Source: Rhodohalobacter barkolensis
Lineage (GTDB): Bacteria; Bacteroidota; Rhodothermia; Balneolales; Balneolaceae
Direction: 5' to 3'
DNA: 64,000 nucleotides
Assembly: GCF_002834295.1 (NCBI RefSeq)
Contig: NZ_PISP01000005.1
Location: 1 to 64,000, forward strand
This document shows, piece after piece, positions 1 to 64,000 of the stretch. Numbering within the stretch: position 1 is the first letter of the stretch; each line of letters starts with the position of its first letter. Under the pieces are notes generated by a model. That model was not told where the DNA came from. It was given only the letters and a program-made list of their open reading frames with translations, and did no database searches. Position numbers and translations under genes: made by a program.

Positions 1-188
1 CATAAGAAAAGTGTTTTGGTTATGAAAATTTTCAGATTTGCGGTATATCTTGCTTTTTATCACTTTAATTGCAGTGAATGGCAAAACCGGTTAAACACCA
101 AACCGTTATGCCCACTTCAAAAAATCTAATTTCTTCCGGTTTTCATCGTTAATAATTACATTCAGGTAAACAAAACACTTTTCTTATG
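1..188. repeat. 18-bp perfect inverted repeat flanking the promoter region of the first antitoxin gene
   Basis: Bases 1-18 (CATAAGAAAAGTGTTTTG) are the exact reverse complement of bases 171-188, and pairing continues with one mismatch to about base 22. The right arm ends in the ATG of the antitoxin gene (186-188). The left arm, read on the minus strand, also ends in an ATG (3-1), so a divergent gene leaving the window may share the same leader. The repeat may extend beyond the left edge, which cannot be seen. Confidence 0.75.
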
Positions 189-419
189 ATTACCGATTTA
201 AAAGAGATTGAAAATTCAGCGCTGAGTCTAAACAAAAAAGATAAAGCGCGTCTGGCTGATAAATTACTGCAAAGCATTCATGGCAAAATTGATCCTGAAA
301 TTGAACAGGCCTGGATTGATGAAGTCCAAAAGAGAAAAGAGTCACTTAAATCGGGCGAAGCTTCTCTTCATTCTGCTTCGGATGTCATTAATGAAGCAAG
401 AAAACGACTTCAGAAGTGA
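186..419 (+). CDS. Addiction-module antitoxin, RelB/Unstab_antitox-like
   Basis: A 77-residue, highly charged protein. The N-terminal half reads as the addiction-module antitoxin family: a leucine-rich helix with KDKARLADKLLQSI, then EIEQAWIDEVQKR, then a tail ending in a basic helix (VINEARKRLQK). Such proteins bind and neutralise a RelE/ParE toxin and usually repress their own promoter. The next gene begins inside its stop codon (GTGA at 416-419), so the two are translationally coupled, as expected for a toxin-antitoxin pair. The ATG lies inside the right arm of the 18-bp inverted repeat, so that repeat may also be part of the operator. The family assignment is from recognised motifs; regulation is inferred. 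Confidence 0.85.
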   Translation: MITDLKEIENSALSLNKKDKARLADKLLQSIHGKIDPEIEQAWIDEVQKRKESLKSGEASLHSASDVINEARKRLQK

Positions 420-706
420 CAATTAAATTTCATTCGGAAGCCAAAAAAGAATTTTTTGAAGCAGCCGACTATTACGAGGAACAGGTCGTTGGCTTAGGTG
501 ATGTTTTTATTGATGAGGTAGAAAAAGTATTGGATGTAATCGAGCAGCAGCCAGCTTCGGGGACCAAAATCACAAAAACTGAACGAAGATTTTTAGTGTC
601 GCGCTTTCCCTACGGAATTATCTACTCAGTTGAAGAAGATCAGATTACAATATTTGCTGTAATGAATTTAAAGCGTAAACCGGGGTACTGGAAATCTCGA
701 ACTTAA
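416..706 (+). CDS. RelE/ParE-family toxin
   Basis: A 96-residue protein with the RelE/ParE fold signature: an N-terminal helix pair (AKKEFFEAADYYEEQ), a central strand region with RFLVSRFPYGIIYSV, and the C-terminal strand motif LKRKPGYWKSR, close to the usual RRxPGYWxxR ending of this family. RelE members cut mRNA at the ribosome whereas ParE members poison gyrase; the sequence does not decide which applies here. The start is a GTG overlapping the antitoxin stop by four bases. The length is normal for the family and nothing suggests a broken gene, so the module is probably intact. Confidence 0.87.
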   Translation: MTIKFHSEAKKEFFEAADYYEEQVVGLGDVFIDEVEKVLDVIEQQPASGTKITKTERRFLVSRFPYGIIYSVEEDQITIFAVMNLKRKPGYWKSRT

Positions 707-897
707 AACCTGTGAGTATAACCAGCGGTTCCCCGAGTGGTCGGGGCAGGCTGTGCGATCGGGTTGTGGTTGGTTGTCACTGGCTTTGATTCAGCCCCGC
801 AGCAGAATTGCCAAACCGTTAAGTACCCTTCATTTATCTTGCAATAATTCCACACCCTTCTTAGTTTCATATAGAAACCATAACGGAACTAACTCTT
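707..897. other. Intergenic spacer between two toxin-antitoxin modules, with hairpin
   Basis: This 191-bp spacer holds a short stem (CCCCGA, loop GTGG, TCGGGG, about 732-747) without a T-run, and the sequence CCAAACCGTTA at 811-821, which is also found at 98-108. The two copies bracket the RelB/RelE pair. No coding sequence is seen here. The promoter for the next module presumably lies in 840-897. Confidence 0.45.
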
Positions 898-1137
898 ATG
901 CCTAGTATCACAGTCAAAAACATTCCCAAGGAAATTTATGATCGTGTCCGTGAGCAGGCCAACGCACACCATCGCAGTATCAACAGTGAAATTATTGTCT
1001 GTTTGGAGCAAGCTGTTAAACCTCAACAGGTTTCCACTGACGATATTTTGCAAGAAGCACGTCGATTGCGTAAAAAGGCAAAAGGAAGCCTCTCTTCCGA
1101 AGAGATTGAATCTGCTATTAATCAGGGTCGTCCATGA
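898..1137 (+). CDS. FitA-like ribbon-helix-helix antitoxin
   Basis: A 79-residue protein beginning MPSITVKNIPKEIYDRVREQ, a ribbon-helix-helix start typical of FitA/Arc-type antitoxins: a DNA-binding beta strand, helix A up to about residue 22, a turn with RSINSEI, and helix B to about residue 40. Residues 41-79 are charged and are expected to wrap the toxin. The ATGA overlap with the PIN gene (1134-1137) supports a FitAB/VapBC operon. The complex probably represses its own promoter in the 840-897 region. No defect is visible. Confidence 0.88.
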   Translation: MPSITVKNIPKEIYDRVREQANAHHRSINSEIIVCLEQAVKPQQVSTDDILQEARRLRKKAKGSLSSEEIESAINQGRP

Positions 1138-1538
1138 TCGTAGTAGATACTAATATTCTTGCTCACTTCTGGCTGCCATCAGATTCAACGGATCTTTGTG
1201 ACCTACTCTTCCAAAAAGATCCACAGTGGGTAGCCCCTATTCTTTGGAGAAGTGAATTTCGAAATGTAGTAACGCTGTATTTAAGAAAAGAGTTGATCGA
1301 TTTAGCACAAGCATTGCTGATTATGGAGAAGGCTGAACTTCAAATGAAAGATCAACAGTTTCAGGTGAACTCAGTGCAAGTCCTTCATCATGTTAGTTAC
1401 TCGACTTGTTCTTCCTACGATTGTGAATTTGTCAGCTTAGCCAAGGACCTTGATCTTGAACTTGTTACTATGGACAACCAAATTCTACAAGAGTTTCCAG
1501 ACATAGCCAAACATCCAAAGAATGTAGTTGAGTCGTAA
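1134..1538 (+). CDS. PIN-domain ribonuclease toxin, VapC/FitB-like
   Basis: A 134-residue PIN-domain protein. The acidic metal-binding positions of the family can be placed: D5 in VVDTNIL, E41 in WRSEFRN, D96 in SSYDCEF and D114 in VTMDNQI. VapC toxins are Mg2+-dependent RNases that usually cut tRNA or rRNA and are held in check by the partner antitoxin. The gene overlaps fitA by four bases. All four acidic residues are present, so it is probably active. The RNA target cannot be read from sequence. Confidence 0.9.
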   Translation: MIVVDTNILAHFWLPSDSTDLCDLLFQKDPQWVAPILWRSEFRNVVTLYLRKELIDLAQALLIMEKAELQMKDQQFQVNSVQVLHHVSYSTCSSYDCEFVSLAKDLDLELVTMDNQILQEFPDIAKHPKNVVES

Positions 1539-1830
1539 ATTTGGTCAGGAACCTTACCCGCACATTTATTTGAATATACCTCTGCTTTTCTTTGCGTTCA
1601 TATTTTTAAAACTCTTCTTTCGTTACTTGCTAATTGAAAATCAATCCGCGTGTCGGTTAAATCGCACGCCCTTACATTCCCAATAGACAATATTCAGATA
1701 TCATCTTCAAAAGTAGACAGGTCTGAATGTGTGTCAAAAATTGCAAACAGCCTTGTTTGATTGGGGAGGTTTGTTAGATTAAGAAGTCGTTCACGATTAA
1801 CTGATACTTTTCAATCTACATTTGTACTCA
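1539..1830. other. Intergenic region, no gene seen
   Basis: The 292 bp between the VapC-like toxin and the serine hydrolase contain only short open frames without family resemblance. I see no terminator with a T-run. The leader of the hydrolase gene probably occupies the last 100 bases. Confidence 0.5.
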
Positions 1831-3495
1831 ATGGCCTCATTCAAAATTTTACTGATAAACCTGATCGGTTTACTCTTCTTATTTGCTCCATTGGATCTGT
1901 TTTCTCAAACCTATGCCGACAGTTCTGCAGTTGCTCAGCTCGATTCCATTTTCAGCGACTGGGATTCTGAAACCAATCCCGGTTGCGCGGTTGGAGTTTC
2001 TCAGGAGGGACGTCCATTGGTGATGCGAGCCTACGGGATGGCTGACCTGGAAAATCCGACACCTAATACCCCCTCAACCATTTTTGAAGCAGGGTCAGTT
2101 TCCAAACAGTTTGTTTCCGCATCCATGATTCTACTGGCACTTGAAGGAGAGATTTCATTGGAGGGTGATGTCAGGGAGATCATTCCCGAACTCCCTGACT
2201 ATGGAGAGACGATCACCTGGCGCCATCTGTTGAACCACACGTCAGGACTAAGAGACTGGGGAAGTGTAGCTTCCATTTCTGGTTGGGGACGATCTAACCG
2301 AACGCACAACCACGATCATGTTCTGGATATTGTGAGCCGGCAGTCACGGCTCAACTTACCGCCGGGTGAACGCTACTCCTACAGCAACACCGGCTACAAC
2401 CTGATGGCAATTGCTATCGAGCGTATTACGGGTGAACCATTTGCTGATTATTCCAATAGTGAAATATTTGAACCGCTTGGAATGACCTCCACTCAGTGGC
2501 GGGACGACTACACCCGAATTGTTAAAGGCAGAAGTTCAGCCTATTCCGGTCAGGCCGGAGATGAGGAGTACACCATCAACCGGCCGATTGAAAATGTGCA
2601 CGGAAATGGCGGTTTGCTTACAACAGTCGGTGACTTGCTGGCCTGGACGTATGCCATTCAATCCGGCTACTTCGGTGAGGAGTTTCATCAAGAACTTATC
2701 AAACAGGGAGTGCTCGAGAGTGGCAGAACCATCTCCTATGCATCGGCCGTACGTGTGGATGAAGATCACGGGTATCGTCAGATCACTCACACCGGCGCAA
2801 CCAGCGGTTACAGAGCTTATCTGAGCATCTATCCGGAAGTAGATCTTTCTGTAGCTCTGCTGTGTAATGTGACCGGCGCCAGTCCGGGAAGTCTGGGCAG
2901 TGCTGTTTCGGAGGTTTTTCTTGAAGAGCGGGATGCTGATGAAACTCAACCTGAAAAAGGAATTGTTCAGCGGAGTGACGAGCAACTTAAAGAGTGGACC
3001 GGAATCTGGAGTGATCCGAGAAATTATCGGGCCACAGAAATTACGTGGGAAGATGGCGAACTGAGGTTAAATGGAAATACAACTCTCCATCCAATCTCCG
3101 GAACGGAAGTTCGAGTTGGCAGCTCAGAAACTCTCTATCGCTTTGTGGATCGCGGAGATGACCACCCACACATTCAGGTTGTTCGGGAAGGTTTTGAAGA
3201 GGAGGTTCTCAATCCTGAAAACTCTGCGGAAGAATTTGATGAATCTTGGACTGATTTTGCAGGAATTTATGCGAGTCCGGATGCAGAAACGGAAGTCCGA
3301 ATTGAGCTGAAGGGAGATCAATTGGTGGCATACCGGCGTCCGGCTGAAATGTTTGAACTGGAGCCTGTTTACGAAAATACATATTTGGCTCAGGGTTGGG
3401 GTTTAGTCCGATTTGTAATGGATGAAAATGACGAGGTAAATGAATTTATCTACAGCAGTGGCAGGGTATATGATCTTCGGTTTGAAAGGAAATAA
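1831..3495 (+). CDS. Secreted serine hydrolase, beta-lactamase/class C PBP-like family
   Basis: A 554-residue exported protein. Residues 1-25 form a signal peptide (hydrophobic core, then LFSQ|TYAD). The catalytic domain, roughly 35-375, carries the class C triad motifs: SVSK at 89-92 (nucleophile Ser89, Lys92), YSN at 184-186 and HTG at 320-322. Such proteins act as periplasmic esterases, D-aminopeptidases or peptidases; true beta-lactamase activity cannot be assumed. Residues 385-554 form an extra C-terminal region with two lipocalin-like beta-rich segments, common in this family. The ATG at 1831 is chosen over an in-frame TTG at 1822 because it gives a clean signal peptide. It is a single gene with a stem-loop after the stop. 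Confidence 0.88.
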   Translation: MASFKILLINLIGLLFLFAPLDLFSQTYADSSAVAQLDSIFSDWDSETNPGCAVGVSQEGRPLVMRAYGMADLENPTPNTPSTIFEAGSVSKQFVSASMILLALEGEISLEGDVREIIPELPDYGETITWRHLLNHTSGLRDWGSVASISGWGRSNRTHNHDHVLDIVSRQSRLNLPPGERYSYSNTGYNLMAIAIERITGEPFADYSNSEIFEPLGMTSTQWRDDYTRIVKGRSSAYSGQAGDEEYTINRPIENVHGNGGLLTTVGDLLAWTYAIQSGYFGEEFHQELIKQGVLESGRTISYASAVRVDEDHGYRQITHTGATSGYRAYLSIYPEVDLSVALLCNVTGASPGSLGSAVSEVFLEERDADETQPEKGIVQRSDEQLKEWTGIWSDPRNYRATEITWEDGELRLNGNTTLHPISGTEVRVGSSETLYRFVDRGDDHPHIQVVREGFEEEVLNPENSAEEFDESWTDFAGIYASPDAETEVRIELKGDQLVAYRRPAEMFELEPVYENTYLAQGWGLVRFVMDENDEVNEFIYSSGRVYDLRFERK

Positions 3496-3498
3496 TAA

Positions 3499-3536
3499 AG
3501 TCACGGAACTGATAAATGTTTTATAGTTCCGTGACT
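3499..3536. terminator. Perfect 12-bp stem-loop between convergent genes
   Basis: AGTCACGGAACT (3499-3510) and AGTTCCGTGACT (3525-3536) are perfect reverse complements around a 14-nt loop. It sits between the stop of the plus-strand hydrolase and the stop of the minus-strand lipoprotein. There is no long T-run on either side, so its role as a shared terminator is likely but not certain. Confidence 0.6.
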
Positions 3537-3542
3537 AAGAAA

Positions 3543-4373
3543 CTAACCACATTCCGTGTTTTCGAAGTTACTGTCCCAACAAGCTTTCTCTCCGTTGTTA
3601 TAATCAGGCGCGATCAGGTACCCTTCATTTGTGTCAGAATTCCATTCTATTTCAACCGTGGAATCCTCTTCTGCATTAAAATAAATAGCACTTTTTATAT
3701 GTCCATCTTTTTCGAAATTGATAGTATCACCAAGATTTCCATTTCGGTTGGATAGAACCTCCAGCTGCAGATTGGCTTGGTTCTCGTCAGTGATATTCCA
3801 GCTTAATTCTGAAACAGGTTCTCCGTCATTCTCTCCAAGAAGCCGGTAGTAAGTCCAGGTACCGATTCGGTTTTCAGGTGACGTAATTCCGGTGAATAAA
3901 AGATAATTATCCAGTCCCAAGGCGGAATTTGTGACATAAAAGTCCCATACAACTTGTCCGTCAGACTGTTCAGATGCAGCTAATCGAACTTCCATATTTT
4001 GGTTTTGATGGCTTGATGAATAACTCCAGACCCACTCGTTATCTTCACTGAATTCGGGATCTGCCTGGGTTGCAGCAGTTAAAAGTACCTTGGGTATGGC
4101 AAGATTCAGATCAACAACAGTTTTCATCACAAATGCCCGGATGGCAGCATTTGAAAAATGGCTGAAGTGTTCATTTTCAGCTTCAAAATCTGAAGAACTG
4201 GTAAGCTGAGCCTCTTCCGTATCAAATGTTGAGAAGCTCATATCCATGGATTCGGTAGGAGGCAACTGCGGCGGTTCTTCTTCAAAACCGGAAATCGAAT
4301 CCTGGCATCCTGCAAAGAGTGTCACTATTCCTGCAAAAAAAAGTGAAGCAAAAAGTATTTTTTTCAAGACCAT
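3543..4373 (-). CDS. Predicted lipoprotein of unknown function
   Basis: A 276-residue protein I do not recognise. The chosen ATG (4373) gives MVLKKILFASLFFAG followed by the lipobox FAGC, with the lipidated cysteine at residue 23. The open frame extends 45 codons upstream, but that extension lacks signal character. The mature part is rich in Glu, Ser, Asn and Trp, with alternating strand-like segments (for example VVWDFYVTNSALGLDNYLLF and IGTWTYYRLL), suggesting a beta-rich domain attached to the outer membrane or facing the periplasm. It is transcribed convergently with the serine hydrolase and divergently from the GCS-like operon. Confidence 0.75.
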   Translation of the reverse strand: MVLKKILFASLFFAGIVTLFAGCQDSISGFEEEPPQLPPTESMDMSFSTFDTEEAQLTSSSDFEAENEHFSHFSNAAIRAFVMKTVVDLNLAIPKVLLTAATQADPEFSEDNEWVWSYSSSHQNQNMEVRLAASEQSDGQVVWDFYVTNSALGLDNYLLFTGITSPENRIGTWTYYRLLGENDGEPVSELSWNITDENQANLQLEVLSNRNGNLGDTINFEKDGHIKSAIYFNAEEDSTVEIEWNSDTNEGYLIAPDYNNGEKACWDSNFENTECG

Positions 4374-4540
4374 ATCGAAATAATTTGATGTTAGTTTTCT
4401 TATTAAATCATCTCCGGCGGAAAAATGTTCCACTATTATTTGAGGTCTTCTTGAATTTGTGAGTTGAAAGGTTGTAAAAACTGTTTGCTTTAACCCGCAT
4501 TTATTCAATAATTACATCAGGCAAGAAAATAAATGAATCT

Positions 4541-6469
4541 ATGGGCGACGAGCGAGTACATTTACCCGAATCGAAGGAGGAGTCTCAGCAATTTCTCAAA
4601 TATCTGCTGCGTGATGTTCGTGCAATGGAAAAAATGCTGAACGAGGGATGGTTTGAGATCGACAATGTTCGGATTGGAGCGGAGCAGGAGGTCTGCCTGA
4701 TTGATCAATATGCGAAACCGTCACCCATTGCCATGGAGTTGATGGAAAAATTAGGCGACAACGGTTTCACAACTGAACTTGCCCGATTCAACCTGGAAGC
4801 TAATCTGACTCCACAGCTTTTTGAAGGGAAATGTCTGAGCAATCTGGAGACTGAAATTCTTGAAAAGCTGGATCAAATTCGGGATGTCATGCGCGATTTT
4901 GATGGAGATGTAGCTCTTGCCGGCGTTTTGCCAACTATACGGAAGTCGGATCTGGACATCAAAAATCTGACTCCACTCCAGCGCTATCGCGCCCTGTGTG
5001 ACGCCATTAATAAACTTCGCGGTGAAGAGTACGATTTACGTATTCAGGGTGCAGATGAACTTTTGATGCGATTCGACACACCGCTTCTTGAAGCATCGAA
5101 CACAGGTTTTCAGGTGCATTTGCAGGTAAGCCCAAATGAGTTTGTGGAGAAGTACAATCTGGCTCAGGCTATCGCGGGTCCCGTTCTGGCATCGGCGGTA
5201 AATTCACCCCTACTTTTTGGTAAACGTTTGTGGAGTGAAACGAGAATCGCGCTGTTTCATCAATCGGTAGATACTCGAACAGTGGGAGACCATTTGAGGG
5301 ATTCGAGTCCCAGGGTAACATTTGGAAATGACTGGATCAAAGAGAGCATTCTGGAGATTTATCGAGAAGACATTGCCAGATACCGGGTCATACTCAGTTC
5401 GAATGTAGATGAAGATGTTGAGAAACTGCTGGAGGAGGGAAAGGTCCCTCAACTCAGAGCTCTGCAGATTCATAATGGAACCGTTTATCGATGGAATCGA
5501 CCCTGTTACGGAATCAGTGAAGGGAAACCGCATCTTAGGATTGAAAACCGGGTATTTCCGTCCGGACCTACGGTATCGGATGAAATTGCCAATGCCGCAT
5601 TCTGGCTCGGACTGCTGAACGGCATGGGTCAACACTATCCAAACATCCATGAAAAGCTTGACTTTGACGATGTTCGGATGAACTTCTTTGCAGCATCAAA
5701 ACTGGGTATGGATACAAAGTTCCGATGGATCAATGATAAACGCGTATCGGCTGTGGAGCTGATTACTGAGGAATTATTGCCTATTGCCAGGGAAGGTTTG
5801 GAAAATGCCGGTGTAGACAAAGGAGACATCTCCAGTTATCTCGATATAATTGAGGATCGTGCCGATTCGGGGCAAACAGGCAGCTTCTGGATGGTGAAAT
5901 CGTATAATGAGCTTTCCAAGAAAGTATCGCGCGAGCAGGCGTTGACGGCTCTGACCAACGCAATGGTGAAAAATCAGAAAAAGGGCGAGCCGGTTCATCG
6001 CTGGGGGCTGGCCAAAGTTGATGATATGGAGAACTGGCAGCCTCATACACTGTTGGTTGAAGAGTTTATGACAACGGATCTTTTTACGGTGCAAAAAGAC
6101 GACATTTTGGAACTGGTTGCGAATCTGATTGACTGGAGAAGAATCCGGTACGTGCCCGTTGAAGATGACAGCAAGCACCTTGTTGGGCTGATCACGATGA
6201 GAAAAGTTTTCAGAGACTATAACAATGTTATTCACGGCAAATCAAAAGAAAGTACATCAGTCGATGACATCATGATCAAAAATCCGATCACCATACATCC
6301 GGAAGCTTCAATTCTCCAGGCGATTGAAATTATGGATGAGCAGCAGATCGGGTGCCTGCCGGTGGTTAAGAATAACAGGCTGGTGGGTGTGATTACGGAA
6401 CAAAATTATATGACGATTACCAAGCGTCTGCTCAGGGTGCTGGATAAAAAGAAATCACTAAATTCGTAG
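4541..6469 (+). CDS. Glutamate-cysteine ligase-like (GCS2) enzyme with C-terminal CBS pair
   Basis: A 642-residue two-part protein. Residues about 15-430 match the GCS2/carboxylate-amine ligase family: RIGAEQE (metal and nucleotide-binding strand), LARFNLEANLTP, NTGFQVHLQV, NSPLLFGKRLWSETR and HLRIENRVFPSGP. Such enzymes use ATP to join the gamma-carboxyl of glutamate, or a similar acid, to an amine. Residues about 508-640 are two CBS motifs (VEEFMTTDLFTV, VDDIMIKNPITI), which usually bind adenine nucleotides and regulate activity. The enzyme is probably cytosolic. It is the first gene of a three-gene operon, 20 bp before its paralogue. The substrate is unknown; ordinary glutathione synthesis would not need two copies. 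The fusion of ligase and CBS pair is clear from sequence. Confidence 0.85.
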   Translation: MGDERVHLPESKEESQQFLKYLLRDVRAMEKMLNEGWFEIDNVRIGAEQEVCLIDQYAKPSPIAMELMEKLGDNGFTTELARFNLEANLTPQLFEGKCLSNLETEILEKLDQIRDVMRDFDGDVALAGVLPTIRKSDLDIKNLTPLQRYRALCDAINKLRGEEYDLRIQGADELLMRFDTPLLEASNTGFQVHLQVSPNEFVEKYNLAQAIAGPVLASAVNSPLLFGKRLWSETRIALFHQSVDTRTVGDHLRDSSPRVTFGNDWIKESILEIYREDIARYRVILSSNVDEDVEKLLEEGKVPQLRALQIHNGTVYRWNRPCYGISEGKPHLRIENRVFPSGPTVSDEIANAAFWLGLLNGMGQHYPNIHEKLDFDDVRMNFFAASKLGMDTKFRWINDKRVSAVELITEELLPIAREGLENAGVDKGDISSYLDIIEDRADSGQTGSFWMVKSYNELSKKVSREQALTALTNAMVKNQKKGEPVHRWGLAKVDDMENWQPHTLLVEEFMTTDLFTVQKDDILELVANLIDWRRIRYVPVEDDSKHLVGLITMRKVFRDYNNVIHGKSKESTSVDDIMIKNPITIHPEASILQAIEIMDEQQIGCLPVVKNNRLVGVITEQNYMTITKRLLRVLDKKKSLNS

Positions 6470-6489
6470 GTATGTAAAGACAAAAGGTC

Positions 6490-8379
6490 ATGGGGCAGCA
6501 AAAACTTTCAATAGCAAAAAATCCTGAAAACAGGAAACACTTCTTAAAGCATCTTCTGCACGATGTGGAGGCTATTGAAAGAATGATGGAGCTGGGTCTT
6601 TTCGAGAAAGGGGTAGTTAGAATCGGTGCGGAACAAGAGTTCTGTCTGGTCGACAGTCATTTTAAACCCTCAAAAAATGCATCGAGTGTTCTCCAAATTA
6701 TCAATGACGACCATTTTACTTCAGAACTTGCCAAGTACAATCTCGAAATCAACCTGGATCCTGTAGAAACCGGACCCGATTGTTTTGCAAAGGTGGAGAT
6801 GCAGCTGAGGGTTCTTTTGGAACAAGCGGAAGATGCGGCTTCAAAACTGGACGAAAAGATTATTCTTACAGGTATTTTGCCATCGATCGATTTCAGGGCA
6901 GTTCAGATGGAATACCTTACGCCAAAGGAGAGATATAAAGCACTTGCGGATATTCTTTTTGAACTTCGGGGCGAAGAATTCGAGCTTTATATAGTCGGTG
7001 TGGATGAACTCATTCTCTCCCATAACAATATACTTTTTGAAGCCTGCAATACAAGTTTTCAGTGTCATTTACAGGTTGATCCAGGAAAATTCACGGATAT
7101 GTACAATTGGGCTCAGATGATATCGGGTCCTGTTTTGTCGGTGGCGGCCAATTCACCACTGCTATTAGGTAAACAGCTTTGGGCAGAGACCAGAATTGCA
7201 CTGTTCCAGCAAAGTATCGATACGCGCAGTAAGCTTTACAGTTTTCGTGAAAGAGAACAACGGGTAACCTTTGGTAACAGGTGGATTGAAGGTGTTGGCG
7301 ATGTATTCAAAAATGATATCGCTCGTCATACACTTCTCTTTTCCACTCACATTGAAGAAGACTCCATGAGTATTCTGAATAATGGCGGAATTCCAAAACT
7401 TGAGGCACTGCAGCTGCACAACGGAACCATCTACAAATGGAACAGACCGTGTTACGGCATTACTAACGGGGTGCCGCATTTGCGAATAGAAAACCGGTAT
7501 ATTCCATCCGGACCTACAGAAACGGATGAAATGGCTAATCTTGCATTCTGGGTTGGATTAATGAGCAACATGCCTGAACATTTCGCAGGTAAATGGGAAG
7601 AGCATGCATTTGAGGATGCAAAAGAAAATTTTTACAAAGCGGCGATGTGGGGCATTCAAAGTGGTATGGTATGGGAAAATCGGCATCTTTCGGCAAAAAA
7701 CCTGATACTTGATATACTGATTCCTGTAGCACGGGAAGGTTTGCAGAATTTAGGAGTAAATGAAAAGGATATTGAAAGATATTTGGGGGTTATAAAAAAG
7801 AAGGCGTCCAATTATCTTACCGGATCGAGATGGACAGTAAACAGCTACCGTAAACTCAAAAAAAAGCTGGGTCGTGAAGAGGCAACGATTGCCCTTACGG
7901 CTCTGATGCATGAGCGACGTAAAACAGGTGAGCCATCTTGCAATTGGAAAATTGCGTATCTGGAGGAGCTTGGCAAAATTAACATTCGCTATGATGTGGT
8001 GAGTAATGTAATGAGCACCGACCTGATTACAGTTCATGAAAATGATCTCGCCGAATTGGTTCTTAAAGTTATGGAGTGGAGAAAGATTCGCCATCTACCG
8101 GTTGAAAGCTCAAAAGGTGAACTAAAAGGAATTATTACAAAGAACCGTCTGATTAATTATCTTTCCAACAAAGAAAATGACCCACTCTCTATCGCATCGG
8201 ATGTTATGGAGATAAATCCGGTGGTTATTAGTCCCAATGAGGATATTAAATACGCCATGCTTTTGATGCTGGATAAGAAAATAAGCTGCCTTCCTGTAGT
8301 TGAGAATAACCGGCTTGTTGGTATTATCACAGATAAAGACACCTTTGAGGTTTGGGAAAAGATAAAAAATACAGAATGA
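6490..8379 (+). CDS. Second GCS2-like ligase with C-terminal CBS pair (paralogue)
   Basis: A 629-residue paralogue of the preceding gene with the same layout: GCS2-like core (VRIGAEQEFCLVD, LAKYNLEINLDP, NTSFQCHLQV, NSPLLLGKQLWAETR, HLRIENRYIPSGP) and a CBS pair at about 495-625 (SNVMSTDLITV, SDVMEINPVVI). The two proteins are clearly related across their full length but have diverged, so this is an old duplication rather than a recent copy. Either they form a hetero-oligomer or they act on different substrates. Its stop codon overlaps the ATG of the next gene (ATGA, 8376-8379), coupling it to the deacylase. AT content appears somewhat higher than in the first copy. Confidence 0.85.
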   Translation: MGQQKLSIAKNPENRKHFLKHLLHDVEAIERMMELGLFEKGVVRIGAEQEFCLVDSHFKPSKNASSVLQIINDDHFTSELAKYNLEINLDPVETGPDCFAKVEMQLRVLLEQAEDAASKLDEKIILTGILPSIDFRAVQMEYLTPKERYKALADILFELRGEEFELYIVGVDELILSHNNILFEACNTSFQCHLQVDPGKFTDMYNWAQMISGPVLSVAANSPLLLGKQLWAETRIALFQQSIDTRSKLYSFREREQRVTFGNRWIEGVGDVFKNDIARHTLLFSTHIEEDSMSILNNGGIPKLEALQLHNGTIYKWNRPCYGITNGVPHLRIENRYIPSGPTETDEMANLAFWVGLMSNMPEHFAGKWEEHAFEDAKENFYKAAMWGIQSGMVWENRHLSAKNLILDILIPVAREGLQNLGVNEKDIERYLGVIKKKASNYLTGSRWTVNSYRKLKKKLGREEATIALTALMHERRKTGEPSCNWKIAYLEELGKINIRYDVVSNVMSTDLITVHENDLAELVLKVMEWRKIRHLPVESSKGELKGIITKNRLINYLSNKENDPLSIASDVMEINPVVISPNEDIKYAMLLMLDKKISCLPVVENNRLVGIITDKDTFEVWEKIKNTE

Positions 8380-9542
8380 TTCAGGATACAGAGACGCTAA
8401 AATCGAATGCTATTGGTTCGAAAAGAATTCAGCACGTGGGATCAGATTCATCCGAAGGTCCCATTGTTGTGTTGTTTGTAGGTCTCCACGGAAATGAAAC
8501 CGCAGGCGTAAAAGCTGTAGATAGAGTAATCGGCAGTTTATTGAAAGAGAGTCATATCGTGAATGGTTCGCTGTATGCCATTACGGGAAATATGGAAGCT
8601 CTCTCCCAAGGTGTGAGATATGTTGACACAGATCTGAACAGATTATGGGAAAAATTCAATACCGAACAAGATTTCTCGCTTTCGAATCAACAGAATGAAT
8701 CAACACCGGTTGAGCATCTGGAGAGCCTGAGCATAAAATCTGCGATTGAAGATATTCTTTCAAAACACAATCAGCATCATCAAGAAATTATTTTTGCCGA
8801 TCTGCACACCACCTCTTCCGAAAGTTGCGCCTTTATATTATTGAACGATACCCTGGCCAACAGGTCAGTAGCCAGGAAATTTCCTGTACCTCAAATACTC
8901 GGGATTGAGGAGAGCATCCATGGTACGCTTTTAAGCTATATCAACAATCTGGGTTATCGCGCAATTGGATTTGAGGCCGGTGCACATACATCCAGGAATT
9001 CCGTAATTCGTAGTGAAGCGTTCATTATGCTTCTCTTGCACTACAATGATATGATAAAGCTCGAAGAGACTGAACTGAGTGAATATGAAACAAAAATCAG
9101 GGCATATTCAGATGTGCCAGACACCTATTTTGATATTCGATATCATCACATTATTGATGATTCTGAAACGTTCAGTATGATGCCGGGATTCAAAAATTTT
9201 GATCCTGTTGATATAGGTACGCCACTTGCTTATCACGATAATAAATTGGTCAAAGCCCCCGAAACGGGCAGAATTTTTATGCCGCTCTATCAGAAGAGAG
9301 GTAACGACGGGTTTTTAATTATCAAAAAAGTATCGCCTTTTTGGTTAACACTATCTGCCTGGCTCCGACAAAGTTTTATACACAGTATCTTAAAGTTTCT
9401 TCCCGGTGTCAGAAAAGTAGATCATCAGACGTTCGAGATCAATCGGGATGTGGCGATGTTTCTTGTTAAAAAAATCTTCCACCTATTGGGATATCGGGTT
9501 ACGGAGAAGGACAGCAGTACTTTTGTGTGCTATCGTCGCTGA
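8376..9542 (+). CDS. Succinylglutamate desuccinylase/aspartoacylase family zinc deacylase
   Basis: A 388-residue metallo-carboxypeptidase-fold enzyme. Zinc ligands are visible in GLHGNETAGVKA (His and Glu) and DLHTTSSE (His), with a conserved substrate Arg-like position in DTDLNRLW. Family members remove an acyl group from an amino acid, for example N-succinylglutamate or N-acetylaspartate. The ATG at 8376 overlaps the upstream stop; a TTG 24 bases earlier is possible but unnecessary. Coupling to two gamma-glutamyl-ligase-like genes suggests removal of a protecting acyl group from their product or substrate. That is inference; no arginine-succinyl pathway genes lie nearby. Confidence 0.82.
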   Translation: MIQDTETLKSNAIGSKRIQHVGSDSSEGPIVVLFVGLHGNETAGVKAVDRVIGSLLKESHIVNGSLYAITGNMEALSQGVRYVDTDLNRLWEKFNTEQDFSLSNQQNESTPVEHLESLSIKSAIEDILSKHNQHHQEIIFADLHTTSSESCAFILLNDTLANRSVARKFPVPQILGIEESIHGTLLSYINNLGYRAIGFEAGAHTSRNSVIRSEAFIMLLLHYNDMIKLEETELSEYETKIRAYSDVPDTYFDIRYHHIIDDSETFSMMPGFKNFDPVDIGTPLAYHDNKLVKAPETGRIFMPLYQKRGNDGFLIIKKVSPFWLTLSAWLRQSFIHSILKFLPGVRKVDHQTFEINRDVAMFLVKKIFHLLGYRVTEKDSSTFVCYRR

Positions 9543-9557
9543 GAACTCTACTGCTTT

Positions 9558-9571
9558 AACTGAGCTCAGTT
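9558..9571. repeat. 14-bp perfect palindrome upstream of scpB
   Basis: AACTGAGCTCAGTT is self-complementary over its whole length. It lies 15 bases after the deacylase stop and about 105 bases before scpB. It could be an operator or the tip of a weak terminator; neither is established. Confidence 0.4.
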
Positions 9572-9677
9572 TCTGAATGCTTGAGTGGGTGCATGGGTGA
9601 GGATCCACTTTTTCCTTTTTGTAATTCACGGTATCTTCTTAATTCAAAGATCACTACATAATGTTTAAACCCTGATC

Positions 9678-10457
9678 ATGTTAGATTTTCGATTTGTTGA
9701 CGGTACGCGGCTAACCTCTGTCGTTGAAGCACTGATTTTTGCCAGCCCTGATCCAATTCCATGGGATAAACTATCTTCTATTATTCATGAAAGTGAAGAG
9801 GAGGTTGAACCGGATGAAAGGGTGATTGAACGTATAGTTGATCAGCTGAACAGCCGTTACGAGGAGAATGACCTGAGCTTCAGAATAGAAAAGACCGGCG
9901 GTGGATATACATTTGTAACTCAGCCACGATTCCATCCATGGCTCAGTATTTTTCAGCACGAAAATGCCTATCGAAAACTCTCTCAGTCGGCCATCGAAAC
10001 ACTGGCCATTGTAGCGTATCGCCAGCCTATAACAAAACCGGAAGTGGATCAGATTAGGGGCGTGGATTCGGGGTATATTTTACGGCAGCTTTTGGAAAAG
10101 ATGCTGGTTAAAGTTTCAGGCCGTGCCGATTCTCCGGGAAAACCGCTGCTCTATAAAACCACCGACTATTTTCTGAAGCATTTTGGGATCAACTCCGTGA
10201 CGGAACTTCCAAAACCTCGCGAAATTGACGAAATCCTGAAGGATGACGACATGGCTGAACACCGCAGATTGCTGATGGAGCGGCAAATGGAGATTGATGA
10301 AAGCGATGAGGCCGATGAGATTCTGGAAGAGTTTCTGGAGAAGTTTAATGAAGATGATGAGTCACCCAATGATAATGGAGGGCAAACAACAGATGATCAA
10401 GAGGGTGAATCAGATGAGGTAAGTGGTGAGCAGGATGAGCCAAAACAGGGGGATTGA
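9678..10457 (+). CDS. scpB: Segregation and condensation protein B
   Basis: A 259-residue ScpB. Two winged-helix domains span about 10-175, with family motifs VVEALIFASPDPI, LSQSAIETLAIVAYRQPITK and IRGVDSGYILRQLLEK. ScpB forms a complex with ScpA and Smc that compacts and segregates the nucleoid. The C-terminal 60 residues or so form a very acidic tail (runs of Asp/Glu) longer than in model ScpB proteins, a common trait in this phylum. No scpA is adjacent. It appears monocistronic, and the next operon has its own palindromic operator. Confidence 0.93.
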   Translation: MLDFRFVDGTRLTSVVEALIFASPDPIPWDKLSSIIHESEEEVEPDERVIERIVDQLNSRYEENDLSFRIEKTGGGYTFVTQPRFHPWLSIFQHENAYRKLSQSAIETLAIVAYRQPITKPEVDQIRGVDSGYILRQLLEKMLVKVSGRADSPGKPLLYKTTDYFLKHFGINSVTELPKPREIDEILKDDDMAEHRRLLMERQMEIDESDEADEILEEFLEKFNEDDESPNDNGGQTTDDQEGESDEVSGEQDEPKQGD

Positions 10458-10471
10458 AATTGTCATTGAAA

Positions 10472-10497
10472 AGTGTGTATTTTAGTACACACTAAAA
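10472..10497. promoter_or_regulatory. Double palindrome, probable operator of the merC-like operon
   Basis: Two nested inverted repeats overlap: AGTGTGTA (10472-10479) with TACACACT (10486-10493), and TTTTAGT (10480-10486) with ACTAAAA (10491-10497). No T-run follows, and the site ends about 22 bases before the merC-like start, so an operator is more likely than a terminator. The core TTTAGT-N4-ACTAAA (10481-10496) recurs upstream of the TonB receptor gene at 12450-12465. Confidence 0.65.
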
Positions 10498-10519
10498 TCA
10501 AGACTCAAACATAAAATCC

Positions 10520-10963
10520 TTGTCTGAAAAAAGTATCACAGCATCAGTTCTGTGGGATCGGTTTGGCATCAGTGTTTCTGTAATCTGTGCCATTCATTGC
10601 CTTTTTGTACCTATAATTGCTGCGCTGTTGCCACTGACATCGTTATCACCTGTACTGCACGATTGGGCTCATCCGGTATTTATTCTTTTAATTGCCCCGA
10701 CGATATACTATGCATCCCGAAGAAGTCACTACGACTCTAAAATTGTTCGCTATCTTGGGGCCGGCTTCTTGCTAATCACTTTCGGGTGGCTTCTCGGCCA
10801 CTTCTGGATTGGGTATTGGTTCGAAACTACGACAACATTTATAGGAAGTATACTTCTGATAGTGGGGCACTGGAAAAATTATAAGCACCATCGAACCTGT
10901 AAGGTTGCATCACATAAACATCACCCGGTTGCTGAGGAAGAAAATAAAATACATTCATCATGA
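10520..10963 (+). CDS. MerC-like four-helix membrane protein
   Basis: A 147-residue membrane protein of the MerC family. It has four hydrophobic segments (about 15-40, 48-66, 76-94, 98-118). The hallmark Cys pair of MerC is partly seen as ICAIHCLFVPI (two Cys in the first helix, followed by proline). The C-terminal tail is rich in His (KNYKHHRT, SHKHHPV) and may bind metal. Classical MerC imports Hg(II); chromosomal MerC-like proteins in this phylum are not tied to mercury. The start is TTG at 10520 because no ATG is available nearby. It overlaps the next gene by four bases (ATGA). Confidence 0.82.
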   Translation: MSEKSITASVLWDRFGISVSVICAIHCLFVPIIAALLPLTSLSPVLHDWAHPVFILLIAPTIYYASRRSHYDSKIVRYLGAGFLLITFGWLLGHFWIGYWFETTTTFIGSILLIVGHWKNYKHHRTCKVASHKHHPVAEEENKIHSS

Positions 10964-11292
10964 AAAGACTCAATTTCACACTGGATAATTCAACCGTTGA
11001 ACTGCTGAGTAAACTTGCTGATAAATTTTATGAGGGCAATAAGTCTCAGACAGTACGTGCTGCCCTCGAAAGTTTAGCAACACATCAAAATCATGACGGA
11101 TGGGTAATCAGCGGGTATACGCCTATAAAAACTGATCATGAAGTGAATTGCCACACTTGCGGTACATCGAAACATGAGGGAGAGATTCTGTTTAAGCCGG
11201 TTTTTGAGAGAGGAAGCAGTCCGAAGGCCATTCGTGAAATTCCAAGCGAGGAGTGGGTTGAGTGCTCGGTTTGTGTTGAGAGTCAACCCTAA
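10960..11292 (+). CDS. Ribbon-helix-helix regulator with two CxxC pairs
   Basis: A 110-residue protein. Residues 1-45 read as a ribbon-helix-helix DNA-binding domain (KRLNFTLDNSTVELLSKLAD, then NKSQTVRAALESL). Residues 60-110 contain CHTC and CSVC, spaced about 45 residues apart, with His residues close by (DHEVNCHTC, SKHEGE), so a zinc or other metal site is likely. It is coupled to the merC-like gene by an ATGA overlap. A metal-sensing repressor of its own operon acting at the 10472-10497 palindrome is the simplest reading. RHH plus metal site recalls NikR in concept, but the C-terminal part is not the NikR ACT domain. Confidence 0.72.
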   Translation: MKRLNFTLDNSTVELLSKLADKFYEGNKSQTVRAALESLATHQNHDGWVISGYTPIKTDHEVNCHTCGTSKHEGEILFKPVFERGSSPKAIREIPSEEWVECSVCVESQP

Positions 11293-11585
11293 TAACTTAT
11301 GTCCAGAATTACCTGATATGAGATCGTCGTAGGTATAACTTGGTGACGCACTTGAAAGGCATAATTGATTAACCGTAATTGTGAAGGCCGTCAAAAAATC
11401 CAAAAGGTAATTGCAGATTTTTTGAGAACATCGGGTAAATAGCATCTGGTGGGATGTACTTGACAGGTAGATTGTGAGGGTCCGGATCATTCTTCGAAGT
11501 AGTAATTGAACTGCTTTATATGCGATGTATGAAGATAAAGCAGGAAAGTCATTAAAAACATCGGCAAATAATTCATCTAAAAATT
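11293..11585. other. Intergenic region, no gene seen
   Basis: There are 293 bp without a convincing open frame on either strand; a 138-codon antisense frame crosses it but also runs through the RHH gene and has no family features. No terminator or RNA gene was recognised. Confidence 0.45.
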
Positions 11586-12332
11586 ATGAGCATGTACTCT
11601 ATTGACGACGTAATCCAAAAAATGGATGCAATTGTTGAACAGTGCAGCCGGGAAAATCTCCGTGCCGGTTATTTTGCCGTACTGTACCGGCTTGTAACGA
11701 TTTGCATCAAAGAGGAGATTGAGGCCGGTAATTTTGATGACAACGAGCGAATGGAAAAATTAGATACCATTTTCGCTCAGCGTTTTTTTGATGCGTTTGA
11801 TGCATACTATAACGATTCAGGAGATGAGTTAACTCAAAGCTGGCACCGGGCATTTGAAGCGGCTGAATCAAATCGATTTATCATAATGCAGCATCTGCTT
11901 CTTGGTATAAATGCCCACATCAATCTGGACCTTGGAATTGCAGCCGCACAGACGGTGGAGAGTGAAAACCTGGAAATCATTCACAATGATTACAACCGGA
12001 TCAACGCCATTCTTGCCTCACTTGTGGACGATGTTACCTCGAATATAAGCGGGATCTCTCTATTCTTTGGTCCGATGATTCGTTTAGCTCATGGAGCTGA
12101 TGAGATGTTGGTCAATTTCAGCATTGTTGTTGCTCGGGATGGTGCCTGGGAATTTGCACATAAATATCTAACAGCAGAGGATAAAGAACTCGCCATCCAA
12201 AAAAGGGATGCTAAAATCGCTGACCTGGCAAAACGCCTTACTCAAACCGGGCCGTTTGTTTCTTTCATCATCAAGATCATTCGATGGGGAGAATTCCGTT
12301 CGCTGCAAACCAATCTGGTTCGTATGATCTGA
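11586..12332 (+). CDS. DUF5995 family protein
   Basis: A 248-residue soluble, helical protein that matches the DUF5995 pattern: an N-terminal helix (IDDVIQKMDAIVEQC), the segment FAVLYRLVTICIKEEIEAG, and the conserved LLGINAHINLDLGIAAAQT. The function of the family is not known. The conserved His and Asp in NAHINLDLG could be a metal or catalytic site, which is speculation. A second ATG two codons in is an alternative start. It lies between the merC/RHH operon and the TonB receptor but has no visible operator of that type. Confidence 0.75.
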   Translation: MSMYSIDDVIQKMDAIVEQCSRENLRAGYFAVLYRLVTICIKEEIEAGNFDDNERMEKLDTIFAQRFFDAFDAYYNDSGDELTQSWHRAFEAAESNRFIIMQHLLLGINAHINLDLGIAAAQTVESENLEIIHNDYNRINAILASLVDDVTSNISGISLFFGPMIRLAHGADEMLVNFSIVVARDGAWEFAHKYLTAEDKELAIQKRDAKIADLAKRLTQTGPFVSFIIKIIRWGEFRSLQTNLVRMI

Positions 12333-12449
12333 TGGGTAGGGCTTTTCTTATAGTCCGATAAATCATTGTTGACTTATCATCACTTCTACTCCCAATCTAA
12401 ATGGTATGGTTTTATTTCTATGTTGTAAATTGATTTGGATAACTATAAA

Positions 12450-12465
12450 TTTAGTCTTGACTAAA
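12450..12465. promoter_or_regulatory. Palindrome TTTAGT-N4-ACTAAA upstream of the TonB receptor
   Basis: TTTAGTCTTGACTAAA has perfect 6-bp arms around a 4-bp centre and lies 29 bases before the receptor ATG. The arms and spacing are identical to the core palindrome at 10481-10496 in front of the merC/RHH operon. It is likely a shared operator; the binding regulator (the RHH protein, or a Fur- or DtxR-family protein) is not known. Confidence 0.65.
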
Positions 12466-12494
12466 AATTAAGTTATTCAAATAAATACATAGTT

Positions 12495-14738
12495 ATGAGC
12501 AGCAACCATAAGATGAATTTTACTGTTTCTGTAATGATCTTTATTGTCAATATTATTCTTTTATCAGGGATAGAAATATCGGAAGCAAACCCTGTAGATT
12601 TAGATTTGTCTGGGAAAATTGTGGAAGAGTCTACTTCAGAGCCAATCCCCGGTGCCACTGTAATTTTGGCGGAGGATGATTTGGGAATTTCGGCGGATAG
12701 AAATGGAGAATTTGAATTTACGGATTTGGAGGAGGGTGTTTATACCCTAATCATATCTTCAGTTGGTTTTAAAACCGTAAACCGTAAGGTTGAATTTCCT
12801 GCGGAGAATAATCTTCTGATTGAGATGGAAATCGAGACTATACAGTCTGATGACGTAATCGTAACCAGCTCTCCAATTGGCCGAAATATTCAATATCAAC
12901 CGGCACAATCGTTGAATGCGGAGATGCTTCAGCAAAAAGCTGCTCCCAGCCTCGGTGAAATTCTGGACGGAACTCCGGGAGTGACAACTCGATCATTTGG
13001 CTCTGCGCCTGCACGTCCGGTTATTCGGGGATTTGACGGTGACCGGGTGCTGGTGATGCAGAACGGAGAGAGGATGGGAGATCTTTCTGGAACGGCGGTC
13101 GATCACGCCGTGGCTCTTGATCCGCTGGCGATGGATCGGGTGGAGGTAATTCGGGGACCGGCCAGCTTGCTCTACGGTTCAAGTGCAATCGGGGGAGTGG
13201 TGAATATGTTTAGTAACGATATGCCGCGAGAATGGGAAAACGGTACATCATCTTCAATGGCCAGCCACGCTTCAACGGTGAACAAAATGGGGGCTGGTCT
13301 TCTTCGCACACAATACGGTACGGATCGTTTTGCAGTAACAGGCCGAATGATTTACCGGGATGGTGGCGACCTCAGTACACCCGATGGCAGACTTTCGGAT
13401 ACTGCAATACAGAATATCAGTTTTGGCGGTGGCGTCGGCTACCGAATCGGTGACTTTGAAACCGGTCTGTCCATATCGGGAATGGACTACACCTATGGCT
13501 TACCGGAATCGATTGATGACCCAAATGAATCCATTGAGATACGAATGAACCGCACAAATTTTCAAAGTATCTCTACAATGAAGTTGAGCCGGTTTATTGA
13601 TCATGCCGAGCTGCGTCTTCATATCAGCGATTACAAACATGATGAATTTGAAATAGGGAGACAGGACGAGGAGATCACGGAGAATATTGGGATCTCATTT
13701 GCACAGCAATCGTTAAGCAGTTCGCTGGTGTTGAGGCACCGGCCGGTTGGAAAACTGGAGGGAGCAGTTGGCCTGAGTTTTAACTACTCAGAAATTGAAG
13801 TGGGTGGAGGGGATGCCCTTACTCCCAATGCCAACGGCTATTTTGTTGCAGGGTATCTCTATGAAGAGCTGAGTCTTACCAATTCTCTGACTTTGAAAGC
13901 CGGTACTCGTCTGGAGTTTAAAGAGACGTTTGTGACAACCAACGAACTTTTTACCAATGCAGCTGATTTTGAGAATCGAACAGATCTGATCGTATCAGGT
14001 GCAGTGGGGCTGAATTATTCTCCGTCATCCAATTGGACTGCCGGTCTGCAATTTGCAAGAGCCTACCGTACTCCAACCATTGAGGAGCTCTACTCCTTTG
14101 CACCTCATGCCGCAGCCGGTTCATTTGATATTGGGGATGCATCGCTGAAGAATGAATTCAGTTTAGGTGCGGATACTTTTGTTGAGTACAGTTCAAACCG
14201 TGTATCCGGACAGTTTTCACTCTTCGCCAACAAAATTGATCATTTTGTGGACTTTTCGCCGACAAGAGAGACGCACCAACCTTCCGGACTTCCGGTTTTT
14301 GAGTACCGGTCAAAGGATGCGTTGATGTACGGTTTTGAATTTACTACCGATATGCGTCTTTCAGATAACTGGATCGCGAGTCTGGGGTTTGATTACGTGA
14401 GAGGACGGGAGCGATCGGGAGACCGGGACAACCTCACGTTTATTCCACCGTTCAGAACAAGTATTGAGGTGAAGTACGACAATGGATCATTCTATGCAGG
14501 GCCACGTGTCAGAGTTGTGAATAAGCAGAAGAAGGTCGCTCCGAATGAAGAACCCACGGATGGATATCTTCTGATTGGGGCAGATGCCGGGTATCGCTTT
14601 GGGAAAGGCTTAACGTTTAGTTTGCGCCTCGACAATCTTTTGAATGAGCGATACCGCGATCACCTGAGCCGGGTTGAAAACCGCGACGCTCCCATGCCGG
14701 GCCGAAATCTGAATGTGATGTTACGATGGGAGTTTTGA
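12495..14738 (+). CDS. TonB-dependent outer-membrane receptor, ZnuD-like
   Basis: A 747-residue receptor. It has a signal peptide of about 32 residues, a carboxypeptidase-regulatory-like domain at about 37-110 (ESTSEPIPGATVILAEDD, GEFEFTDLEEGVYTLIISS), a plug at about 115-235 (GEILDGTPGVTTRSFG, RPVIRGFDGDRVLVMQNG, VEVIRGPASLLYGSSAIGG) and a barrel to the C-terminus ending in LRWEF. The plug closely resembles that of ZnuD zinc receptors and related iron-complex receptors, but the His-rich loop of ZnuD is not evident, so the substrate is uncertain. The operator-like palindrome just upstream supports metal regulation. It would work with TonB-ExbBD encoded elsewhere. Confidence 0.85.
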   Translation: MSSNHKMNFTVSVMIFIVNIILLSGIEISEANPVDLDLSGKIVEESTSEPIPGATVILAEDDLGISADRNGEFEFTDLEEGVYTLIISSVGFKTVNRKVEFPAENNLLIEMEIETIQSDDVIVTSSPIGRNIQYQPAQSLNAEMLQQKAAPSLGEILDGTPGVTTRSFGSAPARPVIRGFDGDRVLVMQNGERMGDLSGTAVDHAVALDPLAMDRVEVIRGPASLLYGSSAIGGVVNMFSNDMPREWENGTSSSMASHASTVNKMGAGLLRTQYGTDRFAVTGRMIYRDGGDLSTPDGRLSDTAIQNISFGGGVGYRIGDFETGLSISGMDYTYGLPESIDDPNESIEIRMNRTNFQSISTMKLSRFIDHAELRLHISDYKHDEFEIGRQDEEITENIGISFAQQSLSSSLVLRHRPVGKLEGAVGLSFNYSEIEVGGGDALTPNANGYFVAGYLYEELSLTNSLTLKAGTRLEFKETFVTTNELFTNAADFENRTDLIVSGAVGLNYSPSSNWTAGLQFARAYRTPTIEELYSFAPHAAAGSFDIGDASLKNEFSLGADTFVEYSSNRVSGQFSLFANKIDHFVDFSPTRETHQPSGLPVFEYRSKDALMYGFEFTTDMRLSDNWIASLGFDYVRGRERSGDRDNLTFIPPFRTSIEVKYDNGSFYAGPRVRVVNKQKKVAPNEEPTDGYLLIGADAGYRFGKGLTFSLRLDNLLNERYRDHLSRVENRDAPMPGRNLNVMLRWEF

Positions 14739-14755
14739 TATAGTTATTAATACCC

Positions 14756-14788
14756 AACCCTCCAAGGGTTTGGAACCCTTGGAGGGTT
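14756..14788. repeat. Palindromic repeat, copy 1 of the CCCTCCAAGGGTT family
   Basis: AACCCTCCAAGGGTT (14756-14770) and AACCCTTGGAGGGTT (14774-14788) form a perfect 15-bp hairpin with a 3-nt loop, 18 bases after the TonB receptor stop. It may act as a terminator but has only a short T-run. Related copies lie at 23619-23651 and 30146-30180, with a half copy at 30965-30980. Confidence 0.85.
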
Positions 14789-14937
14789 TCTAAAAGTGTT
14801 TGATATCAAAAAATTATATTGTTGATTGATTTTGAATGATAGCAGTACGATCAACATCGACTACGAAACCATAACTGTATGGTAAAATTGAGATCGTTAT
14901 TTTTCATATATAACTCAAAATTCAATCCTGCTCTAAT

Positions 14938-16890
14938 ATGAAAACTGTCATCCGAGTAATCATCTCAGCTCTGTTTTTCCAGCTTTTACTATTTACGAAT
15001 CCGGTCTTTTCTCAGCAGTGGACTGCCGCTCCTGAAATCATCGGAGAGGGATCGGATGATGATACAGTAATAGGTCGCGTTTTCCACGATGCCAATAAAA
15101 ACGGGTTGTTGGATCAAGGTGAAAAGGGAGTTGAAGGAGTACTGGTCTCAAATGGAGTGGATTGGGTGAGTACCGACGATGAAGGTGGATATGAAATCAA
15201 TGTCAAAGATGATATGAACCTGGCCATTGTACAACCTTCAGGGTGGCGGGTTCCAACCGACGAGCGGATGGTGCCCCAGTTTTTTTATATCTACAAAGAA
15301 GGAGGTACGGGTTATGATATGAGATTTGGCGGGCTGCCCGATACAGGCCCGGCCCCGGCAGAGGTTAATTTTCCGCTCACCCGTGAAAATACAGCCGACG
15401 ATTCGTTTACCTGCGCTGTGTTGGGCGACTCTCAGGCCTACTCCAATGAACAGGTGAGCTGGCTTCGAGATGGTGTGATAGCGGATGTTGTAGATGCAGG
15501 ACTGACGCCGGAAGATTGCATGATCTATCTCGGTGATGTTGTAGGCGACGACCTGGGACTGCTCGATCGGATCCTGAATATTTCGTCAGTAACGGGCCTG
15601 CCCCAATGGATGGTGATCGGAAATCACGATATCGACTTTGATGCGCGTACGAACGAAGATAAATCAGACAGCTGGCGTCGGATTTACGGGCCTAACTATT
15701 ATGCGTTTGAAAAAGGTGAGGTTCTGTTTGTTGCACTGGATAACGTCTACTATCCATGCGGAGAAGAGTCTGTGGCGGCCGGTCGGATGAATTGTGCGGA
15801 AGATCGCGGGCCAAGCTACAACGGACGGCTAACCGAGGAGCAGTTTGCCTGGCTTGAGGGTCTGGTAGATCGCACACCGGAGGATCGTCTGATCGTATTG
15901 ATGCACCACATCCCTTTTGTGTCATTTGTGGATGCGACAAGCGGACAGCACCAAACGGACGAACTTCATCGCATACATGATATTGTAGAGGGACGAAAGG
16001 CGCTCTCATTGTCAGGCCACACGCACGAACTGGAAAATTTGTCGCCCGGAGAGATCTTTGAAGGCTGGACTGAGCAGACCGGTATTGGTCCGTTGCCGTT
16101 TCGTCACATCATTGCTGGTGCAGCATCCGGTGCCTGGTACCGCGGTGATTTTAACGTGGATGGCGTACCCATGGCACTCCAGCGACTGGGCGCACCGATG
16201 GGATATCTGAACCTGGATTTTGAGGGGCCAGATTACAAAGAGACTTATATCGGTACCGGATTGAGCCGGGATCGTGGCCAGTGGATCGGCGTAAACACTC
16301 CCGGTTTTCGTCACTGGTTCAGCACTATTATGGATTGGGTTGGTCAGGACCGCAGCGAGAGGAACGAGGTGCCGCCGTACTCCATCAATGACTTGCCGGA
16401 CACTAAAATCCTGACCCCGGAAGATTTTGAAGAGGGTGTATGGCTGACAGCCAACGTTTGGGCCGGTTCTGCAGAAACACGAGTGGTTGCTGAGCTTCCC
16501 GACGGCACCGAACTCGAACTTACCCGTACCCAGGAAGGGGAGGGTGAAGGCGTTCGGACCGGTGCCGAATACGCTGATCCATTTGTAGTGGCACGCCAGC
16601 TATCGGTAGCGAGATTTGCATTTGAAAGTCAGCTTGGAGAGGAGAGAGCACAGGGTTTTGAGTTATTTCAGGGTTCACGATTTGGTCCGGCGCCGCCTCA
16701 GCCACAGGGATCCATCGCCGACCGAAATATGCACCTCTGGCGGGCAGACCTTCCTGAACTTCCAAATGGCGTACATTCCATCCGCATAACCAGCACCGAC
16801 CGCCATGGCAGAACCTTCACCGATACCATAACACTCGAAGTAATGGACATGCTCCCGCCAAAATACTGGCGCCATGAGCTATGGGAGTGA
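14938..16890 (+). CDS. Secreted calcineurin-like metallophosphoesterase with SdrD-like N-terminal domain
   Basis: A 650-residue exported protein. The signal peptide covers 1-25 (FTNPVFSQ). Residues about 41-95 resemble a Cna/SdrD B-type beta-sandwich (GRVFHDANKNGLLDQGEKG, DDEGGYEI). The phosphoesterase domain, about 155-400, shows all five metal motifs: AVLGDSQ, YLGDVVGDD, IGNHDIDF, LMHHIPF and LSGHTHE. Residues about 440-650 form a C-terminal beta-rich domain usual in this subfamily. It should hydrolyse phosphoesters outside the inner membrane; the substrate is unknown. It is monocistronic, with a 200-bp leader. Cys pairs within the catalytic domain (CGEESVAAGRMNC) may form a disulfide. Confidence 0.88.
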   Translation: MKTVIRVIISALFFQLLLFTNPVFSQQWTAAPEIIGEGSDDDTVIGRVFHDANKNGLLDQGEKGVEGVLVSNGVDWVSTDDEGGYEINVKDDMNLAIVQPSGWRVPTDERMVPQFFYIYKEGGTGYDMRFGGLPDTGPAPAEVNFPLTRENTADDSFTCAVLGDSQAYSNEQVSWLRDGVIADVVDAGLTPEDCMIYLGDVVGDDLGLLDRILNISSVTGLPQWMVIGNHDIDFDARTNEDKSDSWRRIYGPNYYAFEKGEVLFVALDNVYYPCGEESVAAGRMNCAEDRGPSYNGRLTEEQFAWLEGLVDRTPEDRLIVLMHHIPFVSFVDATSGQHQTDELHRIHDIVEGRKALSLSGHTHELENLSPGEIFEGWTEQTGIGPLPFRHIIAGAASGAWYRGDFNVDGVPMALQRLGAPMGYLNLDFEGPDYKETYIGTGLSRDRGQWIGVNTPGFRHWFSTIMDWVGQDRSERNEVPPYSINDLPDTKILTPEDFEEGVWLTANVWAGSAETRVVAELPDGTELELTRTQEGEGEGVRTGAEYADPFVVARQLSVARFAFESQLGEERAQGFELFQGSRFGPAPPQPQGSIADRNMHLWRADLPELPNGVHSIRITSTDRHGRTFTDTITLEVMDMLPPKYWRHELWE

Positions 16891-17297
16891 GGGAATTTCT
16901 ACCTATGGCATGCAGGCAGATGCAGTATTGAATCAGGCTCAGCCTGAAACTTCGTTCGATAATGAGTTTGTTCACGAATTTATAGTATCATCTCAGACCG
17001 GCGAAGAATCGAAAATTGATGAAGGAAGTAATCGCTCAATGAATTCAAGTATTGATTATTCAATCGTAAGGATCCTGAATGGTGAATCGAAGGGTGAAAA
17101 GAATTCGTCCGAAAGTTTTATTTGTATGCCTAAAGCCCCCGCCCAAAATTTTGATTTCTCGACGACTCAAAAACATCAAAGATTATCTATTCCAATTTTC
17201 ATATTTATCCGATAAGTTACCTACTAACACAATTTTATTTTAAGAAGCTTGCCTTACATAGTGCTGCTTCCAAATCACAACTTAAAGATTGATTTGT
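16891..17297. other. Intergenic region without a supported gene
   Basis: The 407 bp between the phosphoesterase and the S46 peptidase include a 113-codon open frame that overlaps the end of the phosphoesterase. Its composition (Ser, Glu, Asn) and lack of conserved motifs do not support coding. No terminator hairpin with a T-run was seen. Confidence 0.5.
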
Positions 17298-19481
17298 ATG
17301 ATGAAGTCATCCTCCCATCTATTCACACCCATCATAGCATTTTTGTTTCTGCTAACAGCCTGTGCAACTCCACAGCAGGCAACGGTACCGGCCCAGGAGT
17401 CATCGGTTCAGGAATCCGAGGTTCAGGATACTACTGAAACTCTTTTGCCGGAGTTTGAGCCGGTCGAGTCCTCTATCTTGGATAATGGCCGGATGTGGAC
17501 CTTCGAATATGCACCTGTTGATTATTTTGCTGAAACCTATGAGTTCGATCCTGACGAAGCATGGTTTGAACACGCCCGTATGAGCGCTGTTCGTATTCCC
17601 GGTTGTTCCGGTTCGTTCGTATCAGATATGGGATTGGTCATGACCAATCACCACTGTGGTCGAAATCAAACCACTCAAATTGCACTGGAGGGTGAGAATA
17701 CACTCGACAATGGTTTTTACGCACCCACGCTTTCTGATGAACGTAAAATCGAGGATTATTATGTGGATCAACTGGTAGAGATCCGTGATGTTACAGACCG
17801 AATTCTTGAAGAAGTAGATGCGGTTCCGGCAGATATGCAGGCAGCAGCACGACAGGAGGCGATCAACCGGGTGCAGGCCGAAATAAGTGAAGAGGTTTCT
17901 GATAATGGTGACCGGCAGGTACAGGTTGTTTCGCTTTTTAATGGCGGACGCTACTCCGCTTATATCTTTCGACGCTTCACCGATATCCGTATGGTGATGG
18001 CTCCGGAACTACAAATCGGTTATTTCGGGGGTGATTCAGACAATTTTACCTACCCTCGCTATAACCTGGATATGACATTTTTCCGTGTTTATGTGGATGA
18101 CGAGCCCTATGAACCTGAATTCTACTTTCCGTTCGCCGAAGACGGTGTTGAAGAAGGAGATGGCGTATTTATGATTGGTAATCCCGGAAGGACGACCCGT
18201 CTTAATACTGTAGCTCAGCTTGCTTACACCGGCACGTACGACCTTCCGTTTCGTACAAGCCTGTTCACACGAATTATAGAAGGTCTGGAGGCATATTTTG
18301 AATACGATTCGTCCACTCCGGAGGCACAGCAGCTAAGAAATACCATTTTCGGCCTAAAGAACTCCCAAAAACTTATGGGAGGGCAAATTATGGCTCATAA
18401 TGATGAGTACCTGATGGGCCGGCGGGTTGATAACGAACAGAATTTTATTGAGGCTTTGAATGATTCATCCGAGTTGCGGGATACCTACATTCCAATTATT
18501 GAACGGATTGCTGAGATACAAGAGGAAAAAGCTGCCCTTGCCCCGTATTCTCAGTTATCACTGGGTCTCTCACCGAACTCTTTTGCTTCTGCTGCATTGC
18601 TGCAACGAGCCTATTTGTACGCTATGATGGATCGCATAGAGGATGATGAAGAAAGAAAATCAGCCTTAATGAACCAGATTCAAAGCATTGGCGACAAACC
18701 TCCGTATCTTGAAAAACAGTTAATTATTTCCCATTTGAACTTTCTTGCTGACGGACTTGGTGCTGATCATCCATACTTAATGGAGATCACAAATGGACAG
18801 GATTATGAAACCGTTGCCGACCGGTTGATTGAAAATTCCGGGTTTGCCTCATCCGAACAAACAGCGGTACTACTTGATAATCCCGAGACCGCAGCATCAG
18901 ATCCGGCTGTATCTTATTTCAGAACATTTGGCGATCCTCTGTTTGAGAATTCCGAGCGCATGCGGGAACTATCACAGGAAGAAGATGAGCTTCAGACACG
19001 GCTTGGCCGGGGGTGGTTTGCTGTTTACGGAACTAGCATCCCGCCAGATGCAACATTCTCTCCCAGAATTCAGGATGGTGTTGTAGCCGGTTATGAGTAT
19101 AACGGAACTGTAGCTCCAGCCTACACAACGTTTTATGGTATGTACGATCGCTATCATTCACATACAGATGAATCTGAATGGGACTTGCCAGAACGCTGGG
19201 CCACCCCTACTTCCACAATGGATCTTTCCACACCTGTTAATTTTGTATCCACGAATGATATCATTGGCGGGAATTCGGGTTCACCTGTTGTGAATATCAA
19301 TCTGGAGGTTGTTGGACTGGCTTTCGATGGTAACGTGGAGAGTATGGGGTCAAGCACATTTATTCTTGATGATCGCAGTGCACGTGCCGTATCTGTTGAT
19401 GTGCGAGGAATGCTTGAGGCACTCCGGCATGTCTATGATGCATCACGAATTGTGGAAGAGTTGGAAAGCTCCAGAGATTGA
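17298..19481 (+). CDS. S46 family dipeptidyl-peptidase (DPP7/DPP11-like) lipoprotein
   Basis: A 727-residue exported serine peptidase. Residues 1-22 end in the lipobox LLTAC, so it is probably a lipoprotein, which is less usual than the soluble periplasmic members. The chymotrypsin-like core shows the catalytic His in MTNHHCGR (about 116-122), the family Asp region in GGDSDNFTYPRYNLDMTFFR, and the catalytic Ser in GGNSGSPVVN near the C-terminus. An inserted helical domain lies between. S46 enzymes release dipeptides from peptides in asaccharolytic, protein-degrading bacteria. Whether it prefers hydrophobic or acidic P1 residues cannot be read safely. Starts at 17298 or 17301 are equivalent; a TTG at 17289 is less likely. 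A strong terminator follows. Confidence 0.92.
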   Translation: MMKSSSHLFTPIIAFLFLLTACATPQQATVPAQESSVQESEVQDTTETLLPEFEPVESSILDNGRMWTFEYAPVDYFAETYEFDPDEAWFEHARMSAVRIPGCSGSFVSDMGLVMTNHHCGRNQTTQIALEGENTLDNGFYAPTLSDERKIEDYYVDQLVEIRDVTDRILEEVDAVPADMQAAARQEAINRVQAEISEEVSDNGDRQVQVVSLFNGGRYSAYIFRRFTDIRMVMAPELQIGYFGGDSDNFTYPRYNLDMTFFRVYVDDEPYEPEFYFPFAEDGVEEGDGVFMIGNPGRTTRLNTVAQLAYTGTYDLPFRTSLFTRIIEGLEAYFEYDSSTPEAQQLRNTIFGLKNSQKLMGGQIMAHNDEYLMGRRVDNEQNFIEALNDSSELRDTYIPIIERIAEIQEEKAALAPYSQLSLGLSPNSFASAALLQRAYLYAMMDRIEDDEERKSALMNQIQSIGDKPPYLEKQLIISHLNFLADGLGADHPYLMEITNGQDYETVADRLIENSGFASSEQTAVLLDNPETAASDPAVSYFRTFGDPLFENSERMRELSQEEDELQTRLGRGWFAVYGTSIPPDATFSPRIQDGVVAGYEYNGTVAPAYTTFYGMYDRYHSHTDESEWDLPERWATPTSTMDLSTPVNFVSTNDIIGGNSGSPVVNINLEVVGLAFDGNVESMGSSTFILDDRSARAVSVDVRGMLEALRHVYDASRIVEELESSRD

Positions 19482-19526
19482 TAATCAATCAACGGTTCTT
19501 AAGATGTTATTAAATTAGCTTTCAAT

Positions 19527-19560
19527 AAGGCCTGGGGGATCTTCTCCCCGGGCTTTTTTA
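19527..19560 (+). terminator. Rho-independent terminator after the S46 peptidase gene
   Basis: A GC-rich stem (GGCCTGGGGGA pairing with TCCCCGGGC, with one G-T pair) is followed at once by a T-run at 19554-19559. It is 46 bases downstream of the peptidase stop. Confidence 0.85.
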
Positions 19561-19770
19561 TTATGCAGGCCACTTTCCATCAAGGTATTTGTATACTGAG
19601 TGTAGTAGATTGTAAAGAACTATTCGGATTGAGAAATTCTTTAACATTCACTCTAAGTATTTTCTGCGAAACCAACAGCGACATCAAAGTATATTTTTGG
19701 TAGTTACTTACAGATAGAACAAGGGTGTATGAATATTTTGTCTCCTTTTATAGGTTAATAATTTTCAAGC

Positions 19771-20010
19771 ATGAAATGTCCCACCGGAAAAAATCAATAC
19801 TCCACACAGTTCCTGGCAGAAACTTCCCTGATTGATATTCATATCCATCGCAATTTCAAACCGGATCAGGGGCCGCAAAACGTGTACCAGTGTGAATTTT
19901 GCGGAGAGTGGCATCTGACCAGCAAATCTCCAAAACGTAATGAGCGTTTGCAGGAGATGATCGACTCCGGTGAACTGCTTCGGTTACAGCAGGCAAGGCA
20001 ATGGGAGTAA
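19771..20010 (+). CDS. Small conserved zinc-ribbon-like protein
   Basis: A 79-residue basic protein I can only describe. Three Cys and several His are arranged as MKCPTGK, HIHRN and CEFCGEWHLTSK, consistent with a small metal-binding ribbon. The remainder is a charged helix (ERLQEMIDSGELLRLQQARQ). It stands alone, 290 bases after the peptidase. Coding is supported by the ordered motif content and clean start. The function is unknown. Confidence 0.62.
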   Translation: MKCPTGKNQYSTQFLAETSLIDIHIHRNFKPDQGPQNVYQCEFCGEWHLTSKSPKRNERLQEMIDSGELLRLQQARQWE

Positions 20011-20072
20011 GTCTGTCTGGAAATAAGTGATGATTTTAACCTAAGATTCGACAGTTCAATCTTTCCGTGTCA

Positions 20073-20735
20073 TCAGAACGTAAATCCCAACAGGATTGAA
20101 ATTGCAGTGTTTCGATTGGGCCTTGAAAATTCACTGTTACTTAAGAAATTGAAACCTGAATCATAAATTTCTGATAAACCCCGACTGAACCGAAGTTCGA
20201 GGCTTATTCTTTCAGATAGAGAGGGAGCCTTCAATTCCAACCCACCAAGGAGGCCGATTTCTACATTGTCCGTCATGTCTGCCAAGTCTATATCACGGGA
20301 AGACTCTGAAAACTTTGAGCGGATCAAAAATGAAACAGAGGGTCCGGTAAAGAATTTTGTCTGAAGTTGCTTGAATACGTCCGGCGAATATGCAAGTAGC
20401 AGCGGTACTTTGATATAATCTGTACGATATGTTCCTGTATATACAATGTCATCGGATTGAAAGCTTGATTTTGAACCGTTCTGGTAATAGAAAACTTCAG
20501 GCTGAAAGCTGAAAGGTGTGTTTCCCAAAGGTACATTGGTAAAAGCTCCAATTCGAAAAGTGGCAATGGCATCAGTTTCAAAATCGGAATCGTAATGAGT
20601 TGTGAAATTCATTCCTCCCTTCAGGCCGTAAGAAACATCTTGTGCCTGAACGTCTATGGATGTGAACCCAATAATTAGCAGCAGAGTTATGAAGGAGAGA
20701 GTCAGTTGAGTAATTTCGTAGACAGTTTTGACCAT
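20073..20735 (-). CDS. PorT-like outer-membrane beta-barrel protein
   Basis: A 220-residue exported barrel protein. Residues 1-31 form a signal peptide (FTSIDVQAQ). The mature part starts DVSYGLKGGMNFTT, typical of the PorT/OMP_b-brl_2 family, and alternates amphipathic strands such as FRIGAFTNVPLG and FSFQPEVFYYQNGS, ending in ISILLGFTF with a terminal Phe as recognised by the BAM complex. Its role is unknown; relatives serve in type IX secretion or as small porins. It is monocistronic on the minus strand. Confidence 0.82.
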   Translation of the reverse strand: MVKTVYEITQLTLSFITLLLIIGFTSIDVQAQDVSYGLKGGMNFTTHYDSDFETDAIATFRIGAFTNVPLGNTPFSFQPEVFYYQNGSKSSFQSDDIVYTGTYRTDYIKVPLLLAYSPDVFKQLQTKFFTGPSVSFLIRSKFSESSRDIDLADMTDNVEIGLLGGLELKAPSLSERISLELRFSRGLSEIYDSGFNFLSNSEFSRPNRNTAISILLGFTF

Positions 20736-21060
20736 GATGATAAATTGGGTTTCTGATGAATGATAATGTTGTTATTCAAAAATTTTCACACACTATCCTG
20801 TTAATAAAGAGTATATGAAAAAAAAAAAAAATAAATAGAAACGGCTGATTGAGAGGGTCGATTCAGGAGAAATGAGGCGTGAACAACGAGCCGGGCGGTG
20901 GGAGTGAGTCTTTTTGGTTGACAGAAAATTTGACTGATAGGTTGGAATTTATCGTAGGGGATAACTTGTAGTTTTTAAATATAGTTGATAATAGTGCGTT
21001 ATAGAACGCTCTTACCGATCAGAAGGTTACATCAACTAAGAATAACTCATCAATAAACCA
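20736..21060. other. Divergent intergenic region with a 14-base A tract
   Basis: The 325 bp between the divergent barrel gene and the MsbA-like exporter contain a run of 14 A residues (20818-20831) close to the barrel gene's leader. No gene or hairpin of note was seen. The promoters of both flanking genes must lie here. Confidence 0.55.
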
Positions 21061-22827
21061 TTGAAAATCGACCGATCCTCTTTCCGTCAGTACATGAAAA
21101 TCCTGGCGTATGTTAAGCCTTATAAAAAGAAGCTGATCGTTGCTTTAATAGCATCTGTCTTGGCAACGCTTGTCTGGCTGGCAGTGCCCCTGGGTTTACG
21201 TGAGCTGCTGGATGCCGTGTTTGATGATGGTGATATGGCACTTCTTAACCGGGTTACAGGTGTACTCATCGGACTCTTCATTTCGCAAGCACTGCTTGGT
21301 TTCTGGGGAAGCTATTCGCTGGATTGGATCGGCGAAAAAATTGTCGCAGACCTGAGGAAAAACCTTTATGAACATCTTAATCGGCTGAGTCTCAAATTTT
21401 ACTCCAATCAGCGTCTGGGAGAAATCACATCCCGTCTCACAAATGATGTGGCCGCCATCCGGGATGCCGTTACCGGTACACTGTCTGAAGGGCTTACACA
21501 AAGTATCAACCTGGTGGGTTCCGTTGTTTTAATGGTTTATCTAAACTGGAGGTTAAGCCTGATAATCTTTGTTACAGTACCCGTTATTACGCTGGCTGTT
21601 CGGTATTTTGGTCAGCTGATTAGAAAGCTATCCCGCGATGTTCAGGATCGGTTGGCAGATACTACAGCAATTGCAGAAGAGGCACTTGGGGCAATCGAAT
21701 CCGTTAAGTCTTTTGCACGTGAACCATACGAAGTTGGCCGATATAACACCGGAGTGGATACCCTATTTGATACGGCCCGGAAAAAAGTGCTGTTCAGCAA
21801 TCTGTTTTGGTCATCGGTAGGCGTTGTTTTTATGAGCACAATGATTGTCATTTTTTGGTATGGTGGAACCGAGGTGCTGGCCGGCCGACTCTCTGCCGGT
21901 GATCTGGTTGCGTTCATCTTTTTTGCTTTCAACATTGGGCGGTCGATGGGGGGAATGTCGAGGGTTTATACCGTTTTTAGTAGTGCTGTAGGTGCGTCGG
22001 AGCGTATCTTTGGCTTGATGGAAGAGCAACCGGATGTTGAGGACCATCCCGACGCAGTGGAGTTGAGGGATGTAAAAGGAGCCGTTTCATTTGAAGATGT
22101 TTCCTTTCACTACGAGGAGAATCAACCCGTACTTCGCGATATAAACTTTTCATGCAAACCGGGCGATATTGTTGCATTGGTGGGCCCAAGCGGGGCAGGA
22201 AAAACCACACTGCTCAAACTCATTCCACGATTTTATGACGTGCAGAAAGGAACAATACGATTTGATGGTACGGATATCTCAACAGTAACGCAGCAGTCAC
22301 TTAGAAATCAGATAGCGATTGTTCCACAGGATATCCAGCTATTTGGCAGCACCATTCGGGAAAACATCAGATACGGCAGACTGGATGCAACAGATCGGGA
22401 AGTGGAAGATGCAGCGAAATTTGCGCAGGCACACGATTTCATCATGGAGCATCCGGATGGATACGAAGCTATGGTAGGAGAGCGCGGTATTAAGCTCAGT
22501 GGGGGACAACGCCAGCGTGTGGCCATCGCGAGAGCCATTTTAAAAAACCCCAACATTTTACTGCTTGATGAAGCGACATCATCTCTCGATTCTGAATCTG
22601 AAGCGGCAGTTCAGTTGGCGTTAAATCACTTGATGAAAAGCTGTACCACATTTGTGATCGCACATCGGCTTTCAACCATACAAAACGCGACAACCATTCT
22701 GGTAATGGATAATGGCCGGATTTTAGAGAAGGGAACCCATCAGCAGTTGCTGGAACAAAACGGTCTATACAGGCGACTATATGATATTCAGTTTCACAAA
22801 GAGACGGTTACCGATAATGAAATCTGA
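21061..22827 (+). CDS. MsbA-like ABC exporter (permease-ATPase half-transporter)
   Basis: A 588-residue half-transporter. Residues about 15-310 contain six membrane helices of the type I exporter fold. The nucleotide-binding domain, about 340-580, shows Walker A GPSGAGKTT, the signature LSGGQRQR, Walker B ILLLDEATSSLD and the H-loop AHRLST. It works as a homodimer to flip or export lipids or hydrophobic compounds across the inner membrane; MsbA (lipid A) is one candidate and a drug exporter another. The TTG at 21061 is used; an ATG 33 bases later is possible. It is followed by a convergent minus-strand gene only 11 bases on. Confidence 0.9.
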   Translation: MKIDRSSFRQYMKILAYVKPYKKKLIVALIASVLATLVWLAVPLGLRELLDAVFDDGDMALLNRVTGVLIGLFISQALLGFWGSYSLDWIGEKIVADLRKNLYEHLNRLSLKFYSNQRLGEITSRLTNDVAAIRDAVTGTLSEGLTQSINLVGSVVLMVYLNWRLSLIIFVTVPVITLAVRYFGQLIRKLSRDVQDRLADTTAIAEEALGAIESVKSFAREPYEVGRYNTGVDTLFDTARKKVLFSNLFWSSVGVVFMSTMIVIFWYGGTEVLAGRLSAGDLVAFIFFAFNIGRSMGGMSRVYTVFSSAVGASERIFGLMEEQPDVEDHPDAVELRDVKGAVSFEDVSFHYEENQPVLRDINFSCKPGDIVALVGPSGAGKTTLLKLIPRFYDVQKGTIRFDGTDISTVTQQSLRNQIAIVPQDIQLFGSTIRENIRYGRLDATDREVEDAAKFAQAHDFIMEHPDGYEAMVGERGIKLSGGQRQRVAIARAILKNPNILLLDEATSSLDSESEAAVQLALNHLMKSCTTFVIAHRLSTIQNATTILVMDNGRILEKGTHQQLLEQNGLYRRLYDIQFHKETVTDNEI

Positions 22828-22838
22828 ATACGATAGAT

Positions 22839-23525
22839 TTAAGAAATCCCGCGCCGAAATCGCTCTCGCAGTTCTACAATATAGATAGCTAACTCATCAC
22901 GTACTTCTTTGGCTCGGCTGTAGTAATCGAGATAGAGTTCACGATCAAGCAGCTCCTTTTCACCGATCTCATAAAGGGCGTCCAGCACTTTGTTTGCAGC
23001 GTTCAGGCCACGTTTACAGTTGGCGATGTTTCCGCCGATGCTGTCCCTATCAAATCCAAAGCTGAATCCGCCGGCAATTTTAGCCGGAGGAATCGTAACG
23101 AAGCGAGAGAACGTTTGAATGGATTCGTCGTTTCGATCTGCAAAATCTTTGTTAAGCATCTTTTTGGCATCAACAGCAAAATCATGTGCTTTTTGATAAA
23201 GCGGTAGATCTTCAAACTGATCAAAATCGGTAGGCTCATAGCCGGTCAGGCGTTTCCAAGCTTCCCCCTCTTCATACTCTTCGATGATAAATTCATCCGC
23301 CCAATCTTCAATTTCATCTTCGTCATCATCCGGCAGATGAGTCCACCCCATCTGCTCGGCTATAATCCTGTCGCGATCGGGATGATCCATGTACTGTTCA
23401 AGTAGCAGAATATATTTATCTGTTCGTTTATCCGACTCCCTGAAAAATTCCTCCCAGCAGTGTTCATCCCAGATATCGGGTTCATTTTCCTCCTCATTTC
23501 CAAAATCCCTGCCTTCCTCACTCAT
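22839..23525 (-). CDS. Acidic protein with a possible four-helix-bundle C-terminus
   Basis: A 228-residue protein of unknown function. Residues 1-95 are extremely rich in Glu, Asp and Trp (EEENEPDIWDEHCWEEFF, DDDEDEIEDWADEF). Residues 100-228 look all-helical; YQKAHDFAVDA and the IPPAKIAGGFSFG segment followed by two long helices recall the S23/four-helix-bundle family, though the similarity is weak. There is no signal peptide, so it is cytosolic. It stands upstream of the ABC/GntR operon on the same strand but is separated by a palindromic repeat. Confidence 0.68.
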   Translation of the reverse strand: MSEEGRDFGNEEENEPDIWDEHCWEEFFRESDKRTDKYILLLEQYMDHPDRDRIIAEQMGWTHLPDDDEDEIEDWADEFIIEEYEEGEAWKRLTGYEPTDFDQFEDLPLYQKAHDFAVDAKKMLNKDFADRNDESIQTFSRFVTIPPAKIAGGFSFGFDRDSIGGNIANCKRGLNAANKVLDALYEIGEKELLDRELYLDYYSRAKEVRDELAIYIVELRERFRRGIS

Positions 23526-23618
23526 GATTTTTTCTTTATATGGTTGAATAGATATGACTTAGCTACCTATTCATTATGTGGTTTTTAGAGAAATAAGTCA
23601 ACGGTGGAACAGGACTTA

Positions 23619-23651
23619 AACCCTCCAAGGGTTCCGAACTCTTGGAGGGTT
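23619..23651. repeat. Palindromic repeat, copy 2 of the CCCTCCAAGGGTT family
   Basis: AACCCTCCAAGGGTTC (23619-23634) pairs with GAACTCTTGGAGGGTT (23636-23651) with one mismatch and a one-base loop. It lies immediately after the stop of the GntR gene (minus strand) and before the acidic-protein gene start. Confidence 0.82.
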
Positions 23652-23663
23652 GGATCAGGCCGG

Positions 23664-24029
23664 CTACTCCCCATGATGTTTTTGATAAAGCTTTTCCAGA
23701 TCTGAACAGCTGAATCCAAGTACTTTCATATCCCGGTAGAAGTGAGGCAGTTTGTCGCGGATAAACTCTTCTCGTTTTAGTTCTACAACTTGATCGTACG
23801 CATTGTCAGATACAAAATATCCAACGCCACGCTCATTGTAGAGCACATCCTCATCTTGCAAGTAGTGGAAGGCGCGAATGGCTGTATTGGGGTTGACCTC
23901 CATCTTAACCGCGATCTCCCTCACCGATGGAATTCGATCACCGGACTCCCATTTTTTGTTGAGGATTTGATCGCAGAAGTAATCGGCGATCTGCATGTAA
24001 ATCGGCTTATTTTCAGAGTAGTCCATCAC
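23664..24029 (-). CDS. GntR-family regulator, YtrA subfamily
   Basis: A 121-residue short GntR protein. Residues 8-75 are the winged helix (IYMQIADYFCDQILNKKW, GDRIPSVREIAVKMEVNPNT, GVGYFVSD); the remaining 45 residues are a short helical dimerisation tail, as in the YtrA subfamily, which controls ABC transporters. It is the last gene of a three-gene minus-strand operon and overlaps the permease stop by four bases. YtrA regulators usually come first in such operons. The palindromic site at 25651-25676 upstream of the ATPase gene is the expected operator, so the operon is probably autoregulated. Confidence 0.9.
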   Translation of the reverse strand: MMDYSENKPIYMQIADYFCDQILNKKWESGDRIPSVREIAVKMEVNPNTAIRAFHYLQDEDVLYNERGVGYFVSDNAYDQVVELKREEFIRDKLPHFYRDMKVLGFSCSDLEKLYQKHHGE

Positions 24030-24793
24030 GCAATTTGCCGGTTTTGAAGTTGACGGTAGGAGAGGAATAGGAAGAGAGCAGCGGTACCTATTTTAAACAA
24101 TGTTCCAATCCATAACACCATTGTTTTACTGATTCCCATAAGAGTTGGGAAAAAGACTGTTTCAGTAACTTCTCCCGGGAAAATTATTTGAATTACGAGT
24201 GCAATCAATCCAATTGCAATGAAAAAGAGAACAATCGATAGAAGCGTTTTAAGGAAGTTGTTGCCTTTGAAGAAAGTGGAGCCGAGAAAAAATACGCTAT
24301 GCAGAGCAGTATAGCTAAGTAGTGCATCCAGGAAATAAGCTTTGGATGCATCGACATTCGGATCAGAAAGTTGCAGTGATGTCAGAACAGGATTAACTCC
24401 AAGAATTATTCCGATCAAATACAACAAGCCAACCACTACAAAAGTGTAGAGAAAGTAGGTGAGAAACCAACCGGCGAGGAATTTCTCAAATGTACTGGCC
24501 GGAAGTGTAAGCATCTGAGAGGCGGAACTTTTTTTGCCCAACTCATCAAAAATTCCGGAAGTGAGAAAATACCCTCCGAATTTGTAGAGTGTAAGACCTA
24601 CTCCAACGACTGCAATTCCCGAATTAACATTTGCAGTTGGACCTGTAGAATTGAGCAGGTAGATTAGAACCAGAATCCCGATACCACCGGCAAACCCGAT
24701 CAGCCACTTTTTCTGATTCAGAACCCAGAATCGTTTCACAACTTGCAAAAACCGCTCTTTTGAAAATCCATTTACTTGATTGATGGTCTTCAT
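24026..24793 (-). CDS. ABC transporter permease of the YtrA-type operon
   Basis: A 255-residue integral membrane protein with six hydrophobic segments (starting near residues 34, 60, 110, 155, 187 and 222). It has no sequence signature beyond hydrophobicity, but its position between an ABC ATPase and a GntR regulator, with one-base (TAATG) and four-base overlaps, identifies it as the membrane subunit. Such small exporters often answer to cell-envelope stress or antimicrobial peptides; the substrate here is unknown. Confidence 0.82.
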   Translation of the reverse strand: MKTINQVNGFSKERFLQVVKRFWVLNQKKWLIGFAGGIGILVLIYLLNSTGPTANVNSGIAVVGVGLTLYKFGGYFLTSGIFDELGKKSSASQMLTLPASTFEKFLAGWFLTYFLYTFVVVGLLYLIGIILGVNPVLTSLQLSDPNVDASKAYFLDALLSYTALHSVFFLGSTFFKGNNFLKTLLSIVLFFIAIGLIALVIQIIFPGEVTETVFFPTLMGISKTMVLWIGTLFKIGTAALFLFLSYRQLQNRQIA

Positions 24794-25632
24794 TATTCCC
24801 CTCCGTTAAACTGTTTGTTGATCTGTTCCGGTTGCTGAATCACACCATTAAACAGCAGCTCCAGGTCAAACTCATTTCCGGCGCCATCTTTGAACGGCTG
24901 AATCGTGTGCAGTCCTCCAAGAACTTCCTCTGAGTAGATAAATTTATCGGGTTGATCCGATTCCGTTTTGATGAATGAGAGATGTTCAAAAATCTCGTCA
25001 AGTGAGTGATTGAATATAATTTTACCATCCTTCAGGATTGTCACATGATCAATCATCGAACCGAGATCCCGAACCTGATGTGTGGAGATCACCGTACAGC
25101 GATCGGGCTGATTCAGCGAGGCCTGAAGCTTCCGGAACTGACTTTTGGATGGGATATCCATTCCGTTGGTTGGTTCATCCAGCAGAAGCAGTTTGGTGCG
25201 TGTTGCCAGGGCAAACGAGAGCAGAAACTTCTTCTGCTGACCAAATGAGAGCTCTGAGATCTTCTTTTTAGAATTGACCTGTAGCTCCGAAAGTGACCTT
25301 TCCATCAGCTGTTCATCAAACCTTGGATAGAACGGAGCATGAAGCTGAGTATATTGGTCGCCACTCATCGCAGGAAGTTCAAACTGTTCCGGTACGATGA
25401 AAAGCTCGCTTAAAAACTGTGGATTTCGATTTCTGACGACGTTTCCATCAAACGTACACGCTCCATCACTTGGGAAGAGCATTCCGGAGATGATGTTGAA
25501 AAGAGACGTTTTTCCGGCGCCGTTCAGTCCAAGAAGGCCGTACGTTTTTCCGGGCTGAAGTGACCAGTTCAAATCGTTAAAAAGTGGTTCTCCTTTTTTG
25601 AAGGAGAATGAAATGTTATTGAGTTGAATCAT
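24793..25632 (-). CDS. ABC transporter ATP-binding protein of the YtrA-type operon
   Basis: A 279-residue ATPase. Visible motifs are Walker A GLNGAGKTS (about 35-43), the signature region ELSFGQQKKF (a degenerate form of LSGGQ), Walker B LLLLDEPTNGMD and the H-loop STHQVRD. The C-terminal 60 residues form the extra domain seen in YtrB/YxlF-type ATPases. It is the first gene of the operon and energises the permease encoded next. The start ATG follows a strong palindromic operator by only a few bases of leader. Confidence 0.92.
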   Translation of the reverse strand: MIQLNNISFSFKKGEPLFNDLNWSLQPGKTYGLLGLNGAGKTSLFNIISGMLFPSDGACTFDGNVVRNRNPQFLSELFIVPEQFELPAMSGDQYTQLHAPFYPRFDEQLMERSLSELQVNSKKKISELSFGQQKKFLLSFALATRTKLLLLDEPTNGMDIPSKSQFRKLQASLNQPDRCTVISTHQVRDLGSMIDHVTILKDGKIIFNHSLDEIFEHLSFIKTESDQPDKFIYSEEVLGGLHTIQPFKDGAGNEFDLELLFNGVIQQPEQINKQFNGGE

Positions 25633-25650
25633 AGGAGTTAGGTTGTTTAT

Positions 25651-25676
25651 TACTGTATGAGTATACTAATACAGTA
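25651..25676 (-). promoter_or_regulatory. Palindromic operator for the ABC-GntR operon
   Basis: TACTGTAT (25651-25658) and ATACAGTA (25669-25676) are perfect reverse complements, and the 10-bp centre itself contains the palindrome AGTATACT (25660-25667). The site lies 18 bases upstream of the ATPase start. TGTAT/ATACA half-sites are typical of YtrA-type GntR operators, so autoregulation by the GntR protein of this operon is likely. Confidence 0.78.
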
Positions 25677-25774
25677 GATTCAATCCAAATGTTTTCACGA
25701 ATTAAGAAATAACATTCCCGATTTGTAACTTGTGATGAATAAAATCCTTTGACCAATAAATCAATCTCTACATA

Positions 25775-26245
25775 ATGAAAAAGCTCACTTGGTTCCTGCT
25801 GATACTTTTATCCACTTCTCCAATAATGGCTCAATCATTTGAAGAATCGATGGATGAATCAGATGACGTTCGTGAAACGATCATGACGTTATTTGAAGGA
25901 ATGGAGTCGGCAGACGGCGATGTACTGCGATCCGTACTGGATGAGAATGCGACACTGCATACCGTTAAATCCACCGAAACCGGAACTGAACTGGATGAAA
26001 CCGATATCAGCAGTTTTATTGAATCAGTTGAGGGATCTGAACCGGGAACCCTGATTGAGGAGATTCTCTATATTTCCGTAAATGTGGATGGAGATTTAGC
26101 CACTGCCTGGATGGATTACCATTTTTATCGCGGAGTGGAGTTCAGTCACTGCGGAGTAAACAGTATGAACCTGATCCGTAAGGCCGGTGAATGGAAGATT
26201 TTTTCCATCGTTGATACTCGCCGAACAGAAGATTGTATGGAGTAA
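25775..26245 (+). CDS. Secreted NTF2/SnoaL-like protein
   Basis: A 156-residue exported protein with a signal peptide (1-20, STSPIMAQ). The mature part has the cone-shaped NTF2-like pattern: a helix with IMTLFEGMESADGDVLRSVL, then strands ending with ATAWMDYHFYRG and WKIFSIVDTR. It belongs to the nuclear transport factor 2 family found widely in Bacteroidota; members are scaffolds for binding or weak catalysis and the function of this one is unknown. The gene stands alone. Confidence 0.8.
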   Translation: MKKLTWFLLILLSTSPIMAQSFEESMDESDDVRETIMTLFEGMESADGDVLRSVLDENATLHTVKSTETGTELDETDISSFIESVEGSEPGTLIEEILYISVNVDGDLATAWMDYHFYRGVEFSHCGVNSMNLIRKAGEWKIFSIVDTRRTEDCME

Positions 26246-26390
26246 AATTTAATACTGCCTTAACTCGTAATCAGAATTTCCAGACTCTGAAATCGTTAAC
26301 TTCATGCATAGAAATAGAGTATGGAGAAAGTCTGAAAAGAGCTTATTTTCTGCCCGAAAGTCATTTTTTAAGAATTAAACGTCTACCATT

Positions 26391-27809
26391 ATGGAGTCCA
26401 TTTCAGTACTGGACATGTTTAAAATTGGGATCGGCCCGAGCAGTTCTCACACGCTGGGTCCCTGGAAAGCTGCATCACGTTTTATTGATGTGATTGGGGA
26501 TCGGGTGGATGAGATCGATCATCTGGAGGTTCAGCTCTTCGGGTCACTGGCTAAAACCGGTCAGGGACACGGAACAGACATTGCCTTGATGTTGGGTTTG
26601 AGCGGGAAAGATCCGGTAGATTTTGAGATTGATCAAATTGATCCTACTGTCGACAAAATCAGACAGGAGAAGAGACTTAACTTTGGTGGAAAAGACTGGA
26701 TCGACTTTAATCCGGAGAACCACATTCACTTTTTGAAAGACGAGATCAAACCCTTTCATCCCAATGCATTAACATTTCTCTGTCGATTTAAGGATACTAC
26801 GCTTGAGAAAGAGACCTATTACTCGGTGGGTGGCGGTTTTGTGGTTCAGGAAGGCGAGGAGGATCGCTCTGAGACCGATGACATTCCGTTGCCCTATCCG
26901 ATTAATTCGGCAGCCGATTTAAAAGCCGCCTGCAAAGAGACCGGTCTGCCCATTTCGGGTGTTGTTGCTCTGAACGAGAAGGAGTGGCGATCAGAAGAGG
27001 AGACCCGACAAGCTGTTTTGAAAATCTGGGAGGTCATGTGTACCTGCATTTACCGTGGCTGCCATACTGAAGGTTATCTGCCGGGCGGACTCCAGGTGAT
27101 GCGCCGAGCTTCCATTTTAAATAATCGATTACTCAATCATCAAGAGTACAGTGACTACCACGAATGGCGTGAGGCGATTCGGAATGGCGGTGATGATTTT
27201 GCGTACATCCTCGATTGGGTAAGCTGCTTTGCCCTTGCCGTGAATGAAGAGAATGCGTCGTTTAGTCGTGTGGTAACGGCACCGACCAACGGCGCTGCCG
27301 GCGTGATTCCTGCAGTACTGCAGTATTTGGTGACCTTCAAGAAAGATTTATGCAAGGATATGGTGAGCAATTTCCTGATGACGGCCTCTGAAATTGGAAG
27401 CATTTTTAAAAAACGTGCGACTATTTCCGCTGCGATGGGTGGGTGTCAGGCAGAGATCGGAGTTTCATCCGCGATGGCAGCTGCCGGTTTAACGGAGTCA
27501 CTTGGCGGTAGCGTGGATCAATGCCTGATGGCGGCAGAAATTGCGATGGAGCACCATCTGGGAATGACCTGCGACCCGATTGGCGGATTGGTTCAGGTTC
27601 CGTGTATTGAGCGAAATACGATGGGAGCGATCAAAGCGATTACGGCTTCTCAGCTTGCCCTGCACAGTGATCCCGATAAAGCAAAAGTTCCGCTCGACGC
27701 TGTTGTAAAAACGATGTGGGAGACCGCCCAGGATATGAACACCAAGTACAAAGAGACCTCCGATGGCGGTCTGGCGGTGAATATTCCTATCAGCCTCAGT
27801 GAATGCTGA
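26391..27809 (+). CDS. sdaA: L-serine ammonia-lyase (iron-sulfur)
   Basis: A 472-residue single-chain L-serine dehydratase. The N-terminal beta domain starts [20 protein letters not shown], a clear family signature; the alpha domain contains [15 protein letters not shown] and the Cys residues expected to hold the [4Fe-4S] cluster ([24 protein letters not shown]). It converts L-serine to pyruvate and ammonia. The length matches fused (type 2) enzymes. The leader of about 145 bp upstream is AT-rich and shows no obvious riboswitch. No partner genes are nearby. Confidence 0.95.
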
Positions 27810-27980
27810 TTCAGTGCAACTGGAAACAGCTGAAGAGTGGTTCAAAATAATGTGTAAGCCTTTCTTTATTTGATGTGATTTTATCTCCTGAAGCACTTTC
27901 TTAAACACCTCATAGGAAATCCATTTAAAGTATCATTTGGGTTTTTCAATAGTGTGGAGATTCTCATAGATTTGACGACT

Positions 27981-28571
27981 ATGAATGAGCAAAAAGAATT
28001 TCAATCACTTCAGGAGCTTTTAAAAAGGATTCAAAAGCTTTCTCAAGAAGAAGAAAATATTTCAGTTGGAGAGATCATTGAGATGGTGGGGGACCGTTCT
28101 TATGGGCCACTGTTACTAATTGCCGGATTGGCTACACTTGCTCCGATTATTGGAGATATCCCCGGCATGCCAACTGTACTGGGAGCTATTGTATTTCTTT
28201 TCTCTGTACAGTTACTGTTTGGAAAGGAGCATTTCTGGCTGCCAAAGGTTTTATTAAACAGATCAATATCCGGCAAGAAATTGGATAAAGGGATTCAGTG
28301 GCTGGAATCACCGGCAAGATGGATCGATAAGCTGCTGAAACCCAGATTGAGGATGCTGGTCAAAGATACGGCTGTTTACGTGATCGCCTTTGTTTGTTTA
28401 ATGATCGCTTCTGTGATGCCGATCATGGAGTTTGTGCCCTTTAGCGCGAATGCTGCCGGCGCTGCCCTGACGGTATTTGGTTTGGCACTGATTGCCAGAG
28501 ACGGTTTGTTATTGGTTCTTGCACTGATTTTAACGGTTGCTATAGCAGTCATCATTATCAGTGTAATATAG
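27981..28571 (+). CDS. ExoD-like exopolysaccharide biosynthesis membrane protein
   Basis: A 196-residue membrane protein of the ExoD family. After a helical N-terminus (LQELLKRIQKL) comes the conserved GDRSYGPLLLIAGLATLAP segment and then GDIPGMPTVLGAIVF; four or five hydrophobic segments follow to the C-terminus. Rhizobial exoD affects exopolysaccharide and alkaline tolerance, but the molecular role is not settled. An ATG at 27981 is preferred over a GTG at 27954. Transcribed convergently with the small acidic gene that follows. Confidence 0.87.
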   Translation: MNEQKEFQSLQELLKRIQKLSQEEENISVGEIIEMVGDRSYGPLLLIAGLATLAPIIGDIPGMPTVLGAIVFLFSVQLLFGKEHFWLPKVLLNRSISGKKLDKGIQWLESPARWIDKLLKPRLRMLVKDTAVYVIAFVCLMIASVMPIMEFVPFSANAAGAALTVFGLALIARDGLLLVLALILTVAIAVIIISVI

Positions 28572-28575
28572 TAAC

Positions 28576-28827
28576 CTATGATAGTGGCAGCAGGATGATG
28601 TCTTCAAAATCGAGATCGGCCGTTTCAAAAATGGGTTCTGCAATCTCAACAATTTCATCATCTGGGTAGTCTTGCAAACCCTCCAGTTCCACGTAGAGAA
28701 TGTTGTTATGCTCATCAACGGAATATTTCACCTCGGTCGACTCGAAACTCTCCTTCAGGATGTTAACTAAAAAGTCCACATCTTTTTCCCAAGCCGATAG
28801 AGCCTCTTCTTCATTTTGTTCTGACAT
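28576..28827 (-). CDS. Small acidic protein of unknown function
   Basis: An 83-residue acidic protein ending four bases from exoD on the other strand. The pattern of helix (SAWEKDVDFLVNILKESF), strand (VKYSVDEHNN), strand (ILYVELEGL) and helix (VEIAEPIFETA) is consistent with a small folded alpha-beta domain. I do not recognise a family. It has no signal peptide. It lies divergent from anmK, from which it is separated by 83 bp. Confidence 0.68.
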   Translation of the reverse strand: MSEQNEEEALSAWEKDVDFLVNILKESFESTEVKYSVDEHNNILYVELEGLQDYPDDEIVEIAEPIFETADLDFEDIILLPLS

Positions 28828-28910
28828 CTGTTCCTTTCGATCTATATTTTAGAGATTGATTGCGATATTGTTTGGGCATCGCACGATTAATTTCTCAATG
28901 AGGTCAAAAT

Positions 28911-30122
28911 ATGAATCCATCCATTAAAAAATTAGTACGAATTGCAGAGAAGGAGTCCCGCCTGGTAATCGGGTTAATGTCGGGTACCTCGCTCGATGGA
29001 TTAGACATTGCACTTTGTGAGATTGAGGGGAGTGGACCTGAGACCGAAGTGAGTTTGTTGAAATTTGTTACCAAACCCTACCACAAAAACGACAGGGATA
29101 AGCTCAGGAAAGTTACATCTGTTGATCAGGTTTCTCTGAAAGATCTGTGCTATGTGCATACTTGGCTGGGGCAGCTTCATGCGGATATGATTATTGAATC
29201 ACTTTTTGAGTGGGACATCAAACCGGAGAAAGTGGACTGTATCGGGAGTCACGGTCAGACAATTTATCACCTGCCAAACCGTGATCTGAATGGTGAAGAG
29301 ACTCCAATGAACTCAACGCTTCAAATCGGGGATGGAGACCATATAGCAGTAAATACCGGAATTATTACCATTAGCGATTTTCGGCAGAAGCATACAGCAT
29401 TTGGTGGAGAAGGTGCACCCATGGCTCCTCTTGTGGATGACTGGTTGTTCGGTGATAAAAAAGAGCACCGGATTTTGTTGAACATTGGTGGAATTGCAAA
29501 CTACACGTTCATGCCGGCAGCGGAAGTGAAGGATTTAAAAAAGTTTTCAACAGATACCGGGCCGGGAAATACGTTGATTGATGCTGTCGTAAAATCGAGG
29601 TTTGACAAACCGTTTGATAAAGGCGGGAAGATTGCAGCGTCCGGGAATGTGATAAAACCATTGTTAAACAAAATGCTTGAGGACGAGTGGTTCCGAAGTT
29701 CAGAAGAGAAATCAACCGGGCCGGAGTATTTCAACCTGAAATGGATTAAAAGGAAAGAAGAACTGGCTGGATTTTCAGGATCCGATATTTCTGAAAGGGA
29801 TATGGTGGCTACGGTTACAGAACTGACGGCCAAAACGATCGCTCAGAATATTCAACATCATTTACCGGAAAAATTGCCGGTCACGGTCTATCCCAGTGGG
29901 GGAGGTGCGCATAATCGTTTTTTGATGGAAAGAATTTCAAACTATCTGGATCAGGTGGAAGTTCGTTCCTTCGCCGAACTTGGTTTTTCACCGGATGCAA
30001 AGGAAGCCGTGATTTTTGCAGTATTGGCAAATGAAACCGTAGCTGGTTATGGGTTCAATATCCAAACGAAATACGGGTCAGATCAAAATATCCACTTTGG
30101 AAAGGTTTCGTTTCCGGCTTAA
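28911..30122 (+). CDS. anmK: Anhydro-N-acetylmuramic acid kinase
   Basis: A 403-residue AnmK. ASKHA-fold phosphate motifs are present: GLMSGTSLDGLDIALCE (about 21-37), GSHGQTIYH, LNIGGIANYT, STDTGPGN and PSGGGAHN. The enzyme cleaves the 1,6-anhydro ring and phosphorylates anhMurNAc from cell-wall turnover to MurNAc-6-phosphate. The N-terminus is a little longer than in E. coli. A palindromic repeat (copy 3) follows 24 bases after the stop and may end transcription. No other recycling genes are adjacent. Confidence 0.95.
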   Translation: MNPSIKKLVRIAEKESRLVIGLMSGTSLDGLDIALCEIEGSGPETEVSLLKFVTKPYHKNDRDKLRKVTSVDQVSLKDLCYVHTWLGQLHADMIIESLFEWDIKPEKVDCIGSHGQTIYHLPNRDLNGEETPMNSTLQIGDGDHIAVNTGIITISDFRQKHTAFGGEGAPMAPLVDDWLFGDKKEHRILLNIGGIANYTFMPAAEVKDLKKFSTDTGPGNTLIDAVVKSRFDKPFDKGGKIAASGNVIKPLLNKMLEDEWFRSSEEKSTGPEYFNLKWIKRKEELAGFSGSDISERDMVATVTELTAKTIAQNIQHHLPEKLPVTVYPSGGGAHNRFLMERISNYLDQVEVRSFAELGFSPDAKEAVIFAVLANETVAGYGFNIQTKYGSDQNIHFGKVSFPA

Positions 30123-30145
30123 AAGAAGCCGTTAAACCTCCAAAG

Positions 30146-30180
30146 AAACCCACCAAGGGTTTCGAAACCTTGGAGGGTTT
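30146..30180. repeat. Palindromic repeat, copy 3 of the CCCTCCAAGGGTT family
   Basis: AAACCCACCAAGGGTTT (30146-30162) pairs with AAACCTTGGAGGGTTT (30165-30180) with small mismatches around a CG loop, 24 bases after anmK. The neighbouring AAACCTCCAAAG (30134-30145) looks like a partial extra arm. Confidence 0.8.
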
Positions 30181-30348
30181 TGAGTAAAATTTTTAGTTCT
30201 TTAAAAAATAATAAGACCTAATTGTCGATACGAGAGTTGAATTAAGTAATATCGAGATTTTTCGATTGCATTCTGTAAACATTATAATTCAATGTTGGAT
30301 TAATCGTTTACTTTTATAGATTATTGGTCTAACAATACAAATCAGTTT

Positions 30349-30591
30349 ATGAGTTCTGAAAAAGAGATCAAGCACCGACTTATCGATAAGATCTTATCAA
30401 GCAAAAATGAAACACTTCTTGCCCGGATTGATCAGTTAATGGAATCATCGATTTCTGAGGAAGATGTGGTGTCTCTTACTGAAGAGCAGAATCGTATGTT
30501 GAAGATGAGTGATCAGGATATTGAAGAAGGGGAGTTGATATCACAAAGAGAGTTAAATAGAGATGATATTGAATGGCTTCGAGAGAAGTAA
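30349..30591 (+). CDS. Antitoxin of a RelE/ParE-type module
   Basis: An 80-residue charged helical protein (HRLIDKILSSKNETLLARID, DIEEGELISQRELNRDDIEWL). It has no clear DNA-binding signature, but small proteins of this kind with an acidic C-terminal helix are standard partners for RelE/ParE toxins in Bacteroidota. It overlaps the following toxin gene by 19 bases, which strongly supports a toxin-antitoxin pair. The AT-rich 220-bp leader may hold the operator. Confidence 0.78.
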   Translation: MSSEKEIKHRLIDKILSSKNETLLARIDQLMESSISEEDVVSLTEEQNRMLKMSDQDIEEGELISQRELNRDDIEWLREK

Positions 30592-30887
30592 TATGGACTA
30601 AAACTGCAGCAAAACAACGTCGATTTATCTTAAAGTACTGGGTTGAAAAAACCGGGTCTTCTGATTTTTCATTATCTCTACTTTATGAATCCGAAGAACG
30701 TATAGATCAATTATTATCTCATCCGTATTCAGGTCAAAAAGCTGATTATCCAGACACAAGAGTTCTATCACTTGGGCATTTCAGCATTTTTTATAAAATA
30801 ATCAAAAATAATATTGTCATCACCGCCTTTTGGGATAACAGGCAAGATCCCAAAAAACTAATCAAAGAGCTGAGAAAAGAAGAATAA
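30573..30887 (+). CDS. RelE/ParE-family toxin
   Basis: A 104-residue basic protein. Family features are the N-terminal VIWTKTAAKQRRFILKYWVEK helix, the central SHPYSGQKADYPDTRVLSLGHFSIFYKI strand region, and the C-terminal AFWDNRQDPKKL, where NRQDPxxL is a common ending in ParE/RelE proteins of this phylum. The start lies within the antitoxin gene. It appears intact. It is the third toxin-antitoxin pair in the window, about 29 kb from the first two. Confidence 0.85.
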   Translation: MASREVIWTKTAAKQRRFILKYWVEKTGSSDFSLSLLYESEERIDQLLSHPYSGQKADYPDTRVLSLGHFSIFYKIIKNNIVITAFWDNRQDPKKLIKELRKEE

Positions 30888-30964
30888 TTTTTTAATGCCT
30901 TGAGTTAAAGAAGCAGACACAAAACAATCCATCGAAAACATCGACCCATTTTAGCATCTAGTAT

Positions 30965-30980
30965 AACCCTCCAAGGGTTT
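30965..30980. repeat. Half copy of the CCCTCCAAGGGTT repeat
   Basis: AACCCTCCAAGGGTTT appears here with no second arm. It lies 14 bases beyond the stop of the minus-strand gene at 30995, in the convergent spacer. It appears to be a decayed or solo arm of the same repeat family. Confidence 0.75.
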
Positions 30981-30994
30981 GTTGTTCAATTAAA

Positions 30995-31894
30995 TTATTC
31001 CACCCGCACCAACAAATCTTCCATCGCCTCGATCAGATCTTGTCTTATCGGCATCGATCGTTCAAAAATTTTGGTCTGTTTGTCTAGATAATCCTTTCTT
31101 CCCTCTTCGGTCTCTATTTTTATCGGTTGCAAACCAAATTCGAGGGCATCATACGGACTCGCCTGCATGTCTATTTTTCGGGTTTCAACCGCATTGAAGA
31201 ATGTTTTTCGAAGGATTTCACTCGAAATCCAGGGGTAAAATTTATAGGCCCATTTATATAGATCCATATTGGTGTGCAGACAACCCGGCTGTTCCATGTC
31301 TTCAAAATTATCCCGGTTCAGCTCATTCCGGTTCATCGGCTTCGCTTTTTCGGTAAAGAATCGAAAGGCATCAAAGTGGGTGCAGAGTAATGGTCGGGAT
31401 TCCACAAACTCCGCGATTTCATCATCAGAAAGCCGAAGCGGAATCTGTTCGTGCCTAACTTCTCCGGCGCGATAGACCATTGCCCATTCATGCATGCCAA
31501 AACATCCGAAGAGAGGTTTTTTGTTGGAACTGTTTTTCAACAGCTGAAGGGTCCAACGAAGTGATTTGAGTCTTTTGGTAGGGAAAAGATTCGGATCAAG
31601 AAAAGCTGTTTGATCTGATACACTGAGCTCCGATACTTCCGGAAGGTCTGAATGTTCACTTAACCCGAGAGAAACTCCAATTCCGGGCGACCACCGTTTC
31701 AGGTGTGAAGGGCGAAACGCATAGTATTCAAAGAGGAAATCGAGAACGGGATCCTTCTGCTGCATGGATCTTTTTTTGAGATAGGGATCAAGTATTCCGG
31801 CAAGTTTGTGCTCATGAGAGCGCATGAGGACTTTCCATTCGCTTTCAGCTATAAATTTATCATCAGCTGTTATGTTGTCTGTCGTAATTTCCAT
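30995..31894 (-). CDS. Uncharacterised protein often annotated as 3-methyladenine DNA glycosylase
   Basis: A 299-residue soluble protein. It has the pattern of a conserved family (SEWKVLMRSHEHKLAGILDPYL, then DPVLDFLFEYYAFRPSHLKRWSPG) that databases commonly label 3-methyladenine DNA glycosylase, although I know of no proof of that activity and see no HhH-GPD or AlkC/AlkD motif. Conserved Trp, His and Arg residues (FGCFGMHEWAMVYR, RLSDDEIAEFVE, CTHFDAFRFFT, QPGCLHTNMDLYKWAYK) suggest an enzyme. It is divergent from the UbiA gene with 71 bp between. Confidence 0.72.
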   Translation of the reverse strand: MEITTDNITADDKFIAESEWKVLMRSHEHKLAGILDPYLKKRSMQQKDPVLDFLFEYYAFRPSHLKRWSPGIGVSLGLSEHSDLPEVSELSVSDQTAFLDPNLFPTKRLKSLRWTLQLLKNSSNKKPLFGCFGMHEWAMVYRAGEVRHEQIPLRLSDDEIAEFVESRPLLCTHFDAFRFFTEKAKPMNRNELNRDNFEDMEQPGCLHTNMDLYKWAYKFYPWISSEILRKTFFNAVETRKIDMQASPYDALEFGLQPIKIETEEGRKDYLDKQTKIFERSMPIRQDLIEAMEDLLVRVE

Positions 31895-31965
31895 GGGACA
31901 AAAATATCACTCTTTAGCTTGCGATGCGAAATTGATTCCTGTAAACTGTTTCAAATTACTCTGTC

Positions 31966-32844
31966 ATGATTAAAGAAATCGGTCATTTTCTGCTTCATCT
32001 CCGGCTCCACTACCAGTTATTTATACTGTCGGGTGGATTTTTGTTGGGAGGTCTGATGGCAGATCAGATGAATGCGGGCCAATTTTGGATGCAGTTTTTG
32101 AATGTACATCTCCTTCTTTTTGGCGGGGCTACCGCATTTAACTCCTTTTGGGATAAAGATGAAGGACCAATTGGCGGACTGAAGAATCCTCCTAAAATGA
32201 CAGATTGGATGAGAACTGCATCACTCACTATGATGGGTTTAGGCTGGTTCTGGTCAGCACTCTTTGGAGTCTTCTATTTTATAATCTATGGTGTGAGCCT
32301 GCTTCTTTTCTGGCTCTATTCATCACCGCTGGCACGATGGAAAAGTCACCCTCAACTCAGTTTACTGGCCATTGCAGTGAGCACCGGACTCAATTCTGTT
32401 TTCCTTGGAGCAATTGCCGCAGGAGGAAATATTACCGGGCCCGTAATTATTTCGGCGGTTGGAGCATCTTTAATACTGTTGAGTCTCTATCCGGTATCAC
32501 AAATCTATCAGATTGAGCAGGATAAAAAGCGTGGCGACCGAACATTTGCAGTAGAATATGGTATTGATGGAGTAAAATTCTTTTTTATTAATTCGTATCT
32601 CTTTGGTCTGATTTTATTGAGTGCCGGATTACTTCGTATTCAACCCTATGCAGCTGTGTTTTTCTTCATCTTGGGTTCAATATCAGGAGTTATTTTACTC
32701 CGTTTACTGCTCAGGCTGAAAGGAATGGAAAGTGAGTACAGCCGTGTTATGAAGATGAAGTTCCTGGCGTCACTCTCATTTGTAATTTTTTTAATCATAC
32801 TAAACGCCATTCGGTATGAATGGATTAGCGTATCAGTTTTATAA
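31966..32844 (+). CDS. UbiA-family prenyltransferase
   Basis: A 292-residue membrane protein with about eight hydrophobic segments. The two Asp-rich motifs that hold Mg2+ and the prenyl diphosphate are present in the forms NSFWDKDEGPIGG (first) and IYQIEQDKKRGDRTFAVEYG (second). Family members attach isoprenoid chains to aromatic or other acceptors in quinone, heme, chlorophyll or lipid synthesis; the acceptor is not clear here and no quinone genes lie alongside. It is the first of a same-strand run with the thioredoxin-like and aminotransferase genes, spaced by about 20 bases. Confidence 0.88.
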   Translation: MIKEIGHFLLHLRLHYQLFILSGGFLLGGLMADQMNAGQFWMQFLNVHLLLFGGATAFNSFWDKDEGPIGGLKNPPKMTDWMRTASLTMMGLGWFWSALFGVFYFIIYGVSLLLFWLYSSPLARWKSHPQLSLLAIAVSTGLNSVFLGAIAAGGNITGPVIISAVGASLILLSLYPVSQIYQIEQDKKRGDRTFAVEYGIDGVKFFFINSYLFGLILLSAGLLRIQPYAAVFFFILGSISGVILLRLLLRLKGMESEYSRVMKMKFLASLSFVIFLIILNAIRYEWISVSVL

Positions 32845-32865
32845 ACCCCTATCAACAGAATATTT

Positions 32866-33492
32866 ATGACAGAAGTAAAAACAGCACCTATCACAAGAGA
32901 AGTACTGGATAATGCTTACACATACGATCAATACAGAAAATTGATCGATAAACTTATGGCCGAAAAGAAAACTACCGGAGAAAATCACTCCGAGGCGATG
33001 CTTCACTACACCAAAATGAACACGTTTCGCATGAAGCGTCTCGATAAAACAACTGAGCTTAATCCTGAATTGAAAGAACGTTTGAAGCAGGTTGAGCGAC
33101 CGATGATCTGGCTTTTGCTAACGGAGGCTTGGTGTGGAGATGCCGCGCAGATATTACCTGTACTGCAAAAAATGGCCGATCAGAACGAATTGATTGAGAT
33201 GAAGTTGATATTGAGAGATCAGCATCTGGATATCATGGATGAATTTTTGACCAATGGAAAAAGCAGGTCGATCCCGAAACTGGTTGTTCTGGATGCAAAT
33301 TCGCATGATGTCTTAGGGGATTGGGGACCGCGTCCGTTCGAAGCACAGGAGATGTATGATAATTGGCGATTAAATGATGGAGAAGATTATCGGGAAATCT
33401 CCGAAACGCTTCATAAATGGTATGCGGATGACAAAACCGAATCAACGCAAAAAGAGTTGTTGCCGCTAATCGATCGATGGGAAAACGGGTAG
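32866..33492 (+). CDS. Thioredoxin-family protein with WCGDA active-site segment
   Basis: A 208-residue cytosolic protein with no signal peptide. Residues about 70-200 have a thioredoxin fold; the active-site position reads TEAWCGDAAQILPVLQKMA, with one Cys and Asp in place of the second Cys, and the cis-Pro loop is RSIPKLVVLDA. This single-Cys form is typical of a Bacteroidota thioredoxin-family group whose function is not defined; it cannot act as an ordinary dithiol thioredoxin. It follows the UbiA gene by 21 bases and precedes the aminotransferase by 18, suggesting co-transcription. Confidence 0.83.
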   Translation: MTEVKTAPITREVLDNAYTYDQYRKLIDKLMAEKKTTGENHSEAMLHYTKMNTFRMKRLDKTTELNPELKERLKQVERPMIWLLLTEAWCGDAAQILPVLQKMADQNELIEMKLILRDQHLDIMDEFLTNGKSRSIPKLVVLDANSHDVLGDWGPRPFEAQEMYDNWRLNDGEDYREISETLHKWYADDKTESTQKELLPLIDRWENG

Positions 33493-33510
33493 ATCCTAAA
33501 AGAACAGAGC

Positions 33511-34698
33511 ATGTCGGAATTATCAGACTCATTTTATAAGCACGTAGCTCAAACCAGCGACTTTCCAATGGGGCTGGAAATAGATCATGCTGAGGGTTGT
33601 CATATCCATACAAAAGATGGAAAATCGTACCTGGATTTGATATCCGGAATAGCTGTGAGCAGTTTGGGACATCGCCATCCGAATGTGATCGATGCGATCA
33701 AAAAGCAGCTGGATAAACATCTGCACGTGATGGTTTACGGTGAGTATATCCAGGAACCGCAGAGTCGTTTCGCCCAGCTGCTGACTGATCAGCTGCCTGA
33801 TTCACTTGATCGCGTCTACTTTGTGAATAGCGGAACGGAGGCCAATGAAGGAGCGCTTAAGCTGGCTAAAAAGTATACCGGCCGACATAAATTTGTAGCA
33901 TTTAAAAACAGCTATCACGGGGATACCCACGGTTCGCTGAGCGTGACCGGCCGGGACGTGTATCGTAATCCCTACAAGCCACTCCTGCCCGATGTTCATT
34001 TTATCGATTTTAATGATCCTGCCGGATTGAGCATGATTGATGAAAAAACTGCTGCGGTAATCATGGAACCGATTCAGGGTGAAGGCGGTGTGATTCCAGC
34101 GGATAAAGAGTGGTTGAAACAGATTCGCAAGCGATGTGATGAGACGGGAGCCCTTCTCATTTTTGATGAGATTCAGACTGGATTTTTTAGAACGGGATCG
34201 CTCTTTTCTTTTCAATATTATGATGTTATACCCGATATCTTATCTCTTGCCAAAGCGATGGGCGGCGGTATGCCTATGGGAGCCTTTGTCTCATCATCAG
34301 AAATATTTGAAGAGTTTAAACACAATCCGCCTCTGAATCACGTCACCACATTTGGCGGACATCCTGTCTGTTGTGCGGCCGCCCATGCAAATCTGGAAAC
34401 TCTTCTCAGTGGTGACTTCTCTTCAAAGGCAAAGATGATCGAAGAGATGGCAAGGGAGATTTTAATTGGAGATGGAATTGATGAAGTACGTGGCCGTGGA
34501 GGAATGATCGGCCTTCAACTTCGGGATTCTGATCTTACACAAAAAGTTGTTGATGAATGTTTTAAAGAAGGAATTATCCTCGGCTGGACCCTGCACTCCA
34601 ACTCGCTCGTTCGTATTGCTCCACCACTGATTATTGAGCAGGATTTACTGAATGATGCATTGCATACAATTCAGTTTGCCGTCCAAAAATTCGCTTAA
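33511..34698 (+). CDS. Class III aminotransferase (acetylornithine/ornithine-type)
   Basis: A 395-residue PLP-dependent fold-type I enzyme. The PLP-binding lysine is K248 in LSLAKAMGGGMPMG, with D219-E220 in LIFDEIQTG, the phosphate loop NSGTEANEGA at about 106-115, and the aromatic stacking segment NSYHGDTHG. Class III enzymes such as ArgD, GabT or RocD transaminate omega-amino groups; the closest general look is ArgD/aspartate-aminotransferase-family. No arg cluster is near, so the substrate is uncertain. It ends the UbiA-thioredoxin-aminotransferase run, followed by nested hairpins. Confidence 0.88.
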   Translation: MSELSDSFYKHVAQTSDFPMGLEIDHAEGCHIHTKDGKSYLDLISGIAVSSLGHRHPNVIDAIKKQLDKHLHVMVYGEYIQEPQSRFAQLLTDQLPDSLDRVYFVNSGTEANEGALKLAKKYTGRHKFVAFKNSYHGDTHGSLSVTGRDVYRNPYKPLLPDVHFIDFNDPAGLSMIDEKTAAVIMEPIQGEGGVIPADKEWLKQIRKRCDETGALLIFDEIQTGFFRTGSLFSFQYYDVIPDILSLAKAMGGGMPMGAFVSSSEIFEEFKHNPPLNHVTTFGGHPVCCAAAHANLETLLSGDFSSKAKMIEEMAREILIGDGIDEVRGRGGMIGLQLRDSDLTQKVVDECFKEGIILGWTLHSNSLVRIAPPLIIEQDLLNDALHTIQFAVQKFA

Positions 34699-34705
34699 CG
34701 TTTGG

Positions 34706-34772
34706 TTTCTCGCAGATTTTTCCGCAGAGTCTCGCAGAATTTCTGCGTTAATCAGCGTACATCTGCGAGAAA
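34706..34772. repeat. Nested inverted repeats after the aminotransferase gene
   Basis: TTTCTCGCAGAT (34706-34717) and ATCTGCGAGAAA (34761-34772) are perfect 12-bp arms. Inside lies a second hairpin, CGCAGAA (34733-34739) with TTCTGCG (34741-34747). A further copy of CGCAGA is at 34723-34728. The layout suggests a structured repeat element; a T-run is absent on the plus side. Confidence 0.72.
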
Positions 34773-34898
34773 AAAATCTGATTTACATTCTCTCTTCGTG
34801 AATCTTAGAGCTCTACTCTTTATGTGGCAAAGGAGTGATATGCTCCTTGATTAATCCCGGATTAGCTCATACATTATACATGTATAGAATATGTGTAT

Positions 34899-35948
34899 AT
34901 GAGTCAGCCAATCAAAGGGCGGGGATCCGCTCAAAATCCAAAAAATCGATTTCTGAAAACGAATCTCGAATATGAGATCGATTCGGAAACCGGTCAGCTC
35001 AAGAAGCCAAAAACTCAGCTTCTGAAGGACCATACAGCCAACGTTATATCCAAAAACCAAAGTCCGGATATTCCATTTGATGTGGGCCTGAATCCATACC
35101 GGGGATGTGAGCACGGATGTGTATACTGTTATGCACGACCAACACACGAATTTCTGGGAATGAGTGCCGGACTTGATTTTGAATCAAAAATTGTAGTCAA
35201 ATACAACGCCCCTGAACTGTTGAAGAAATCGCTGGCTGATCAAAACTGGAAACCTCAGACGCTGGTGATGAGCGGTGTAACAGATCCTTACCAACCCATT
35301 GAAAAGGAATTAGAAATTACCCGTCGTTGTGTTAGGATTTTGGCAGATTGTCTTCATCCTCTGGGGATCATTACCAAAAACTACCTGGTGACCCGTGATA
35401 TCGATTATTTGAAAGAACTGGCTGAAATCGGTGCTGTGCGGGTAACGATTTCGCTGACCTCGCTCAGGCCTGAAATCACTAACGTTATGGAGCCTAGAAC
35501 TTCGCGTCCTGCCCGAAGACTCAAAGCGATTGAAGAGCTCACTCAAGCCGGTATCCCGGTGAATGTGAATATTGCTCCGATTATACCGGGATTGACAGAT
35601 GATGAAATTGTACCGATGATGGAAGCGGCTGCCAGTGCCGACGCCTCATCGATGGCATACACAATTGTCAGGCTCCCGTATGGGGTGAAGGATCTCTTTT
35701 CAAAATGGCTGGAGGATCACTTTCCCGATCGAAAGGAGAAGGTCTTGAACCGAATAAAAAGTTTAAAAGACGGTCAGCTAAACCGTTCAGAATTTGGGGA
35801 GAGATTTCAGACTGTGGGGCCATATTCCAGTCAGATCAAACAACTTATTCATATTCACAAAAAGAGACTGGGTTTGGATCAGCCGGTTCCTCCTCTTAAT
35901 ACTTCAGAATTTAAACGCCCATCAAACGGGCAGATGAATCTTTTCTGA
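34899..35948 (+). CDS. PA0069-family radical SAM protein
   Basis: A 349-residue radical SAM enzyme. The cluster motif is CEHGCVYC (C70, C74, C77; Cx3Cx2C), preceded by LNPYRGC and followed by YARPTHEF, the signature of the PA0069/SplB-like family. Related SplB repairs spore photoproduct, but this family in non-spore-formers has no proven reaction. The second half contains SGVTDPYQPIE and VNVNIAPIIPGLTD. The ATG at 34899 is chosen over an upstream GTG at 34893. It is monocistronic. Confidence 0.9.
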   Translation: MSQPIKGRGSAQNPKNRFLKTNLEYEIDSETGQLKKPKTQLLKDHTANVISKNQSPDIPFDVGLNPYRGCEHGCVYCYARPTHEFLGMSAGLDFESKIVVKYNAPELLKKSLADQNWKPQTLVMSGVTDPYQPIEKELEITRRCVRILADCLHPLGIITKNYLVTRDIDYLKELAEIGAVRVTISLTSLRPEITNVMEPRTSRPARRLKAIEELTQAGIPVNVNIAPIIPGLTDDEIVPMMEAAASADASSMAYTIVRLPYGVKDLFSKWLEDHFPDRKEKVLNRIKSLKDGQLNRSEFGERFQTVGPYSSQIKQLIHIHKKRLGLDQPVPPLNTSEFKRPSNGQMNLF

Positions 35949-36100
35949 AGAACATTTTGATCGTTCATCTATCATAATTCAGGATTGAATCAGAAACGGT
36001 CTGACTATTTTAATATCTTCAAATCGAATTATTGAATGCATCAAGCCGATGAACTGTTAAGAAAGCAGAACAGAAATTCAATTTAAATGGAGATTTCAAC

Positions 36101-36682
36101 ATGTCAGCAGTTAATTCAACTATGTTAGAGCTTGGAACAAAGGCTCCCAAATTTTCACTTCAGGATACGGTGACCGGGAAAACGGTTCAGCTAAAAGATT
36201 ATCGGGGTAATAAAGCTTTGTTGGTGATGTTTATCAGCAATCACTGTCCGTACGTGAAAAAAATTAAGGAGGGGCTGACGGAGTATGCAAAAGATTATCT
36301 CCCGAAAGGAGTCGGAATTGTAGCTATCTGCTCGAATGATGTTGAAAATTATCCCGATGACAGTCCGGAGAAGATGAAAGAGGATGCGGCCAAGTACGGA
36401 TATCCTTTTCCTTATCTCTATGATGAAACTCAGGAAATGGCGAAAGCCTATAAAGCGGCATGCACCCCGGACCTTTTTCTGTTTGATGAAAAACATGAGT
36501 TAGTCTATCGCGGACAGTTCGACAATAGTCGGCCGGGCAATGATGAACCTGTTACAGGAAAAGATCTGCGGGAAGCAACCGATCAGGTACTTGCAGGAGA
36601 AGAAGTACCGGAAGATCAGACGCCAAGTATTGGTTGTAATATTAAATGGAAAAAGGGCAATGAACCGGAATATTTTGGATAA
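36101..36682 (+). CDS. Peroxiredoxin/AhpC-TSA-like thioredoxin-family protein
   Basis: A 193-residue cytosolic thioredoxin-fold protein. Core motifs are LGTKAPKFSLQDTVTGK, the active-site segment SNHCPYVKK with a single Cys (plus C91 and C121 farther on), and the cis-Pro loop ACTPDLFLFD. It belongs to the widespread group of thioredoxin-family proteins with an HCPYVK motif that are likely thiol peroxidases; the exact activity has not been shown. The ATG follows GGAG-like sequence closely. pdxH starts six bases after its stop, so the genes share a transcript. Confidence 0.86.
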   Translation: MSAVNSTMLELGTKAPKFSLQDTVTGKTVQLKDYRGNKALLVMFISNHCPYVKKIKEGLTEYAKDYLPKGVGIVAICSNDVENYPDDSPEKMKEDAAKYGYPFPYLYDETQEMAKAYKAACTPDLFLFDEKHELVYRGQFDNSRPGNDEPVTGKDLREATDQVLAGEEVPEDQTPSIGCNIKWKKGNEPEYFG

Positions 36683-36688
36683 TCTGTT

Positions 36689-37333
36689 ATGACAGATATT
36701 AAAATTGCAGATTTACGTAAACAGTATAAAAAAGGAGGTCTCGTGGATCTTGACCTTCCGGATAATCCGATTGAGCTTTTTCGAAAGTGGTTTGAAGAAG
36801 CCGTTGAGTCTGAAGTTGTGGAACCCAATGCAATGGCGTTGGCAACCGTTACCGGGGCCGAAACACCAAATGTAAGAATGGTGCTCCTGAAGGGATTGGA
36901 CGAATACTCAATTTCTTTTTTTACTAACTATGAGAGCCAAAAAGCTAAGGAGCTGAATGCTTATCCTGTTGCAGCTTGCACAATTTGGTGGGCAGAACTG
37001 GAGAGACAAGTCAGGTTTAGCGGTAAAGTAGAAAAACTGACTGCAGCTGAGAGTGAAGACTACTTTCGATCCAGACCCAAGGAGAGCCAGATAGGTGCAT
37101 GGGCCTCAGATCAAAGTAAGCCGATTGCTGATCGAACCGAGTTGGAAGCCAGATTCAAAGAGATTGAAGAAAAATTTGAAGGTGGTGAGATACCCAGGCC
37201 GGATTATTGGGGTGGTTATAAAATCATCCTTGAAACGATTGAGTTCTGGCAGGGAAGGCCAAGACGACTCCACGATCGGATACTCTATCAGCAGAGTTCC
37301 GGCAAATGGAACAGACAACGGTTAGCACCATAA
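36689..37333 (+). CDS. pdxH: Pyridoxamine 5'-phosphate oxidase
   Basis: A 214-residue PdxH of normal length. It shows the FMN-binding segments RMVLLKGLDEYSISFFTNY and ERQVRFSGKVEKL, SRPKESQIGAWAS, and the C-terminal substrate motif FWQGRPRRLHDR with WNRQRLAP at the end. It oxidises pyridoxine or pyridoxamine phosphate to PLP with O2, supporting salvage. It is flanked by the peroxiredoxin-like gene (6-bp gap) and trmB (16-bp gap) in one transcription unit. There is no functional link between these neighbours that I can see. Confidence 0.96.
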   Translation: MTDIKIADLRKQYKKGGLVDLDLPDNPIELFRKWFEEAVESEVVEPNAMALATVTGAETPNVRMVLLKGLDEYSISFFTNYESQKAKELNAYPVAACTIWWAELERQVRFSGKVEKLTAAESEDYFRSRPKESQIGAWASDQSKPIADRTELEARFKEIEEKFEGGEIPRPDYWGGYKIILETIEFWQGRPRRLHDRILYQQSSGKWNRQRLAP

Positions 37334-37349
37334 TTATTTAATAAACGGG

Positions 37350-38027
37350 ATGGCTAAGAATAAACTTCAAAAATTTGAGGATGTAGATCGATTCTCAAAT
37401 GTTTTTGAATACACAGATTTTGATAACGGTACACCGAAGCCGAAAGGATCCTGGCATAAGGAGATATTCAAAAACAGTAACCCAATCGTACTTGAACTGG
37501 CTTGTGGTAAGGGAGAGTACACGGTAAATCTTGCCCGACAAAATCCGGATAAAAACTTTATTGGGATAGATAAAAAAGGGTGGCGTTTATGGAAAGGTGC
37601 AAAACAGGCACTCGAGGAACCGTTGCCGAACGTGCATTTTATGCGAATCTACATCGATCACCTGGCAGACTATTTTGAAAAGGGCGAAGTGGACGAAATC
37701 TGGATCACATTTCCTGATCCTTATCTTAGAGATTCACAATCATCCAAAAGACTAACCTCACCAAAGTTTTTAAGTATTTACAGGAAAATTCTCTCCCCGA
37801 ATTCCACCATACATTTAAAGACAGATTCAGATTTACTGTACGATTTTACCTTGGATACGATTACATCGGAAAGGTGTGAAATTGAAGAAAAACTGGATAA
37901 TGTTTATCAGGAAAAACCGGATGATCCTGTACTGTCTATCAAAACCTTTTATGAGAAAAAACATCTTCAAGAGGGAAAAACTATTCATTATGTCTCTTTT
38001 AGGCTGAACGGCTCCGCAAGTGAGTAA
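37350..38027 (+). CDS. trmB: tRNA (guanine-46-N7)-methyltransferase
   Basis: A 225-residue TrmB. The SAM-binding motif is VLELACGKGEYTVNLA, followed by NFIGIDKKGWRLWKGAKQA and the TrmB-specific IWITFPDPYLRDSQ segment, then KRLTSPKFL. The enzyme installs m7G46 in the variable loop of tRNAs. The N-terminal 40 residues carry the LQKFEDVDRFSNVFEY extension usual in Bacteroidota. Last of three genes with pdxH. Confidence 0.95.
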   Translation: MAKNKLQKFEDVDRFSNVFEYTDFDNGTPKPKGSWHKEIFKNSNPIVLELACGKGEYTVNLARQNPDKNFIGIDKKGWRLWKGAKQALEEPLPNVHFMRIYIDHLADYFEKGEVDEIWITFPDPYLRDSQSSKRLTSPKFLSIYRKILSPNSTIHLKTDSDLLYDFTLDTITSERCEIEEKLDNVYQEKPDDPVLSIKTFYEKKHLQEGKTIHYVSFRLNGSASE

Positions 38028-38097
38028 ACATCGATATTAACATTTTAGGCTCCGGTATTGACATTCTAATGAGATTTGATAAATTGATACTGTGAAC

Positions 38098-38110
38098 TTA
38101 ACAGTGTTAA
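38098..38110 (+). promoter_or_regulatory. Palindrome at the start of the TetR gene
   Basis: TTAACA (38098-38103) and TGTTAA (38105-38110) are perfect arms around one G, ending 10 bases before the TetR ATG. This is a suitable position for autorepression. The acyl-CoA ligase leader carries separate TTAACAG and GTTAACA half-sites (60640-60663), so a link is possible but weak. Confidence 0.5.
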
Positions 38111-38120
38111 CCTGAGTTGT

Positions 38121-38708
38121 ATGTCTCTAAGAGAAGAAATTTTAGAAGTAAGCAAAGAACTTCTGCTGAAACATGGATTCAGCAAAATGTCGATGCGTAA
38201 GATTGCCAGGAAAGCAGACGTTACAGCTACAAGCATCTATCTGCATTTTAAAAATAAAGATGATCTGCTTCTAGCATTGGTCGAAGAGAGTATTGCGAAT
38301 TTAACCAAGGTTTTGAGAGATGCACTGGATGAGGTTGCCAGTCCGGTCGAGCAGCTGGAGTCTTTGGCAGATGCCTATGTTGGGTATGCACTGGATAACC
38401 CACAGGAGTACGAAATTATCTATATGGTTCGCCCGGAAGAGATGCCGAAATATCCTAAAGAGAAATTTCAGCATATCAGGCAGATTTATGAGCTTTTGGC
38501 AGGAATTATTCAGCGTGGAAAGGACCAACAGCTTTTTGATGTTGAGGACCCGCTTGTAAGTGCCTATACACTTTGGGCACAGATTCATGGAGTTGTTTCT
38601 GTAATTCTGGGTAAGCGTCTGGATACCCGAATTTCGAATGAACGGTTTTTGGATCTAGCCAAAGATCACATCATACAAGGATTTATTATTCAAAAAACAC
38701 CCGCTTAA
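38121..38708 (+). CDS. TetR/AcrR-family regulator, likely of fatty-acid degradation
   Basis: A 195-residue TetR protein. The N-terminal helix-turn-helix spans about 5-50 (FSKMSMRKIARKADVTATSIYLHFKNKDDLL). The C-terminal domain is helical and matches the TetR_C_33-like pattern (VEQLESLADAYVGYALDNPQEYEIIYM). It lies 12 bases before the FadE-like gene, with which it appears co-transcribed, so acyl-CoA or fatty-acid sensing is likely. A palindrome just upstream is the probable operator. Confidence 0.88.
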   Translation: MSLREEILEVSKELLLKHGFSKMSMRKIARKADVTATSIYLHFKNKDDLLLALVEESIANLTKVLRDALDEVASPVEQLESLADAYVGYALDNPQEYEIIYMVRPEEMPKYPKEKFQHIRQIYELLAGIIQRGKDQQLFDVEDPLVSAYTLWAQIHGVVSVILGKRLDTRISNERFLDLAKDHIIQGFIIQKTPA

Positions 38709-38720
38709 AAGGAGTCAGTT

Positions 38721-41222
38721 ATGGAAGCTTTAATCGATCAACTAGGATTTTTTAATGAGATGGCCACATGGGCTGTTTGGACAGGGATTGTTCTCGTCTT
38801 TTTAATATTTGGATTTACCGGAGCGCCCCTATGGATCTGGGCGGTAGCTGGTCTGGTGGCATTGGCCGGTTTGGGAGCTCCCGTCTGGCTAATATCAACA
38901 TTCCTGGTTTTAGCTATCATTTTTAATGTTAAGGCGATCCGCAGAGTATTGCTCTCCGGCCCGGTTATGAAGTTGTTGGAGGCATTGAAAATACTCCCGG
39001 CAATTTCAGAGACGGAACAGACTGCTATTGACGCAGGTACGGTATGGGTTGAAGGTGAGCTTTTTTCCGGTAGTCCGGATCTGAAGAGAATGAATAGTGA
39101 GGCCTATCCTGATCTTACCAAAAAAGAGCGTGAATTTATGAATGGCCCTGTTGAAGAACTCTGTTCCATGGTGTCTGACTGGGAAGTTTTTCAGCGAAGA
39201 GGTTTTGATGATAAAACATGGAATTTTATGAAAGAAAAGCGCTTCTTCGGTTTGATTATACCGGAGGAGTATGGCGGATACGGTTTTTCAGCAAATGCTC
39301 ACAGTGCTATCGTTGCTAAACTCGCCTCCCGCTGCGGACCACTCGCTACAACCGTAATGGTTCCGAACTCTCTTGGACCTGCTGAACTACTAATGCACTA
39401 CGGTACAAAAGAACAGAAAGATCACTACCTGCCAAGGTTGGCTAAAGGAGAAGAGATTCCATGTTTTGCTTTGACAGAGCCGAATGCCGGCTCAGATGCG
39501 GGCGGAATGCAAAGTCATGGCGAAGTATTTAAGGGTGATGACGGTAAGCTATATTTGAAGTTGAACTGGGATAAGAGATATATCACTCTTGCCGCAATTT
39601 CTACTGTAATCGGTTTGGCATTTAAGCTGTCCGATCCGGATGATTTACTGGGCAAAGGCAAGTATTTGGGAATTACCGCCGCTTTGGTGCCAAGTGACAC
39701 CGAAGGTGTAGAATTAGGTAAGCGTCATGATCCTTTGGGAGTTCCGTTTTACAACTGCCCAACCCGTGGTAAGGATGTGGTTGTACCTGTTGATGCTATC
39801 ATCGGAGGAGTTGAAGGAGCCGGAAATGGCTGGAGAATGTTGATGGAATCGCTGGCCGTTGGTCGGGGTATATCACTTCCGGCACAGGCAATTGGCGGGG
39901 CCAAAACAGCAACCCGTGCGGTAGGAGCCTATGCGCTAATCCGTAAACAGTTCGGTCTCAATATCGGTAAATTTGAAGGTATTGAAGAACCCATGGCCAA
40001 AATTGGCGGATATACTTACATGATGGATGCTGCCAGGGGTTACATTTGTGGTGCATTAGATAAAGGGGCAAAGCCGGCTGTAGTAACTGCTATTGCTAAA
40101 TATAACTTCACTGAACTGGGTCGGGAAATTGTGAACGATGCAATGGATATTGTAGGTGGTGCCGGCATTTCTATGGGACCCCGAAATATATTTGCTCACA
40201 GTTATGTTTCCATGCCCATTGCCATTACGGTTGAAGGTGCAAATATCCTCACAAGAACTCTTATGATTTTCGGTCAGGGGGCAATTCGAAGCCACCCTTA
40301 CGCACTGAAGGAGATCGAAGCGTTGATGAATAAAGACGTAAAACAGTTTGATGACGCATTCTGGAAGCATATCGGTCATGTAGTTAAGAATTCAGTTCGA
40401 TCACTTCTACTCAGTGCAACTCGCGGAAGATTGGCCTCCTCACCGGTGAGCGGGCCTGCTGCAAAATACTATCGTAAGCTCGCGTGGGCATCAGCATCAT
40501 TCGCGTTTATGGCAGATATTGCACTTGGCTCATATGGTGGAGCACTGAAGATGAAAGAGAAACTGGCCGGGCGTTATGCAGATATTCTAAGCTGGATGCT
40601 TTTAGCGACTGCAACATTGAGACGATTTGAAGCAGAAGGCCGTAAAAAAGAGGATGAAATATTCCTGCACTGGTCTATGCAGCATGCTTTCTACAGAATT
40701 CAAAAGGCATTTGATGAAATTTATTCAGAGATCGATGTTCCCGGTCTTAGCTGGCTCTTTAGAGGTCCGATTGGTTTATGGTCTCGAATGAACCGGATTG
40801 GGAAAAAACCATCTGATAAACTAGGTCAAAAAGTTGCTCAGGCAATGCAAGTTAGGGGCGATCAGCGAGATCGGTTGACAACAGGAATATATGTGCCTGA
40901 ATCAGCTGATGAAGCACTTGGCAGGTACGAATATGCAATGAAAGTGGTCGAAGACTCATTTCCGGTCTACAAGAAATTGTATAAAGCAACCAAATCGGGT
41001 GAGATCAAAAAAGCACATGTTCTCAAACAGATCGAACCTGCACTTGAAAAAGGGGTTATTACGAAAGAGGAAGCTGAAGTTGTTCGTAAGACCGAAGAGG
41101 CTCGCTTCGATGCTATATTAGTGGATGAATTTACCCTGGAAGAGTATAACCGATCTGCAGTATCTGAGGGAGAAATTCCCATGGGATATCGTAAAGAGGA
41201 TGGCGAAACTGTATTGGTTTAA
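38721..41222 (+). CDS. FadE-like acyl-CoA dehydrogenase
   Basis: An 833-residue enzyme of the large FadE type (E. coli FadE is 814 residues). Residues 15-75 carry two or three hydrophobic segments that anchor it to the membrane. The acyl-CoA dehydrogenase core runs from about 115 to 560: FFGLIIPEEYGGYGFSANAH, CFALTEPNAGSDAGGMQ (FAD-adjacent), and IVGGAGISMGPRNIFAHSY. Residues 580-830 form the DUF1974 extension unique to FadE. It catalyses the first step of beta-oxidation. A clear GGAG ribosome site precedes the ATG. The upstream TetR gene is its likely regulator; an acyl-CoA ligase lies 19 kb on. Confidence 0.93.
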   Translation: MEALIDQLGFFNEMATWAVWTGIVLVFLIFGFTGAPLWIWAVAGLVALAGLGAPVWLISTFLVLAIIFNVKAIRRVLLSGPVMKLLEALKILPAISETEQTAIDAGTVWVEGELFSGSPDLKRMNSEAYPDLTKKEREFMNGPVEELCSMVSDWEVFQRRGFDDKTWNFMKEKRFFGLIIPEEYGGYGFSANAHSAIVAKLASRCGPLATTVMVPNSLGPAELLMHYGTKEQKDHYLPRLAKGEEIPCFALTEPNAGSDAGGMQSHGEVFKGDDGKLYLKLNWDKRYITLAAISTVIGLAFKLSDPDDLLGKGKYLGITAALVPSDTEGVELGKRHDPLGVPFYNCPTRGKDVVVPVDAIIGGVEGAGNGWRMLMESLAVGRGISLPAQAIGGAKTATRAVGAYALIRKQFGLNIGKFEGIEEPMAKIGGYTYMMDAARGYICGALDKGAKPAVVTAIAKYNFTELGREIVNDAMDIVGGAGISMGPRNIFAHSYVSMPIAITVEGANILTRTLMIFGQGAIRSHPYALKEIEALMNKDVKQFDDAFWKHIGHVVKNSVRSLLLSATRGRLASSPVSGPAAKYYRKLAWASASFAFMADIALGSYGGALKMKEKLAGRYADILSWMLLATATLRRFEAEGRKKEDEIFLHWSMQHAFYRIQKAFDEIYSEIDVPGLSWLFRGPIGLWSRMNRIGKKPSDKLGQKVAQAMQVRGDQRDRLTTGIYVPESADEALGRYEYAMKVVEDSFPVYKKLYKATKSGEIKKAHVLKQIEPALEKGVITKEEAEVVRKTEEARFDAILVDEFTLEEYNRSAVSEGEIPMGYRKEDGETVLV

Positions 41223-41236
41223 GCCAATAGAGAAGG

Positions 41237-41280
41237 TCCGGAGTAATTTTGATGGTTTCAAAATCTCCGGATTGTTTTCA
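41237..41280 (+). terminator. Probable terminator after the acyl-CoA dehydrogenase gene
   Basis: TCCGGAG (41237-41243) pairs with CTCCGGA (41265-41271), with additional pairing between ATTTTGA and TTCAAAAT inside the loop, followed by TTGTTTTC. It starts 15 bases beyond the stop codon. Confidence 0.65.
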
Positions 41281-41380
41281 ACTAGTGATTGATTTCATTT
41301 TTAGCTAAAGGATTGCAAAAGCGTGGATGATCCCGTATCTTTGACTTCTATTGAAGTTTCAACCAACGCCAGATCAGATT

Positions 41381-41593
41381 ATGAAAAAAGGAATTCATCC
41401 CGATTACAAGGAAATCACAGTAGTTTTAAGTGATGGTACTGAGATGACTACAAGAAGTACCATGGACGTATCCGATGGTATCTACAAAAGTGAGGTAGAT
41501 TCTAAAAACCATCCGTTCTACAATAAAAATCAAAAAATTACACAAAAAGCAGGTCGAATCGATCGTTTCAACAAACGATACGCAAAGAAGTAA
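41381..41593 (+). CDS. rpmE: 50S ribosomal protein L31, Cys-free form
   Basis: A 70-residue L31 (MKKGIHPDYKEITVVLSDG, then NHPFYNKNQK and RIDRFNKRYAKK). It has no cysteine, so it is the zinc-independent (C-minus) form. The ATG at 41381 gives the normal length; the open frame runs upstream to a TTG at 41351 but that extension is not conserved. A strong terminator follows at 41617. Confidence 0.93.
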   Translation: MKKGIHPDYKEITVVLSDGTEMTTRSTMDVSDGIYKSEVDSKNHPFYNKNQKITQKAGRIDRFNKRYAKK

Positions 41594-41616
41594 GACCTCT
41601 TTTATCAACAATTTTA

Positions 41617-41650
41617 AAGGATGTAGTGATTGTCATTACATCCTTTTTTA
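41617..41650 (+). terminator. Rho-independent terminator after rpmE
   Basis: A 13-bp stem, AAGGATGTAGTGA (41617-41629) and TCATTACATCCTT (41633-41645), with one G-T pair and a 3-nt loop, is followed by a T-run. It lies 24 bases after rpmE and 12 bases before the next ATG. Confidence 0.9.
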
Positions 41651-41661
41651 TTTGCTTTCCC

Positions 41662-42297
41662 ATGGAGATTAAACAGTACACCGTAGGGCCATTCGCCGAG
41701 AACACCTATCTGCTAACCGTTGATCAAAAAGCCATTTTGATCGATCCGGGATTTTTTGATCCCAGAGAGTTTTCTGTATTTAAAAATGATCTTAAGGAGT
41801 CCGGTGCAGATTTGATTGCTGTCTGCCTGACTCATGCTCATGTCGATCACATCATGGGGCTCGATAAGGTGCTGAAAGAGTTTGATGTGCCGGTTTACCT
41901 GAATCACAGTGATCTCTATTTATGGAAAAACTACCCCGATCAGGCAACTCGATTTGGTTTCAGAACATCGGGATTTGATTTTACTCCAAAAGAGCTGGCA
42001 CAGCAAAAGGATTTTTCAGTGGGTCCGTTCTCATTTGATGTTCTCTTCACTCCGGGCCACTCTCCTGATCATGTTTCTCTCTATTTTCCGGATCAAAAAA
42101 CTTTAATTGCCGGAGACACGCTGTTCAGGGAAAGCATTGGCAGAACGGATCTGTATAAAGGAGATTTTGATCTGTTGGCTCAATCGATTCGGGAGAAGCT
42201 ATATACTCTGCCGGACGATACAAAAGTGCTTTCAGGTCATGGACCGGCCACCAGTATTGGATACGAAAAGTCCCACAATAACTTTGTGAAAGGATAG
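41662..42297 (+). CDS. MBL-fold metal-dependent hydrolase, glyoxalase II-like
   Basis: A 211-residue metallo-beta-lactamase-fold enzyme. The dinuclear metal motif is LTHAHVDHIMG (HxHxDH), with further ligands in TPGHSPDHVSLY and AGDTLFRESIGRTD and a terminal HGPATSIGYEK. Its length and pattern match the YcbL/glyoxalase-II-like group, which hydrolyses S-lactoylglutathione or related thioesters; the true substrate is unknown. The ATG at 41662 is used; an in-frame GTG at 41626 lies inside the rpmE terminator and is unlikely. Confidence 0.9.
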   Translation: MEIKQYTVGPFAENTYLLTVDQKAILIDPGFFDPREFSVFKNDLKESGADLIAVCLTHAHVDHIMGLDKVLKEFDVPVYLNHSDLYLWKNYPDQATRFGFRTSGFDFTPKELAQQKDFSVGPFSFDVLFTPGHSPDHVSLYFPDQKTLIAGDTLFRESIGRTDLYKGDFDLLAQSIREKLYTLPDDTKVLSGHGPATSIGYEKSHNNFVKG

Positions 42298-42305
42298 GAT
42301 ATCAG

Positions 42306-42327
42306 GAGAATTACTTCTCTTTTTTAT
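42306..42327 (+). terminator. Small terminator at the end of the MBL-hydrolase gene
   Basis: GAGAA, loop TTAC, TTCTC, then a T-run (42320-42330). The stem is short, but the position, directly after the MBL stop and overlapping the stop of the minus-strand TPR gene, fits a terminator between convergent genes. Confidence 0.5.
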
Positions 42328-42937
42328 TTTGGGTTACTTTTTGCTGAAGCCTGAAAATTTGCTCATCGTAATACTCCTTTTTTGAAGAGTTGGTTCTTCG
42401 AAGTTTTTTAAAGGTTTCAATTGCACCTTTGAAATTCCCCTGCTTTTCATGAATTACCGCCAGTGTTTCGGTAACAATATCATCTACTTGATTACTGGCT
42501 TCACTTAAATCCGGTTGCTCATCATCCGATAAATCAGGTTTGATGCGTTTTTTCTCAGCAGAAGAGAGTTTTGCAATGAGTGAATCGAGATCCTGAATGG
42601 GATGCCCCCTGTCGTTATGGTTTTGTCGTTTAAATGGTTCGCGGGTTCGTTCGGGTTCCCAGGCCTCAAAATGGTGAGGGTGTGCCATCATATAGTGAAG
42701 CCTCTCCATGAGCTTACTGCCGGGAGCATGAATTTTAGCCTTCAGTGCTGCTTGAACGGCTTCTGCTTTCTGATTATTCCGATGATAGAACCAAGCCAGA
42801 AAAAAATACCCTATCGCACCGGAATTTCTTTTACTGATGTGATTCTCCAATCGTTCAATGGCAGTCTTCGGGTCTGTTTCGAACTGCTCGACATAACTTT
42901 GTAGAGATTTAGGTATTTGTTCTGCCGTTAATTGCAT
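42311..42937 (-). CDS. TPR-like protein in the lptE operon
   Basis: A 208-residue soluble helical protein with tetratricopeptide-like pairs at about 35-70 (AIGYFFLAWFYHRNNQKAEA) and about 155-190 (TLAVIHEKQGNFKGAIETF). No signal peptide is seen. The start at 42937 (MQLTAEQ) is preferred over a TTG two codons upstream. It lies 28 bases after lptE on the same strand and is likely co-transcribed. In related genomes TPR proteins often follow lptE in this order, which suggests a role in envelope assembly, though none is shown. Confidence 0.82.
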   Translation of the reverse strand: MQLTAEQIPKSLQSYVEQFETDPKTAIERLENHISKRNSGAIGYFFLAWFYHRNNQKAEAVQAALKAKIHAPGSKLMERLHYMMAHPHHFEAWEPERTREPFKRQNHNDRGHPIQDLDSLIAKLSSAEKKRIKPDLSDDEQPDLSEASNQVDDIVTETLAVIHEKQGNFKGAIETFKKLRRTNSSKKEYYDEQIFRLQQKVTQNKKEK

Positions 42938-42965
42938 GACCAAAAGTATGTAAAGAAGAGATGAT

Positions 42966-43481
42966 TTACCAATTGCTTACAGCATCATTGAACATATTAT
43001 TGGCAATCTGTTGAAGAGCGGCTTCTGCTGCTTCTATTTCACCGTCTACAGGGTTCTCCAATGTGTTGTAAGTAGCATTTCCGCTAAAGTTTTTATTCCA
43101 AAGAGGCTCGTCATCTTTTTGATACTGAAACGTTGCCCGTACAGTAATTTGAATTTCGTTGATATTGGCTTGTTCATCTCCACGTACACTAAAGGGGCGG
43201 TTCGTGTAATTTTGAATGGCACCTTCAACATACGCATCTGAAGACTCCTGATCATTCACGAGAGACAACCGACTCTGGTTCACAAAACGATTGATAAGAG
43301 CCTGGTTCAGGCGGTCGCTTAAATCGCCAAGACCACTTTGAGACTGGTCAGGAAAAAAAGGAATGTGAATGGTTCGTACATCGGAAGGGATGGACGTGCC
43401 GGTAAAACTATAACTGATACATCCTGCTATCGATAAACAGAGTGCCAGTATAATTAATAGATGCTTTTTACTGTAAATCAT
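42966..43481 (-). CDS. lptE: LptE-family LPS assembly lipoprotein
   Basis: A 171-residue lipoprotein. The ATG at 43481 gives a signal peptide with lipobox SIAGC (C21), followed by the family pattern YSFTGTSIPSDVRTIHIPFF and the helix-strand region RLNQALINRFVNQSRL. LptE plugs LptD and helps place LPS in the outer membrane. The frame extends 25 codons upstream but the later ATG is clearly right. The first 14 bases overlap the end of the sigma-54 regulator, a linkage typical for this phylum. Confidence 0.88.
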   Translation of the reverse strand: MIYSKKHLLIILALCLSIAGCISYSFTGTSIPSDVRTIHIPFFPDQSQSGLGDLSDRLNQALINRFVNQSRLSLVNDQESSDAYVEGAIQNYTNRPFSVRGDEQANINEIQITVRATFQYQKDDEPLWNKNFSGNATYNTLENPVDGEIEAAEAALQQIANNMFNDAVSNW

Positions 43482-44757
43482 ACTGATCCAACTTTCTGTA
43501 AAGAGTTCGTTCGCTGACACCAAGTGCATCAGAGGCTTTTCTTCGGTTACCTTCAAAGCGTTTTAATGCCTGTTCAATTAGAAATTTTTCAGCTTCTTCA
43601 ATGGAAGGAATCTCTTTGTCAGAGAAGAAATCCTGAATAATATCATGGTCTTCATCTTCCTGCGGTTCAGCCGGTGTTGAGATTCCCAGAGAGTCTTTAT
43701 CTGATGAATCGCGATAAATATGGCCTGATATGTCATTCGGATCAATATCGCGTGGCACGGCACTTGGCAGAGCTTTGAGCTCTTTATCTGAAAAAGAAGA
43801 GTAGACAAACTTTGCCAACATCTTTTTCAGATCGGAAATATCTCCTTGCATCTCTAATAATGCTCGATAGATGATCCCCATGTCTGTTCCGGAGCCGCTT
43901 TCAAAATCATCATCCTCATCGTCTGTAAACTCTTTTCGAGAGAGAACCGGAAGGTTATCCGTAGATCCGAGATGTTGTCGACCTTTCAGATATTTTTGAA
44001 GTCGATCTTTGTCAATAAACTGTGATTTCTCGAGTACAACGAGTTGCTCAGCTACATTACGAAGTTCGCGAATGTTACCGGGCCACCGGTAGGAGATGAG
44101 CAGATCCTTGGCTTCATCTGAGAATCCCTGGAAAACAGAATCATATTTTGATGAGAATTCAGTTACAAATTTTCTGAATATGGGTATGATATCGTCCTGG
44201 CGATCGCGAAGTGGTGGAAGTTTAATTTTTACGGTGTCGAGTCGGTAATAGAGATCTTCACGGAATTTGCCATCCTGTACAAGCTCCCATAGATCTTGAT
44301 TAGTAGCTGCAATTACGCGCACGTCTGCGGTAAACATTTTACTGGAGCCAACTCTAAAAAATTCGCCGCTTTCTAAAACACGAAGCAGTTTAACCTGAAT
44401 ATTTTTGGGTGTATCACCGATCTCATCCAAAAAAATGGTGCCGCCATCCGCTTTTTCAAAATAACCTTTACGCGCTTCGTGAGCACCGGTAAATGAGCCC
44501 TTTTCATGACCAAATAGTTCACTTTCAATAATGCCCTCAGGGATTGCACCGCAGTTTACGATCACCAAATTATTACGATTTCTTTTACTCAGTGAGTGAA
44601 TAGCACGTGCGGTAACATCTTTCCCAACTCCACTTTCACCCTGCAGTAAAACGGTAATGTCCGTTTTAGAAATCTGCATGATTTTGTCAATCACCTGCTT
44701 AATAGCCGTCGATTCACCGATAATTCCGTATCGCTCTTGTAATGCTTCTCTGTCCAT
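43468..44757 (-). CDS. Sigma-54-dependent transcriptional activator without receiver domain
   Basis: A 429-residue bacterial enhancer-binding protein. The AAA+ domain spans about 10-240, with Walker A GESGVGKDVTARA, the sigma-54 contact loop GSFTGAHE (variant of GAFTGA), Walker B GGTIFLDEIGDTP and the arginine-finger region EDLYYRLDTVKIKLPPLRDR. A variable linker (about 255-380) is acidic. The C-terminal Fis helix-turn-helix is RRKASDALGVSERTLYRKL. There is no N-terminal sensor or receiver domain, so activity must be set by partner binding or expression. It is the first gene of the operon that continues with lptE and the TPR gene. Confidence 0.93.
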   Translation of the reverse strand: MDREALQERYGIIGESTAIKQVIDKIMQISKTDITVLLQGESGVGKDVTARAIHSLSKRNRNNLVIVNCGAIPEGIIESELFGHEKGSFTGAHEARKGYFEKADGGTIFLDEIGDTPKNIQVKLLRVLESGEFFRVGSSKMFTADVRVIAATNQDLWELVQDGKFREDLYYRLDTVKIKLPPLRDRQDDIIPIFRKFVTEFSSKYDSVFQGFSDEAKDLLISYRWPGNIRELRNVAEQLVVLEKSQFIDKDRLQKYLKGRQHLGSTDNLPVLSRKEFTDDEDDDFESGSGTDMGIIYRALLEMQGDISDLKKMLAKFVYSSFSDKELKALPSAVPRDIDPNDISGHIYRDSSDKDSLGISTPAEPQEDEDHDIIQDFFSDKEIPSIEEAEKFLIEQALKRFEGNRRKASDALGVSERTLYRKLDQYDLQ

Positions 44758-44911
44758 AATATGTCTTTATTATTTAGACCTTAAAGGTAATAAAGTTCTG
44801 ATTCTTGGCATAGAGTGGATTTGATTATCAATGAAAGATAGTGGATAATTATAACTTGAAACTTTCGGAGCAGTTTAGAATTCAATTATACATATCGTTA
44901 TTTGTAAAAAT

Positions 44912-44940
44912 TTTGTAACCAATGATTAATTAAGTCGTCA
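44912..44940 (+). promoter_or_regulatory. Candidate ECF-type promoter of the sigma factor operon
   Basis: GTAAC at 44915-44919 is followed after 14 bp by GTCGTCA (44934-44940), like the AAC-type -35 and CGTC-type -10 elements of extracytoplasmic sigma factors. The same elements at the same spacing lie upstream of the DUF4382 gene (48465-48490). Position, 50 bases before the sigma ATG, fits autoregulation. Confidence 0.62.
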
Positions 44941-44989
44941 TACTTACATTAATAGCTTGATAGGGGCGACATTATGAGTAGTAATCTGA

Positions 44990-45556
44990 ATGAGTAGATC
45001 AGTTCAAAACGAAGATTTTCGACTTATTAATAGAATTCTGAATGGAAAACAGGATTTATATGAGATTTTAGTTGAAAGATACTCATCGATGGTTTTTCAT
45101 GTAGTACGCCGATTTGAGAAGGATGAGGATGAGGTAGAAGAGTTGGCTCAGGAAATTTTTGTTAAAGCCTATGAGAAACTTCATCAGTTCAATGAAAATT
45201 CGAAGTTCTCTACATGGCTTTATACGATTGCAATGAATCACTGTCGTGATTATGCGAAAAATGTAAGAAGAAAGAATCAACGATTCAGTGAAATGGAATC
45301 AGGATTTTTAGATTCCGACCTTATTGAGCAGCAAACTCCTCACTTGAAGATGGAGATCAAAGAGTGGGGGCGCCTGTTAAAACAATCTTTATTGAAACTA
45401 TCGGATGACTACTCGCAGCCGTTTTTGATGAAGTATCGAGACGGAATGAGTTACAAAACAATGTCTGAAGAGACCGGTGTATCGGAAAGTGCTTTAAAAG
45501 TGCGGGTGCACCGAGCTCGAAAAGAACTTAAATCACTACTGGAAAATAAGGTGTAA
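44990..45556 (+). CDS. ECF-type RNA polymerase sigma factor
   Basis: A 188-residue ECF sigma factor. Region 2 (about 20-95) includes VERYSSMVFHVVRRF, ELAQEIFVKAYEKLHQF and STWLYTIAMNHCRDYAKN; region 4 (about 128-185) has LLKLSDDYSQPFLMKYRDGMSYKTMSEETGVSESALKVRVHRARKEL. It directs RNA polymerase to ECF promoters. A tiny frame (44974-44997, seven residues) overlaps its start codon and could influence translation. Two bases separate its stop from the anti-sigma gene. The candidate autoregulated promoter lies just upstream. Confidence 0.94.
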   Translation: MSRSVQNEDFRLINRILNGKQDLYEILVERYSSMVFHVVRRFEKDEDEVEELAQEIFVKAYEKLHQFNENSKFSTWLYTIAMNHCRDYAKNVRRKNQRFSEMESGFLDSDLIEQQTPHLKMEIKEWGRLLKQSLLKLSDDYSQPFLMKYRDGMSYKTMSEETGVSESALKVRVHRARKELKSLLENKV

Positions 45557-45558
45557 TC

Positions 45559-46266
45559 ATGAGTAAAGAGAATTTAAAAAAGGATGAGCTATTTAGGCTT
45601 TTTCTGGATGGGGAACTGGATGATGAACAGGAGAGCCGGGCATTACATATGATTGCCGATGATCCTGAATTACGATCGATGCTCCATTTTGAGCGGACAC
45701 TAACTCAGTCATTTGCAAGTGACCCAAATCCGGAGTCATTTGCTGTCCCCGAAAATTTCAGCAGCTCGGTGATGAACAGGATTTCTTCTGAACATGAAAA
45801 TAAAAAAAGGCCTTCAAAAATAGGGATGTCACTGTTTGAGCCTAGAAAAGTAACCCTGCGTCCCATTTATGCTGCAGCCGCAGTCATTTTATTTACGTTC
45901 AGTTTTGGCTATCTCTTGCTGAATGAACAGGATCGGTCAGAGTCAGATATTGCGTCAATGGTTGGTGAGGATCAATCAGTACAGCTTGTATCTGAACAGG
46001 AATCCGAAGTATGGATTCGTTTTGTCTACTTTGACGAAAATGCAGAATCGATTGCAGTTGCCGGAGATTTTAGTGATTGGGATCCGGTAAATCTTTCGAG
46101 GGAGATCATTTATGATAAAATTGTCTGGACCGGTATGATTCCCGTGGTTAGAGGAGAGCATGACTATATGTTTGTAAAAGATGGAGAAGAGTGGCTTACA
46201 GATCCGTTAGCCGATGTACAGCGTGATGATGGATTTGGTAATAAAAATGCCGTGCTATTTATATGA
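45559..46266 (+). CDS. Single-pass anti-sigma factor with periplasmic CBM48/AMPK-like domain
   Basis: A 235-residue membrane protein. Residues 1-75 are cytoplasmic and look like an anti-sigma domain (DELFRLFLDGELDDEQESRA, DDPELRSML); one membrane helix lies at about 101-121; residues about 150-235 form a glycogen-binding-like beta domain (VWIRFVYFDENAESIAVAGD, FSDWDPVNL, RGEHDYMFVKDGEEWLTDP, DGFGNKNAVLFI). The FSDWDP and YMFVKDGEEW segments are the usual CBM48 signatures. The N-terminus should bind the sigma factor and the C-terminus may sense a glycan or the partner protein. It overlaps the next gene by four bases (ATGA), and that gene ends in the same kind of domain. The combination is unusual. 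Confidence 0.85.
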   Translation: MSKENLKKDELFRLFLDGELDDEQESRALHMIADDPELRSMLHFERTLTQSFASDPNPESFAVPENFSSSVMNRISSEHENKKRPSKIGMSLFEPRKVTLRPIYAAAAVILFTFSFGYLLLNEQDRSESDIASMVGEDQSVQLVSEQESEVWIRFVYFDENAESIAVAGDFSDWDPVNLSREIIYDKIVWTGMIPVVRGEHDYMFVKDGEEWLTDPLADVQRDDGFGNKNAVLFI

Positions 46267-47510
46267 TTAAATGGCTGCCGGCAGTAATATTATTAGCTTT
46301 AATTCCATTAACAGGCCTTAGCCAAAGCTTGGATAAAATACTTTTGCTTGATTCCAGAACGGGGTATACGACCAATTCATATCTAAACCCAATGCTTTCC
46401 GAATGGAACCGCGACATGAATACCGGTTACTCGACTTTAACTCCAATGGGTAACATTTTCCTGAGTAGTGGGAATTTTTCATCCGACCTGACAGCCGGAG
46501 CATCCTACAGCAAGTTTTTGGATGATAATGATGATTGGTCATCCCTTTTTATGTTATTGAACTCAAATTATCGGCTGAATGACAGATTCAGTGCCGGAAT
46601 TGAAACGGGAGGAAGTTACTATTCAACACTGGTTGATCGATCAATTCTTTGGATTCAACCTGTTCTTAGTTTCTCTCCTTCGCTGTTTACAAAAATCAAC
46701 CTGAAAGCCGGATCATCATTCAGAAAAGAGAGCGGTGATATCGACACGGAGTCATCAGGATTTGAACAGTTCAATAACTACAGTATTGAGTTTGAGACCT
46801 GGCCTACTTTCAAATGGCAGTTAAGAGCAGGTATATTTGGTGATCTGGATAATCCTGCAGAGAGCCTTGGAGCTCGCATCTCCTCAGATTTTAATATCTC
46901 AAGAAACTGGAATTTGAACCTTCGTACCGGATTGGAACGATACAGGTTTCAAATAGTGACAGATGGAGGCGGAGGAGGTGGTTTCCCTCCAGTTGGCGGG
47001 CCCGGAAACGAAGATACTAAAGAAGATGAAGCAGATATTTTGTTCAGAGGTTCGGCAGGAATTAAGTATCAGGTTAATCCAACTCTTGAAATGTCAGTAA
47101 ACACAGATTATTTAAATTATTTGTCCACGATCACAGAGGAATCTGTATCAGATATTCATGCTTCCATAGGTTTTCGAGTAACCTTATTCAATAGTAATCG
47201 TCATACTAGTGGAGCCAATGTTGAGCTGAGTCAAAATGGTTCTCAAACCATCTTGTTGAATTTAAAGTATAGCGGAGATGGGCAATTATATATAGTTGGC
47301 GATTTTAATGACTGGGAAAAGCCAGGTATTCCACTTTCTAAACAAAGAAAGTCACGATTTGTAGCTCAGCTTTCGTTGGAAGCCGGAGCGTATGAGTACA
47401 AGATTTTACTGATTGAAGATGGCGAAGAAAAGTGGCTTGAGCTATCTGAAGATACATTTACAGTTTCGGATGGTTTTGGTGGAGAAAACGGATTGATTTT
47501 TATTGATTAA
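46263..47510 (+). CDS. Outer-membrane barrel protein with C-terminal CBM48/AMPK-like domain
   Basis: A 415-residue exported protein. It has a signal peptide (1-20, IPLTGLSQS), a beta-rich region at about 25-320 with alternating strands such as SDLTAGASYSKFL and MSVNTDYLNYLST, a Gly-Pro-rich loop (GGGGGGFPPVGGPGNED) at about 237-253, and a terminal CBM48-like domain at about 325-415 (GQLYIVGDFNDWEKPG, LEAGAYEYKILLIEDGEEKWLE, SDGFGGENGLIFID). It shares the domain with the anti-sigma factor encoded just before, which suggests that both bind the same ligand or each other. I read residues 25-320 as an outer-membrane barrel by strand pattern only. Confidence 0.78.
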   Translation: MIKWLPAVILLALIPLTGLSQSLDKILLLDSRTGYTTNSYLNPMLSEWNRDMNTGYSTLTPMGNIFLSSGNFSSDLTAGASYSKFLDDNDDWSSLFMLLNSNYRLNDRFSAGIETGGSYYSTLVDRSILWIQPVLSFSPSLFTKINLKAGSSFRKESGDIDTESSGFEQFNNYSIEFETWPTFKWQLRAGIFGDLDNPAESLGARISSDFNISRNWNLNLRTGLERYRFQIVTDGGGGGGFPPVGGPGNEDTKEDEADILFRGSAGIKYQVNPTLEMSVNTDYLNYLSTITEESVSDIHASIGFRVTLFNSNRHTSGANVELSQNGSQTILLNLKYSGDGQLYIVGDFNDWEKPGIPLSKQRKSRFVAQLSLEAGAYEYKILLIEDGEEKWLELSEDTFTVSDGFGGENGLIFID

Positions 47511-47521
47511 GTAAGATAACT

Positions 47522-48409
47522 ATGAATAAAAGATACAGACATATCAGAAAAGGGGTCCTTTCTTTGGGGTTGGTACTTCTTCTACTGTTTCCTGTCAACA
47601 TATTTGCACAGGAAACATTATCAGGCTTATTGGAGCGGGCAACTGCATCCGGAATTGAGCAAGATAGAATTGCGGAAGTTCAAAGCCGTATAGAGTCACA
47701 CGGTTTGAGTGAACAGGAGTTTATGAAAATACTGCAGCCGGCCGTTGAAATGGCAGGGGATAACTTGCCGTATGAAATGATTTTTGAAAAAGTATTCGAA
47801 GGAATATCGAAAGGTGTTTCGGTTCAGCGGATGTCTCCCGTGTTGTCGTCTATTCGTGATAATGCTTCCAGGTCTGCACAATTGGTGGATCGATGGATGG
47901 AGCGCCCTGAAGTAGATCAGTTTATTCAGAAAGAGGAGGGGCGGTTATCCAAACCTCAATATAGAAATGAGATGGTCAAGGCAGGGTCTAAAGCGATGAT
48001 GCAAAATGTAAATGAGGATGTATTAACAGAAACTCTTAACAATGTTGCTGATGGCAATATGGAAAGAGTAAGGCCTTCCGGTTTACTGGCTGCAATCAAT
48101 ATTTTAAGTGACTTGCCTGATGGGGCAGCGGCAGCATCTGAAAATGCCAAGATTGTTTTAAAAGCGCTACAGAGCGGGTTCGAAGCGGGGGATATGCAAA
48201 AATTACCGGCAGCTATGAATATGGCTCAGCGCAGAAGTCAGCTTCCGGCGGCGGCCGTTGGCAAAGGTTTAATGCAGCAGTTAGAAAGAGGATTGCCAAG
48301 TGAAAGAATCTTACAAAATTTGTTTAACGGAGAGATTGGGGGTGGCCCACCGGGCAATGTACCCGGAGGTATAAGAAATGACAGGCCGGGAAGACCCGGA
48401 GGTAATTAA
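47522..48409 (+). CDS. Secreted helical protein of unknown function, last gene of the sigma operon
   Basis: A 295-residue exported protein with a signal peptide (1-29, FPVNIFAQ). The mature part is all-helical with Ala-, Met- and Gln-rich segments; the C-terminal 30 residues are a flexible Gly-Pro-Arg tail (GGGPPGNVPGG, RPGRPGGN). I do not recognise a family. It follows the barrel gene by 11 bases and precedes a strong terminator, so it is the end of the sigma/anti-sigma/OMP operon. A periplasmic partner or chaperone for the upstream proteins is plausible but unproven. Confidence 0.75.
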   Translation: MNKRYRHIRKGVLSLGLVLLLLFPVNIFAQETLSGLLERATASGIEQDRIAEVQSRIESHGLSEQEFMKILQPAVEMAGDNLPYEMIFEKVFEGISKGVSVQRMSPVLSSIRDNASRSAQLVDRWMERPEVDQFIQKEEGRLSKPQYRNEMVKAGSKAMMQNVNEDVLTETLNNVADGNMERVRPSGLLAAINILSDLPDGAAAASENAKIVLKALQSGFEAGDMQKLPAAMNMAQRRSQLPAAAVGKGLMQQLERGLPSERILQNLFNGEIGGGPPGNVPGGIRNDRPGRPGGN

Positions 48410-48411
48410 GT

Positions 48412-48446
48412 AAAAGGGCGTTTTAAGACGCCCTTTTTTGTTTTTA
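48412..48446 (+). terminator. Rho-independent terminator of the sigma operon
   Basis: AAAAGGGCGT (48412-48421) pairs with ACGCCCTTTT (48428-48437), with a 6-base loop and a long T-run. It is three bases after the last stop codon of the operon. Confidence 0.95.
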
Positions 48447-48461
48447 AAAATTCAAAAAAAA

Positions 48462-48490
48462 ATTGTAACGGATTGGTTCTTGACTCGTCA
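48462..48490 (+). promoter_or_regulatory. Candidate ECF-type promoter of the DUF4382 gene
   Basis: GTAAC at 48465-48469 is followed after exactly 14 bp by CTCGTCA (48484-48490), matching the candidate promoter of the sigma operon at 44915-44940. It lies 62 bases before the ATG. This predicts that the DUF4382 gene is driven by the sigma factor encoded 3.5 kb upstream. Confidence 0.62.
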
Positions 48491-48552
48491 CATGACTAAG
48501 TGAAAGATTTTTTCGATAAACAATCTTAATAATAAATCAATCAAATACAGAT

Positions 48553-49374
48553 ATGAAAAGTCTATCTAACATATTCAACAAAACATTAATGGCCGTTTTG
48601 GCTATAGGTATGTTTGCATTTGTGGGCTGTTCTACAGACAGTACTCCAGGAATGGGAACAATGGAAATCAAGCTTCATGACGCCCCTGCTGACTACGATG
48701 AAGTTAATGTCTTTATCGAACGAGTAGAAGTTAATAACTCAACGAACGAGGATGAAGGCTGGCAAGTGATCAGTGAACCCAGTGAGCAGTTCAATCTACT
48801 TGAACTGACTAATGGAGTTTTTGAAGTTATCGGTGAAGCTGAATTAGAAGAAGGACTCTATCCGCAAATTCGTCTGATCTTAAGCAGAGACAACAACAAT
48901 GTTGTTGTAGACGGTGAATCACACGATCTGTTTATACCAAGCGGTAGTCAAACCGGTGTGAAGTTGAACGTAAATGCAGAAATTGAGGAAGGTATTGTTT
49001 ACACACTCCTGCTCGATTTTGACGCTCTTCGATCTGTACACACTACGGGTCAATCACCAGCCATAGACTATATCCTCAAGCCGGTTATTCGCGCTTCTAA
49101 TGAAGCTCTTACCGGAAATATCGGAGGAAATGTAAGTCCAGCAGATGCCAGGGCAGCTGTATTTGCAATTGCCGGAGAAGATACGCTTTCATCAACATAT
49201 GCTGATGAAGAGTCCGGTGAATTTCTGTTGGTTGGACTTGAAGACGGATCTTATGACGTTTCTGTTGAACCGAGAGAAGACGGTTTTGGAAGCGAGTATC
49301 TCGAGAATGTTGAAGTTACGGTAGGTGAGACTACAGACCTGGAAACTATTGAGTTAACAGTAGAAGGTAACTAA
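48553..49374 (+). CDS. DUF4382 lipoprotein
   Basis: A 273-residue lipoprotein; the lipobox is FAFVGC with C26. The DUF4382 domain, about 35-180, begins MGTMEIKLHDAPADYDEVNVFIERVEV in the usual way (quoted here in parts: KLHDAPADYDEVN, ITLFE-like RVEV). A second beta-sandwich of SpaA/carboxypeptidase-regulatory type covers 190-270 (GEFLLVGLEDGSYDVSVEP). Such proteins are displayed on or near the outer membrane and are thought to bind or adhere; the function is not shown. It has its own promoter of the type used by the sigma operon and is followed by a strong terminator. Confidence 0.87.
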   Translation: MKSLSNIFNKTLMAVLAIGMFAFVGCSTDSTPGMGTMEIKLHDAPADYDEVNVFIERVEVNNSTNEDEGWQVISEPSEQFNLLELTNGVFEVIGEAELEEGLYPQIRLILSRDNNNVVVDGESHDLFIPSGSQTGVKLNVNAEIEEGIVYTLLLDFDALRSVHTTGQSPAIDYILKPVIRASNEALTGNIGGNVSPADARAAVFAIAGEDTLSSTYADEESGEFLLVGLEDGSYDVSVEPREDGFGSEYLENVEVTVGETTDLETIELTVEGN

Positions 49375-49464
49375 AGAGTAGACGGTTAAAGTAAGAGACC
49401 CGATTTGTAAGAATCAAAGCACTTGCAGTGTGCGAATTGGTTCGAGACAGATCAGAGAACACAA

Positions 49465-49497
49465 AAAAAAGCTCCGGTTGGTCCCGGAGCTTTTTTT
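49465..49497. terminator. Bidirectional terminator between the DUF4382 gene and miaB
   Basis: AAAAAAGCTCCGG (49465-49477) pairs with CCGGAGCTTTTTT (49484-49496) over a 6-base loop. The A-run and T-run flanking the stem allow termination in both directions, suitable for the convergent DUF4382 and miaB genes. Confidence 0.93.
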
Positions 49498-49519
49498 ATA
49501 TCAATATTTAAGTTGGTCG

Positions 49520-50881
49520 TCAGGCTGTAACTACAGTTTGATTATAAAACTCAGCAATTGAACTTTTACGTATTGGCTTTGCAATCAGGGTAGCGGAAGT
49601 GTAGTCGGTAACTTCAACCTCTACGTAATCACCTTTTTTGAAATTCTTTTTGTCGAACACAACCATTTTATTGGTGTCGGTTCGGCCTGAAAGCTGCTCA
49701 TCTGATTTCTTACTGGTTCCTTCAACCAATACCAGATGGCGTCGGGCCACTTCATCTTTATTATTTTTCTCCTGAATGGCCATTTGCTGTTTAATAATCT
49801 CTGTCAATCTTCTCTTCTTTATTTTTTCAGGCACATTGTCTTCATACTTACGTGCGGCAAGAGTTCTTTCACGTTCAGAATATGCAAACATGTATGCAAG
49901 GTCGTACTCTACAATTTTCATGAGTGACATGGTTGCTTCGTGCTCCTCTTCGGTCTCATCACAAAAACCTGCAATGATATCCGTTGATAGCGATACCCCG
50001 GGAATGATTTCCCGCATTCTGTCAATCAGTTTTAAGTACTGGTCGCGGGTGTAGGGCCGGCGCATTCTCTCCAGCATGGTGTCACTGCCTGCCTGTGCCG
50101 GTATGTGAATGTAGTTACAAAGATTCGGGCGTTCAGCAATTAAATGAAGCAGTGGCTCCGGAAAATCTTTTGGATGTGGAGATGAAAATCTGAACCGTAT
50201 TTCCGGATTTGCCTTGCTGACTTCATCCATCAATTTTGTGAAATCAATGTCTTCATATTGATAGGAATTTACATTCTGCCCAAGAACGGTGACCTCTTTA
50301 TATCCCTGATCATTTAGCTGGCTGATTTCATCCATTATACTGCTCAACGGACGACTTCGTTCGCGACCTCTTGTGAAGGGAACAACACAGAAAGCACACA
50401 TATTATCACATCCGCGCATAATTGAAACGAAAGCAGTGACGCCGTTGCCACTGGTTCGAACCGGAGTAATATCAGCATAGGTTTCTTCAAGTGACAGGAG
50501 CACATTAACGGCTTTGCGTCCGTCGTTAACTTCTTTAAGCAAATTTGGAATATCCCTGTATGCATCCGGTCCGACAACAATATCGACCAGCTGTTCTTTT
50601 TCGATGATATTCTCTTTGATGCGCTCGGCCATGCAGCCCAGAACACCAACTGTTAAGTCTTTCTTCTCTTTTTTAAGCGACCGAAACTCCTTGAGCCGAT
50701 TCCATACCCGTGTTTCTGCATTTTCACGGATAGAGCAAGTATTCACAAAAATAACATCTGCTTCTTCTGCAGAATGAACGGGACTCATTCCTTCATCCAT
50801 TAGAATAGAGTTGACTACTTCAGAGTCGGCCATATTCATCTGGCATCCGTAAGTCTCTATGTAAAATCGTTTATCACTCAT
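49520..50881 (-). CDS. miaB: tRNA-2-methylthio-N6-isopentenyladenosine synthase
   Basis: A 453-residue methylthiotransferase. The N-terminal domain holds Cys residues of the auxiliary cluster (ETYGCQMNMADSE, NTCSIRE, GVLGCMAE); the radical SAM cluster is CDNMCAFC, followed by VPFTRGRERSRP; a TRAM domain closes the C-terminus (GRTDTNKMVVFD, YVEVEVTDYTSATLI). It adds a methylthio group to i6A37 in tRNAs reading U-starting codons. The length and motif set identify MiaB rather than RimO or MtaB. Monocistronic. Confidence 0.95.
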   Translation of the reverse strand: MSDKRFYIETYGCQMNMADSEVVNSILMDEGMSPVHSAEEADVIFVNTCSIRENAETRVWNRLKEFRSLKKEKKDLTVGVLGCMAERIKENIIEKEQLVDIVVGPDAYRDIPNLLKEVNDGRKAVNVLLSLEETYADITPVRTSGNGVTAFVSIMRGCDNMCAFCVVPFTRGRERSRPLSSIMDEISQLNDQGYKEVTVLGQNVNSYQYEDIDFTKLMDEVSKANPEIRFRFSSPHPKDFPEPLLHLIAERPNLCNYIHIPAQAGSDTMLERMRRPYTRDQYLKLIDRMREIIPGVSLSTDIIAGFCDETEEEHEATMSLMKIVEYDLAYMFAYSERERTLAARKYEDNVPEKIKKRRLTEIIKQQMAIQEKNNKDEVARRHLVLVEGTSKKSDEQLSGRTDTNKMVVFDKKNFKKGDYVEVEVTDYTSATLIAKPIRKSSIAEFYNQTVVTA

Positions 50882-51037
50882 AACAGCGGAATTGAAAAAG
50901 AAAAGTTAATGAAAAAAATAACGGACAAGCGTGACCGTAATAGAGCTTCAAAAGATACAAATTTAAAAAATGGATGTCATAACAGAATCAGGATCTTAAT
51001 TCTGATTTCGTAGCCTTAAAGGAAGGTGTACGATTTG

Positions 51038-52387
51038 TTACTCAATTTCACCATCGGGAGTGGTGATGAGTTTGAATATATCTCTGCCGGATTTTTGAGG
51101 GCCTGTAAAAGTTCCGTCATTGGAGAGGGTCCAACCGGTGAATGCGATATTGCCGTTAGATAATCCGATAACGGATTCCGCCATTTCATCCAGTTCACCG
51201 CCATAGGTGTTCAAATAGTTCAGAGATCCATTTAATCCAAGGCTAACCATAAAAATATCCGTATCACCTATGTTCAGCTCATCAAAGTCTCCATCATTTG
51301 ATTGTGTTTGACCCACCGCAACAATATCTCCGTTTTCAATTTCAGTAATTCCATTTAATCCATCTGAGTTGCTTCCCCCATACGTGTTGAGCCACTGTAC
51401 GGATCCAAAATCTGTTGTTTTGAGAACAAAAGCATCATTTCCGCCGCTGTTCGTGTTTTGGAAGATTCCATCATTTGAAGAGGATCGGCCGGCTATGGCA
51501 AATCCATTATCTGACGTGGTTACAATTGAGTTTGCTAATTCGGCTCCGGATCCACTGTAGGTGTAAAGAGAATTGAAAATACCATTTGGCTCAAGCTTCA
51601 TAAGAAAAGCCCCGCTTTCTCCGGGTTGACGCCCACTGAAATCGTTGTCGGAAGATGAGTATGAGCCAACAACGGCAATCTGTCCATTCGGGCCGATGGT
51701 CAGATCCATTGCTTCATCATTTTCTGCTCCACCAAAGGTTTCGAGCCAATTAATTTGACCGCTAACATCTGTGAGCATGACAAAAATATCTTTAGAAAAG
51801 TTGGAACGACCTGAGAAGTTACCGTTAACCGATCGGGTTGAACCGGTAATCAGGTATCCACCATTTGGACCTTCAATCAGCGCATATCCATAATCTTCGT
51901 CTGCACCGCCATAAGTACGAGTCCAGATCAGGTTGCCGTTAGGAGATATCTTAATTAGAAAAATGTCGTTTTCGCCACGGTTCGAATTTTGAAACTGATC
52001 GTCATCCGAACGGTTATAGCCGGTAATGACAAAATTACCCTGCGAATCCTGAATGACATCCATTGCCCAGTCGCTGTTGGACCCACCATATGTGTTTACC
52101 CACTGTTGTGTGCCGTCAGAAGTGTGTTTAAGTGCAAAAACATCGCGATTACCGCGAGCCTGACCGGAGAAAATGCCATCGTCCGAAGTTGTGGTTCCAA
52201 CAATCAAAAAACCACCATCTTCTGTTTGTATGATGGTTTTTCCCAAATCGTCGTTGGAGCCGCCATATGAAAACTCGGGCTCGGGATCATCGGAATCTTG
52301 AGGAGGTTGCGTGATCGACTCCGCGTCGCACGAAAACATAAAAACTACAAGTAGGAGAACAATTCCCGGGAAGTTGAATTTTCGCAT
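51038..52387 (-). CDS. Lipoprotein with seven internal repeats, probable beta-propeller
   Basis: A 449-residue lipoprotein. The ATG at 52387 gives a signal peptide with lipobox FMFSC; the 66 codons upstream lack signal features. Seven repeats of about 55 residues follow, each beginning (T/S)(Y/F)GG with an acidic residue and ending in a strand such as GGFLIVGTTTSDDGIF. One Gly is changed to Ser in the fifth repeat (TYSGSG). Seven repeats match a seven-bladed propeller. The proteins of this pattern (delta-60-like or PQQ-like) have no assigned role. It lies 156 bases upstream of miaB on the same strand. Confidence 0.82.
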   Translation of the reverse strand: MRKFNFPGIVLLLVVFMFSCDAESITQPPQDSDDPEPEFSYGGSNDDLGKTIIQTEDGGFLIVGTTTSDDGIFSGQARGNRDVFALKHTSDGTQQWVNTYGGSNSDWAMDVIQDSQGNFVITGYNRSDDDQFQNSNRGENDIFLIKISPNGNLIWTRTYGGADEDYGYALIEGPNGGYLITGSTRSVNGNFSGRSNFSKDIFVMLTDVSGQINWLETFGGAENDEAMDLTIGPNGQIAVVGSYSSSDNDFSGRQPGESGAFLMKLEPNGIFNSLYTYSGSGAELANSIVTTSDNGFAIAGRSSSNDGIFQNTNSGGNDAFVLKTTDFGSVQWLNTYGGSNSDGLNGITEIENGDIVAVGQTQSNDGDFDELNIGDTDIFMVSLGLNGSLNYLNTYGGELDEMAESVIGLSNGNIAFTGWTLSNDGTFTGPQKSGRDIFKLITTPDGEIE

Positions 52388-52460
52388 GACGGAATAAATG
52401 GTTTTAATCTTTTTGAACCTTATAGGCTGAAAAGAATGATGTTTGTAGTTTTGAGCTAAA

Positions 52461-53318
52461 CTACGTTTCAGTTTGAATAAGTTCCACTTCAAAGATAAGA
52501 ACTGCTCCTTCAGGGATTCCATTAGGAGTGTCTGTACCATATCCAATATCCGCCGGTATAAAAAGTTCGTAGACCGCGCCTTCACTCATGAGCTGAATAC
52601 CTTCAGAAAAGCCCGGTATTACTGGATTGGAAGTAACCTCGGGGTCTTGAGATAAATTAAACTGAGCGGTTCCATTCTGTGATTCTTCAAAAACATAGCC
52701 ATTTGTAAATGATCCGGTATAGTTTACTCTCACCTGGCTGTTTTCTCCGGGAGTGGAACCTGTACCTTCTTCAATCACTCGATATTGTAATCCACTCTCC
52801 GTTACCTGCACATCTTCCCGTTCGGCGTTATCGGTCAGGAATTGGCTAGGTTGCTGTAAAAAAGAGTCAAGAGTGATGTCAAAAATGAGAACAGAGCCCG
52901 GCCGGATAGGTGTTCCTGGCGGTGGGTTGTCGCCATAACCTAACTCAGACGGTATCACTAATTCATATTCAGATCCCACTTCCATCAGTTGAACTCCTTC
53001 ATTGATCCCGGATATGATATCATCCGAAAGGGCAAAATAGTCGAGCTGGGTTGTACGAACAAAAACATCACCGTTTATGAGGCGGCCTTCATATTCAACG
53101 AAAACAACAGCGCCGTTATACGGATTTTCGCCTTCGCTCTCTTGCAGAACCCGGTACTGAAGTCCGCTGGGAGTAACGGTTACGCCCTCTTTTTGAGCAT
53201 TTTCTTCAAGAAAATCAGTTTCATCAACCGGTTCATTGGGGTCATTCGGAGAATTTAAACAGCCTGTAAAAAGTAGAAATGCAAGCAGTGCGGGAATAAT
53301 TTGTATTGAATATTTCAT
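52461..53318 (-). CDS. Lipoprotein with two FKBP-type peptidyl-prolyl isomerase domains
   Basis: A 285-residue lipoprotein with lipobox FTGC (C20). Two FKBP domains follow in tandem, about 40-150 and about 165-282. Each shows the family's strand-loop pattern: first GLQYRVLQESEGENPY, VFVEYEGRLINGDVF and YELVIPSELGYGDNPP; second GLQYRVIEEGTGSTPG, VRVNYTGSFTNGYVFEES and YELFIPADIGYG. They catalyse proline isomerisation and assist folding in the periplasm. The first domain lacks the usual Asp in GxxFD (DVFVRTT), so it may be a binding rather than a catalytic domain. The start at 53318 is chosen for its signal peptide. Confidence 0.9.
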   Translation of the reverse strand: MKYSIQIIPALLAFLLFTGCLNSPNDPNEPVDETDFLEENAQKEGVTVTPSGLQYRVLQESEGENPYNGAVVFVEYEGRLINGDVFVRTTQLDYFALSDDIISGINEGVQLMEVGSEYELVIPSELGYGDNPPPGTPIRPGSVLIFDITLDSFLQQPSQFLTDNAEREDVQVTESGLQYRVIEEGTGSTPGENSQVRVNYTGSFTNGYVFEESQNGTAQFNLSQDPEVTSNPVIPGFSEGIQLMSEGAVYELFIPADIGYGTDTPNGIPEGAVLIFEVELIQTET

Positions 53319-53350
53319 AAAAAAGTTTGGTAGATAATTAGTGTAATGTG

Positions 53351-53830
53351 TCAAAGTTCTGCTGATGATGGTAATTTTCTAATAGATGTTTCCAGTTCAA
53401 TAACTTCTGATGAAATGGAGTGTTCGATGTCGTTACCAAGTTGAGGCCCATAGAAATTTTCGTCAGTATATTGACTCCAGAAAGTTCTTTGATGGTCAAT
53501 TAACGGGATTGACTGGTCAATCAAGTCCGGATCGTAAAACAGAATTTTTCGATGAAGCTCTTCAAAAGCATCATTGATCTGACTTGCAAGTGTAACGATG
53601 AAAGGAGAACGATGTTTCGTCTCATCTTCCAGCAAATTTTGAAGACCAAATAGGTCAAGTCTGATTTTATGACAAAGTTCGAGCAGGTCAGTTTTGAAAA
53701 TAATTTCGGACTGACCGGCTCTTTTTTTGTAGTAGTTGTAATTTCTGATGAATTTCCGGCTTGTTGTAAGGGTTGCAGCAGCTGCTGCGGCCGTGAATTC
53801 AATCAGATCGTCGGGGTTTATTTTGGCCAT
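53351..53830 (-). CDS. Helical protein of unknown function coupled to pyrE
   Basis: A 159-residue protein of uncertain family; it appears all-helical (DLIEFTAAAAAATLTTSRKF, YNYYKKRAGQSEI, LDLFGLQNLLEDETKH). It starts within the last 13 bases of pyrE, so the two are translationally coupled. There is no signal peptide. It ends 33 bases before the FKBP lipoprotein gene, so it could belong to the same transcript. Coding is supported by the overlap and by good codon composition. The function is unknown. Confidence 0.75.
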   Translation of the reverse strand: MAKINPDDLIEFTAAAAAATLTTSRKFIRNYNYYKKRAGQSEIIFKTDLLELCHKIRLDLFGLQNLLEDETKHRSPFIVTLASQINDAFEELHRKILFYDPDLIDQSIPLIDHQRTFWSQYTDENFYGPQLGNDIEHSISSEVIELETSIRKLPSSAEL

Positions 53831-54486
53831 TCCGCCGGATTTTCTCTCCAGGCATTCAACATTTTCAGATCACTCTCTTTGATATAACTCTCTTCAAGGG
53901 CCACTTCGATAAGTGTTGCGTAGTCTGTAAGGCAATATACCGGAATGTCTAATTTTGCAAATTGATCGATGGCAGCCTGAAAGCCATAGGTAAATATGCT
54001 TAACACTCCACGAACGTCGGCACCAATAAACTGTAGGGCTTCAATAACGGAAACCGCGGAACCGCCGGTTGAGATCAAATCTTCGATGACAATGGTAGAC
54101 TGACCTTTGTCGACACCACCTTCAATCTGATTGCCTAAACCGTAGGCTTTTGCTTTTGCACGAACATAAGCCAGTGGTTTATCCAGATTTTCTGCAACCC
54201 ATGCGGCATGAGGAATTCCGGCCGTTGCCGTGCCGGTAATAACTTCTACATCACTAAAATCCTGATTTATGATATCGACTAAAGCTTTTGAAATCTTTTT
54301 TCTGATTTTTGGATAGCGTAATGTTAGCCGGTTATCGCAATATATCGGTGAATTCCAACCGGATGACCACGTGAAAGGGTCATTAGGCCGCAGGATTACA
54401 GCGTCAATTTCAAGTAGATGCTTGGCCAGTTCCCTGGCAAAGTTTTTATCTACGATTTTATTTATTGTATGTGTTTCTTCTACCAT
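53818..54486 (-). CDS. pyrE: Orotate phosphoribosyltransferase
   Basis: A 222-residue phosphoribosyltransferase. The PRPP motif is IVIEDLISTGGSAVSVIEAL, with the pyrophosphate and substrate segments SSGWNSPIYCDNR, GTATAGIPHAAWVAE and YVRAKAKAYG. It converts orotate and PRPP to OMP in pyrimidine synthesis. The length is normal. The partner genes of the pathway are not in this window. It is followed by a coupled gene of unknown function. Confidence 0.95.
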   Translation of the reverse strand: MVEETHTINKIVDKNFARELAKHLLEIDAVILRPNDPFTWSSGWNSPIYCDNRLTLRYPKIRKKISKALVDIINQDFSDVEVITGTATAGIPHAAWVAENLDKPLAYVRAKAKAYGLGNQIEGGVDKGQSTIVIEDLISTGGSAVSVIEALQFIGADVRGVLSIFTYGFQAAIDQFAKLDIPVYCLTDYATLIEVALEESYIKESDLKMLNAWRENPAEWPK

Positions 54487-54599
54487 GTTGTTAATGATTC
54501 TAAACTCTTGTTTCGTCTTTACAGTTTAGACTGATATTTCAATGTTCAAGTTATGAAACTCGTGTTAACTGTCTGTTATTATATTTTTTCAGGGAAATC

Positions 54600-55079
54600 T
54601 TAAATCAGAAGTGATCCCAATAATGATTTTAGCAGCTCTAAACATATAAGTGCATATACACCTGCTGCTAAATCATCGGCTAATATACCAATTTTTCCGG
54701 GCAATTTCTCTAATCGAACGATTCCCAACGGTTTGAAAATATCAAAGAGCCGAAAGATGATAAAACCGGCGAACAGTAGAATTAAATTGGCTGTGGTATC
54801 ATAATGGAAAGCTGTAAAGATAAATACCATGGTTTGGCCGGCCGTCTCATCGATCACAAATTGCCCCGGATCGTCACCATACTTACCTACACAGACATCC
54901 GTACTCCACAGTGAAATAAGTGATGCAATTACTGCAAATCCGGCAATACCAAAAACAGGATGAATTAAATATGCAGCATAAATAAACGGCAGAGTGAAGA
55001 GGCTGCCCCATGTACCGGGAGCTTTTGGAAGTAGACCGGAACCAAAAAATGTACCAAGCGTAAGTTTGAGTAATCTCAT
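54600..55079 (-). CDS. pgpA: Phosphatidylglycerophosphatase A
   Basis: A 159-residue membrane protein of the PgpA family. The conserved start GTFFGSGLLPKAPGTWGSL and the segments DDPGQFVIDETAGQ and LADDLAAGVYA are present, with four hydrophobic stretches. It removes phosphate from phosphatidylglycerophosphate, giving phosphatidylglycerol. It overlaps pgsA by four bases, so the two successive steps of the pathway are encoded together. Confidence 0.93.
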   Translation of the reverse strand: MRLLKLTLGTFFGSGLLPKAPGTWGSLFTLPFIYAAYLIHPVFGIAGFAVIASLISLWSTDVCVGKYGDDPGQFVIDETAGQTMVFIFTAFHYDTTANLILLFAGFIIFRLFDIFKPLGIVRLEKLPGKIGILADDLAAGVYALICLELLKSLLGSLLI

Positions 55080-55666
55080 GATACGGGAGAACTCTTAAAC
55101 AGAGATCGGTTTACAAACAGATACTCAATCCCTGAATAGACGGTAATTAGAACAACAACAACCATTCCCCAGAAAAAGAGATCCAGGCTGTAGATATTCA
55201 GCACAAACCTGCCTACGGCTCCATCAAACAGTAGCAGAAAACCAAATAGCAGAGCCACATAGAGGTAGCCCATCTGGATAGCGGTTTTAATCTTAGCGGT
55301 TTTTCTGGTTTGAAGGGTAATGTTTTTCCGTTTAGTATAAATTCTCAGACCGGTAATGGAGAGATCCCGAAAAACAATGACTGCAACTGCCCACCAGGGA
55401 AACTGGGTAGGATCGAGGAAGGGAAGGCATACAAATCCGGCAAACGTTAAAAATTTATCCGCCAATGGATCCATGAAAATTCCATACTCACTCTCAACAT
55501 CATAACGCCGGGCATAGTACCCGTCAAGCGCATCAGTAATTGCCGCTACAGCAAAAACGACTAAACTGATACCGCGAAGCAGGAGGTCTTCCTGAATAAA
55601 AAGAAGCAAAAAAATGGGCGCCATGCCCATTCTCAAGGTGCTGAGTATGTTTGGTAATTTTTCCAC
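55076..55666 (-). CDS. pgsA: CDP-diacylglycerol-glycerol-3-phosphate 3-phosphatidyltransferase
   Basis: A 196-residue CDP-alcohol phosphatidyltransferase with several membrane helices. The full family motif is seen: DALDGYYARRYDVESEYG followed by FMDPLADKF (DG-x2-AR-x8-G-x3-D-x3-D). It makes phosphatidylglycerophosphate from CDP-diacylglycerol and glycerol-3-phosphate. The gene is divergent from cinA, with 111 bp between the two starts, and is coupled to pgpA by a four-base overlap. Confidence 0.94.
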   Translation of the reverse strand: MEKLPNILSTLRMGMAPIFLLLFIQEDLLLRGISLVVFAVAAITDALDGYYARRYDVESEYGIFMDPLADKFLTFAGFVCLPFLDPTQFPWWAVAVIVFRDLSITGLRIYTKRKNITLQTRKTAKIKTAIQMGYLYVALLFGFLLLFDGAVGRFVLNIYSLDLFFWGMVVVVLITVYSGIEYLFVNRSLFKSSPVS

Positions 55667-55777
55667 ACCAAAAGGTAAAGTTCTCTGTTAACAAATGATA
55701 TATTAATTCCCTGAAAAGGTGTGCGAACAGAATACAAAATTTCATTGATCACCTGCAAAATCCTATTTTCCAACTCT

Positions 55778-57064
55778 ATGAAAAAAGCGCATATAATTTC
55801 TATTGGAAATGAACTTCTGATTGGAGACACGGTCAACACGAATGCATCGTGGTTAGGCGGACTGTTGACAGAGCAGGGTTTTTATGTTGAACAGGTGTCC
55901 ACAATCCCTGACAGTTACGATCTTATTTTTGGTAATGTAAAAAGCTCATTGGTTGAAGCAAAAGTAACGATTGTGACCGGAGGCCTCGGCCCTACACACG
56001 ACGATATCACCAAAAAAGTAATGGTTGATCTTTTCGATACGGAACTGATCGAAAACAACGAAGTTCTCGATTTCATAAAGTCGATCTTTAAAAGGCGTGG
56101 TTTTGAATTCAGCCGGTCAAATGCAGCGCAGGCATGGGTCCCAAAGAATTGTGATGTACTATTCAACAATAAAGGCACAGCTCCGGGAATGTGGTTTGAG
56201 GAGCAGGGAAATATTTTAGTCGTTTTACCGGGAGTTCCAACAGAAATGAAGTTTTTGATGGAAGAAAGAGTGATCCCTAAACTCCATGAAAAGTTTCCCG
56301 ATCGAGAAGCATGGGCTACACAATACTTTAAAACCTCCGGAGTGCCGGAAAGCACACTCAGCGATCATATTGGTGATCTTAACGAATTTGAAAACAATGG
56401 CGTTGGAGTTGCTTATTTACCGGGTGTATCCGGGGTTACAATTCGAATCAGTGCAAATGGATTGGATGTTAAACAGGCAGAGGGTAAACTCGAGACCCTT
56501 AAGAACTATCTTTATGATAAAGTAGGAGCCGTAATTTTTGGTGAGGGAAAAAACCTTACACTGGAGGCGGTGACCGGTAAATTGTTAAGCGATAATAAAC
56601 TGACAATTGCCACTGCAGAAAGTTGTACCGGTGGACTTTTATCCAGTAAAATAACAGATATTCCGGGAAGCAGTGTCTACATGAAAGGCGGAATTGTAGC
56701 CTATGCAAACGAGATTAAAGAGGGGTTTTTGAAGGTATCAAAAAAAGATTTAGAGAAATCCGGTGCGGTTAGTAAAATTGTAGCTTTGCAAATGGCCAAA
56801 GGTGTGGCCGAAGCTATGAATGCCGATATTGGCGTTTCGGCAACCGGAATTGCAGGACCCGACGGAGGGACTCCGGACAAACCGGTAGGCACGGTATGGA
56901 TGGGTTTCTGGATTAAAGGGGATCACTTTGCACTAAAAACGGTTCTCAGTAATGACCGGTTACTCAACAAGGAGCGGACGGTTATGATTATACTTGAAAC
57001 GATTCGAAGAAGACTACTGAAGCTGGAAGAGCTGCCATATCAACTGAAACCTCAGACGGTTTGA
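55778..57064 (+). CDS. cinA: CinA-family nicotinamide-nucleotide amidase
   Basis: A 428-residue two-domain CinA. The N-terminal MoCF/MogA-like domain, about 1-170, starts KKAHIISIGNELLIGDTVNT and includes TGGLGPTHDD. The C-terminal amidase domain, about 265-425, has ATAESCTGGLLSSKITDIPG and SATGIAGPDGGTPDKPVG. It deamidates nicotinamide mononucleotide in pyridine-nucleotide recycling. The ATG at 55778 gives the standard start; the frame runs 19 codons further upstream without family match. It overlaps the next gene by four bases (TTGA). Confidence 0.94.
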   Translation: MKKAHIISIGNELLIGDTVNTNASWLGGLLTEQGFYVEQVSTIPDSYDLIFGNVKSSLVEAKVTIVTGGLGPTHDDITKKVMVDLFDTELIENNEVLDFIKSIFKRRGFEFSRSNAAQAWVPKNCDVLFNNKGTAPGMWFEEQGNILVVLPGVPTEMKFLMEERVIPKLHEKFPDREAWATQYFKTSGVPESTLSDHIGDLNEFENNGVGVAYLPGVSGVTIRISANGLDVKQAEGKLETLKNYLYDKVGAVIFGEGKNLTLEAVTGKLLSDNKLTIATAESCTGGLLSSKITDIPGSSVYMKGGIVAYANEIKEGFLKVSKKDLEKSGAVSKIVALQMAKGVAEAMNADIGVSATGIAGPDGGTPDKPVGTVWMGFWIKGDHFALKTVLSNDRLLNKERTVMIILETIRRRLLKLEELPYQLKPQTV

Positions 57065-59025
57065 TCTATTTGTTAGCAATATGGACGGCGTTCAGTTTTT
57101 CTGTACAGGATACTATTCCGCCTGTTCAACAGGATACCCTGCCAGAACCGGCCGTAATGGATACCATTCCTGATTCTACGTATGCGGATTCCACCCTGAT
57201 CGAAGAACCCGAACCGGAAATTCCGGATACTGTATATGTCTGGAAATACAAGATGCAACAAACCATGGATGTTGCAGAAACGGACAGTAGTCTTCGATGG
57301 ATTAATATGGTGAATCTGTTTGATCGCTTTTACGGGAAGAGCGGAGCAATAACCTACAGAACCGGTACTGCCGGTCGGCCGGACGGGCTGGAACTGCACT
57401 CATTTGAAACCAGACACCTGAATATGGAGCTGGAAGGGATGAGTATCAATGATCCGCTGACCGGCGCTGTTCACTGGAATCGAATTCCAATTCGAAAGAT
57501 CAAGGAGTACAGAGAAGCAGATTATGGGGCTTCATATTACGGTCAAATTCGATTGATTGATCACTATTTAACGCAACCCCGAACCTATCTGAATTTTGAC
57601 GAGAGTAAATACAATTATCGTAATCTCGATTTTGTGTTTACCCAAAATTTTCGATCCGATACCAACCTGGAGTTGTCATTCTGGGACAGAAGAGATGGTG
57701 GCAGTTACAATCGATCTGATGTTGAAGGCAGGCAGGCTGCCGTGCGGGTTTATCATCAACTCTCGAATCGATGGCTCCTGAAAACCATGTATCTTAATAA
57801 TGCAATCGATCGGGAAGAATCATTTGGCTATATAGTGAATGACCCTCTGCTTTTTACGTTTAACCGGTTTGTTGAAACACCGATTGAAAATAATGCGTCT
57901 TCCAATCAAACATCGAGCGATATCTATTTAAAGGCGCAATATCGACCTGATATTAACAGTGCTGTACGAACGGAGTTCGGGCTTCACTATCAAACCAATA
58001 AATGGTCGCTAGAATATTCGGCGGACTCGCTTTCAACGGATTTTAAACAGACCGAACTATTTGTACGTCAGAATTTAACTTATGGAGGTACAGATCTTAC
58101 AGTTCAGGGAAGTGCTAACTGGCTGAGTGAATCGACCAATAGGAATCTTTCAAAAAGCAACTGGCTTGGTGGCCGAGCCAAAGCCGATCTGAATAGCCGT
58201 TTATTATCCTGGTTAAACATTCAGGGTTATGCGGTAAGTGAGTACTGGGATGATAGTCGTTTTAGTTCTGAACTGTCGGGAAGAGTCACGTTTTTCCCGG
58301 ATAGCCGAATTACGCTCTCCGGATTTGGCGGTGTGATGAACAGAGCTCCTGATTTACAGTCTCTCTATTGGATTTCAGATATTTATGATGGAAATTCCCA
58401 GCTTCAAAATGAGCAGGAACTCACGATGGGTGGGTCAGCAGAAGTTCGGGTTTTGGATTGGCTCAGTACAGGTGTAAGAGGTGACTTTCGTTTGAATGAA
58501 AACAGTATATTTGTTGATGATGAGAACCGTTTTACCAATATTGATCCATATACTCATTTGAGTGGAACCGGATGGATTGGCCTGGACAGCCGGCTGTTCG
58601 AAGGTGAGTTATCAGCGGTGTATAAAAAGTTTTTGAATGATTCAGAAAATCCGATCAATCAGCAACTGGAATTATCCGGAGATCGAATTTGGTTGAAAGG
58701 AAATCTGTACTGGAAAAGCTATCTTTTTGATAGGGCAACATTTGTAACGGCAGGTGTTTCAGGAGTTTTTTCACCACAGGCATTTAGTACGGCAGAGTAT
58801 ATCACACCGCTGAATCGATGGCAGCACGGAACAAATCCTACAGTAAATCCTTCCTATCACAGAATGGATGTGGATATATCGGCACGAATAAGATGGTTTA
58901 TGTTGTTGTTAAAGTGGGAAAATGTACTTGACGGTGTGAATCAGCCGGGCTACTTTGAGTCGACCGGTTACCCCATGCCCGAACGTCGTTTTCGATTGGG
59001 ACTTAGAATATTATTTACAAATTAG
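57061..59025 (+). CDS. Outer-membrane beta-barrel protein, TonB-receptor-like
   Basis: A 654-residue exported protein. It has a short signal-like N-terminus (YLLAIWTAFSFS), then a Pro/Glu/Asp-rich linker, a plug-like region at about 80-160 (LEGMSINDPLTGAVHWNRIP, IRKIKEYREADYGASYYG) and strands typical of a large barrel to the end (ERRFRLGLRILFTN). The plug lacks a clear TonB box, so energised transport is not certain. The start is TTG at 57061, coupled to the cinA stop. It lies 11 bases before ftsX. Its role and substrate are unknown. Confidence 0.75.
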   Translation: MIYLLAIWTAFSFSVQDTIPPVQQDTLPEPAVMDTIPDSTYADSTLIEEPEPEIPDTVYVWKYKMQQTMDVAETDSSLRWINMVNLFDRFYGKSGAITYRTGTAGRPDGLELHSFETRHLNMELEGMSINDPLTGAVHWNRIPIRKIKEYREADYGASYYGQIRLIDHYLTQPRTYLNFDESKYNYRNLDFVFTQNFRSDTNLELSFWDRRDGGSYNRSDVEGRQAAVRVYHQLSNRWLLKTMYLNNAIDREESFGYIVNDPLLFTFNRFVETPIENNASSNQTSSDIYLKAQYRPDINSAVRTEFGLHYQTNKWSLEYSADSLSTDFKQTELFVRQNLTYGGTDLTVQGSANWLSESTNRNLSKSNWLGGRAKADLNSRLLSWLNIQGYAVSEYWDDSRFSSELSGRVTFFPDSRITLSGFGGVMNRAPDLQSLYWISDIYDGNSQLQNEQELTMGGSAEVRVLDWLSTGVRGDFRLNENSIFVDDENRFTNIDPYTHLSGTGWIGLDSRLFEGELSAVYKKFLNDSENPINQQLELSGDRIWLKGNLYWKSYLFDRATFVTAGVSGVFSPQAFSTAEYITPLNRWQHGTNPTVNPSYHRMDVDISARIRWFMLLLKWENVLDGVNQPGYFESTGYPMPERRFRLGLRILFTN

Positions 59026-59036
59026 GTGAGCAAAAC

Positions 59037-59927
59037 ATGAGCTTGGGATATGTATTAAAAGAAGGAGTAGCCGGATTAAGCCGAGCACGCCTGGCGGCAT
59101 TTACGTCGATATTTTCACTTTTTGTTGCGGTGCTACTTGTAGGAGTTCTATCAAGGGTTGGTTTTAATGCATTTGAAGTGATACAGATTTTAAAACAGCA
59201 GGTGGAAGTTGAAGTTTTTCTGCAAAATGTAGACGATCAGACAACGCAGGAGATCAGAGATAGAATTGAACAAGAGACAATCGTAGCAGAACTTTCTTAT
59301 ATCTCAAGAGACAGCGCCTCGAAAATTTTTCAGCAGGATTTTGGTATCGGCAGTGATGCACTGGCAGACCTTCAGTTTTTACCGGCATCCTTTAAGGTAA
59401 AAGTGAATGAGAATGCTGAAATTGCTCAAATTGACTCTCTTGTTCAGCAGATGTCTGACTATCGCGGGGTAGATGAAGTACGATTCAATCAGGCACTGCT
59501 ACAAACGCTGGAGTCCAGAACGGAGACACTGTTTATCATAGGCAGTTCAATCGGGGCTTTTATCCTTTTTGTGGCCATGATTTTGGTTTTCAACACAATC
59601 CGCTTAACAATTTATGCCAAACGCGACCTGATTCGAGCCATGAAATTAGTCGGTGCAACAAACAGCTTTATTCGCCGGCCTTTTCTAATTGAAGGGATTT
59701 TCCAGGGTGTGATAGCAGGTACACTTGCTGCCTCAATAATCTATATTCTGTTTGAGTGGGTTGTGCCTCAAATTGTGCCACAGCTGGGAGTACTATCCTG
59801 GCCATTTGGAAGATGGTATTTCTTACTGGCGGCCGTTCTTTTACTTGCTATCATCATGGGGTGGTGGGGAAGCCGGTGGGCTGCACGCAAATTTATTAGA
59901 GAAACCAAGGTTTATACCACAAATTGA
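59037..59927 (+). CDS. ftsX: FtsX-like cell-division permease
   Basis: A 296-residue membrane protein with four membrane helices (about 22-45, 175-198, 222-245 and 262-280) and a periplasmic domain between the first two (about 50-170) that contains the FtsX ECD pattern (VEVEVFLQNVDDQTT, LPASFKVKV). FtsEX couples ATP hydrolysis to activation of cell-wall hydrolases at the septum. No ftsE is adjacent, as in many Bacteroidota. It sits 11 bases after the barrel gene and may share its transcript with cinA. Confidence 0.9.
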   Translation: MSLGYVLKEGVAGLSRARLAAFTSIFSLFVAVLLVGVLSRVGFNAFEVIQILKQQVEVEVFLQNVDDQTTQEIRDRIEQETIVAELSYISRDSASKIFQQDFGIGSDALADLQFLPASFKVKVNENAEIAQIDSLVQQMSDYRGVDEVRFNQALLQTLESRTETLFIIGSSIGAFILFVAMILVFNTIRLTIYAKRDLIRAMKLVGATNSFIRRPFLIEGIFQGVIAGTLAASIIYILFEWVVPQIVPQLGVLSWPFGRWYFLLAAVLLLAIIMGWWGSRWAARKFIRETKVYTTN

Positions 59928-59992
59928 AAATCGTACTCTTCGCAATGATAGTGATTGCCAAACCGGGTTTTTCTAAAGAAGTGAGAAGTGGT

Positions 59993-60505
59993 TTAAGCTT
60001 CTTCCTTTTTTAATGATTTGATCTTATCACCGCTCTCTTTTCTCTTTTGGCAAGCTTCTTCGTCTCGGCATGTTCCAAACAGGTGAAGTGAATGTCCGTC
60101 CACATTAAAGTCATGAATTTGCTCCATTAACTTTTGAATCTCCAGGATTCTGGGATCACAAAATTCAATGACTACTCCACACTCTTTGCAGATCATATGA
60201 TCGTGCTGCTGGTAAGCATACGATCGTTCATAGTAATATTGATTCTTTCCGAACTGCTGTCGCTGTACGAGACCGCATTCAATCAAAAGATCCAGTGTAT
60301 TATAAACCGTTGCCCTCGACACCCGGGTGCCCGCATTTTTCATATTGAAAAAGATATCATCTGCGTCGAAGTGACCTTCTGCGCGGTAGATCTCTTCCAA
60401 TACCATAAACCGTTCCGGTGTTTGACGCTGGTTTCTCTCTTTCAGATAGGTTCTGAAAATTTCTTTTACTAAGGTAATTGTTTCTTCCTGGGCCGGATGT
60501 GCCAT
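59993..60505 (-). CDS. Fur-family metalloregulator
   Basis: A 170-residue Fur-type repressor. Residues about 15-95 form the winged helix (RQTPERFMVLEEIYRAEGHF, RVSRATVYNTLDLLIECG); the C-terminal dimer domain has HDHMICKECG and GTCRDEEAC, giving a structural zinc site (CxxC and C-x5-C), plus His ligands in QQHDHM. It could be Fur, Zur or PerR; the sequence alone does not decide. It lies convergent with ftsX. It is a candidate regulator of the metal-related palindromes in this window, though the known Fur boxes differ from them. Confidence 0.9.
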   Translation of the reverse strand: MAHPAQEETITLVKEIFRTYLKERNQRQTPERFMVLEEIYRAEGHFDADDIFFNMKNAGTRVSRATVYNTLDLLIECGLVQRQQFGKNQYYYERSYAYQQHDHMICKECGVVIEFCDPRILEIQKLMEQIHDFNVDGHSLHLFGTCRDEEACQKRKESGDKIKSLKKEEA

Positions 60506-60675
60506 AGCGGTACGAAATTAATTCTGCAGTGAATGTATTTGAATAGAGTCGAATTTAATATGTATTATCAGAACCACAAAAACTAAATGAAATTGCCCGG
60601 ATAATTAATAACCCTATAATATTTGGGTAATATGTTATCTTAACAGCAATCTACCAGTTAACAAAATTCAAAGAT

Positions 60676-62559
60676 ATGCCAACGCTCGTTGCTTTTGAAA
60701 CTCTGACGGAACTCTATCAAAATCTAGTTCAAAAATACGAAAATTCTCTTAAAACTGCTTTTGCTTTTAAACCGGCACCTGATGCCGATTATAAAACGGT
60801 TACCTGGAGTACGGTACGCGACGATGTGAATGCATTGGCCAGTTATTTGATCGATTTTGGCATCGAAAAAGATGACCGTGTAGCCATTTTGAGTGAGAAC
60901 CGGTACGAGTGGGCAATTGTAGACCTGGCAATTCAGATGGTAGGTGCAATCAATGTTTCTCTTTATACAACTCTGCCTCCTAAACAGTGTGAATTTATTC
61001 TGAAAGATTCCGAGGCAAAATTGTTCTTTGTGTCAACCGGTATCCAGCTGAAAAAAGCGGTAGAGGTTTTTGATAACTGTCCGGACCTGAAGCATGTGGT
61101 GGCATTTGATGAGCCAAAAGTACAGAAGTATATGGAGAATGATTTTGTTTCACTCTTTGATACAGTCTGTGTTGATGGCGTTAAGTCTGAGCCTAAAAAT
61201 AGTGAGACAATTAAAAAACGGGCATTGGAAGCAGAACCTGAAAATGTAGCCACGCTCATCTATACTTCAGGAACAACGGGGAATCCGAAAGGGGCGATGC
61301 TCACTCACAGAAATATTGTTAGTAATGTAAAATCGGCTCACGAGGCGATTAGTATTGGCGAGACTGACCGCTGTTTGTCGTTTTTGCCGCTCTGCCACTC
61401 TTTTGAGAGAACAGGCGGATACTACGCGATGATGGCGGGAGGAGCCGAGATCTATTACGCAGAAAGCGTGGATACGGTAGCCAAGAATATGCTGGAGGTT
61501 CATCCAACAATTGTAATTAGTGTGCCACGGCTCTTTGAAAAGATCTACAACCTAGTGATGAGTAATGTGAAAGAGGGTTCGGCTATTCAGCAATCCATTT
61601 TTGAGTGGGCACTGGATATTGGTAAACGATACTGGCAGGGCGAGCGCGGGTTAATTAGTATGCAAAAGAAAATTGCTGATAAACTGGTTTTTGACAAACT
61701 AAAACAGCGTACCGGCGGAAATATTCGATTTTTCGTATCCGGTGGAGCTGCACTTCCGGCCGATATTGGTACATTTTTCATGTCAGCCGGCTTAAATATT
61801 CTGGAAGGATACGGATTGACTGAAACCTCACCGGTGATGTGTTGTAACCGATATGGTGAAGAGGAGATGGGTACCGTGGGTAAGGTTATCAATGGCGTAA
61901 CTGTGGGTATTCAGCGCCTGGAGGATAGCAAGATTATAGCGCAGCTGAGCGGAGAAGATTACCCCTCAGATCTAACATCTGAAGAGGGTGAGATTCTAAA
62001 TCGAGGCCCGAACACAATGAAAGGCTACTGGAAAAATGAGGAAGCCACAAATGAGATGATTGATAAGGAGGGTTGGCTGCATACCGGTGATGTGGGTAAG
62101 TTTGAAAACGGTCGCCTGAAAATCACCGATCGAATTAAGCATATGATTGTAAATGCCGGGGGTAAGAATATCTACCCGGGACCTATTGAAGATATGTTTA
62201 AAACAAGTCCATGGATTGATCAGTTGGTAGTTGTAGGGGAGAAACGAAGTTATATGGCTGCCCTGATAGTTCCGGACTTTGAAGCTATTGAAAAGTATGC
62301 CAAACAGAACGATATCAAATATTCAGGAATTGAAGAGCTTCTTCAAAATGAAGCTGTTCAAAATCTTTACAACAAAGAGATCCGTTCCTTTTCCAAGGAG
62401 CTTGCCTCACATGAGAAGCTGCGTGATTTTAGGTTGATTCCCAACGAATTCACTGTTGAAACGGGAGAGCTGACTCCGACTCTGAAAGTGAAAAGAAGAA
62501 TTATTGAGAAGAAATACGGTCACCTGATCGAAGATATTTTCGAAGGAGATCAAGCCTGA
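60676..62559 (+). CDS. Long-chain acyl-CoA ligase (AMP-forming synthetase)
   Basis: A 627-residue AMP-binding enzyme of the FadD/long-chain acyl-CoA synthetase type. Motifs are the P-loop TLIYTSGTTGNPKGAMLTHRN, the ATP/substrate segment ILEGYGLTETSPV, YWKNEEATNE with GWLHTGDVG, and the linker DRIKHMIVNAGGKNIYPGPIE. The C-terminal lysine region ETGELTPTLKVKRR is intact. It activates fatty acids for beta-oxidation or lipid synthesis. It stands alone; the leader has TTAACAG/GTTAACA half-sites similar to those at the TetR gene. Confidence 0.94.
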   Translation: MPTLVAFETLTELYQNLVQKYENSLKTAFAFKPAPDADYKTVTWSTVRDDVNALASYLIDFGIEKDDRVAILSENRYEWAIVDLAIQMVGAINVSLYTTLPPKQCEFILKDSEAKLFFVSTGIQLKKAVEVFDNCPDLKHVVAFDEPKVQKYMENDFVSLFDTVCVDGVKSEPKNSETIKKRALEAEPENVATLIYTSGTTGNPKGAMLTHRNIVSNVKSAHEAISIGETDRCLSFLPLCHSFERTGGYYAMMAGGAEIYYAESVDTVAKNMLEVHPTIVISVPRLFEKIYNLVMSNVKEGSAIQQSIFEWALDIGKRYWQGERGLISMQKKIADKLVFDKLKQRTGGNIRFFVSGGAALPADIGTFFMSAGLNILEGYGLTETSPVMCCNRYGEEEMGTVGKVINGVTVGIQRLEDSKIIAQLSGEDYPSDLTSEEGEILNRGPNTMKGYWKNEEATNEMIDKEGWLHTGDVGKFENGRLKITDRIKHMIVNAGGKNIYPGPIEDMFKTSPWIDQLVVVGEKRSYMAALIVPDFEAIEKYAKQNDIKYSGIEELLQNEAVQNLYNKEIRSFSKELASHEKLRDFRLIPNEFTVETGELTPTLKVKRRIIEKKYGHLIEDIFEGDQA

Positions 62560-62565
62560 TTTTAA

Positions 62566-62593
62566 ACCGGGCAAATTTTAAAAACTGCCCGGT
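62566..62593. terminator. Stem-loop between the acyl-CoA ligase gene and the minus-strand genes
   Basis: ACCGGGCA (62566-62573) pairs with TGCCCGGT (62586-62593) over a 12-nt loop. The T-run is weak on either side, so termination is likely but not certain. It lies in the 49-bp convergent spacer. Confidence 0.6.
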
Positions 62594-62608
62594 ATTCTTA
62601 ATCAATTC

Positions 62609-62980
62609 CTACTTATTCTTTCTTGCATCAATAAATGATTTTATTCCAAAAGCGAGAAAGAAAATGCAGAGTACAGCCATTACCGCCTGGCTGGAAGCTG
62701 CGGTAAATCGGACCGGCATTTCCCCACCAAAAAGAGCCACTGTGATCTGACGCAATCCGGTGAATGAACCGCCCAATCCCAAAAGCGCCAGCAGCATTGC
62801 CGCATGCATCGAATGCTTTTGCATGTTGTCAGACTTTTTAGCCAGTAACCCAAGCCCTACAAATACGATCCCAAATAGAGATGGGATGAGTGCGGTAAAA
62901 CTCACCATTTCAGTTGCGATGTATGAAAAAAATCCCAGTATGATTAACAGGATACCAATGTTGATAGATAATTTAGGCAC
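62609..62980 (-). CDS. Small integral membrane protein
   Basis: A 123-residue hydrophobic protein with four predicted membrane helices (about 5-22, 25-44, 57-75 and 95-113). It has no family features I can name; its composition (Leu, Ala, Gly) suggests a small inner-membrane protein. It is the last gene of a three-gene minus-strand run after the DUF1499 gene, starting 12 bases after that gene's stop. Confidence 0.75.
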   Translation of the reverse strand: MPKLSINIGILLIILGFFSYIATEMVSFTALIPSLFGIVFVGLGLLAKKSDNMQKHSMHAAMLLALLGLGGSFTGLRQITVALFGGEMPVRFTAASSQAVMAVLCIFFLAFGIKSFIDARKNK

Positions 62981-62992
62981 GACGTAAATGGT

Positions 62993-63469
62993 TTAATTAG
63001 AATGGTTAAGAGTTGCTTCAATTTTGTCCAGAATCTGTTTTACTCTGCGTCTGTTTACCCCCAGGTCGGAGTGTCCAACCCTGCTTGCACTTCGGATATG
63101 GAGTATGGATCCACTCGGTTTTGTTTCTACAAGAATATGTACGTCATCTTTAAAGCCGAAGAGAGGAATTTTAAAAACAGCTTCAATTCGATGCTCATCA
63201 GAGATTAAACTGAGCTGATATGGATCCAGGTTTTTTAGAACATCTGATACAGCAGGAAATAGTGTCTCTGTTTCCTGAGAATAGGTTTTGGAAACCAATG
63301 TGCAATTTGGGGAATCGGGGCAAGGCTCAATCTGTTTATGATGATCGGCATCGGATGTAAAATTGGACGGACGAGAACCCTGGAGTGGGAAAATCAAAGC
63401 CATGAGAGTCAAGAGTATGAATCCGGATAGTAAATATCTGAACTTCTTATTTCGGTTACGCTTGCTCAC
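62993..63469 (-). CDS. DUF1499 family protein
   Basis: A 158-residue exported or membrane-anchored protein with one N-terminal hydrophobic helix (about 11-30). The DUF1499 pattern is visible: EPCPDSPNCTLVSKTY, then FPAVSDVLKNL and SASRVGHSDLGVNRRRVKQI. The two Cys flanking PDSPN may form a disulfide. The function of the family is unknown. It overlaps the LOG gene by 14 bases, so they are coupled. Confidence 0.87.
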   Translation of the reverse strand: MSKRNRNKKFRYLLSGFILLTLMALIFPLQGSRPSNFTSDADHHKQIEPCPDSPNCTLVSKTYSQETETLFPAVSDVLKNLDPYQLSLISDEHRIEAVFKIPLFGFKDDVHILVETKPSGSILHIRSASRVGHSDLGVNRRRVKQILDKIEATLNHSN

Positions 63470-63992
63470 AAAACTCGAAACATTGATTTATCGTTTCGGC
63501 AACTTGCACTATTTTTCGATTGGCAGGTTTAATAAAACCGGTTTCTACGGCATGATCTATCATTTCAATCAACGGATCATAGTATCCGTCAATATTCATT
63601 ATGGTGACGGGTTTATTTAAGATTCCAATCTGATTCCATGTAATAATCTCAAAGAGCTCTTCCATCGTGCCAAACCCTCCGGGATAGGCCACAAATGCGT
63701 CAGCGAGTTCAGCCATATGAGATTTTCTCTGATGCATATCCTTAACGGTGATCAATCGGGTAATTCCACGGTGAGCCACTTCTTTGCTGAATAGATTTTC
63801 AGGGATTACCCCAATCACCTCTCCACCATTTACCATAACTGCATCAGCTATGGCACCCATTATTCCCAGGGAGGATCCGCCATAAATGAGGTTATGATTT
63901 TTTTCGGCCAGACTTCTCCCAAATGCTTTGGCTTGATCAATGATAACATTGTTCTTTCCGGGTGATGACCCACAATAGACGCAGATGTTCAT
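63456..63992 (-). CDS. LOG-family (TIGR00730) phosphoribohydrolase
   Basis: A 178-residue Rossmann-fold protein of the LOG family. The signature PGGFGTMEELFEIITW is complete, preceded by RKSHMAELADAFVA; N-terminal strands and the GGSSLGIMGAIADAV loop bind nucleotide. Related enzymes cleave ribose-5-phosphate from cytokinin monophosphates or purine nucleotides. It starts eight bases from the right edge of the window and is complete. It is the first gene of the run with the DUF1499 and membrane protein genes. Confidence 0.93.
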   Translation of the reverse strand: MNICVYCGSSPGKNNVIIDQAKAFGRSLAEKNHNLIYGGSSLGIMGAIADAVMVNGGEVIGVIPENLFSKEVAHRGITRLITVKDMHQRKSHMAELADAFVAYPGGFGTMEELFEIITWNQIGILNKPVTIMNIDGYYDPLIEMIDHAVETGFIKPANRKIVQVAETINQCFEFCEQA

Positions 63993-64000
63993 TTTCAGGA

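Follow-up and report, generated by a model that had tools for sequence, protein, structure and literature searches.

A unit of five genes in two transcription units was found in Rhodohalobacter barkolensis, in which the anti-sigma factor of an ECF sigma operon and an exported partner end in homologous CBM48/AMPK-like domains. The anatomy of the unit, its conserved gene order, its promoter elements, the homology of the two domains and a conserved Trp pair within them were observed in the window (the whole stretch of 64,000 nucleotides that was analysed) and in related loci. The periplasmic CBM48 domain may respond to an alpha-glucan-like glycan or to a partner that presents one, and thereby free an autoregulating sigma factor; we consider this the likeliest of the readings weighed, at about even odds, and we infer both the ligand and the direction of the signal. 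A description of such a sigma/CBM48-anti-sigma unit was sought in the open-access literature and none was found there, in line with the preliminary description, which knew of no system built this way.

Organization of the gene unit

The features of the unit are as follows.

44913..44940, + strand: ECF-type promoter element TTGTAAC-N16-CGTCA, exact match, about 76 bp 5' of the sigma gene
44990..45556, + strand: ECF sigma factor gene, encoding 188 aa with sigma regions 2 and 4 (Pfam, NCBIfam)
45559..46266, + strand: anti-sigma factor gene, 235 aa, with putative N-terminal anti-sigma domain (about 1-80), membrane helix (about 103-121) and CBM48/AMPK1_CBM domain (about 150-235)
46006..46263, + strand: stretch coding for residues 150-235, the CBM48 domain of the anti-sigma factor, where its conservation is highest
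46263..47510, + strand: third gene, exported beta-rich protein, probably an outer-membrane barrel, 415 aa, C-terminal CBM48 domain (about 330-415)
47177..47206, + strand: further promoter-element copy inside the third gene, one mismatch to the extended consensus, 345 bp 5' of the helical-protein gene
47250..47507, + strand: stretch coding for the third-protein CBM48 domain (residues 330-415; AMPK1_CBM over the Pfam cut-off, hhalign)
47522..48409, + strand: helical-protein gene, secreted all-helical protein, 295 aa (alignment of 28 members, AF2 model)
48412..48437, + strand: terminator-like hairpin 3' of the four-gene operon, with a stem of 11 pairs, a loop of 4 and a T-rich tail
48463..48490, + strand: second promoter element TTGTAAC-N16-CGTCA, exact match, 5' of the DUF4382 gene
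48553..49374, + strand: DUF4382 gene, 273 aa, CarboxypepD_reg-like C-terminus (DUF4382 at 114.6 bits)

The four adjacent open reading frames, their strands and their gaps of 2, -4 and 11 bp were recovered as previously described. All four members of the proposed four-gene unit are thus present, but the proposal was incomplete, since in the R. barkolensis genome the unit comprises five genes, arranged as two transcription units. The fifth (DUF4382) gene and the promoter elements had been overlooked in the first reading. The DUF4382 protein is a lipoprotein judged by its N-terminus, and its gene belongs to the unit as the fifth member: it accompanies the operon in 8/8 loci of relatives and in 18 of 19 further loci, where the matches are partly weak. 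In the loci of the 8 relatives, nothing matched the sigma-54-type activator that is encoded upstream (43468-44757). The region 44600-49700 contains 8 terminator-like hairpins, compared with a mean of 3.3 after shuffling.

Sigma factor and promoter elements

The first protein was verified as an ECF sigma factor, as had been proposed. Both Sigma70_r2 (67.5 bits, cut-off 24) and Sigma70_r4_2 (52.1 bits, cut-off 25.7) were matched above the Pfam cut-offs, and the Pfam scan matched no sigma region 3 at E<=1. This is the ECF pattern of regions 2 and 4 without region 3. The NCBIfam sigma70-ECF model was also matched above its cut-off, at 103 bits.

The ECF-type motif GTAAC-N16-CGTC has 53 matches in 22 loci, compared with 1 for a reversed-pattern control. 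It lies 44-110 bp 5' of the sigma gene in 19 of the 20 near-relative loci that have this gene (367 bp in the remaining one) and 63-106 bp 5' of the DUF4382 gene in 20 of 22 (about 510 bp in the other two). The promoter elements 5' of these two genes are conserved, and would be used by the adjoining sigma factor. The motif also precedes the helical-protein gene in 6 of the 22 near-relative loci, and the element at 47177..47206 is a possible internal promoter.

Genome-wide scans of 12 genomes with the extended motif (<=2 mismatches) gave 65 matches vs 68 for the reversed control; the motif exceeded the control in 4 of the 12 (14 vs 8 in G392), and the scan does not recover the site at 48463. The exact core motif occurs 4 times in the R. 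barkolensis genome vs 6 for the control. Two of the four lie at the sigma/DUF4382 locus, one is antisense within a long frame, and the fourth points away from the nearest frame of at least 80 aa, with another frame about 1 kb ahead of it. A genome-wide regulon was set aside, and no further targets are claimed. A relaxed motif was found 5' of sigma in only 3 of 54 loci of the other phyla, none of them convincing.

The anti-sigma factor

The second protein has one hydrophobic stretch, at about residues 103-121. Basic residues precede this helix and acidic ones follow it, which places the C-terminus outside. The gene adjoins the sigma gene with a 2-bp gap and encodes a membrane helix, as expected of a class I anti-sigma factor. 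In two other phyla, sigma is upstream on the same strand in 54 of 55 sigma-bearing loci (60 loci in total). The N-terminus matched RsiW (5wuq) weakly, with E=0.009 over profile positions 7-79, and NCBIfam NF052375 with E=1.5e-6, below the cut-off of that model; no Pfam anti-sigma domain was matched in the window's protein or in the 28 aligned rows.

The C-terminus of the window's protein matched AMPK1_CBM at 158-232 with E=2.2e-5 and 25.0 bits, slightly below the Pfam cut-off of 26.8. All 28 anti-sigma rows matched the same profile at E<=1e-3, with a best value of 2.9e-13. These profile matches assign the domain to the CBM48/AMPK1_CBM family, from which its fold is predicted, and the earlier claim of an anti-sigma protein with one helix and a C-terminal domain of this kind was borne out. 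Residues 150-235 have 25 of 86 columns conserved at >=90%, compared with 6 of 80 for residues 1-80. The mean top-residue frequency is 0.69 for the CBM48 domain vs 0.33 for residues 81-149, the least conserved part, which includes the helix. Two contig-cut anti-sigma sequences (L040 and L061) were left out of the alignment.

The exported and helical proteins

AMPK1_CBM was matched in the third protein at 334-410 with 28.6 bits, over the cut-off of 26.8, and at E<=1e-3 in 23 of 27 rows. The CBM48 part is the most conserved section of the protein. Together with the profile-profile match described below, this verifies that the third protein ends in the same kind of domain as the anti-sigma factor. 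The protein is probably an outer-membrane barrel, although barrel families were matched at E<=1e-3 in only a few rows (OMP_b-brl in 2/27, BBP2_2 in 1/27), and an AF2 model made from 3 sequences was poor (pLDDT 42.2). The third gene of L119 (split frames) was left out of the alignment.

The fourth protein, proposed as secreted and helical, has a hydrophobic, signal-peptide-like N-terminus and an all-helical AF2 model (pLDDT 82.5), which agrees with that proposal. An invariant K-x2-E-G-x2-K motif (K90, E93, G94, K97) was found among 28 aligned members, and the tail is Gly/Pro-rich. No Pfam family was over the cut-off for the window's protein, none occurred in more than 2 of the 28 rows, and Foldseek with the model gave no match at E<=0.001. 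The profile matched a designed helical repeat in the PDB with E=0.0028, followed by two matches near 0.7. The best VIA-align match, to designed helical repeats, had a Z of 8.9, under the telling level of the tool for helical repeats.

Homology of the CBM48 domains and the putative glucan site

The anti-sigma and third-protein domains were aligned by hhalign over 88 columns with a probability of 98% and E=1.1e-14. This profile-profile result indicates that the two domains are related beyond chance. Against the PDB, the anti-sigma profile matched AMPK beta at E about 2e-7 and pullulanase at 1.4e-9, and the third-protein profile matched AMPK beta at 5e-6. A check of both C-terminal domains against the AMPK1_CBM profile, suggested at the outset, supports their membership of the family.

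Passages of PMC2642990 report that W100, K126, W133, L146 and T148 of AMPK beta contact beta-cyclodextrin and that mutants are markedly reduced in glycogen binding. The positions of W100 and W133, the glucan-stacking Trp residues of AMPK, are Trp in 123/123 domains of the system, a set that counts two loci twice (L062/L187 and L063/L220). An aromatic residue stands at the L146 position in 122 of the 123, and Asn at the position of N150, a further glucan-site residue of AMPK beta, in 121. The two Trp and the large residue at L146 of an AMPK beta-type site are thus present, but K126 and T148 are not kept as a pair. The K126 position of the anti-sigma rows is Met in 22/28 and Gln in 4, with Ile or Ala in the rest, and the T148 position is Asn in 21/28. 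The third-protein rows have Lys (22) or Arg (5) at K126 and Gly (23) or Ser (4) at T148, among 27 rows. The window's own proteins have Met (anti-sigma) and Lys (third protein) at K126, and Thr148 in neither.

Stand-alone CBM48 rows, of which one is suspect, carry W100 in 3/3 aligned rows and W133 in 4/4, and have Asp at the N150 position. The Trp pair may therefore reflect the fold as well as binding. The distant rows were found partly via CBM48 patterns, so the conservation is biased toward the CBM48 domain.

In a domain tree of 94 columns, all 27 third-protein domains from the window's class fell on one side of a branch with 100/100 support, and 24 of the 26 anti-sigma domains of the class formed another group (L127 and L128 stood apart). 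In this tree, which does not resolve the deeper origin, 32 of 121 inner branches are open and long branches are flagged; it omits the 57-aa domain of L211 and 6 of the 10 stand-alone CBM48 rows.

Distribution

The distribution of the system is patchy. Among 394 genomes of the window's phylum, the anti-sigma protein was found in 21; these also have the helical protein, which gave two weak partial matches elsewhere. In a smaller sample, 9 of 40 genomes had near full-length or contig-cut matches. Two other phyla share the arrangement of sigma, CBM48-anti-sigma and helical protein: Gemmatimonadota and the phylum to which an 'Atribacteria'-titled MAG belongs. Gemmatimonadota have up to six profile matches per genome, some of which are perhaps not anti-sigma factors. 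Gene order was kept in relatives, as a check proposed earlier had asked. Neither an unrelated fold of the domains nor a lack of co-occurrence, the outcomes named as counting against the preliminary description, was found: the homology of the domains holds, with the anti-sigma fold predicted from sequence, and the co-occurrence is conserved.

The helical protein is present in 56 of 60 loci of two other phyla, with many weak matches (E of 1e-4 to 1e-13), and a second CBM48-tailed gene within 1.5-kb flanks in 9 of 60. The proposed CBM48-tailed outer-membrane partner thus stands for the window's class, but elsewhere the near-constant partner is the helical protein (56/60 vs 9/60).

None of the five genes encodes a glucan-handling enzyme. 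GH13 genes are carried by 40 of the 41 genomes examined, a set of 21 with the system and 20 without it, and their presence therefore does not track the system.

Proposed mechanism and alternatives

The one-helix anti-sigma factor would tether the ECF sigma factor to the inner membrane, as in its family. Its periplasmic CBM48 domain would be the receiver, binding an alpha-glucan-like glycan directly or via a presenting partner. Altered occupancy of the domain may open the anti-sigma factor to regulated proteolysis and so release sigma, which would then transcribe its own operon from the 44913 promoter and the DUF4382 gene from the 48463 promoter. The exported CBM48-tailed protein made in this way would serve to catch, retain or place the same ligand, completing a feedback loop. 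The other products would be the DUF4382 lipoprotein and the helical protein with the K-x2-EG-x2-K motif.

The anti-sigma CBM48 domain could instead be a protein-protein module which senses the third-protein CBM48 domain or the helical protein, as in an RseA-like envelope-stress sensor with no glycan ligand. We regard this as possible but doubtful. It would account for the near-constant company of the helical protein (56/60 loci and the same 21 of 394 genomes) and for the K126 and T148 residues not being kept in the anti-sigma domain; however, both ligand-site Trp are kept in 123/123 domains. With a second CBM48-tailed gene in only 9/60 loci of other phyla, CBM48-CBM48 pairing cannot be the general rule.

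The high conservation of the CBM48 domains makes it unlikely that they are inert spacers or fold scaffolds, with the signal read elsewhere, for example in the juxtamembrane segment. The N-terminal domains of GlgB-type enzymes suggest that a largely structural role is possible in this family, but in both proteins conservation is highest in the CBM48 domain, and anti-sigma residues 81-149 are the least conserved. A response to osmotic or solute stress, in which the sensed glycan or solute is tied to glucosylglycerate or similar compatible solutes, appears very improbable. In 6 of the 28 genomes whose loci were covered, a cluster of glucosyl-3-phosphoglycerate synthase, HAD and GH13 sucrose-phosphorylase-like genes is no more than about 10 kb away from the operon; however, its side and orientation vary, it was found neither in the 64-kb window nor in the fetched loci (limited flanks) of the other 21 genomes, and GH13 matches of similar range and length are also present in genomes without the system.

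Comparison with known systems

RsgI carries CBM3-type domains, and SigI is not an ECF factor. PMC12203970 describes RsgI/SigI of Clostridium thermocellum, whose anti-sigma factors sense polysaccharide outside the cell, and the present unit is similar in that a membrane anti-sigma factor would link outside substrates to a sigma factor. Unlike in RsgI, the domain here is CBM48, and the exported partner bears the same kind of domain. RsgI_N was not matched in Pfam scans of the window's anti-sigma protein (E<=1) or the 28 rows (E<=1e-3), a test of little weight, since the anti-sigma N-terminus matched no Pfam model at all. The glycogen-binding domain of AMPK beta is a regulatory glycogen sensor, as stated in parts of PMC2642990. 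The anti-sigma domain is of the same family with a matching Trp pair; unlike the cytosolic, eukaryotic, kinase-regulating AMPK beta, it would regulate a sigma factor, and K126 and T148 are not kept.

The anti-sigma factor also resembles class I RsiW-like factors in its gene position right after sigma, its one helix and its outside C-terminus, and its N-terminus matches RsiW weakly. It differs in its CBM48 sensor and in having no Hx3Cx2C zinc motif, with no Cys at all in the window's protein. This motif is not required of class I anti-sigma factors. According to passages of PMC7406223, members of one group of such factors usually share their fused domains. As in FecR surface signalling, the sigma and anti-sigma genes are accompanied by one for an exported protein that is probably located in the outer membrane, but the third protein has 415 aa and no match to the TonB receptor or plug that FecR signalling uses. 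Pfam scans gave no match to FecR, plug or TonB-receptor in the unit's proteins or aligned rows, and none to RseA_N or MucB/RseB in the unit's proteins.

The unit recurs in the window's own class, in Gemmatimonadota and in a further group, and it includes a helical family for which no Pfam assignment was found. In the window's class, the exported partner carries a domain of the same kind as the sensor. To our knowledge, many ECF systems are without a known signal; here the domain family of the receiver has a well-studied ligand class, and the signal is therefore directly testable. We tentatively suggest, as a possibility and not as our expectation, that these proteins are widespread transmembrane glucan receptors wired to ECF sigma factors, that the anti-sigma and outer-membrane CBM48 domains read the same glycan, and that the helical protein is an obligate third component. 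If true, this glucan-receptor family would be the envelope counterpart of AMPK glycogen sensing.

Anatomy of the unit and its proteins

Five genes make up the unit, and an exact promoter element stands before the first and the fifth of them. These two elements are the only exact TTGTAAC-N16-CGTCA sites in the window.

44913: promoter element TTGTAAC-N16-CGTCA, before the sigma gene
44990-45556: ECF sigma factor gene, first of the operon, 2 bp to the anti-sigma gene
45559-46266: anti-sigma factor gene, second, overlapping the third (gap -4 bp)
46263-47510: third-protein gene, 11 bp to the helical-protein gene
47522-48409: helical-protein gene, fourth
48412-48437: terminator-like hairpin with an 11-pair stem, between the four-gene operon and the second promoter element
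48463: promoter element TTGTAAC-N16-CGTCA, before the DUF4382 gene
48553-49374: DUF4382 gene, fifth of the unit

The four-gene layout of the preliminary description, with gaps of 2, -4 and 11 bp, was borne out by the open reading frames, and the first gene was confirmed as an ECF sigma factor. The proposed one-helix anti-sigma factor has a single hydrophobic helix at about 103-121. Its N-terminus is weakly matched by RsiW (E=0.009, profile search), and the protein matches NCBIfam 'antisigma' below the cut-off (E=1.5e-6). The glycogen-binding-type domain claimed for both C-termini was found as a CBM48/AMPK1_CBM domain, slightly below the Pfam cut-off in the anti-sigma protein and over it in the third protein. 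The two domains align with 98% probability and E=1.1e-14 in a profile alignment, and the expected motifs GDFSDW/GDFNDW and DGFGN..VLFI/DGFGG..LIFI are present in the translations. The barrel type given to the third protein is kept as a tentative assignment: OMP_b-brl matches 2/27 aligned sequences and BBP2_2 1/27, and long strands appear in a predicted model of low confidence. The start of the fourth protein resembles a signal peptide and its predicted structure is all-helical (pLDDT 82.5), in agreement with the secreted helical protein described. A Gly/Pro-rich stretch, GGGG..PP.GG, is common to a loop of the third protein (46968-47010) and the helical-protein tail (48335-48405).

Just upstream of the operon lies a divergent sigma-54-type activator with AAA+ and Fis-type HTH domains (43468-44757). 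No receiver domain was found in it, and it had no match in the loci of the eight relatives searched.

Conservation within the phylum

The first sample comprised the window's genome and 39 relatives, and anti-sigma matches that were near full-length or cut by a contig end were found in nine genomes. The gene order was kept as proposed: anti-sigma factor, third protein, helical protein and DUF4382 are present in 8/8 relatives' loci, and the sigma gene in 7/8, the eighth locus starting within the anti-sigma gene. Among 394 genomes of the phylum, the anti-sigma protein was found in 21, belonging to 9/170 genera and to one class only (E<=1e-12). The helical protein was found in 23, namely the same 21 and two weak partial matches (E about 5e-4), at the unequal threshold of E<=1e-3 and with a profile built partly from the genomes searched.

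In 19 further loci (L060, L061, L112-L128), the third and helical proteins are present in 19/19, sigma in 18/19 (L061 starts within the anti-sigma gene) and DUF4382 in 18/19, the weakest match (3e-6) being in the most distant locus. L060 and L061, both titled 'Balneolales bacterium', carry the whole or partial unit. L123-L128 share the class with the window and nothing closer; the DUF4382 gene lies upstream of sigma in 4/6 of them. Three carry a second sigma-like gene, roughly 1.5 kb downstream from the operon (L123:1566-2231, L125:8319-8984, L126:1594-2262). The third gene of L119 is apparently split into two overlapping frames (4956-6208).

Occurrence in other phyla

In Gemmatimonadota, the phylum to which L062 (Candidatus Palauibacter) belongs, the anti-sigma profile (E<=1e-8) matched 119/200 genomes, with at most six matches in any one. 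L063 is a MAG that bears the title Candidatus Atribacteria, and in its phylum 38/50 genomes were matched at the same threshold. Some of all these matches are other CBM48 proteins, and 5/38 in the latter phylum are supported solely by frames of 646-727 aa. The best 30 loci of each search (n=60) were fetched, and neighbours were matched at E<=0.01 in this small set. Sigma is present in 55/60, in 54 on the upstream side and the same strand, and DUF4382 in 3/60. The helical protein is matched in 56/60, always downstream on the same strand (56/56), many matches lying between 1e-4 and 1e-13 and L063's own member having been part of the profile. A second CBM48-tailed protein follows the anti-sigma gene in 9/30 Gemmatimonadota loci and 0/30 in the L063 phylum. 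A profile of this second protein aligns with the third protein of the window across 342 columns (98%), the well-scored part being the CBM48 domain.

Other architectures were also seen. ParA/MinD-type ATPases (AAA_31) with a C-terminal AMPK1_CBM occur in MAGs of Phycisphaerales, Nitrospirae and Candidatus Auribacter (L065:4759-6252, L069:3101-4186, L085:5203-6318), and four AMPK1_CBM stretches per protein in Rufibacter and a Chitinophagaceae MAG (L093:4741-6222, L101:681-2135).

Promoter elements and regulon

Near relatives were defined by the same genus, family or order label or the title Balneolales (22 loci: the window, L033-L040, L060, L061, L112-L122). The motif lies 44-110 bp upstream of sigma in 19/20 sigma-containing loci (367 bp in the remaining one) and 63-106 bp upstream of DUF4382 in 20/22 (about 510 bp in the other two); it also precedes a helical-protein gene in 6/22. 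Over the 22 loci the hits number 53, whereas reversing the pattern leaves 1 and block shuffles give 1.5 on average. This placement and the 53 versus 1 count make autoregulation of the unit very probable. Among the six class-level loci, the motif stands no more than about 220 bp upstream of the sigma or DUF4382 gene in four, a count made with no control, and none is seen in L127 and L128.

With two mismatches allowed, the count in the window is no higher than chance. Across whole genomes the motif shows no enrichment: in the window's genome the exact core gave four sites versus six for the control, two of the four at this locus; over 12 genomes the extended motif, a form that misses a real site, gave 65 versus 68. 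The regulon looks local, and a small wider regulon is possible. In other phyla the motif was not recognisable (relaxed pattern in 3/54 loci). Extra copies of the helical-protein and/or DUF4382 gene adjoin the operon in L034, L060, L061 and L121; those in L034 and L121 have motif copies of their own.

Ligand site of the CBM48 domains

Beta-cyclodextrin is contacted in rat AMPK beta1 by W100, K126, W133, L146 and T148, whose mutation markedly lowers glycogen binding (PMC2642990). The corresponding residues are W174, M204, W212, F226 and N228 in the window's anti-sigma factor and W351, K380, W391, F405 and G407 in its third protein. Among 123 system domains, which include two loci entered twice, both tryptophans are unchanged throughout, an aromatic residue occupies the L146 position in 122 and Asn is kept at the position of AMPK beta 'N150' in 121. 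Three observations speak against binding: K126 is not conserved in the anti-sigma set, T148 is conserved in neither set, and stand-alone CBM48 sequences also have both tryptophans. In each protein conservation peaks in the CBM48 part, at 0.69 versus 0.50 and 0.33 elsewhere in the anti-sigma factor and at 0.58 versus 0.44 and 0.41 in the third protein, a comparison to be read with caution since distant sequences were found through CBM48 patterns.

Of 28 genomes with loci searched, 6 have a glucosyl-3-phosphoglycerate synthase/HAD/GH13 sucrose-phosphorylase-like cluster (L112:7771-11000, L247-L251) no more than about 10 kb from the operon. It is absent from the window.

Discussion

The anatomy, the conserved unit, the promoter elements and the homology are established. 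In the mechanism proposed, the ECF sigma factor would be inhibited by the anti-sigma factor, whose CBM48 domain would face the periplasm by the charge rule and bind an alpha-glucan-like glycan. Proteolysis of the anti-sigma factor would then free sigma, and the exported third protein may provide feedback by handling the same ligand. Judged by the ligand-site residues, glucan binding by the CBM48 domains is likely. In the chief rival explanation the domain senses a protein partner instead; the helical protein is the foremost candidate, being a near-constant companion of the anti-sigma factor.

In logic, the closest counterpart is the RsgI group of anti-sigma factors in C. thermocellum (PMC12203970), but a search for RsgI_N gave no match here, which is a weak test. 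By domain tests, the unit is neither of the FecR/TonB nor of the RseA/RseB type. As the preliminary description had held, no paper recognisably about such a system was found in the open-access literature searched on anti-sigma factors, whether with CBM48, AMPK1 or glycogen-binding domains or in Balneolaceae and Gemmatimonad contexts. In the same literature DUF4382 is named in one paper, which concerns archaeal glycoproteins. The system is real and conserved, it is broader than had been reported, and its signal is open to direct test.
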